The notes beneath the pieces were generated by a model that saw only the letters and a list, made by a program, of their open reading frames with translations, was not told the origin of the DNA and did not search any database. A stretch of DNA of 28,113 nucleotides from a virus: the IMG/VR virus record IMGVR_UViG_3300038701_001011, positions 1 to 28,113 of that record. One strand, 5' to 3'. A program made the translations under genes and the position numbers. Shown here piece by piece: positions 1-28,113 of this stretch; positions within the stretch are counted from its first letter, which is position 1, and each line of letters begins with the position of its first letter.

Positions 1-173
1 GAGGCATCAAGGCGGGCTGGGGCATCAAGGCTGGCCGGGGAATCAATGCTGGCGATGGATATGGAATTTTCGCCGGCTTAACAGTAAAGATTTGTGATTG
101 GGAAACTTTTGCGAGAGTATCTGCAAAAAACAAGCCGAAAAACCTAGTTTCTGGATTTTGGAGTGAATTATGA
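1..173 (+). CDS. C-terminal end of a glycine-rich hexad-repeat phage protein (5' partial)
   Basis: An open frame enters from the left edge (first full codon at base 3) and stops with TGA at 171-173, giving about 56 residues. The first part is a regular six-residue repeat, GIKAGW, GIKAGR, GINAGD, then GYGIFAG, followed by a non-repetitive tail rich in basic and aromatic residues and ending FWSEL. Such repeats are compatible with a beta-helix or solenoid, but no catalytic motif is visible and I do not recognise a named family. Its stop overlaps the ATG of the next gene (ATGA at 170-173), so the two are probably translationally coupled and in one operon. The start lies outside the window. Confidence 0.6.
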   Translation, partial: GIKAGWGIKAGRGINAGDGYGIFAGLTVKICDWETFARVSAKNKPKNLVSGFWSEL

Positions 174-697
174 AAATTAAATATTTAAAAGCTGCGGCGT
201 TATTCACGGACGCAAAGAATACTACGCGGGGTTACCTGACCGGAAAAGTGCACATCGTACAACACGGTGATAGAGTATTAATTATATCTACTAACCTTCA
301 TTGTATGTTTGTGCATATAGAAGCCGCACCGCATCGGTTAGGTGGTCCGATAACCATAGAACCGGACGAAATAAAAATACTTAAGGGTGACAGCATTACT
401 TATGACCACAGGTATTTCCAAGAGGGGGGAACAGATTCTATAAAACTCCTGGAACGGTGTATAAGTTTTTTAAAACAGGCTAAAGAAAATAAACCCGCTC
501 ATATCTGCGATTATTCGCATGAGTACCTGGGTGCTGTGGCTAAAGCCAATAAATTATTGGATGGCCCTAGACGGGTAGAAGTTCATCGTGGCGCTAAAGG
601 TGCCCCGGGTATATCCCAGATAGCGCCTGGGGAAACGTTTGTTATTATCATGCCCCTTAACGCCAGTGATATAAAACTGGACATACCGACTTTATGA
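170..697 (+). CDS. sliding-clamp (DnaN)-like small phage protein, tentative
   Basis: This encodes 175 residues. The C-terminal part resembles the last domain of bacterial DNA polymerase III beta clamps: a helix reading YLGAVAKANKLL, then a strand VEVHRG, then a final strand VIIMPLNAS, which recalls the clamp ending with MPMR. The N-terminal third (GDRVLIISTNLHCMFVHIEA, then ITIEPDEIKIL) also recalls the clamp strand pattern that precedes the 'VPAK' helix. At 175 residues it is about half the size of a bacterial clamp, so it would be a shortened or diverged version. It sits among early-type genes and overlaps both neighbours by ATGA (170-173 and 694-697), which supports the start and coupling. 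Clamp function is inferred from pattern only. Confidence 0.55.
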   Translation: MKIKYLKAAALFTDAKNTTRGYLTGKVHIVQHGDRVLIISTNLHCMFVHIEAAPHRLGGPITIEPDEIKILKGDSITYDHRYFQEGGTDSIKLLERCISFLKQAKENKPAHICDYSHEYLGAVAKANKLLDGPRRVEVHRGAKGAPGISQIAPGETFVIIMPLNASDIKLDIPTL

Positions 698-855
698 AAA
701 AAAATAGACACGGAGAAAACCGCACCGAGTCGGTACAGATTCGGTGCACTAAAGAGGATAAAACCCGCTGGACCAGACAAGCGGAAAAGCTGCGGGTTTC
801 GCTAAGTAAATTAATAACTGACAGGATGAATAAATTAAAAGGAGATTTGATATGA
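694..855 (+). CDS. small ribbon-helix-helix-like protein (53 aa)
   Basis: A short frame starts at ATG 694 (overlapping the upstream stop as ATGA) and stops at 853-855 (overlapping the next ATG at 852). The product begins MKKNRHGENRTESVQIRC and continues with two basic helices around KEDKTRWTRQAEKLRVSLSKLITDRM. One strand (SVQIRC) followed by two helices is the layout of ribbon-helix-helix DNA-binding proteins of the Arc/MobC kind. The perfect four-base overlaps on both sides and lack of any other frame here make it a real gene. Its target is unknown. It could act as a small regulator or as an accessory to the adjacent replication-type genes. Confidence 0.7.
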   Translation: MKKNRHGENRTESVQIRCTKEDKTRWTRQAEKLRVSLSKLITDRMNKLKGDLI

Positions 856-1346
856 GTGATGATTTATATATGGATGCACACCTCATCGAAGGGCATGATT
901 CTGAACAAAAAATAAATGAAATACGTAGCGAATTAGCAAAACAGCATACTAAATTCAATCATTTAAAATTTCAAGAAGCTGCAAAAAATGCAGAATTGTT
1001 GACTATTGTATGTCACCGCCTGGCTACCGATTCAGGCTGGTGGAAAGATTTAAAAACTGGTGAAGATATGCGCGGTAAGCGTAACGTCGGTGAACTGCTT
1101 TGTCTTGTCCATAGCGAAATATCTGAAGCGATGGAAGGTCACCGAAAAGATTTGATGGATGACAAACTACCGCACAGAAAAATGTTTGAGGTTGAATTGG
1201 CTGACGCGCTAATACGTATATTTGATCTTGCCGGTGGTTATGATCTTGATCTAGCTGGCGCATTAGCTGAAAAGCTCGAATACAACGCAAGCCGGGCAGA
1301 TCATAAAATCGAAAATCGCAAAGAAGAGAATGGGAAAAAATACTGA
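852..1346 (+). CDS. MazG-like nucleoside triphosphate pyrophosphohydrolase
   Basis: The 164-residue product has an all-alpha MazG-type NTP-PPase core. The first metal-binding helix reads GELLCLVHSEISEAMEGHR and the second reads EVELADALIRIFDLAGG, giving the paired E-x-x-E and E-x-x-D acidic clusters that bind Mg2+ in this family. A typical ending, KLEYNASRADHK, follows. Members hydrolyse NTPs or dNTPs to monophosphates and are common in phages, where they are thought to adjust nucleotide pools or lower host stress signals. About 55 extra, charged residues precede the core. AAGGAG lies just upstream (around 839-844), and the ATG overlaps the previous stop. The substrate cannot be told from sequence. 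Confidence 0.85.
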   Translation: MSDDLYMDAHLIEGHDSEQKINEIRSELAKQHTKFNHLKFQEAAKNAELLTIVCHRLATDSGWWKDLKTGEDMRGKRNVGELLCLVHSEISEAMEGHRKDLMDDKLPHRKMFEVELADALIRIFDLAGGYDLDLAGALAEKLEYNASRADHKIENRKEENGKKY

Positions 1347-1410
1347 TATGGATAAAAATGTTTTGTTGGTGATAACAGGCACTATTAAAATTTTCAAGGA
1401 TGAATAAATT

Positions 1411-1872
1411 ATGAGACTGAATAAAACACTTAGGACCAGAATATTATCTAATGTCATGGCAGACGTTACAGACCCGCGACACGTAGATGAAGCGCAAAAG
1501 TTAATATTAGCGGATTCTGCGGCGCAATTACCCGAACCATTAAGAGGGCTTAGTAATGTGGGTAAAGAAAACTATTTATACAAAGGTTATACCAGGTTCG
1601 GGGCGTTCATGTGCGATCATTACGGGAGGGGTTACACCCCCTCAATAGAGTGTTATAGAGAAATTAAAAAACTAGAGATAGAAAAGGATAGATACCGCAC
1701 TAAACGGGCGGAATTAAAGCGTGTGGTTACTGAGGGGTTGAGCCAATGTACTACAGTAGAACAGTTTAAAAAACAATTCCCGGAGTTAGCCCGGTATGCT
1801 AACGTTGAAGAACCAATTCCGGTTAATACTGATTATTCTGGTTGCCTGGACATATTAAATTCTAAAACGTGA
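1411..1872 (+). CDS. probable Nmad5-family protein
   Basis: The 153-residue product begins MRLNKTLRTRILSNVMADV and ends in a helical stretch with a TTVEQFKKQFPELARY pattern. Both the start and this late 'T..Q....PE...Y' motif are what I recall from the phage Nmad5 family (putative nucleotide modification-associated domain 5). Family function is not established experimentally, as far as I know. A central basic coiled-coil-like segment (about residues 85-110) is visible. AAGGA precedes the ATG at a usable distance. It follows the MazG-like gene after a 64-bp gap and is the last gene before the terminator at 1920. Its end overlaps the end of the opposing gene by 11 bp. Confidence 0.55.
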   Translation: MRLNKTLRTRILSNVMADVTDPRHVDEAQKLILADSAAQLPEPLRGLSNVGKENYLYKGYTRFGAFMCDHYGRGYTPSIECYREIKKLEIEKDRYRTKRAELKRVVTEGLSQCTTVEQFKKQFPELARYANVEEPIPVNTDYSGCLDILNSKT

Positions 1873-2194
1873 CCGGCTTACAGATTACCGCAATTTCTGT
1901 CACATCAATCACACCTGACAGCCCGCGTTCCTTGCGGGCTTTTTCAATTAATGTTATCAGTTCATTAGTAAATTCTAGATAGCGGATAGCGTGTTCTATG
2001 CGCATCGAATGATCATATGACCAGCATAAATAGGACTGTATCAATTTTAATTCATTTATTATGCATCCGTGGGGTTCCGGTACGTATATTCTATGTAATT
2101 CTGCGTCCGTAGTGCCCAAGGAGGGCATATGCGACGCGGCTATTAATTCGGCGCGTGTGGGCAGGGGCTTACCGTGTCTCGCGGTCTTATTCAT
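1862..2194 (-). CDS. hypothetical protein (110 aa), third gene of the minus-strand trio
   Basis: This encodes 110 residues with a Pro/Arg-containing N-terminus (HGKPLPTRAELIAASHMPSL) and a helical C-terminal half (IEHAIRYLEFTNELITLIEKARKERG). I do not recognise the family, and no membrane segment or catalytic motif is visible. Its ATG overlaps the stop of the 59-aa gene (2191-2194), showing coupling. Its last codons overlap the end of the plus-strand Nmad5-like gene tail to tail, and an opposite-strand terminator stem lies inside it. The tight operon structure is the main reason to accept it as a gene. Confidence 0.65.
   Translation of the reverse strand: MNKTARHGKPLPTRAELIAASHMPSLGTTDAELHRIYVPEPHGCIINELKLIQSYLCWSYDHSMRIEHAIRYLEFTNELITLIEKARKERGLSGVIDVTEIAVICKPVTF
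1920..1945 (+). terminator. intrinsic terminator of the left plus-strand operon
   Basis: A perfect 7-bp stem (AGCCCGC at 1920-1926, GCGGGCT at 1934-1940) with a 7-base loop is followed directly by a T-run (TTTTTC counting the last stem base). It lies 48 bp past the stop of the Nmad5-like gene and points in that gene's direction. It is embedded in the coding sequence of the convergent minus-strand gene (1862-2194). On the minus strand the hairpin is followed by GTCAGG rather than a T-run, so it should act on the plus strand only. Confidence 0.8.
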
Positions 2195-2370
2195 ATCTTA
2201 TAATACTCCCGAAGTGCTTTAATAATTAACTCCGACTCAGTACCGTTATACTGACTCAGAAATTCTTTTATCTCAATCGGTACGCGGCAAGATACCACTA
2301 CCGTTTCCCCTTCCTTTGACGGGCGGCCAGCGCCCTTTCGAGCGCCGCCACGGGTTGATTTATTGCTCAT
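2191..2370 (-). CDS. small ribbon-helix-helix DNA-binding protein (59 aa)
   Basis: The ATG at 2370 gives a product beginning MSNKSTRGGARKGAGRP. The RGGARKGAGRPSK stretch is the basic arm seen before many small phage and plasmid RHH proteins. It is followed by a strand (VVVSCRVP) and two helices (IEIKEFLSQY and TESELIIKALREYYKI), the expected RHH layout. A longer in-frame extension to 2448 exists, but it would overlap the whole end of the upstream gene, so the short start just after that gene's stop (2373) is preferred. Proteins of this kind usually bind as dimers to repeated operators. The repeats at 2634-2752 over its own promoter are obvious candidate sites, which is inference. Confidence 0.75.
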   Translation of the reverse strand: MSNKSTRGGARKGAGRPSKEGETVVVSCRVPIEIKEFLSQYNGTESELIIKALREYYKI

Positions 2371-2372
2371 TG

Positions 2373-2588
2373 TTAAATACGTTTCAATAAGTCCGGGTGG
2401 TTCGCTTCTAACCACTTGTAAAACTTTGCTGTACCAGCGGATTTCCAATAACTTGAGGGAAAAGCCCTAGATGGGGCGCGCAAGTGGCTAAAATATTCGG
2501 AGACTTCATCGATCGGGTACCAACGACCGGCTTTGTCATTTTTACCGATTTTTCTAATTTGTAAACTGTTTAATTTTTTCTTTTCCAT
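2373..2588 (-). CDS. conserved small phage protein (71 aa), first gene of the minus-strand trio
   Basis: The product is 71 residues, basic, and begins MEKKKLNSLQIRKIGKND. The segment RAPSRAFPSSYWKSAGTAKFYKWLEANHPDLL matches a pattern I recall from uncharacterised phage proteins (PSR..P.S...A..T.KF..WL). No function is known to me. It has a strong AAGGAG at 2595-2600 placed correctly before the ATG at 2588, and a sigma70-type promoter further upstream at 2622-2649. It is followed after 2 bp by the RHH gene, so it leads a three-gene operon transcribed divergently from the virion genes. Confidence 0.7.
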   Translation of the reverse strand: MEKKKLNSLQIRKIGKNDKAGRWYPIDEVSEYFSHLRAPSRAFPSSYWKSAGTAKFYKWLEANHPDLLKRI

Positions 2589-2621
2589 GTCGTTCTCCTT
2601 GTTTCGTTAGTTGATGATTCA

Positions 2622-2649
2622 ATCATACAGGTTATTTTGAATTTGTAAA
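2622..2649 (-). promoter_or_regulatory. sigma70-type promoter of the minus-strand trio
   Basis: On the minus strand TTTACA (2649-2644) and TATGAT (2627-2622) are separated by 16 bp. The start would fall about 25 bp before the AAGGAG/ATG of the 71-aa gene. The -35 hexamer lies inside the first iteron-like repeat (TGTAAAC core at 2644-2650), so a protein bound to the repeats would cover the promoter. Confidence 0.6.
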
Positions 2650-2752
2650 CACTTTTCAAACTTTTCTGTATCTATATTTTGAATTTGTAAACACTTTTCA
2701 AACTCTCCTGTATCTCCTGTGGCTACGTTTGATTAATGTAAACGTTTTTCAA
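2634..2752. repeat. three iteron-like direct repeats
   Basis: A 28-bp sequence is repeated exactly at 2634-2661 and 2676-2703, a period of 42 bp, with TGTAAACACTTTTCAA at 2644-2659 and 2686-2701. A third copy of that 16-bp core, with two changes, lies at 2737-2752. An inverted TGTAAAC core is at 2773-2779. They may be operators for the divergent promoter or replication iterons. Confidence 0.75.
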
Positions 2753-2802
2753 TTTCCTGTAGCTTTGAATTCGTTTACATTAATCAAACGTAGCCACAGG
2801 AG
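2714..2802. repeat. perfect 31-bp inverted repeat with 27-bp spacer
   Basis: The arm 2714-2744 is exactly the reverse complement of 2772-2802 (starting CTCCTGTGGC, ending TAAACG on the left arm). The 27-base spacer contains part of the third iteron-like repeat. No T-run follows on either strand, so it does not look like an ordinary terminator. Perfect arms of this length suggest selection for a cruciform, protein-binding site or RNA stem, or a recent inverted duplication. Confidence 0.85.
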
Positions 2803-2848
2803 CAGCCGAATTTCCCCCATGAATTCCCCCATGATTTGACGTTTGAGG

Positions 2849-3066
2849 GGGGAACGGGGAACCGTTATATAGTAAGCTTTTCAGAGATATTTCCCCCAAC
2901 TCCCCTAAGAAATAGTAAATTGGTTACAGCAATAATATGTAATACATTATGTTAAATATATAATACATGCACATTACGCGCACACGTGTATAGAATATGT
3001 GATTTCACCGGGGAGTTGGGGGAAATATCGCTGAAAGCCTTACCACATAACGGTTCCCCGTTCCCC
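2849..3066. repeat. 57-bp imperfect inverted repeat around an AT-rich core
   Basis: The arms 2849-2905 and 3010-3066 are reverse complements at 52 of 57 positions by my count. They begin and end in C/G runs (GGGGAACGGGGAACC and CCCCCAACTCCCC). The 104-bp centre is AT-rich with many ATGTAATAC/ATATAATAC-like stretches and an ACACGTGT palindrome. It lies directly upstream of the terminase genes. A packaging site, origin or structured RNA are all possible. Sequence alone does not choose. Confidence 0.8.
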
Positions 3067-3142
3067 TAAGAAGCCCTAAATCATAGGGGAATGAGGGGGG
3101 GAAAATACCATATCGTTATAAATCAATGACTTAATAATTTTG

Positions 3143-3171
3143 TTGAAAATGTTCCCCTAAAATCGTATAAT
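3143..3171 (+). promoter_or_regulatory. sigma70-type promoter of the virion operon
   Basis: TTGAAA (3143-3148), a 17-bp spacer and a perfect TATAAT (3166-3171) form a near-consensus promoter. Transcription would start around 3178-3180, at or within 2 bases of the small terminase ATG at 3180. This promoter could drive the whole plus-strand block, since no other strong promoter was noticed downstream on this strand. Confidence 0.75.
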
Positions 3172-3179
3172 TCCAAGAT

Positions 3180-3824
3180 ATGGATATTTTTAACGCATTG
3201 ACAGAAGAGCAACGGGAACTGGCCGGTAAGTTATCGACCGGTGAACTGGTGTTCTGTAACCTGTGGCTGACGTCGCATCAACACGGTATGACGCGCGCAA
3301 AGTGTTACATGCAAGCCGGACTACCCGCGCGTAACATTTCAGCCGCAGGGGCGCTTTCTAATCGTTTACTGAGGAAGCCTGAAGTCGTTGAGTATTGCGC
3401 GTCGATGCGTGGGGAATCTGCCAGGTCTACGGGTTTAACTTTGCGGTATCTTGACATGCAACTAAAAAATATGCTAGAAGGGTCTATCACCGATATTGTG
3501 TCGAGTTTCGCCATGGCTACAGGTACAGTTGATCAGGATACGGGAGACCCGGTTATTAATCACATACCTGTGTTACGATGCGGTATCGATGATATCCCCC
3601 CGGAGACTGTGGCGGCGATTGAATCGATCAAGCAGGGGCCGAAGGGTATCGAGGTAAAGATGTATAATAAACTCGATGCGCTTAAACTTGCGTACCAGCG
3701 TCAAGGGGCTTTGATTGATCGTAAGGAATTAACCGGACTGGATGGAAAACCACTAAACGAGATACCCGATGAACAGCTTGACAATCGTATAAAATCACTA
3801 CTCGATGCAATCGACAAGGGTTGA
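3180..3824 (+). CDS. terS: terminase small subunit
   Basis: The 214-residue product has the layout of DNA-recognition terminase subunits. There is an N-terminal helical domain with a helix-turn-helix-like region (QHGMTRAKCYMQAG, then AAGALSNRLLRKPEVVEYC). A middle helix pair follows (LRYLDMQLKNMLEGSITDI). The C-terminal segment reads MYNKLDALKLAYQRQGAL, the usual 'K..AL..L....G' ending before an acidic tail. It would bind the packaging site and recruit the ATPase. It overlaps the large subunit by 20 bp. A TAA in frame at 3168-3170 means the ATG at 3180 is the earliest possible start. No ribosome-binding site precedes it, which fits a leaderless message from the adjacent promoter. Confidence 0.88.
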   Translation: MDIFNALTEEQRELAGKLSTGELVFCNLWLTSHQHGMTRAKCYMQAGLPARNISAAGALSNRLLRKPEVVEYCASMRGESARSTGLTLRYLDMQLKNMLEGSITDIVSSFAMATGTVDQDTGDPVINHIPVLRCGIDDIPPETVAAIESIKQGPKGIEVKMYNKLDALKLAYQRQGALIDRKELTGLDGKPLNEIPDEQLDNRIKSLLDAIDKG

Positions 3825-5229
3825 ACTTTTAACGCTACTGGAAGAGCGGCAACGGCGCAATAAACAACGTGCTGTGTCGCTCGCTTTTTCGCGCATGTAC
3901 GACTGGCAACGGGAGTTCACGAGACGCACGGCGCAATTTTATGAGTGTTGCCTGTGCGCAGCCAATCAGATCGGAAAAACGTTCACAGGCACGACGATAG
4001 ACGCCTCCCACCTGACCGGGGACTACCCGGACGATTGGGACGGCCACCGATTTAATTTCCCCCCAACAATGTGGCTGCTTGGCTACTCGATGGAAAAAGC
4101 CCGCGATCTGCTACAGACTGCGCTATTCGGTAATTTCTCAGCGGGCCGGTTCTCGGGCGGTTTGGTTCCAGCCGAGCGCGTTCTGTCCTGGGAATCAGCC
4201 ACAGGCACGCCGAACGCTATGCGAACCGTGCGGGTTAGTCATGCGCTTGGGGGTGTGGCTACGGTGCAGTTTTGGTCGTATTCGCAGGGGCAGCACGCGC
4301 TAATGGGGGACGTGGTAGACTGGTTTCATATCGATGAAGAACCAAAAGACCAGGAAATACGTCCGCAAGTACTGACCCGTACACTCAACGGAGACCGAGG
4401 GCGTGGGGGGCGCGGTATTTATACGTTTACGCCGGAGAACGGGCGCACTGAACTGGTAACTATGTTCATGGAGGACCCATCGAACGACCAGTTTTTTATG
4501 CAAAAAGGGTGGTCCGATGCGCCGCACATCACACCGGAAAAACAGGAACGGATGCTCGCACAATACCCGACGCATCAACGGGAAATGAGAACGAAAGGAA
4601 CGCCTATGCTAGGACATGGGCGTATCTATGATCTGTCTGAGGATTATGTAGCTTGCGAGGCGCCGGACGTACAGCCACACTGGTATGTAATTGATGGTAT
4701 GGATTTTGGGTATGATCACCCACAGGCGCACATACAGTTGATAGAAGACCGGGATAATGAAATGTTTTATGTCACTCATGCGTATAAAGAGCGTCTATTG
4801 TCTGCAAATGACGCCTGGGGGGCGGTTCGACCGTGGGCTGAAGGAATCCCAACAGCGTGGCCGCATGATGGGTTGCAGCACGAAAAAGCGCGGCAAGATT
4901 CTGTGCAGTTGATGCGACACTACGTTAACGCAGGGTTTGAAATGCTGCCTGAACATGCCACCTGGCCGGATGGCGGCATAAGCGTCGAAACCGGGCTGTA
5001 CGAAATAAATGACCTCATGAAGAAAGGTAAATTCAAGATCGTTAAAACGTTGCGCCCTGTGCTTGATGAGTTCCTGCAGTATCATCGAGGCTCGAATGGT
5101 AAAATATCTAAAACTATGGACGATCTCCTGGACGCGATACGTTACGCGTATATGATGCGCCGGTACGCTGTGCGGGTAGGCGATGTGGGCGCGGTGCACG
5201 AACCAATAAAATTTGAGGCTTGGGGATAG
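3805..5229 (+). CDS. terL: terminase large subunit (packaging ATPase/nuclease)
   Basis: The 474-residue product has the packaging ATPase followed by the RNase H-like nuclease. The Walker A-type loop is AANQIGKT at residues 52-59 (a deviant P-loop, usual for terminases). The Walker B and catalytic acid are in DWFHIDEE at 171-178. The nuclease acidic residues are likely D299 in DGMDFGY and D438/D442 in TMDDLLDAIRYA near the C-terminus. It cuts concatemeric DNA and pumps it through the portal. Its start overlaps the end of the small subunit gene by 20 bp with no clear ribosome site, so coupling is likely. Length is close to P22 gp2 (about 500). Confidence 0.93.
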   Translation: MQSTRVELLTLLEERQRRNKQRAVSLAFSRMYDWQREFTRRTAQFYECCLCAANQIGKTFTGTTIDASHLTGDYPDDWDGHRFNFPPTMWLLGYSMEKARDLLQTALFGNFSAGRFSGGLVPAERVLSWESATGTPNAMRTVRVSHALGGVATVQFWSYSQGQHALMGDVVDWFHIDEEPKDQEIRPQVLTRTLNGDRGRGGRGIYTFTPENGRTELVTMFMEDPSNDQFFMQKGWSDAPHITPEKQERMLAQYPTHQREMRTKGTPMLGHGRIYDLSEDYVACEAPDVQPHWYVIDGMDFGYDHPQAHIQLIEDRDNEMFYVTHAYKERLLSANDAWGAVRPWAEGIPTAWPHDGLQHEKARQDSVQLMRHYVNAGFEMLPEHATWPDGGISVETGLYEINDLMKKGKFKIVKTLRPVLDEFLQYHRGSNGKISKTMDDLLDAIRYAYMMRRYAVRVGDVGAVHEPIKFEAWG

Positions 5230-5231
5230 AA

Positions 5232-7328
5232 ATGCCGGATTATGAAGATCACGAATACGTAAAGAAAATACTGGCGGAATCCCAGGACGATGATCAATAC
5301 AACCGAGAAGCCGCTAGAGAAGCGAACCTGTTTATAAATTCCCGCGATGGTCAATGGGAACCCCACCTGTGGCAGTCAGCCGAAGGGCGGCCACGCTACA
5401 CGTTTGATAAGACTTCCCCCGTTGTCGATCAGATAGCCGGGGAAATGGAACAGGCGGATTTTAATATTACGATACATCCAGCCGGCGGAGACGCAACGAA
5501 AGACGATGCGAAACTGCTAGACGGTATTGTGCGTAATATCGAAAATATATCAGGTGCGAACGATATATTTAACATGTCCGCGCGCGGTATGGTCACTACC
5601 GGGCTTGACGGGTGGCAGATCAAACAGGCGTATATCGACGATGACAGTTTTGATCAGGATTTAATTATAGAACCTGTCGCTAATTTCATCGACTCGGTAT
5701 GGTTCGGGCCGTTTAAAAAACCTGATGCGAGCGATTGCCAATGGTGTGTAGTTTTAGAATGTGTAGATAAACGCACGTATGAGGCTAAGTACCCGGACGG
5801 CAGCGCTATATCACTATCACAGGGGCGCGTGTTCACGACGTCGCTAGAGAATAACTCGATCGATAAAGTTGTTATCGGTAATCTGTATTACATCCACGAG
5901 AAACCGCGCGAACTATTGTTAATGTCAGATGGGCGCGTGTTAGAGGCTACTGAAGCCGAACCGATTCTAGACGAGCTGGAACAAGCCGGTGTAACTGTTA
6001 AGATGCGCAGGACGCGTAATAAAAACATTGTTTATTCGAGGTTGTTCGACGGTGGCGGGTGGCTGAATAAAAGACAGGAGACCGTGTTTAATCAGATACC
6101 GGTGATACCTGATATCGGTAATTTTTCGATTGTTGAGGATAAAGTCTGTTACAGGGGTGTGGTAGAGAAACTGCTGGACCCGCAGCGCGTTTATAACTAC
6201 TCAACAAGCCGGATGATTGAAGAGGGCGCCCTTGCCCCACGTGCTAAATACTGGATGACTCATAAACAAGCGGCAGGGCACGAACGACAGCTATCAACAC
6301 TCAATAAAAACTCCGACCCGGTACAGTTTTATAACGTTGACCCGGAAGTACCCGGCCCGCCCCAACAGATAGGCGGCGCGCAGATTAATCCAGGACTACA
6401 GAGTATATCTGTAGAGATGACCGAGAACATTAACGCATCCGCTGGGCTGTTTGATGCTAATCGCGGCAACAACCCCGGTTTACAATCCGGTGTGGCTATT
6501 AAAGCGCTACAGAATAAAGGCGATACCGGCACGATAAAATATTTTAAAGCGCATGAACGAGCAATACGCCGTACGGCAAAAATACTTGTGGATGCGATAC
6601 CGAAAGTATACTCAACGCAACGGCAATTGCGAATTATGAATGAGGACGGCAGCGCAGAAACGGCAATAGTCAACCAGGAAGTGTACGACGTTCAGACCAA
6701 TAAAATGGTTATGGTGAACGATCTATCGAAAGGCAAATATGACGTTACATGCTCAGCCGGTCCGTCATTCCAGAACCGGCAGCAAGAGACTGTGTCAGCA
6801 ATAACCGAGATTTCACAGTTCGACCCGTCCGCTATACAAATGGGCAGCGATATACTGTTTAATAATCTACGTTCCCCGGGCATGGACCTGATAGCACAGC
6901 GTAAACGTCAGCAGCTATTTCAAGCTGGGGTAATCCCGTTTGAACAAATGACGGATGAAGAAAAGCGGATATTCGCGCAGCAACAGCAGCAGCCCCCCGC
7001 ACCTGACCCGGCTATGGTTCTGGCCGAAGCGGAAGCGGGCAAAGCACAAGCGCAGGCGAATAAAGTTCAGGTCGATGCGGCTATTGCGCAGAGTAAAGAA
7101 GCACGTGAAAACGCACTTGCAGAACATGAGATTCAACAATCGCAGCAGAAATTTGAATTTAATGTTCTGCTTGAAGAATTGAAACAGACCCGGGAAAGCC
7201 AGAAAGACATAGCCACAACGTTGAAACTGTTGCGGGAAGCTATGGGGGTTGACACTGTAGTAGGTCCGAGTAATACAGAGGCATACGCAAGGGCCGCGGA
7301 TGAGGCGGTAAGATCATTTGACAATTGA
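5232..7328 (+). CDS. P22-type portal protein
   Basis: The 698-residue product has the N-terminal pattern of P22-like portals: an early helical region with AREANLFINSRDGQW, then RPRYTFDKTSPVVDQIAGEM. A large stem and wing region follows, and the protein ends in a Gln/Ala-rich coiled-coil-like barrel (about residues 615-690). P22 gp1 is about 725 residues. It forms the dodecameric DNA channel at one capsid vertex. The ATG at 5232 is chosen because GGGGA sits just upstream; a TTG at 5220 would add four residues and overlap the terminase stop. The final codons form part of a 12-bp repeat that flanks the next gene. Confidence 0.9.
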   Translation: MPDYEDHEYVKKILAESQDDDQYNREAAREANLFINSRDGQWEPHLWQSAEGRPRYTFDKTSPVVDQIAGEMEQADFNITIHPAGGDATKDDAKLLDGIVRNIENISGANDIFNMSARGMVTTGLDGWQIKQAYIDDDSFDQDLIIEPVANFIDSVWFGPFKKPDASDCQWCVVLECVDKRTYEAKYPDGSAISLSQGRVFTTSLENNSIDKVVIGNLYYIHEKPRELLLMSDGRVLEATEAEPILDELEQAGVTVKMRRTRNKNIVYSRLFDGGGWLNKRQETVFNQIPVIPDIGNFSIVEDKVCYRGVVEKLLDPQRVYNYSTSRMIEEGALAPRAKYWMTHKQAAGHERQLSTLNKNSDPVQFYNVDPEVPGPPQQIGGAQINPGLQSISVEMTENINASAGLFDANRGNNPGLQSGVAIKALQNKGDTGTIKYFKAHERAIRRTAKILVDAIPKVYSTQRQLRIMNEDGSAETAIVNQEVYDVQTNKMVMVNDLSKGKYDVTCSAGPSFQNRQQETVSAITEISQFDPSAIQMGSDILFNNLRSPGMDLIAQRKRQQLFQAGVIPFEQMTDEEKRIFAQQQQQPPAPDPAMVLAEAEAGKAQAQANKVQVDAAIAQSKEARENALAEHEIQQSQQKFEFNVLLEELKQTRESQKDIATTLKLLREAMGVDTVVGPSNTEAYARAADEAVRSFDN

Positions 7329-7603
7329 TAGGAGTAAGTGACATGGATTTTGGTGATGCTATTAGAGCTATGAAGCAGGGCGCAAAGGTGGCGCGTGCTG
7401 GATGGAACGGGAAGGGTATGTTTTTGTTTCTGGTGCCAGGTTCAACATTTAAAGTGAATCGTCCGCCATTGCTCGGAATTTACCCGGAAGGAACAGAGAT
7501 CAACTATCACGCGCACATAGATATGAAGACCGCGGATAATAAAGTTGTGCCGTGGTTTGCTAGCCAGACCGACGTGCTATCTGAAGATTGGTTGACAATT
7601 GAT
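7318..7603 (+). repeat. 12-bp direct repeat bracketing the Tad2-like gene
   Basis: TTGACAATTGAT occurs at 7318-7329, over the portal stop codon, and again at 7592-7603, over the last codons of the Tad2-like gene. The copies are read in different frames. Recombination between them would remove the whole Tad2-like gene and leave the portal stop TGA intact, with the scaffold leader following directly. Confidence 0.8.
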
Positions 7604-7606
7604 TAA
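7343..7606 (+). CDS. tad2: Tad2/DUF2829-family protein (Thoeris anti-defence type)
   Basis: The 87-residue product closely follows the DUF2829 pattern. It starts MDFGDAIRAMKQGAKVARAG, followed by the WNGKGMFLFLVPGS block, the INYHAHIDMKTAD block, and the PWFASQTDVLSEDW ending. In Tad2 proteins this small fold forms oligomers that sequester gcADPR signals made by Thoeris, and some members also bind CBASS cyclic nucleotides. Which ligand this one binds cannot be told here. AGGAG at 7330-7334 supports the ATG at 7343 over a TTG at 7325. It lies between portal and scaffold, an odd place for an anti-defence gene, has no promoter of its own that I can see, and is flanked by a 12-bp direct repeat. 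Confidence 0.85.
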   Translation: MDFGDAIRAMKQGAKVARAGWNGKGMFLFLVPGSTFKVNRPPLLGIYPEGTEINYHAHIDMKTADNKVVPWFASQTDVLSEDWLTID

Positions 7607-7672
7607 TTTTACTGTATAAGCAACATAAACCGAACGTGGCGGAACCACGGCGCAATATTAAGGATTTCTTAA

Positions 7673-8446
7673 ATGTCAGAAGAACTAGAGCAGGTAGAGG
7701 AACACGAATCAGACGTTGAGCAGGTAGAGGAACACGAATCAGACGTTGAGCAGGAATCTGACGAGGTTACCGCGCCCGAAGCGGTAGAAGGCGGACCGGA
7801 GCGATTTAACCAACAAATCAATAAGAAGCACCGGGAACTCATGGAAGAACGCCGCGCGCGTGAAGCGCTTGAGGCAAGACTCCAGGAGATTGAAGCGAAA
7901 CAGGCGCCGCAATCCCGCCCGGAGATACCGCCACTACCCGACCCGTATGACGAGGATTTTGACGCGCAGATGAAAGCGCGGGATGCTAAGATACTTGAAG
8001 CTGCAAAGTATGACGCACGACAGGAAACACTGTACCAACAGCAACAACAGCAGCGCGAACAGCAACAGCGGCAAAAACAAACCGAATTAGAAACATTAGC
8101 GAACTCTTACGCGCAACGCGCGGCGAAGTTGAATATTACCGGCGATATGCTAAAAGCTGCTGGTGAAACTGTGGCAGCGGTTGGCATAAGCGACCAGCTA
8201 GCAGAGCATATATTACAGGACGAGCAGGGGCCTTTAATAACAACGTACCTGGCGCGTAATCCTGGCGAAATCGAAGCATTACAAAACCTTACGCCATTTA
8301 AGGCGGCGCTTTACCTGGAACAAAAGATCAAAACGAGACTTTCCGGCGGTAGAAAACAGGCGGACATACCCGCACCGGCGGACACATTACGCGGCGGGGG
8401 CACTACTCGAAAAGAGCGAGGGCCCGCGGGCGCAACTTACGAATAA
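7673..8446 (+). CDS. scaffolding protein
   Basis: The 257-residue product is highly charged, Gln-rich and helical: an acidic N-terminus with a tandem decapeptide (EQVEEHESDV twice), a long coiled-coil-like region (HRELMEERRAREALEARLQEI and a QQQQQREQQQRQ stretch), and a basic end (TRLSGGRKQ ... TTRKERG). This composition and the position directly before the coat gene are those of P22 gp8-type scaffolds (about 303 residues), which guide procapsid assembly and then exit. AAGGA precedes the ATG. The 66-bp leader contains a small CGTGG/CCACG hairpin at 7635-7649. Assignment rests on position and composition rather than on a conserved motif. Confidence 0.8.
   Translation: MSEELEQVEEHESDVEQVEEHESDVEQESDEVTAPEAVEGGPERFNQQINKKHRELMEERRAREALEARLQEIEAKQAPQSRPEIPPLPDPYDEDFDAQMKARDAKILEAAKYDARQETLYQQQQQQREQQQRQKQTELETLANSYAQRAAKLNITGDMLKAAGETVAAVGISDQLAEHILQDEQGPLITTYLARNPGEIEALQNLTPFKAALYLEQKIKTRLSGGRKQADIPAPADTLRGGGTTRKERGPAGATYE
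7688..7747 (+). repeat. exact 30-bp tandem duplication in the scaffold gene
   Basis: Units 7688-7717 and 7718-7747 are identical and encode EQVEEHESDV twice; the first 7 bases of a third unit follow at 7748. Exact identity at third-codon positions suggests a recent slippage event. Confidence 0.95.
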
Positions 8447-8459
8447 ATAAGGTTTAATA

Positions 8460-9734
8460 ATGGCTAATTCATTTGATAGCAACGTCACGCGCAAACTCAT
8501 GCGCGTATTTTTAGAAAAATTTGAAGCTAATCGGGTACATTCAAAAAACGTAAACACTCAGCTATTGAGTGGTGCGTTTAATCCCTCTAGCGGTACTACC
8601 GTTGATTTTAAACGTCCTACTGATTACGTTTCTGTACGTACTGCGGATGGTAATATTACCGGCTCTTTTGGCAGTATCATAACGGGTAAAGCGACCGGTA
8701 CAGTACAGAATTATTTTACTGTACCGCTTGAGTTCACACAGGTTGATCAGGCTTTAAAGATGGACCAACTGGATGAGCTACTCGCACCGGCAGCGCGTCG
8801 CATGGTCACGGATTTAGAACTGGATTTTACATCGTTCATGATGAAGAATTCCGGTTTACTCGCGGGTACACCCGGCACAGCAGCTACCACATGGGACCAT
8901 GTAGCCGAGGGCGGTTCAGTGTTAAAATCTGCTGGCGTTCCTGAAGATATGCCCTGGTACTACACTGTAAACCCATACACACAGGCGAAACTGGCTAGTA
9001 ACCAACGCTCATTGGGCGCGGGCGGTTCTGCCGCGCCGCTAATCACCGAAGCGCATGAGAAAGCAACTATTTCTCAACGTTTCGCGGGTTTTGATCGTGT
9101 TATGACTGCAACAACGTTGCCGAGTTATACCACATTCAATAATTCCGATCGTGCGGGCACGCTATCAGCAGCACCAACGCCTACATATCTGGCGCATAAA
9201 GACACGATGGTTCAGAGCCTGACCGTTGCTAACTTCCCGGCGAATATGACAATTAACGCGGGTGAAGTCTTGCAGGTTGCAGCGATTAACCGCTTGAATC
9301 TGGCCACCCGTACACCTGTACTGGATGAAACCGGCGCGTCTGTGCTGTTCACCGGCGTAGTTAATGCTGATGTTACATTGAGCGGTACAGGAACCGGAAC
9401 TGTGACTATCACCGGGCCTGGTATATTTGAGGCTGGCGGCGCGTATAATACTATTGATGCAGCAATCCCTAACGGCGCGGTTGTAACGCTTCTGGGTGCG
9501 CACAATACCCGCATTCAGCCGAATCTGTTCTGGCATAAAAACGCGTTTAGCATCGGTAGCGTACCATTGCCGAAACTGTACGCCACTGATACACTCGGCA
9601 CTACAGAAGATGGTATCCAGGTTCGTATAACACGTTTTGCGGACGGTATCACCAACAAACAAATGGTCCGTTTTGATATGCTTCCAGCATACGCAACACT
9701 GAACCCATTTATGGCCGGTCAAGGTTTTGGTTAA
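8460..9734 (+). CDS. major capsid protein, P22 coat-like (HK97 fold)
   Basis: This encodes 424 residues, near P22 gp5 (430). The pattern matches P22-type coats in order: an N-terminal arm, VDFKRPTDYVSVRTADG, then the spine-helix region (LAPAARRMVTDLELDFTSFM), then YYTVNPYTQAKLASNQRSLG, then RFAGFDRVMTATTLP. A Gly/Thr-rich insertion-type beta domain follows (about residues 250-340). The ending NLFWHKNAFSIGSVPLPKL is the part most like P22 gp5. It forms the icosahedral shell. An AAGG-containing leader sits before the ATG, 13 bp after the scaffold stop, so both are made from one message. Confidence 0.88.
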   Translation: MANSFDSNVTRKLMRVFLEKFEANRVHSKNVNTQLLSGAFNPSSGTTVDFKRPTDYVSVRTADGNITGSFGSIITGKATGTVQNYFTVPLEFTQVDQALKMDQLDELLAPAARRMVTDLELDFTSFMMKNSGLLAGTPGTAATTWDHVAEGGSVLKSAGVPEDMPWYYTVNPYTQAKLASNQRSLGAGGSAAPLITEAHEKATISQRFAGFDRVMTATTLPSYTTFNNSDRAGTLSAAPTPTYLAHKDTMVQSLTVANFPANMTINAGEVLQVAAINRLNLATRTPVLDETGASVLFTGVVNADVTLSGTGTGTVTITGPGIFEAGGAYNTIDAAIPNGAVVTLLGAHNTRIQPNLFWHKNAFSIGSVPLPKLYATDTLGTTEDGIQVRITRFADGITNKQMVRFDMLPAYATLNPFMAGQGFG

Positions 9735-9746
9735 TAACTAACAACA

Positions 9747-9764
9747 GGGCGGGTAATACCGCCC
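9747..9764 (+). other. GC hairpin between coat gene and next gene
   Basis: GGGCGG (9747-9752), a 6-base loop and CCGCCC (9759-9764) form a perfect stem, followed by ATTAAATT and the next ATG. There is no run of T, so it is more likely a weak or processing element than a strong terminator. It could still lower expression downstream of the abundant coat message. Confidence 0.5.
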
Positions 9765-9772
9765 ATTAAATT

Positions 9773-10048
9773 ATGAATATGATTAAGTGGAAAAAGAAAA
9801 ACGGTATTGAATTGAGTACTAACGATATGCCGGGCACTATCGAAGCCGCCACGCGGCTGGGGTGGGTGCGCATGGACGAAAAATCCGCGTCGGTAGATTC
9901 CGCGGGTATGCCCTGGGATGAACGAATTAACACGGCTAACCGGGCGAAAGATTCCGGGGGCCTGTGGAAACGTAAACAGGGATTACCACCTGAATTAATT
10001 TCCCAGGTCGAGAACGAACTGTTACAAAACGCGATAAACGGTAAATAA
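9773..10048 (+). CDS. conserved phage head-region protein (91 aa), unknown function
   Basis: The product carries GMPWDERINTANRAKDSGG followed by LWKRKQGLPPELISQVENEL. A WD.RIH...K...G.W..R.G motif of this kind is shared by small proteins of many phages, often near structural genes, but I know no proven role for it. The protein starts basic (MNMIKWKKKNG). No ribosome-binding site is evident: the ATG follows a GC hairpin and an AT-rich ATTAAATT. An in-frame ATG two codons later is an alternative start. Its stop overlaps the next ATG (TAATG), placing it in the head operon. Confidence 0.65.
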   Translation: MNMIKWKKKNGIELSTNDMPGTIEAATRLGWVRMDEKSASVDSAGMPWDERINTANRAKDSGGLWKRKQGLPPELISQVENELLQNAINGK

Positions 10049-10524
10049 TGGCCACAGTTCAGCAGGTAGCAACAGCGGCTCTACGTAAAATCCTGGTACA
10101 AGCATCAGAGGCAGAATTAGAGCCGGATGAGTACCAGGATTTTATATTCGCTATGAATAATTTTATGGCGGCGCTGGATGTGGATGGTATCAGTCTAGGC
10201 TATACTGCTGTAGAAAATCTTGGCGATATTGTAACCATACCATCTGGGGCGCTACGTGGTCTAATCGATAATATGGCTGTGGAATCTGCGCCGGATTATG
10301 ACGGGGTTGTTACGCCTGCGCTCGCGGTAGCAGCGGCGGAAGGTATCAAAACAATGCGCTTGATCGGCTCTACCGTGCCCACATCATACTACCCTGATAC
10401 ATTGCCGCGCGGGTCGGGTAATGATAATAGTACCTGGATGTATGATAGGTTCTACCACAGTTCGGAGGCTGATATACTAGCCGAAACAAACGGCGCGATA
10501 GCGCTAGAAGACAACACAGAATAG
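10048..10524 (+). CDS. P22 gp4-like head-tail adaptor
   Basis: This encodes 158 residues, close to P22 gp4 (about 166). It shares the gp4 layout: an N-terminal helix starting with VQQVATAALRKI, then a second helical segment with FIFAMNNFMAALDVDGISLGY, then ALRGLIDNMAVESAPDY. The C-terminal arm SYYPDTLPRGSGND recalls the 'YPSRMPTGSGN' of gp4. In P22 this protein forms the ring under the portal to which the tail machine attaches. It lies where gp4 is expected, after the coat gene. The TAATG overlap with the preceding gene supports the start. Confidence 0.8.
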   Translation: MATVQQVATAALRKILVQASEAELEPDEYQDFIFAMNNFMAALDVDGISLGYTAVENLGDIVTIPSGALRGLIDNMAVESAPDYDGVVTPALAVAAAEGIKTMRLIGSTVPTSYYPDTLPRGSGNDNSTWMYDRFYHSSEADILAETNGAIALEDNTE

Positions 10525-10534
10525 GGGTTTATAC

Positions 10535-10975
10535 ATGGCTTCAATGACTGATTCACTCGAGAATAAACTGATAGATTTCATATTCCGGGGGCAATCGTAC
10601 ACACCCCCGGCCACCTGGTATGTTGGGCTGTTTACCGTTATACCTACTGATTCAACCAGTGGTACTGAGGTAACCGGGGGTAGTTATGCCCGCGTAGCGG
10701 TTACTTCGTCACTTGCTAACTGGGCAGGCACGCAGGGCGCGGGCACTACCGTAGCCAGTAGCGGTACAAGCGGAACGACCAGCAACAACAATACTATTAC
10801 GTTTCCAGCGCCAACAGCGAATTGGGGAACTGTGGTAGCTCTCGGGCTGTTTACACTATCGAGCGGCGGCGATCTTGAATTTTTCGGGGCGTTATCGGTT
10901 AATAAAACTATCAATAACGGGGACCCGGCGCCGAGTTTCAGCGCAGCCGATTTAACCGCGCAGATTGACAACTAA
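10535..10975 (+). CDS. conserved phage virion-region protein (146 aa)
   Basis: The N-terminus reads ENKLIDFIFRGQSYTPPATW then YVGLFTVIPTDS, a pattern I recall from phage structural-region proteins of unknown role ('..LFRG..F..P....VALFT'). The middle is rich in Gly/Ser/Thr (GTQGAGTTVASSGTSGTTSN), and the end is beta-rich (LEFFGALSVNKTINNGDPAP). This suggests a small beta-sandwich decoration, tail or fibre-attachment protein. AGGGG lies upstream of the ATG. It is one of four genes sitting between the gp4-like and gp10-like genes, where P22 itself has none. Confidence 0.6.
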   Translation: MASMTDSLENKLIDFIFRGQSYTPPATWYVGLFTVIPTDSTSGTEVTGGSYARVAVTSSLANWAGTQGAGTTVASSGTSGTTSNNNTITFPAPTANWGTVVALGLFTLSSGGDLEFFGALSVNKTINNGDPAPSFSAADLTAQIDN

Positions 10976-10976
10976 A

Positions 10977-11438
10977 ATGGATTACGCGGCGCTGTCGAGC
11001 GAGCTATTAAACGACCCGGAAGGCATAGGGTACGGGCCGTCTATCGCCATTGGGGATGATACCACTGTGGCGGCCATGTGTAACGACGCAACAAGCAACG
11101 AAACCGGACAGGTACTGCGGGCGGATTTTACGGTGTGGGCGGTTGAAACGGCCATGTATAGCAAAGTCAAGGACTTATCTAATACAGTAGATCATCCGTT
11201 GCGAGATTCAGCGCTGGCTATTCTCGCGGTACTCGAAGGGGGCGCTTCTACCGGCATAGATTTTTCAAAACCTGAGAATATGGCCACTATAAACGCGTGG
11301 GAAGCTGCGGGCGTGTTGAGTACAATAGATAAAGAAACCCTACTCGGCATGTCGATATACCAGTTAAACCGCTCATTAAAATTATTCGGGCGATACATAA
11401 CCGCGCATGATGTAGCTAAAGCGCTACGAGGGATATAA
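10977..11438 (+). CDS. conserved phage protein (153 aa), unknown function
   Basis: A mostly alpha-helical protein: MDYAALSSELLNDPEGIGYG, then GDDTTVAAMCNDATSNETG, and near the C-terminus INAWEAAGVLSTIDKETLLG. This 'L..EL..DP...GY......D...A..LN' opening and a 'L...GVI....' later part are familiar from phage proteins coded in structural modules, but no role is established to my knowledge. The ATG at 10977 comes 1 bp after the upstream stop and is preferred over a TTG at 10965 inside the preceding gene. Confidence 0.6.
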   Translation: MDYAALSSELLNDPEGIGYGPSIAIGDDTTVAAMCNDATSNETGQVLRADFTVWAVETAMYSKVKDLSNTVDHPLRDSALAILAVLEGGASTGIDFSKPENMATINAWEAAGVLSTIDKETLLGMSIYQLNRSLKLFGRYITAHDVAKALRGI

Positions 11439-11440
11439 TA

Positions 11441-11851
11441 ATGTCATTAAAACCTATCTACGCTACAGAAACAACACTACAGTCAACCGGGTTAAACAGC
11501 TTAACTAACGGCGGGACTGTGACCGCTTCAGCTGATCGGGATAACTCGACCAATCGCTACCTGGACGGTAGTTTTAGTATCGAACTGGCCGGGGCGGCTG
11601 CATCGACTGGAATTGTTTCTTTATTTATCCTGGAGGGTGACGCAACCGGCAAGGTAGCGACTACGGAAGCAATAAACAGACGTCACATCATGGACGTGCA
11701 ATTAAACGGTACTACCACAGCGCGCAAGACAAAGAAAATCGAAGGTATGCCGAAATACTGGCGGGAACACCTTGTTAATAATTCAGGGGTGGCGCTTGCA
11801 GCGTCCGGCAACACCATAAAATTCACCGGTCTAAACTACGAGGACGCATAA
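11441..11851 (+). CDS. predicted beta-rich virion protein (136 aa)
   Basis: The product is dominated by Thr/Ala/Gly/Ser and alternating strands (FSIELAGAAASTGIVSLFIL, DVQLNGTTTARKTKKI) and lacks signal peptide or membrane segment. Its composition and place next to the large lectin-like protein suggest a virion surface or tail component. I do not recognise a named family. The ATG follows the previous stop by 2 bp, and the AGGG/ATAATA leader lies within the end of that gene. Confidence 0.55.
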   Translation: MSLKPIYATETTLQSTGLNSLTNGGTVTASADRDNSTNRYLDGSFSIELAGAAASTGIVSLFILEGDATGKVATTEAINRRHIMDVQLNGTTTARKTKKIEGMPKYWREHLVNNSGVALAASGNTIKFTGLNYEDA

Positions 11852-11854
11852 CCG

Positions 11855-13477
11855 ATGACGGCCATAAACTATGGTACGTCAGGGAATACAGACCGGTGTC
11901 ATAGTGTAGCCGACAGCCCCCTGCTTGATCTGCCTAACGGTAATTGGCTACTGTATTTCGATTATCAATCAGGGCTAAACCCTAATTTTCCGTACATCTA
12001 CAGCCACGGCGGGACATACGGCACGATTGATTCTATACAGGTTTTTCAGAATTCATCGAGACAATTAGTAGGTAAAGTAAACGCGTTAACAGATGTTAAC
12101 TGGGGCGGTGGTGCGATAGTTCAGGGTGATAATTTCGCGGGGTATCTAACCCGACGGAATAACGCACTGTATATCGGCGGGGGGTATTTTGACGCCCCGC
12201 AGACCGTGAACGAAGGCGGCGGAACAGCAATAACCAGCGGGTATACGCCGTCCGGTATTGCTCAAATAGGGCTACGATCTGATTTAACTAGCCATGTGCA
12301 GTATGCGTTCAATGGCATAATATTTGATGTAATATTTGTTCCCGGGTATTCGATGACGCCTAACGCGCTGCGGCGTATTCTGGCTGGCGAAGCGCTGTAT
12401 AAGCAGGATTGGTGGAACAACCGAAAATTACACGCGCATGTAGCATCCGCAGACTACCCGCAGTTATACGACCTGACCGGCAATCACATAATATCCCGCA
12501 ACGGCACGGGGTACTCAACAGATGCGGCGGATGAACCGAAAATACTGAGAATACCGCCCCGCGCGGATAAGTGGAAAGAATTCGTTTTCATGGGCGGGGC
12601 AATCGGCGCGGCGCTCGACGGTGATATAACTTGCGTATCCACCATTACCGGCGATCTTACTACAGCTATAACGCTCGACGGGGATATAACCTGCGTAACT
12701 ACGGTCAACGGTACACTTACAGCGGGTACAGGGCTTTCAGGTGGAATTGACTGTGTAGCTACAGTTACCGGCGATCTGACCACAGCTATAACGCTCGACG
12801 GTGATATAACTTGTATATCTACTGTTGGTGGGGCGTTAACCACAGGAACCGGAATTTCTGGTACTATCAGTTGTGTGGCTACGGTTGCCGGGGATTTAAC
12901 AGCCGGACCAGCCCCCATAGAATTAGCCGGTGATATAACCTGTGTATCAACCGTTACCGGGGATTTGACCACTGCTATAACGCTGGCGGGGTCGATTAAT
13001 TGTATATCAACGGTAAGTGGTACACTATTTGAATTAGCGGAGTTAATTATAACCATGGCAGCCAGGGCACAAGGACGTAAAAAAAGCGATTTTCTAGCAT
13101 TAAATAATATACCGGCGGACGCCACGTTCGATTTTGTCAGCCAGGGTACGAATTATAAAATACCATTGATTGATTTTCTTACATCGTTAAATGTAACCGG
13201 TACGATAGTGCAGGACGGGGACCCGACCGGAACCCCGATACTTGACCCACAGGGGACAGTGCATAATATCCGAAACATAGAGGCGGGCGCGGGCATATTT
13301 GCTGAGGTATCCCCACAGAATGGGCTTACCCTAACGCATAATTTTAAAACCGGCACAGGTGGCGCACCTATACTGACCGGCTTGACAGATACACAACCGC
13401 AGATCGGCAATATAATAGGCGGGACCGGTATAACCGTGACCGCTGTGACCGGCGGCGTAGAAATTTCTCTCACATAA
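11855..13477 (+). CDS. LamG-like domain plus cysteine-containing repeat virion protein (540 aa)
   Basis: Three regions are visible. Residues about 25-190 look like a concanavalin/LamG-type sandwich (NWLLYFDYQ, an internal YIGGGYF, and the closing FNGIIFDVIFVPGYSMTPN). Residues about 252-395 hold seven 20-residue repeats of the form LDGDITCVSTVTGDLTTAI, each with one cysteine. Residues 401-540 start MAARAQGRKKSDFLALNNIP and look like the beginning of an independent phage protein. The first region may bind glycans, and the repeats may form a solenoid stalk. The last ORF part has an in-frame ATG at 13055 with GGAG 12 bp before it, so a second, shorter product is possible. The stop overlaps the next start (TAATG). 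Confidence 0.7.
   Translation: MTAINYGTSGNTDRCHSVADSPLLDLPNGNWLLYFDYQSGLNPNFPYIYSHGGTYGTIDSIQVFQNSSRQLVGKVNALTDVNWGGGAIVQGDNFAGYLTRRNNALYIGGGYFDAPQTVNEGGGTAITSGYTPSGIAQIGLRSDLTSHVQYAFNGIIFDVIFVPGYSMTPNALRRILAGEALYKQDWWNNRKLHAHVASADYPQLYDLTGNHIISRNGTGYSTDAADEPKILRIPPRADKWKEFVFMGGAIGAALDGDITCVSTITGDLTTAITLDGDITCVTTVNGTLTAGTGLSGGIDCVATVTGDLTTAITLDGDITCISTVGGALTTGTGISGTISCVATVAGDLTAGPAPIELAGDITCVSTVTGDLTTAITLAGSINCISTVSGTLFELAELIITMAARAQGRKKSDFLALNNIPADATFDFVSQGTNYKIPLIDFLTSLNVTGTIVQDGDPTGTPILDPQGTVHNIRNIEAGAGIFAEVSPQNGLTLTHNFKTGTGGAPILTGLTDTQPQIGNIIGGTGITVTAVTGGVEISLT
12611..13030 (+). repeat. seven 60-bp coding repeats
   Basis: Successive units of about 60 bp encode a 20-residue motif centred on GDITC or GTISC. 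DNA identity between units is high (GGTGATATAAC recurs) but not exact; one unit is about 9 bp longer. They form the central section of the 540-residue protein. Confidence 0.85.
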
Positions 13478-14937
13478 TGCCGCGCGTAATATTACCAATA
13501 GCAAACGGGGCTTACGTAAGCAGGAGCCTACCATTGAGCGCGCAACAGTGCGTTAACTGGTATCCTGTGGTTGACCCTAACCCGGTTTTAAATCCTGAGT
13601 ATCTACTGGGTACTCCTGGATTTTATCAGTTGGCTACGTCCGGGGAAAATATTGATGACGCGAACAGAGGCGCCCATGTTATGGCGGGTGCGGCATATTT
13701 CGTCAATGGTAATAAACTGTACCGGCTTGAATCCGACACGACTACATTAACCGATCTTGGAACTATCACGGGGTCCGGCCCGGTTTGGATGGTAGATAAT
13801 GGTACTCAGTTATGTATTTTAGTACCCGGCGCTACCTCGACCGGCTACATATTTACGACAGACCCGGACACACTTACAACGATAACAGACTTAGATTTTA
13901 CTGCAAGCGGGCAGCCTCAGACTGTCGTTTATATCGACGGGTATTTCCTGTTCACCACCGATAGTAAAAAATTTATCGTATCCGAACTAAATGACGGACT
14001 TAATTATAACGCTCTTGATTTTGGAAGCGCTGAAGCCGACCCGGACGACATAACGGCGGCTATAGTTTTTCGTAATCAGCTATTTATCGCGGGTTCTAAT
14101 ACTATCGAGGCATTTCAAAACGTAGGTGGGGCTGATTTCCCGTTTCAACGCACTGGGTTAGTTATAGAAAAAGGCGTATACGCGCCGCACTCGTTGATAT
14201 CGGCGAATGATACATTCATGTTCGTAGGCGGGGCGGAACGCGAACAGCCTGCAGTGTGGGCACTCAACGGTAACAGTGTAACGAAGGTTTCCACGGAAGC
14301 GATTGATTCAGAATTGCAGAAATTTACCGCTTCCGAAATAGCGAACACATCAGCGTGGTCTTACGCAGCCGAAGGGCATTATTTTGTAGGGTTTTCGTTT
14401 CCGTCGACTACGTTTGTATATGATACTACGTCCGGGCGCTGGCATGAGAGACGATCACAGATTCAAAACGCTATAGGGCAGGGCGTGTCCGTGCAATACC
14501 GGGTAGCCTCCATAGTTCAAGCGTATGGCTGTTTAATCGTCGGCGACCGGCGGGACGGGCGAATAGGTAAGCTGGATTACGACAGTTACAGAGAATACGA
14601 TAATAATATAGTTCGCACGGTATCTACACAGCCATTTCAAAACGACATGAATACAATGTTTGTTTCGTCGATAGAGTTAACGGTAGAGTCAGGTGTAGGA
14701 AATTCCGACGCCCCCGACCCTGTGATAGTTATGGACATGAGTCTGGACGGCGGGAAAACGTTTAAATTCAGCCGGGAGCGTAGACTCGGGAGACAGGGCG
14801 AATATAAGCATAGAACGATATGGCGCAGAAATGGCCGTGTCCCGCGTTTCGTGGTATTGCGTTTTGTGTTGAGTGACCCGGTTAAACCTGTTATATTACA
14901 GCTAACTGCAAATATTAAAGGTCCAGACAATGCCTAA
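13477..14937 (+). CDS. P22 gp10-like tail hub / packaged DNA stabilisation protein
   Basis: This encodes 486 residues (P22 gp10 is about 472). The start MPRVILPIANGAYVSRSLPL, then QQCVNWYPVVDPN, is the typical opening of this family, followed by the 'GTPGF' segment and a series of beta-propeller-like strands (YFVNGNKLYRLE, PQTVVYIDGYFLFTT, NQLFIAGSNTIEAFQNVG, FMFVGGAE, VYDTTSGRWHER). In P22 gp10 forms the six-fold hub to which tailspikes attach and helps retain the DNA. It lies in the gp10 slot. Coupled to its neighbours by TAATG upstream and by an 8-bp overlap downstream. Confidence 0.87.
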   Translation: MPRVILPIANGAYVSRSLPLSAQQCVNWYPVVDPNPVLNPEYLLGTPGFYQLATSGENIDDANRGAHVMAGAAYFVNGNKLYRLESDTTTLTDLGTITGSGPVWMVDNGTQLCILVPGATSTGYIFTTDPDTLTTITDLDFTASGQPQTVVYIDGYFLFTTDSKKFIVSELNDGLNYNALDFGSAEADPDDITAAIVFRNQLFIAGSNTIEAFQNVGGADFPFQRTGLVIEKGVYAPHSLISANDTFMFVGGAEREQPAVWALNGNSVTKVSTEAIDSELQKFTASEIANTSAWSYAAEGHYFVGFSFPSTTFVYDTTSGRWHERRSQIQNAIGQGVSVQYRVASIVQAYGCLIVGDRRDGRIGKLDYDSYREYDNNIVRTVSTQPFQNDMNTMFVSSIELTVESGVGNSDAPDPVIVMDMSLDGGKTFKFSRERRLGRQGEYKHRTIWRRNGRVPRFVVLRFVLSDPVKPVILQLTANIKGPDNA

Positions 14938-15193
14938 ATCCCCCCTGGTAGTACCATCCGCAAGCCAGCCAGTAATTGGCCAATCCGGGGAAATATCCCC
15001 CGCGTTTTTCCAGTTTTTATCTAATGTAGCAGCCATTTCCCCGATCGTAGGAACCGGCAGCCCGGAGGGGGCGGTATACGCCCCGCAGTATTCTTTGTAT
15101 ATCGATGAAACCACACCTACCGCGCCGGTAACGTACCGAAAAATGATTACAAGCGTATCCGGTGACACAAAGAAGGGCTGGGTGGTTGTATGA
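14930..15193 (+). CDS. small tail-associated protein (87 aa) in the tail-needle slot
   Basis: The product contains GTGSPEGAVYAPQYSLYIDE and ends with KKGWVVV. 'GSPEG.V.A..GSLY.D' with a following '..GWV' is a short beta motif found in phage tail and fibre proteins. In P22 the trimeric coiled-coil needle gp26 (233 residues) is coded here, but this protein has no heptad coiled coil, so it is probably not a conventional needle. It might cap or link tail parts. It overlaps gp10 by 8 bp and the next gene by ATGA. Confidence 0.6.
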   Translation: MPKSPLVVPSASQPVIGQSGEISPAFFQFLSNVAAISPIVGTGSPEGAVYAPQYSLYIDETTPTAPVTYRKMITSVSGDTKKGWVVV

Positions 15194-15681
15194 GCCTGCT
15201 AATAGAGCGTACATTCAACGCGGATTTAGTTAAACGTGTTCTTACCCTGCCTGAGATGTGGCGGACGATAGCAGAGGACGGCGTAGAACCAGAAGATTTT
15301 GAACCCGACATGAACGGGGAGTTATGGCTCGCTATCTGGGATGATATGGAAATTATAGGTGTATTTAATCTACATTCATGGACACGGACCAACGCGCAAA
15401 TTCACGCGCATGTAATACCGAATCACCGTAAAAAATACAGCAAGAAAGCAGGCGGCGTGGCGCTACGGTATATTTATGATAAATACCCGATGATCAATAA
15501 AATCAATGCAGTAATCCCGGTAATATACCGTAATGTGAGAAATTTTACTGAGGGGTTCGGTTTTCGCCTTGAAGGTGTTAATAAACTAAGTTATACTAAA
15601 GGCGGTAACGTCATAGATCAGTGGTATATGGGCATAACGCGAGATGAAATAGGGGTCTATCTTAGTGGGCAAGGTATTTAA
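15190..15681 (+). CDS. P22 gp14-like (DUF2824) GNAT-fold protein
   Basis: The 163-residue product (P22 gp14 is about 172) has the GNAT acetyltransferase strand order: LWLAIWDDMEIIGVFNL, then IHAHVIPNHRKKYSKKAGG with the basic acetyl-CoA-loop region, then INAVIPVIYRNVRNFTEGFG, ending with FRLEGV. P22 gp14 and DUF2824 belong to this fold and lie at the same place, before the ejection proteins. Their role in head or virion completion is not well defined. Whether it still acetylates anything is unknown. ATGA overlap with the preceding gene sets the start. Confidence 0.75.
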   Translation: MSLLIERTFNADLVKRVLTLPEMWRTIAEDGVEPEDFEPDMNGELWLAIWDDMEIIGVFNLHSWTRTNAQIHAHVIPNHRKKYSKKAGGVALRYIYDKYPMINKINAVIPVIYRNVRNFTEGFGFRLEGVNKLSYTKGGNVIDQWYMGITRDEIGVYLSGQGI

Positions 15682-16354
15682 AGGCATTTTCGGCGGTAAA
15701 GATACCAGCCAACAGAACTTAACGCTAGAAGATAATCGGCGCCGGCAAGATTTTATTGAGGAGGCCACGCGGCAAGCTCGCAGCGATGTATTGAGGGTTG
15801 CGCCAGGTGCGGAACAGGCACGAAACGCGGGTTTTAAATCCGCTATTGATGCATTGACGGGCGTATCCTCAGCACGTATAGACGCACTGCAAAACGCTGG
15901 TATGCTGGGGCAATCCGCGTTAGTAGGTGGCCTAAACCTAACGAAAGACGCGTTATTAGGAAACCCAACCGATTTTACAGGATTTCAACCCCGCCAGGTA
16001 CGCGTAGATAGTAGCGTATTGAATCGTCAATTACCACAATCCCCCGGCATAGCGCAATCATTAAGCACCCCGAATTTTGAAGAGCGAGAACTCGCGCGTG
16101 GTATCCAGACCGACGCGGATTTATTTAATGCTGCATCGCGGGGGGAGATACCCGGGTTAACGTCCGATGAACAGCAGTTTTTCGCGCAATTATTGACCGG
16201 TAGCCCTGAATTTAATATGTCTAGTCGTTTCGTTGGCGACCCGCTAGGGCAGATACCCGGCGTTATCGGTGCACCCGAAGCGGAATTAACACCACAGAAC
16301 AGAAACAGAGTATCAAACCTATTAACCCAATTCGATAAATTTCGGAGGCCGTAA
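15665..16354 (+). CDS. gp7-like ejection (internal virion) protein
   Basis: A GTG start at 15665 inside the end of the previous gene gives 229 residues, which is the length I recall for P22 gp7. The N-terminus reads MGKVFKGIFGGKDTSQQ, followed by a helical Ala/Arg/Gln-rich region (RRRQDFIEEATRQARSDVLR) and a loop-rich C-terminal half. No recognisable catalytic motif. The assignment follows from position (after gp14, before further ejection proteins), length and composition. In P22 the ejection proteins leave the virion with the DNA and help form a channel across the periplasm. Confidence 0.7.
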   Translation: MGKVFKGIFGGKDTSQQNLTLEDNRRRQDFIEEATRQARSDVLRVAPGAEQARNAGFKSAIDALTGVSSARIDALQNAGMLGQSALVGGLNLTKDALLGNPTDFTGFQPRQVRVDSSVLNRQLPQSPGIAQSLSTPNFEERELARGIQTDADLFNAASRGEIPGLTSDEQQFFAQLLTGSPEFNMSSRFVGDPLGQIPGVIGAPEAELTPQNRNRVSNLLTQFDKFRRP

Positions 16355-16356
16355 CT

Positions 16357-17754
16357 GTGGCTACACTGATACGTGATGCAAGCGGGCGTATAACCGACCG
16401 CGCAGGGCCATCAGCCGCAGCGGTACAAGCTCGTAATGCTGCATTGGCACGTGGTAGCATAAACGTACCCACGGCGTTGAGCGGTCAGAATTTCGGCGTC
16501 GAATCATTAGTACTTGGCAATGTTGTACCTGGCACAGACCCGGCAACAGCCGCAGCGCTTCAGGGGATAATAGATCAGGCACAAGCGCGCGCGTTTCCTC
16601 AATTATCACAGCATCAACAGGCTACACCGTCTCAGACCGGGCTAGCGGGGGCAGAAAGTGCATTTAGTTCTGCTCTCGCCTCAGCTCTAGCAGGTCTGCA
16701 ACAGGGTATAGGACAATCCCGATTTGATTTACAGCGCAGGCAAGCCGATATTGACCGGCTGGTTCGAGGTGCGCAAGAATCACTATCGCCATTCATAAAA
16801 CCCGGCATCGACGCCGGAAACGTTCAGGCGGCATTGACCGGGGCGCTCGGACCGGAGGCGCAAGCGCAAGCAATACAGAATTTTCAATCATCCCCAGGAC
16901 AACAGTTTTTACAAGAGCGCGGCCAGCGTGCGGTAACTCGTAACGCTGCGGCGCTTGGCGGGCTTGGCGGGGGTAGAGTACAACAAGAATTGCAACGTCA
17001 GGGGGTTGATACCGCGCAGCTAGACTTTGGGAATAATTTTGATCGGCTGGGTGTGGTAGCGAATCGCGGGTTTCAAGGCGCGGGTTTGTCTACAGGTTTA
17101 ACCGGTCAGCAGATCGGCCAGATCGGGCAAACGTCCGCTAATCTCGGAAGTCTGGGGCTGGCCGGCGGACAAACAGCGGCAAATCTGGCATTTAATACTG
17201 GGCAATCCTTAGGTAACGCCCGCACCCGTGTAGGCGAGCAACTCGCAGCAGCCACAAGCGGGACTACTAGCGCACTAGCCGACTTGATCAACCGCCAGGG
17301 TACAGGTATTTCTGACGCGCTGGGCGAGGGTGGCAGTAATATATCTAATCTGCTGGTCAATCAAGGGCTGCAACAGTCTACAAACTCACTCGATATTGCT
17401 AAACTATTGGCTGGTATCGGTACGGGTTCAGCTAGTCAGGTGGCCGGATTGCCTGGAATCCCAGGAATACAGAATCAACAGGGTATACTTGAAGGCGTGG
17501 GCAAGGCCGCGTCTGGTATAGGTACGGCTATTGCCGCGTCGGATGTACGACTAAAACAGAATATTAAGCATGTGGGCATAACCCCAGGCGGTAATAACCT
17601 CTACACGTGGGTGTGGAATGCTGCGGGCCGCGCAATTACCGGCGCTGTTAACGGATATGGGGTATTAGCGCAAGAGTTGATTGAAACCACACCCGAAGCG
17701 GTTATAATGGGCGAACATGGGTATTTAATGGTTGACTACGGCAAGGTCGAATAA
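16357..17754 (+). CDS. gp20-like ejection protein with C-terminal S74-like domain
   Basis: A GTG start at 16357 is supported by GGAGG at 16344-16348. The 465-residue product (P22 gp20 is about 471) is rich in Gln, Gly, Ala and Asn, with repeated 'QIGQIGQ' and 'LNLG/SLG' stretches (about residues 240-300). From about residue 394 it changes to SDVRLKQNI, then LYTWVWNAAG, then GYGVLAQELIETTPEAV, and GYLMVDYGKVE. This is the order of the S74 intramolecular chaperone domain of tail fibres, including the Ser-Asp at its head, in a short (about 71-residue) form. The domain may aid trimer folding or be cut off. Confidence 0.75.
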   Translation: MATLIRDASGRITDRAGPSAAAVQARNAALARGSINVPTALSGQNFGVESLVLGNVVPGTDPATAAALQGIIDQAQARAFPQLSQHQQATPSQTGLAGAESAFSSALASALAGLQQGIGQSRFDLQRRQADIDRLVRGAQESLSPFIKPGIDAGNVQAALTGALGPEAQAQAIQNFQSSPGQQFLQERGQRAVTRNAAALGGLGGGRVQQELQRQGVDTAQLDFGNNFDRLGVVANRGFQGAGLSTGLTGQQIGQIGQTSANLGSLGLAGGQTAANLAFNTGQSLGNARTRVGEQLAAATSGTTSALADLINRQGTGISDALGEGGSNISNLLVNQGLQQSTNSLDIAKLLAGIGTGSASQVAGLPGIPGIQNQQGILEGVGKAASGIGTAIAASDVRLKQNIKHVGITPGGNNLYTWVWNAAGRAITGAVNGYGVLAQELIETTPEAVIMGEHGYLMVDYGKVE

Positions 17755-18986
17755 TGGCTGAAAAGAGCATATTAGATAGAATCGGTTTAGGTCTCCAGGG
17801 GTTTGGGGCGGGCGTCGGGGGACGCGGTCCTGAGTTCCTGGCGGGCTTAAGACAGGAGCAACAGCAGCAGCAAGAGTCCCTATCTAAAGAGCGGCAAGAC
17901 GCGTTATTAAAAGACGCGTTTATAGTATCGCAACACTTACAGAGTGGGCGTATTGATTCGGCTATTAATCTGCTACAGAACCGTGTGAATAATATCCAAC
18001 AGCTTGGAGGGGATCCAACGGATTCGGCGGGGTTATTACAGCAGATTCAATCCGGCGATACTGAAGGGGCGCTCGCAGAGTTGCAGCCGCTTATACAGTT
18101 TGCACAGGCGGAAGGGCGGCTAAATATCCCGCAGGAAGCACAGACCAGGCGCGAACTGGTAGACGGTCAGATAATCGATATTCCCCCGACCGGGCCAGTA
18201 ACTGCGCAGGACATAGAGGGATTCCGACGACCCGCCCCAGAGTTTAAACAACAGATTATAGACGGGCAGGTGATTAATTTAGACCCTACCACCGGGCAGG
18301 CGTCAGCCGCACCAATTCCGGGGTTTAGAAAAGCTCAACCTGATGGATTTGAGCGCATGATTAAGATGCGCCGGTTACAGCTGGATGAAGCAAAAGCGCG
18401 CGGGGCGATGGAGAAATTAACCCCCGGGCTTGAGAAAGTTCTATTTTCATCACAGGACGCGGCGGTTGAATCTCAGCGGCAAGCCGCACAGTTCAATAAC
18501 CTGGCGGATGATTTCGAACGGTTTGTAAAATCCCCTAGTGGGTTGCAAGTGACTGCCGCTGAAGCTCTCAAGAATATGTTGGGCGGGCGTGATGAACTAA
18601 GCCGATTACGCACCGAATACGACAGGGTACGTATATCTAAAGCCGTGGAAAACGTTGCACCCCCCGCTTCCGATTCAGATATAGCGAATGCCTTGAAAGG
18701 TTTTCCGCCACCTAACGCAAGCGCGGCGGAGATAGCCTCATTCCTGCGGGGTTCGGCGGAACTGTCACAAATGGACGCGGCGTATAATCAATTCAAGGGT
18801 GATTTTATCAGTAATAAAACAACCGGGCGCGGGCTTAACCAGACCTGGCGGAAAGAAATAAAACCTCCTAAATTAAATGGACAGACTATTAACGTATCGG
18901 ATATCTATATAGATTCTGCAAAACGTGGAATTAGCCCGGAAAAAGCGCTCGAAATGTTAGGTTTAACCGAAGGTGACCTTTACTAA
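17754..18986 (+). CDS. internal virion / ejection protein (410 aa)
   Basis: The N-terminus has a glycine-rich amphipathic segment (ILDRIGLGLQGFGAGVGG), then a Gln-rich stretch (RQEQQQQQESLSKERQDALL), two short repeats with an ELVDGQIIDI / QIIDGQVINL pattern, and a long helical C-terminal half (about residues 195-400). There is no known catalytic motif. It starts on the TAATG overlap with the gp20-like gene and ends the same way on the next, so the three are made together. It is an extra ejection-type protein compared with the three of P22. Confidence 0.6.
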   Translation: MAEKSILDRIGLGLQGFGAGVGGRGPEFLAGLRQEQQQQQESLSKERQDALLKDAFIVSQHLQSGRIDSAINLLQNRVNNIQQLGGDPTDSAGLLQQIQSGDTEGALAELQPLIQFAQAEGRLNIPQEAQTRRELVDGQIIDIPPTGPVTAQDIEGFRRPAPEFKQQIIDGQVINLDPTTGQASAAPIPGFRKAQPDGFERMIKMRRLQLDEAKARGAMEKLTPGLEKVLFSSQDAAVESQRQAAQFNNLADDFERFVKSPSGLQVTAAEALKNMLGGRDELSRLRTEYDRVRISKAVENVAPPASDSDIANALKGFPPPNASAAEIASFLRGSAELSQMDAAYNQFKGDFISNKTTGRGLNQTWRKEIKPPKLNGQTINVSDIYIDSAKRGISPEKALEMLGLTEGDLY

Positions 18987-21145
18987 TGGCGGATATATTC
19001 GAGAAATTAGAAAGAGCCACAAAAGACCAGCGCGCGCAAGCCGTTAAGCAGGGCGGCGGCGATATATTCGACATGGTGGAGTTAGAAGAAACCGGACAGC
19101 TTCCACAGGATTCTCCTGCACGTCAAAACCCAGGAACCGTGGACGCAATAGACGAATTGAACGCCAGCTTATCAGGGTTGCAAAAATTCACGATCGGATT
19201 AGGGCGGGGGTTGACTAACGTTGCGCGCGGGCTGGGGCTGGCGGAACAGGAGGACCCGGTAACTAAACGCGCTTTTGAGCGCATGGCCGATGATAGTGTT
19301 ATCCCTACAGTTGGGCAGGTTGTAGGGGAGGCTGCGCCATTTGTGGCCGCTGCGCCGTTGGCCGGTGCGGGGCTTACCACATCGACCGCAGGGCGAACGC
19401 TAATACCCGCGGCACAGAGTACAGCGGCGCGTATTCTCGGAACTGGTGCACTTGGCGCGGCGGAAGGTTCCATAATTTCTAAAGGGGGCGGGGGTGACAC
19501 GACTGACATTCTGGCGGGTGGAGCTATTGGGGGCGCTTTGGCGGGTGGCATTGAGGCTATCAGCCCTGTCATTGGCCGCCTGGGGCGTGCATTATTTCAA
19601 CGGCTAGGAAAGACACCGAAGGGGCCGCTATTGACCCCGGATGGAACGCCTACACCCGAATTTCAAGCCGCACTCGACCAGACCGGAACCCGTTTCGAGG
19701 ATCTCACAGAAGAGGCATTTACACTAGTAAACCGTGAAGGGGTAAACCCTGAACAGGCTGCACGTGCCGCCCGTTTTCAATCGCAGGGAATACCGGCGAC
19801 GGCGGGCGATATTACGCAGGATTTCGCGCAGCAAGCCAAAGAACAACGTTTACTCAATCAGGCAGGCATTGAAGCGGCTGAACCGTTACGACAAATGAAG
19901 TTGCAGCAGAGTCAGGCATTCACTGGCAAAGTTGACGATCTGGTGAACTCGCTAGGTGTGGCGGACGATCTGGGCGAATCGGTGAAAACCGCATTGACCG
20001 GGCGTAAAGAACTGTTACAAGCGGAAAAGAACGCGCTCTATAAACAGGTCGCCGAAACCGCGCCCGAAGTTGCCAACATGCCGTTATTCACCGGGTCAAT
20101 ATCCGAGGCGATACCAGGCCAGCGGGAAATGCGGAGACTATCACAGATTCAAGGTAACCAGATACCAGCGGTTAAAGATTTGCTCGTAGAGTTTGGAATC
20201 GATAAAACCCCTGAATCCGTGGAGAAATTTATAAAATCCGGCGGCGAGGTAGTACCGCTCAATATCGGTAATTTTGAAGATTTCCGGCAGGGGCTATTGC
20301 GCGCCGCACGGGGCGATAATACCGGGGCCACTTCGGTAGTTACCGGGCCGCTACAGCGTGCACTTGACGCCGAAGCCGAACTAATAGACGACGCATTAAA
20401 AGCGCGGGGCGGGGATATTGCCCCCACGGTACTAGATACGCTGAAGGCTGCACGCGAACGGGTGCGAACGATTAAAACGGAATTTTCACCCCAGGCAATA
20501 ACCGGGCGTTTAATTAATACGAAGCAGGACGGGGTAACCCCGGTAATTGAGGCGTCAAAAGTAGCGCGTGAATTATTAAAAGCCGATTCACGCGGCGTTG
20601 CTAGTATTGAAAATCTACAACGCACTATGGCCAGCTTACGTAAAGCGGGTAAGCCTGGTCAGAAAGCAATTAAGAACATGCAGGCAGCCGTGGTTATGAA
20701 TGCCCTGGAAGATAGTTTAAAAGCCGTATCTAATAAGACATCCGGGGCGCAAATGTTTAACCCCGCGCAGTTTTCTAAATCCCTGGAAAATCTTGGAGAA
20801 AAGAAATTACAAGAAGTGTTTCGGGGTAATGAAAAAGCACTGTCCCGGTTAATGAATTTAAAAGCCACTGCCCGCGATATCGTACCAGCGGCAGCGGCCA
20901 CCCCGAAAGGTTCAGCGCCGGTAATATTAGACGTGTTATCGCGTGCGTCAAGTATGCCAGGACTCGCGGCGGTGAGAGATACTATAAACTTCGTAGTTAG
21001 GGCCGGTGCGGATGATCGAGCAGTTAGAAAAGCGATGAATTCGAAACCAGCATTCCGGCGGGTACTAACGAATATGGAAACGGATTTTCCATCAATCGCG
21101 GCGGCTATCGGCGTATCCGCAGCATTAAAAGATGAGCAAGAATAA
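18986..21145 (+). CDS. gp16-like ejection protein with glycine-zipper hydrophobic region (719 aa)
   Basis: The product begins with a charged helical part, then residues about 105-205 are hydrophobic and small-residue rich (VGEAAPFVAAAPLAGAGL, then LAGGAIGGALAGGIEAISPV). Such a glycine-zipper-like region can insert in membranes. Residues from about 225 on are helical and charged (ARAARFQSQGIPATAGDITQ, then long KE/RQ helices). P22 gp16, about 609 residues and the last of its ejection proteins, is required to get DNA across the inner membrane. Position, size and membrane-like region fit. No lytic transglycosylase motif is evident. TAATG overlaps join it to both neighbours. Confidence 0.7.
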   Translation: MADIFEKLERATKDQRAQAVKQGGGDIFDMVELEETGQLPQDSPARQNPGTVDAIDELNASLSGLQKFTIGLGRGLTNVARGLGLAEQEDPVTKRAFERMADDSVIPTVGQVVGEAAPFVAAAPLAGAGLTTSTAGRTLIPAAQSTAARILGTGALGAAEGSIISKGGGGDTTDILAGGAIGGALAGGIEAISPVIGRLGRALFQRLGKTPKGPLLTPDGTPTPEFQAALDQTGTRFEDLTEEAFTLVNREGVNPEQAARAARFQSQGIPATAGDITQDFAQQAKEQRLLNQAGIEAAEPLRQMKLQQSQAFTGKVDDLVNSLGVADDLGESVKTALTGRKELLQAEKNALYKQVAETAPEVANMPLFTGSISEAIPGQREMRRLSQIQGNQIPAVKDLLVEFGIDKTPESVEKFIKSGGEVVPLNIGNFEDFRQGLLRAARGDNTGATSVVTGPLQRALDAEAELIDDALKARGGDIAPTVLDTLKAARERVRTIKTEFSPQAITGRLINTKQDGVTPVIEASKVARELLKADSRGVASIENLQRTMASLRKAGKPGQKAIKNMQAAVVMNALEDSLKAVSNKTSGAQMFNPAQFSKSLENLGEKKLQEVFRGNEKALSRLMNLKATARDIVPAAAATPKGSAPVILDVLSRASSMPGLAAVRDTINFVVRAGADDRAVRKAMNSKPAFRRVLTNMETDFPSIAAAIGVSAALKDEQE

Positions 21146-21774
21146 TGGCAAGATTCGGGAATATCGGAAAACAGTATTTTGATAATTCAGGGTACCCTCT
21201 GATAGCGGGTAAACTGTATTTTTATCAGTCCGGAACATCCACATTAAAAACAACGTACGCAGATGTTAATCTATCGATACCGAACACCAACCCGGTTATA
21301 TTGACCGCAGCCGGGCGACAGCCTAATGTGTTTTTTAACGGGTCCGCCCGTGTGGTACTGACAGATGAGAACGATGTGCAGATAGAGGTCCGTGACCCGG
21401 ACGGCGCTACCGAATCAGGGAATTTCGACGCGTGGAACAGTATCACGATTTATAATACATCGGATATAGTTGTAGGTAGCGACGGCGCGTATTATAAGTC
21501 AATAACCGATGCGAACCAGGGTAACGACCCGACAAGCAGCCCTACGGAGTGGCAACAGATAGAATTTCTCAACGTGTGGAATTCGAGCGAGACTTACGCT
21601 ATTAATGCCACAGTTAAAGCATCGAACGGGCTATTTTATAAATCACTGGTAAATGGTAACATTGGAAACAACCCTATCAGCAGCCCCACAGAATGGGGGC
21701 CAGTTATGGAGATACCCCCAATAAACGACGCATCTAGTAGACAATATGCTTTTGACAATTTCTTTGGACTATAA
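21145..21774 (+). CDS. tailspike-type head-binding adaptor with two CBM-like repeats (209 aa)
   Basis: Residues 1-65 match the head-binding domain of tailspikes found in podoviruses: FGNIGKQYFDNSGYPLIAGK, then LYFYQSGTSTLKTTYAD, then NPVILTAAGRQPNVFF. After this come two copies of a carbohydrate-binding-module-like unit (about residues 96-140 and 141-187), each with W near the start, a DG/NG-YYKS core (GAYYKS, GLFYKS) and a 'GN.P.SSPTEW' end. No catalytic beta-helix follows, so this is probably an adaptor to which another receptor-binding protein attaches. TAATG overlap with the ejection gene sets the start. Confidence 0.75.
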   Translation: MARFGNIGKQYFDNSGYPLIAGKLYFYQSGTSTLKTTYADVNLSIPNTNPVILTAAGRQPNVFFNGSARVVLTDENDVQIEVRDPDGATESGNFDAWNSITIYNTSDIVVGSDGAYYKSITDANQGNDPTSSPTEWQQIEFLNVWNSSETYAINATVKASNGLFYKSLVNGNIGNNPISSPTEWGPVMEIPPINDASSRQYAFDNFFGL

Positions 21775-21777
21775 AAA

Positions 21778-22179
21778 ATGGCAGCCTCCCCAATTTTCCA
21801 AGCATCACCTAAGAACGCGCACACTACCATCACCAGCGCGGACGCAACAGCCGAAAAAACTTTATATACGGCGGGCGCAACCGGCGGGCTGGTTGATTCC
21901 GTGGCGGTGGTCTCGGATGATACAGCCGACGCAGTTATAAACGTAATAGTAAACGATGGTACTACATCCTACCGGGTGGGGCAGGTTACTGTGTTAGCCG
22001 GTGCGGGTACGGACGGGACTACCCCGGCGCAAAATTTACTTACATTAACAGATATACCGGCATTACAAGCGAACGGGGGCTTACTGCTAGCACCCAACGC
22101 AATATTAAAGGTCGCGGCTAATTCTGCACTGACCGCTACTAAAACAGCCACATTCACAGCGTTCGGGGGCGATTACTAA
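21778..22179 (+). CDS. small beta-rich virion protein (133 aa)
   Basis: The sequence has TLYTAGATGGLVDSVAVVSD, then VINVIVNDGTTSYRVGQVTV, then VAANSALTATKTATFTAFGG. Strand-rich, Thr/Ala/Val-rich proteins of this type ('LYTAGA.G..V......D.....V....G....G.V.V') are frequent in phage tail regions, but their role is unclear. It is placed between the adaptor and the propeller protein, so it may be a tail decoration or a chaperone for receptor-binding assembly. Starts 4 bp after the previous stop. Confidence 0.55.
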   Translation: MAASPIFQASPKNAHTTITSADATAEKTLYTAGATGGLVDSVAVVSDDTADAVINVIVNDGTTSYRVGQVTVLAGAGTDGTTPAQNLLTLTDIPALQANGGLLLAPNAILKVAANSALTATKTATFTAFGGDY

Positions 22180-23183
22180 TGTTTCCGGCTATGCCTAAAA
22201 ACCGCGTACCGCCAGTTGATGTAGGTGGTATAGTGCTGCCGTTATTCAGTACTGCTGCGGCGTCCGGTAAAATACCATTGACTGCTGGTCTAGATCTGGC
22301 GTCGAATATTGTAGATACTCAACTAGGAACTGCCCCAAGCGCTTTTGTTTTCGGTAATAATTTATTTGTCGGCAGCCCCGCTAATGCTAGCAACAGTGTA
22401 CCGACCTCACAGGACGGAACTACCTGGACATTACGAACTATGCCAGCGTCCGAACCATGGCGGGTAGGAACGGATGGTACAAATTTCGTAGCTGTGGACG
22501 CAGGGGGAACGGCATCCGCCACAAGTGCAGACGGTATAACCTGGAGTTCAGGAGGCGCTCTATCTGTTTCGGCGAATGCCGACGCGGATAATATACCCGT
22601 GGAAAACGGGGGCAACTGGATAGTATTTAACACGTCTAGCACTATAACGCACTCGGTAGACGGCGGCGCGAACTGGACCACTCAAACATTGCCCGCGATA
22701 AACGGAATAGCTCATTTTTTAGTAATAGGGGGTTTATTCTGGTACTGGGCAAGCGGTACTACGGCGTATACCAGCCCAACGGGTTTAACCGGGTCGTGGA
22801 CCAGCCGAACCATGCCATTGACCCCGAACGCGGGGTTAGTGTGGCAGAATCCAGGCAGCGCTGATATACATGCCGGCACTACTGCGAACGCTACCACGTA
22901 TAAAACGGCAGACGGGATAAACTGGACTGATACTACTGTCACCGCGCTAATAAATACGATACCCGCGTTTAATATCAATGGCGTGTATTTTTCGCTCGAC
23001 CTGGCCACTAATCACAGTTATGTTAAGCACGGAAACTATAATAACCGGCATTGGTCCAGCAAAAACGGATTTACGGGCGCCCGGCTTGCACGTAACACAC
23101 GGGGCGCGGTTATTGTGCCCGTATCCGGCGGCCCTATATTAATCGACCAATCTAAATTATTCGGGGTATTCCGCGATGAATAA
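22179..23183 (+). CDS. Asp-box beta-propeller protein, candidate receptor-binding protein
   Basis: The 334-residue product has four Asp-box/BNR-like motifs spaced along the chain: TSQDGTTWTLRTMP, SADGITWSSGG, SVDGGANWTTQTLP and KTADGINWTDT. Such 'S.DG..W' turns mark beta-propellers in sialidases and other glycan-handling proteins. The lack of obvious sialidase Arg-triad context suggests binding rather than cleavage, though this cannot be excluded. It is the last tail gene before lysis, the usual place for a receptor-binding protein. A second in-frame ATG at 22191 is an alternative start. TAATG overlap upstream. Confidence 0.65.
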   Translation: MFPAMPKNRVPPVDVGGIVLPLFSTAAASGKIPLTAGLDLASNIVDTQLGTAPSAFVFGNNLFVGSPANASNSVPTSQDGTTWTLRTMPASEPWRVGTDGTNFVAVDAGGTASATSADGITWSSGGALSVSANADADNIPVENGGNWIVFNTSSTITHSVDGGANWTTQTLPAINGIAHFLVIGGLFWYWASGTTAYTSPTGLTGSWTSRTMPLTPNAGLVWQNPGSADIHAGTTANATTYKTADGINWTDTTVTALINTIPAFNINGVYFSLDLATNHSYVKHGNYNNRHWSSKNGFTGARLARNTRGAVIVPVSGGPILIDQSKLFGVFRDE

Positions 23184-23415
23184 CCAGCAAACCGGGTGCA
23201 CTAATTGCCCGACATTAGGCATGTTACGACAGATCAATGACAGGTTGGCGAACATTGAGAGAAAACAGACTATTATCGAGAATAACCAGCTCATAGCAAA
23301 AACAATTGTGGGGGTGGTGACGTTCTTAGGTGTTCTGGCGGCGTGGTTCATCGATCACTATAATATTTTCACCGATATTCTAAAGGCTATGGTGGGTAAG
23401 AATGAAGATAAGTGA
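23176..23415 (+). CDS. holin-like single-TM protein
   Basis: This encodes 79 residues: a hydrophilic N-terminus with CTNCPT and a helical stretch (MLRQINDRLANIERKQTIIENNQ), then one membrane span at about residues 43-59 (TIVGVVTFLGVLAAWFI), then a short charged tail ending KNEDK. It overlaps both the propeller gene and the endolysin gene, so it is placed exactly as a holin. Single-TM holins with an N-terminal coiled-coil-like part are known in phages. The family cannot be named. The double cysteine near the N-terminus is unusual. Confidence 0.65.
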   Translation: MNNQQTGCTNCPTLGMLRQINDRLANIERKQTIIENNQLIAKTIVGVVTFLGVLAAWFIDHYNIFTDILKAMVGKNEDK

Positions 23416-23908
23416 CAATGTTAGTTTCCGAGAAGCCACGAAAAGCGCAACGGCTATAAAATATGGTATAGATAATACCCCGAACGCGGAACAGCTTGAT
23501 TTAATACGATGCGCGGCTAGAATACTGTTCGAACCATTACGGGGATATTACGGGCGCCCCATAGCTATAACTTCAATGTTTCGTAGCTTGGCGCTTAACC
23601 ACGCACTGGGAGGCTCGTCACGATCACAGCACTTATACGGGGCGCTAAGCGGTGAAGCCGAGGGGGCGATAGACATTGATTGTGACGTTTATAATAACGG
23701 GCTGACCAATGCCGAGGCGTTTAACTGGCTGTTCGAGAATGTTGAGTTTGACCAATTGATCTGGGAATTCGGCACGCTTAAAAATCCTGACTGGGTCCAT
23801 GTCTCATTTAGGGAACGCGCCCCGCGCGGGCAGGTCTTACGCGCGTATCGTGGCGCGGGAAATCGTGCTATGTACGCGCCCATGAATTTAAAAGGGGTAA
23901 TAAAATGA
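23402..23908 (+). CDS. endolysin, peptidase M15A-like
   Basis: The 168-residue product has the M15 zinc peptidase signature: ITSMFRSLALNHALGGS, then SQHLYG with H77 as first zinc ligand, then GAIDID with D91 as the second, and DWVHVSF with H133 as the third. E122 of LIWEFG is a possible catalytic base region. These enzymes cut D-Ala-containing peptide cross-links in peptidoglycan. About seven residues separate the usual S.H..G.A.D halves here, so the loop is longer than in typical members. There is no signal peptide, so it needs the holin. It overlaps the holin gene by 14 bp and the lipoprotein gene by ATGA. Confidence 0.88.
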   Translation: MKISDNVSFREATKSATAIKYGIDNTPNAEQLDLIRCAARILFEPLRGYYGRPIAITSMFRSLALNHALGGSSRSQHLYGALSGEAEGAIDIDCDVYNNGLTNAEAFNWLFENVEFDQLIWEFGTLKNPDWVHVSFRERAPRGQVLRAYRGAGNRAMYAPMNLKGVIK

Positions 23909-24219
23909 TTGTACGATTTATTGTGTCAGCAGCTTGCGTGTTAACGCTCACCGGTATGTCCGGTTGTGAGACTATACGCAGCGAGGGCAACGACCCGGAA
24001 AAATATGAGTTCGGGGACGCCACCCGCGCACTGATACACAGCGGGCCGGAGCTACGACATGCACTATCGTTATATTGCGACCCGGAAACCGATATAATAG
24101 TTAAACGTGTGGCTATAAAATTGTTACAAACATACATACCCTACCCGGACGAGGGGCTGTGTATTTTAGTTGAGCCTGGGTTATTTTTTGGAGAAACAGA
24201 AATTGAAATTACCGAATGA
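23905..24219 (+). CDS. small lipoprotein (104 aa) in the lysis region
   Basis: The N-terminus MIVRFIVSAACVLTLTGMSGC is a signal peptide with a lipobox-like MSGC, predicting lipidation of C21. The mature part is hydrophilic with helices and has no second membrane segment, so it is not a one-piece spanin. No Rz partner with an N-terminal membrane span was found next to it. It may be an outer-membrane spanin lacking a visible partner, or a superinfection-exclusion lipoprotein. ATGA overlap with endolysin places it in the lysis operon. Confidence 0.65.
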   Translation: MIVRFIVSAACVLTLTGMSGCETIRSEGNDPEKYEFGDATRALIHSGPELRHALSLYCDPETDIIVKRVAIKLLQTYIPYPDEGLCILVEPGLFFGETEIEITE

Positions 24220-24706
24220 AGCGGGCTATTTTATACAAATCCCGCCATTGATACCGATCATAGACGGGCGCGGGCATTGGATGACCACACGCGTAGGAAC
24301 CTATTATTCCAAAATGTTGGGTGAGTCTGTTAATGTGCCCATGGGCAGTATAAACGATCTGGCGAGTATACCACCTATCGCCCGCCCACTATTTCCGGTA
24401 AATGGCCGGTCCCGTCTGGCCGCAATCTGGCATGACTACGGGTATGAAACAGGCGGGGAATTACCGCAGGGGAAGTTAAGCCGCTCGGAAGTTGACGCGC
24501 TCTTTTATGAAATGTTGATTACTACCGGAAATGATATATTGCGTGGGTATGAGGGCTGGCAGTTAGACGTGTTAGAGGGGTGTAGAATGTATCGTAAGAT
24601 GGCTAGTGATGCGCCTAGTTTAGACCCCCGAATTGCGCGATTATTCCACGCGGCGGTAAATGTATTCGGGGGTTCTCGGTTTAATAGCGTTGGTTCGGGT
24701 AAGTGA
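24203..24706 (+). CDS. DUF1353-family protein
   Basis: The sequence follows the DUF1353 pattern: VNVPMGSINDLASIPPIARP, then LAAIWHDYGYETG, then SEVDALFYEMLITTG and GCRMYRKM. The conserved HD and the DLASIP turn are all present. Members are frequent in phages, and I know no proven role. The start is uncertain: a TTG at 24203 with GGAG at 24190-24193 gives 167 residues and is preferred, and a TTG at 24170 would add 11. It overlaps the lipoprotein gene and converges on the minus-strand 82-aa gene with a 26-bp tail-to-tail overlap and no visible terminator. Confidence 0.75.
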   Translation: MKLPNEAGYFIQIPPLIPIIDGRGHWMTTRVGTYYSKMLGESVNVPMGSINDLASIPPIARPLFPVNGRSRLAAIWHDYGYETGGELPQGKLSRSEVDALFYEMLITTGNDILRGYEGWQLDVLEGCRMYRKMASDAPSLDPRIARLFHAAVNVFGGSRFNSVGSGK

Positions 24707-24929
24707 CAATATTTTGTACCTGTGGTTGTGATTGGGGCTGATAATTACGAGAATTTTCATATTGCCGCTGTTGTAATATCTGACGGCGGTTATGGTCCAT
24801 CTGTTGACGTTGAAAATCTCTCTCAGCCGCCTGTTGGTTAAACTGTTGCACCCGGTGATGTGAAAAATTACCAGCAATCACTGGGGCTGACAGAATTAGA
24901 AATAGTGCAAGAATAATAATCTTAAACAT
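24681..24929 (-). CDS. small secreted Gln/Asn/Arg-rich protein (82 aa)
   Basis: A clear signal peptide (MFKIIILALFLILSAPVIAG) is followed by a mature part rich in Q, N, R and H, with QQQ/QRQ stretches and no cysteine. It is predicted to be periplasmic, low in complexity and possibly unstructured. AGGAG precedes the ATG closely. It is the second gene of a two-gene minus-strand unit running against the virion operon. The signal peptide resembles that of the next protein (FLILSAPV against FLILTAPV), as if both shared an origin. No family recognised. Confidence 0.7.
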   Translation of the reverse strand: MFKIIILALFLILSAPVIAGNFSHHRVQQFNQQAAERDFQRQQMDHNRRQILQQRQYENSRNYQPQSQPQVQNIVTYPNQRY

Positions 24930-24947
24930 TTTATATCTCCTGAATGA

Positions 24948-24963
24948 CCGCCCCGAAGGGCGG
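24948..24963 (-). other. GC hairpin with UUCG-type loop between the two secreted-protein genes
   Basis: The 16 bases form a perfect 6-bp stem (CCGCCC/GGGCGG). On the minus-strand transcript the loop is TTCG, an extra-stable tetraloop. No T-run follows. The same 16-mer occurs at 27571-27586, also in a minus-strand intergenic gap. Confidence 0.6.
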
Positions 24964-24982
24964 GGAATCTACATACTACAGA

Positions 24983-25264
24983 TTACTGATCGAACGGAAC
25001 GCATAACGTTATATTAGACCGCCCACTTTGCGCTACCCAGGACACTACCGGAAAAGTCGCGGCGTCAAGATCAGCTTTAGCATTTTCACACGCTGCCATA
25101 CTTTGAAACCTTTGCGTGAATGCGTGGGTGGCTAACACATCACGATTTTGAACACCGGTGATTGATTTATGAATTAATACTGCTGGGCCGCTCGTGGTAG
25201 CCATAACAGCAACCGGTGCGGTAAGAATTAAAAACAATACCGAGAAAATAATAAATTTAGCCAT
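24983..25264 (-). CDS. small secreted protein with a likely disulphide (93 aa)
   Basis: A signal peptide (MAKFIIFSVLFLILTAPVAV) with likely cleavage after the MA of VMA leaves about 71 residues. Two cysteines, in SMAACENAKADL and near the end in ITLCVPFDQ, could form a disulphide in the periplasm. The C..AK..L......C pattern resembles small secreted phage/prophage proteins of unknown role. It is the first gene downstream of the consensus promoter at 25320-25348, with AAGGA in its leader. Being independently transcribed and secreted, it fits a moron that alters the host envelope, which is inference. Confidence 0.7.
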   Translation of the reverse strand: MAKFIIFSVLFLILTAPVAVMATTSGPAVLIHKSITGVQNRDVLATHAFTQRFQSMAACENAKADLDAATFPVVSWVAQSGRSNITLCVPFDQ

Positions 25265-25319
25265 TTTTTTACGTCCTTAAAAAATTAATTAATTTACAGT
25301 TCTTATACACTGTATGACA

Positions 25320-25348
25320 ATATTAATGCCTATTGACATACTTGTCAA
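25320..25348 (-). promoter_or_regulatory. consensus sigma70 promoter with overlapping palindrome
   Basis: On the minus strand TTGACA (25348-25343), a 17-bp spacer and TAATAT (25325-25320) lead into the secreted-protein unit. The -35 hexamer forms half of a perfect 16-bp palindrome, TTGACA-AGTA-TGTCAA (25333-25348), so a dimeric repressor could block it. A further inverted pair (TACAG...CTGTA, minus strand) lies just downstream of the -10. The -35 starts directly after the polymerase stop codon at 25349. Confidence 0.75.
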
Positions 25349-27562
25349 CTATTCTTTTCTGTATCTATCACCTATCCAACCCCCTGTTGCTTTAACAGGC
25401 CAATCCTGCGCCCAATCAGGCATAGTAGACATGATCTGCTCGAACCGTTTTATATCGCCCGTGCCTTCCAGTACTTCTGCTACTATTTCATCATGCACGT
25501 GTAACACAATCGGGAAGCCTTCTTTTTCTACATTAACCATCGCGAACGCTAATAAATCGCGGGCGGTTGCCTGAACTACATTCTCAAACAGTTTACCCCC
25601 ATAGGTTGACATAGTTAACCATTTTCCGGTTGTTTCGTTGTCCGTACCATCGTATAGAATCTGGTATTCAATCATGCCGTTCCTGGCAGTGTGTGGCTGT
25701 AGCCGGGCGTTATGATAGTGTAGAATACGACCGGACAATAGGCGGCAATATAAAATACCCGTTTCTTGACTGTATTGATATTTTATATCGTTGTGCGCGT
25801 AACACTGCATCGGGTTTAATATTGCCAATACCGCGCAGCCTTCCAGCCCGTAATATTCTGGCGTGAATTCCCAGCGGTGCGGGTGTTTTCTGTGCTGTCC
25901 GCCCCACATTTCCACAATATTAGGAGACGCGGCGCGCCAGGCTAACAGCGCATCTTTAATCTCAGGTTCGGTCATGAATTCGCCCGCCCCGAACTGCACC
26001 CATGAACCTATCCAGCCCCCGAAACCACTAGCCAGTTCGGAGACCTTGCCGATAGTCTGTCGGGTCGGGTGATGGTTACCAGTCTCTTTTTTGTGCCGTA
26101 TAAATTCCTCAAATGGTATGCCGGTTATTTTGCTCGCTCCGGTCTCGTATATTTTCCCGTGCGTTCTGAATACGTCAATTCTCCACTGTTCACGGGCCAG
26201 CATGGCAGCCGCTACACCTTCGATTGCAGAAAAATCCGAGCAAATTAATTCTTTACCGGGCGCAGCGGTGAATAACCCCCGTAGACATCCAGATATTACG
26301 TCCAGCGGGTCACCCCAGATATTCTCAACTGTAGACAGGTCTAGCCGCTTAATATCATTTAGTGCCTGTTCGACAATGTCATTGCACCACTCTACAGACT
26401 CAGAAAACGCGCATGACGCCGAGCAATGGGGGCATGTGTCGCGGTGTGAAGCGTAATATTTACCGCACCCGTTCACCTGGTCGCAACGTACCGTTTTTGG
26501 GCCTTTTCGGGGTAGGTTCTGTGGCTGCGGGCCGCGCCCCGCCCATCTGCCCGTGCGATCAGCCCCGCAGTATGCAAAAATACCGCGTAGCCGACCATCG
26601 CTATTAAGCATGTGAAAAATGGAGTATATTTTTTTAACGCTCGATGACGATAATATTTTGCGTATCTCTACCACGCGCCTACAGTCCTCTGGTAGTTCCG
26701 ATTTCAACAGACTTTTAACTGAGTCTTCGTCCAGTGTGTTAACTTTCACGCCGCGACCAGCAAGCCACCCTATCATTTTTTGTAGTTCACTGGCTGAGTT
26801 AACCCCGCCACCAGTTAAATGATTTAACTCGGCCAGGTATTTATTTTCGGCTTGCTCAAATATCGATATACACGCGGCGAGTGATTCCGTATCGATCTGT
26901 ACGCCGCGCGCGTTTATACGTTGGTCCAGCAGCCACACATCTAACTCAAACGGTGATAAATCGGGCAGTTTATTAGATAGCGCGTGTTCTGCACGCACGT
27001 CCTGTTCGTTATATGAGTACAGCCGGGCGAATTCCTGCGGGGAATCTTCAGGGGTATATCGCAGGGCTGTATTATTTTTAGTTGGCTTTCGTGGGGTTGA
27101 GAGTTTCATCATCACTGCATGCCCCCCGGCATCCTTGATATTTTCAGGGCACATTAACTCTGACGCCGGCTGGAGGCTTCCGGGTATGCTGAACGCTTTA
27201 CATTTAGACGAGCTACACCGTAACTGTGACAGCGGCAGCGGCGTCCACCCCATTCGCGAAAATGCTACATAATGCCAGATATAAAACTCAAACGCGCTGT
27301 TATGCGCTTCAACTACGCCGCCCCCGGATATATAGTTTATAAGATCAGCGGGCGGCGGCATTCCGGGAATCCACAGTTTGACCCCCAGACCGTCGAGCAA
27401 ATCATACGATAATGACAGTATTTCGGTTGTCGGGTCCTCTGCGTATCGTGCCGCCCCGGTTAGCGGCAGCCCGCGTTTATTGGGGCGGGCGCCCACGTAT
27501 TTAACGCCATCGAAAACATACCCGGCGGCGCTATATGTTTCAAAATCAATTGTTGGTAGCAT
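25349..27562 (-). CDS. family A DNA polymerase with 3'-5' exonuclease domain and zinc-ribbon insertion
   Basis: This encodes 737 residues. Exonuclease motifs: Exo I TIDFET (D6, E8), Exo II HNSAFE (N88, E92 where Pol I has D), Exo III YNEQD (Y184, D188). Polymerase: AYCGADRTGRWAGRGPQPQN (331-349), motif A CSDFSAIEG (441-449), motif B RQTIGKVSELASGFGG (501-516), motif C HVHDE (688-692). Between QNLPR and motif A lies an insertion with C360, C366, H373, C377, C380 and C384, like a zinc ribbon. If K506 aligns with Pol I K758, the tyrosine position is F514 and the preceding aromatic is L510. It would replicate the phage genome. The start has no ribosome site but follows a GC hairpin. Confidence 0.93.
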   Translation of the reverse strand: MLPTIDFETYSAAGYVFDGVKYVGARPNKRGLPLTGAARYAEDPTTEILSLSYDLLDGLGVKLWIPGMPPPADLINYISGGGVVEAHNSAFEFYIWHYVAFSRMGWTPLPLSQLRCSSSKCKAFSIPGSLQPASELMCPENIKDAGGHAVMMKLSTPRKPTKNNTALRYTPEDSPQEFARLYSYNEQDVRAEHALSNKLPDLSPFELDVWLLDQRINARGVQIDTESLAACISIFEQAENKYLAELNHLTGGGVNSASELQKMIGWLAGRGVKVNTLDEDSVKSLLKSELPEDCRRVVEIRKILSSSSVKKIYSIFHMLNSDGRLRGIFAYCGADRTGRWAGRGPQPQNLPRKGPKTVRCDQVNGCGKYYASHRDTCPHCSASCAFSESVEWCNDIVEQALNDIKRLDLSTVENIWGDPLDVISGCLRGLFTAAPGKELICSDFSAIEGVAAAMLAREQWRIDVFRTHGKIYETGASKITGIPFEEFIRHKKETGNHHPTRQTIGKVSELASGFGGWIGSWVQFGAGEFMTEPEIKDALLAWRAASPNIVEMWGGQHRKHPHRWEFTPEYYGLEGCAVLAILNPMQCYAHNDIKYQYSQETGILYCRLLSGRILHYHNARLQPHTARNGMIEYQILYDGTDNETTGKWLTMSTYGGKLFENVVQATARDLLAFAMVNVEKEGFPIVLHVHDEIVAEVLEGTGDIKRFEQIMSTMPDWAQDWPVKATGGWIGDRYRKE

Positions 27563-27570
27563 AATTTAAA

Positions 27571-27586
27571 CCGCCCCGAAGGGCGG
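27571..27586 (-). other. second copy of the 16-bp UUCG-type hairpin
   Basis: Identical to 24948-24963: a 6-bp GC stem and, on the minus-strand transcript, a TTCG loop. It lies in the 31-bp gap between the SSB and polymerase genes, 8 bp before the polymerase ATG, with no T-run. It may be an RNA-processing or stability element that separates the two coding units. Confidence 0.6.
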
Positions 27587-27593
27587 CACGTTG

Positions 27594-28113
27594 TTAATTA
27601 ACTGGGGGAGGTTGTAAAAACCCAGGGGACGCTTGCACCGGTTGTTGCACCGGTTGTTGCACCGGTTGTTGCACCGGTTGTTGCACCGGTTGTTGCACCG
27701 GTTGTTGCACCGGTTGTTGCACCGGTTGTTGCACCGGCTGTTGAACCGGCTGTTGAACCGGCTGTTGAACCGGCTGTTGAACCGGCTGTTGCATGCCCCC
27801 CGGAGGTGTGGCCATTGCGCCCTGTGGTCGGGCGGTTGAGCCGAACCCTACGGCGGCGGCGTTGGGACCTGATATAATACGTTCCCCGTACCCAACTCGG
27901 CAAACCATCATTGGGTTAACAAAAACCCCCGGATTTTTATTATTCCTATTGCCCGCCACGCTACCATAAACTTCCACGTAATACCCGGGTACTATTTCCC
28001 CGTCCTGTGTAATATCTACAGGCTTACCCGTAACAGGGTCCAGACTGTGGCGGCTTATCGGCAAGCTGGTATTGAAACTTACTACCCAATGGCCTGGGTA
28101 ACCTTCTTTAGAT
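27594..28113 (-). CDS. gp2.5/DUF2815-like single-stranded DNA-binding protein (5' partial) with QQPV-repeat tail
   Basis: The frame continues to the window edge, so the true start is outside. About 172 residues are visible. The core reads EGYPGHWVVSFNTS, then GEIVPGYYVEVYGSVAG, then NPGVFVNPMMVCRVGYGERI. This is the OB-fold pattern of phage SSBs of the gp2.5/DUF2815 kind (YPG.WV...., I..G.YV.V...V, GV......V.....GE.L). It binds ssDNA at the fork. The last third is thirteen consecutive QQPV repeats and then QASPGFLQPPPVN, without the acidic C-terminal tail that usually contacts polymerase. It lies directly upstream of the DNA polymerase gene in the same direction. A TTG at 28064 is not a likely start, since the SSB motif extends past it. 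Confidence 0.8.
   Translation of the reverse strand, partial: SKEGYPGHWVVSFNTSLPISRHSLDPVTGKPVDITQDGEIVPGYYVEVYGSVAGNRNNKNPGVFVNPMMVCRVGYGERIISGPNAAAVGFGSTARPQGAMATPPGGMQQPVQQPVQQPVQQPVQQPVQQPVQQPVQQPVQQPVQQPVQQPVQQPVQQPVQASPGFLQPPPVN
27637..27792 (-). repeat. thirteen 12-bp tandem repeats in the SSB gene
   Basis: Thirteen 12-bp units run without gap: on the plus strand eight ACCGGTTGTTGC, then five of the form ACCGGCTGTTG(A/C). They encode QQPV in the SSB tail. The two variants form separate blocks, which suggests repeated slippage. The direct adjacency of units and coding role rule out a CRISPR array. Confidence 0.95.

Follow-up and report, generated by a model that had tools for sequence, protein, structure and literature searches.

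A short-type Tad2-like gene lies as a cassette between the portal and scaffold genes of a P22-like virus

Analysis of a 28,113-nucleotide stretch of viral DNA (IMG/VR record IMGVR_UViG_3300038701_001011; hereafter the window) revealed a gene of the Tad2-like family (DUF2829) that lies inside a run of terminase, portal, scaffold and coat genes, is bounded by a direct repeat, and belongs to a family in which late genome positions recur. We give slightly better than even weight to the explanation that this gene encodes a sponge with an ADP-ribose-type TIR ligand, carried as a cassette in a cargo slot and synthesized late by read-through. The features on which this reading draws are collected in Table 1.

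A sequence-only reading had placed the product of positions 7343-7606 in the DUF2829/Tad2 family, and the family search it had named as a possible refutation puts the protein inside that family and bears out the coordinates (PF11195; E 1e-25; score 90.4 bits, curated cut-off 25; residues 1-84 on profile positions 1-71 of 73). The open reading frame is intact, running from an ATG through 7343-7603 to a TAA stop at 7604-7606, and both GWNGKGMFLFL and PWFASQTDVL are present in the 87-residue protein. PF11195 is the sole domain detected with Pfam, which found no MuF, portal, large-polyvalent-protein or targeting domain, and PADLOC and NCBIfam models gave no match. The closest solved relatives are ModTad2 (5e-21) and SPO1 Tad2 (7e-17). 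Across 67 homologues (66-84% identity) 26 residues are invariant, including G20, W21, N22, G23, W71 and D82, which indicates that the protein is under constraint; most of the N-terminal invariant residues are common to ModTad2 and SPO1 Tad2. GC content leaves no foreign mark on the gene (47.1%, and 48.3% at third positions, versus 48.9% for the window). Membership in the Tad2-like family, with the Tad2 fold, is close to certain, and a sponge function is likely. Elsewhere in the family, Tad2 domains with N-terminal extensions of ~56-98 residues were observed in L107 (4710-5264), L049 (7767-8261), L056 (6519-6953) and L109 (4776-5294), and in the Tad2 of Pasteurella phage Pmp13 the extension is an N4 gp49/Sf6 gene 66 domain (PF13876).

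Structure prediction, proposed in the same reading, recovered the Tad2 fold in an AlphaFold monomer model (pLDDT 84, pTM 0.62). Below E 0.001 the model matches 24 PDB entries, every one a Tad2 protein, with TM scores of 0.63-0.71 normalised to the query length; ModTad2 bound to His-ADPR (9eib) ranks first. ModTad2, from a Myroides odoratus prophage (PDB 8v3e, and 9eib with His-ADPR), is alike in family and fold, with ~40% identity in the structural match and a size of 87-89 residues. The two proteins have in common an N-terminal FG.A..A.K.G.KV.R.GWNGKGMF and a C-terminal EDW, but ModTad2 has a shorter loop, SQTDVIKNTFGE, where the window protein has VNRPPLLGIYPEGT at 38-51, and SVSD in place of SQTD. 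SPO1 Tad2 (gp34.65; PDB 8sme, 8smf, 8smg) is also alike in fold and of the short type, with ~44% identity in the structural match and the SQTDVLxEDW motif common to both. The loop VNRPPLLGIYPEGT is typical of the window protein's subfamily and unlike that of either solved relative; given this loop, ligand specificity may differ from theirs.

The window protein also has the PF11195 fold in common with HgmTad2/AcrIIA7 and SptTad2 (PDB 8kbi-8kbm, 8wjc, 8wjd), which bind cyclic dinucleotides (PDB titles; PMC12043709) and might suggest a sponge for such molecules, directed against CBASS or related systems. In these proteins, however, beta2 and beta5 are separated by an insertion of 15-18 residues that the window protein lacks, with a gap of at least 15 residues against 8kbi in the profile alignment. 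The long insertion has been linked to cyclic dinucleotide binding (PMC12043709), and SPO1 Tad2, itself short, shows no binding of 3'3'-cGAMP (PMC11722364). A CBASS role is therefore unlikely for this short-type protein, the CBASS cyclic-nucleotide ligand entertained in the sequence-only reading is disfavoured, and we consider a cyclic dinucleotide sponge highly unlikely. Thoeris is reportedly blocked by both solved short proteins, type II by ModTad2 via His-ADPR and type I by SPO1 Tad2 via gcADPR (PMC13299392). Because the window Tad2 is of the short type, and considering these ligands together with the SPO1 result, an ADPR-type signal is the expected ligand.

Table 1 Features of the window around the Tad2-like gene.
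Feature	Position	Strand	Basis or remark
Promoter-like TTGAAA-17-TATAAT (11/12) before terS, presumed start of read-through transcript	3143..3171	+	promoter scan
Terminase small subunit (terS), first gene of presumed late operon	3180..3824	+	PF03592
Terminase large subunit	3805..5229	+	PF17289, PF03237
P22-type portal gene	5220..7328	+	PF16510 7e-138
Left copy of 12-bp direct repeat TTGACAATTGAT	7318..7329	+	repeat search; overlaps portal stop codon (7326-7328)
AGGAG ribosome-binding site of Tad2 gene	7330..7334	+	sequence reading; 8 nt before ATG
Tad2-like (DUF2829, PF11195) gene, short type, 87 aa	7343..7606	+	Pfam match, profile alignment, predicted fold
Right copy of 12-bp direct repeat TTGACAATTGAT	7592..7603	+	encodes last four Tad2 residues, LTID; supplies -35 of 7592-7620 site
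Promoter-like TTGACA-17-TATAAG (11/12) facing scaffold gene, overlaps Tad2 3' end	7592..7620	+	like sites in relatives
H-type RNA pseudoknot, scaffold leader	7630..7649	+	S1 7630-7632 with 7640-7642; S2 7635-7639 with 7645-7649; covariation
Head scaffolding protein gene	7673..8446	+	phrog_8865 9e-29
P22-type coat gene	8460..9734	+	PF11651 4e-55

The location between portal and scaffold genes and the lack of a promoter of the gene's own, both read from the sequence earlier, hold up. The terminase subunit, portal, scaffold and coat genes all lie on the plus strand, and the Tad2 gene begins 14 nt past the portal stop; no promoter-like site lies directly before it, the nearest strong one upstream (11/12) being that ahead of terS. 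With neither its own promoter nor an early-gene location, the gene would, as the best inference from this arrangement, be expressed late by read-through. The site at 7592-7620 escaped the standard promoter scan on account of its final base, G.

Several other features of the window were observed. At 3143-3182 the 11/12 promoter-like site ends 8 nt ahead of the terS ATG, so that a terS transcript from it would be almost leaderless. The divergent intergenic region before terS holds, at 2633-2815, two copies of the 30-base repeat TATTTTGAATTTGTAAACACTTTTCAAACT and long inverted repeats; small minus-strand genes lie nearby, and the region resembles a control region. Within the scaffold gene, a perfect 30-bp tandem duplication (7688-7747) doubles the acidic peptide EQVEEHESDV. 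At 27633-27780, two arrays of 12-bp tandem repeats fall in a minus-strand ORF (27594-28064) that a PADLOC model for a type II nicking endonuclease matches weakly.

The 12-bp repeat TTGACAATTGAT has two occurrences in the window, precisely at both ends of the Tad2 unit; its chance of occurring was put at ~1.5e-4 by Markov simulation of two 50-base ends, computed after the repeat had been seen. With the cassette taken out, what is left looks like an ordinary end of a portal gene and, after it, the TTGACA-17-TATAAG site. A similar promoter-like site lies at the portal stop in the compact relatives L121, L130 and L153, and 11/12 sites occur at 3 of 48 distinct junctions versus 0.05 expected from shuffles. 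The simplest reading is that the cassette was inserted by short-homology recombination, which would have restored the promoter on the downstream side of the inserted gene. The Tad2 gene itself would then depend solely on read-through, with the promoter-like site ahead of terS as the presumed origin.

Relatives were collected with the coat and with a portal alignment; scanning viral contigs with the window's portal or scaffold as a single protein gave no usable relatives. The portal alignment scan yielded 80 viral loci and, among bacterial genomes, 3 loci (two marine MAGs). A readable portal-scaffold junction was present in 65 loci, drawn from the portal-alignment loci, coat-derived loci and phage H6/1, with near-identical loci kept separate: 33 are compact, and 32 contain 0.65-5.3 kb of extra DNA. 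A profile search found Tad2 at the junction in none of the 65, indicating that the arrangement is new in the window's lineage. Some inserts encode polyvalent domains (PBECR5 in L151, ART-PolyVal in L184, LPD23 in L158 and L088); with inserts in about half of the relatives, the junction is a cargo site, in part for conflict proteins. These polyvalent protein genes have both the insertion site and the phage group in common with the window Tad2, and such proteins are associated with phage-host conflict (PMC5512222); they are large and multidomain, unlike the window protein, and contain no Tad2 domain. Large proteins of ~280-980 aa are encoded between portal and scaffold in L137, L139, L151, L158, L159, L177, L184, L185, L187, L191, L194 and L088, several of them with the domains just named.

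Across the family, late positions are common. In four IMG/VR loci (L049, L056, L064, L080) a Tad2 gene directly follows a P22-type portal, with PF16510 detected in all and only ~19% identity to the window portal in alignments that include the latter; scaffold-like and coat-like genes come next in L049, L064 and L080. A fifth locus, L058, has Tad2 between scaffold and coat, and its coat shows 66% identity to the L080 coat. By our reading of 17 annotated records, a non-random sample, the surroundings are late, lysis, packaging or virion genes in nine (Pmp13, Kapi1, AP1, Y3, Momine, KPPK108.1, Vibrio 1.127, Skulduggery and TMW 1.1397 P1). In Vibrio phage 1.127, Tad2 lies right before presumed scaffold and capsid genes. 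Klebsiella phage KPPK108.1 (Drulisvirus) has a short DUF2829 gene in the virion module, between capsid and tail tubular A; it differs in being T7-like, in its ~46% identity, and in having Tad2 one gene farther along the head module. Elsewhere, Tad2 lies among replication genes (MW202475, MW202665) or beside an opposite-strand lysis cassette (VLCpiS13c, AB4P2). The SPO1 gene, the experimentally proven case, sits in a run of small genes with no annotated virion neighbours, unlike the window gene in its head operon. Tad2 genes adjoining ribonucleotide reductase genes were observed in L053, L072 and L074. The earlier expectation that anti-defence genes usually lie early, which would make a late Tad2 exceptional, does not hold for this family, in view of the four portal-adjacent lineages and the nine records.

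We propose that the gene, coding for a short-type Tad2 sponge, is a one-gene cassette that a P22-like podovirus acquired in its portal-scaffold cargo slot, and that its product would be made late, via read-through of the terminase-portal transcript. By analogy with ModTad2 and SPO1 Tad2, the protein is probably a tetramer and would probably bind and hold an ADP-ribose-type TIR signal (His-ADPR or glyco-cyclic ADPR), leaving the effector off and the infection protected. The operon would make the sponge together with the triggers of the defence, placing it in the cell at the time of signal production. Two such triggers are the portal YonE, which switches on the TIR defence SpbK (PMC12847820), and the major head protein, to which ThsB1 responds by recognition (PMC12043709). 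Since proteins of these two kinds, portal and major capsid, are known to activate TIR defences, late synthesis fits: a late sponge would be pointless against an early-firing defence, but TIR defences respond to late proteins, which makes it plausible that the sponge is made alongside its triggers. A signal arising late in infection is likewise plausible (PMC12847820, PMC12043709). Against the proposal speak the location of the SPO1 gene away from virion genes and the lack of Tad2 at the junctions of all 65 relatives, and any benefit of the arrangement in this lineage is thus a conjecture.

The main rival is that the gene is an ordinary moron in a tolerant site, its timing without special meaning and the sponge working whenever it is made. 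Unrelated cargo in 32 of the 65 relatives speaks for this, as do the many genome contexts of Tad2, replication and ribonucleotide reductase genes included, and a protein tree, poorly resolved and with too few columns to tell a single from a repeated origin of the portal position, on which the changes needed by the portal-adjacent Tad2s equal the rows in number. Yet four distant lineages have Tad2 right behind a P22-type portal and other phages have it in further virion modules, which among the loci sampled appears to exceed what neutral spread would suggest. We regard this rival as possible, well short of even.

Other readings tie the protein to the virion itself. Tad2 could be packaged in the head and ejected with the DNA, protecting the next cell from the first minute, with late synthesis needed for loading. 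The polyvalent proteins in the same slot of relatives speak for this, since polyvalent proteins whose genes accompany those of virion components are believed to be packaged and then injected (PMC5512222). Packaging is nonetheless very unlikely: the 87-residue protein has PF11195 alone, with no targeting or MuF-like domain, a sponge acts by stoichiometry while a capsid holds few copies, and many Tad2 genes instead adjoin lysis or replication genes. Equally improbable is the broader notion that the junction is a dedicated slot for head-loaded counter-defence effectors, from which a virion-borne Tad2, injected with the DNA, would pre-arm the cell against TIR signalling. Also very unlikely is a reading in which DUF2829, when encoded in a virion operon, serves head assembly or some other non-immune purpose. 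It does repeatedly neighbour portal, scaffold and coat genes, but subfamily members at 70% identity or more sit in many non-structural contexts, and close relatives of this phage manage without Tad2. A late-made sponge for an ADP-ribose-type signal remains the reading we prefer.

Downstream of the cassette, the scaffold leader contains a predicted H-type RNA pseudoknot, present in most relatives at a distance of 17-32 nt ahead of the scaffold start (among others, L004 5584-5611, L087 3060-3087, L115 2235-2261 and L121 3502-3528). A hairpin with A before the stem and C first in the loop occurs in 23 of 34 distinct scaffold leaders versus 0.5 in shuffles, and in 1 of 143 leaders of five other genes. 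Sequences were then selected by this hairpin, and part of its covariation follows from that choice; the second stem, which played no part in selection, forms in 22 of 27 versus 5.9 with re-dealt loops (a count never reached in 5000), using 7 different triplets. In the 14 rows of equal length, pairing holds for 99.1% of cells, with two-sided changes in 22 cells versus 5.0 in shuffles. A second stem that crosses the first makes sense in RNA alone. The pseudoknot matches no Rfam family and is a candidate new regulatory RNA. In Sf6, APSE-1 and Kapi1 the leader could fold into the same topology near the scaffold start, which is suggestive only, at looser settings with ~1.8 chance matches per kb; the P22 leader is unable to form the pseudoknot in this form. 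Scaffold synthesis is autoregulated in P22, and our guess is that the element could serve as a translational operator for such autoregulation. The pseudoknot may matter more than the Tad2 gene.

Together, these results mark the portal-scaffold junction, which carries cargo in half of the relatives examined, as a place to search for new anti-defence and effector genes. If sponges share an operon with the proteins that trip TIR defences, the position of a counter-defence gene would indicate the stage at which the matching defence fires, a link that could be addressed in cultured phages such as Klebsiella phage KPPK108.1, with its Tad2 between capsid and tail genes.
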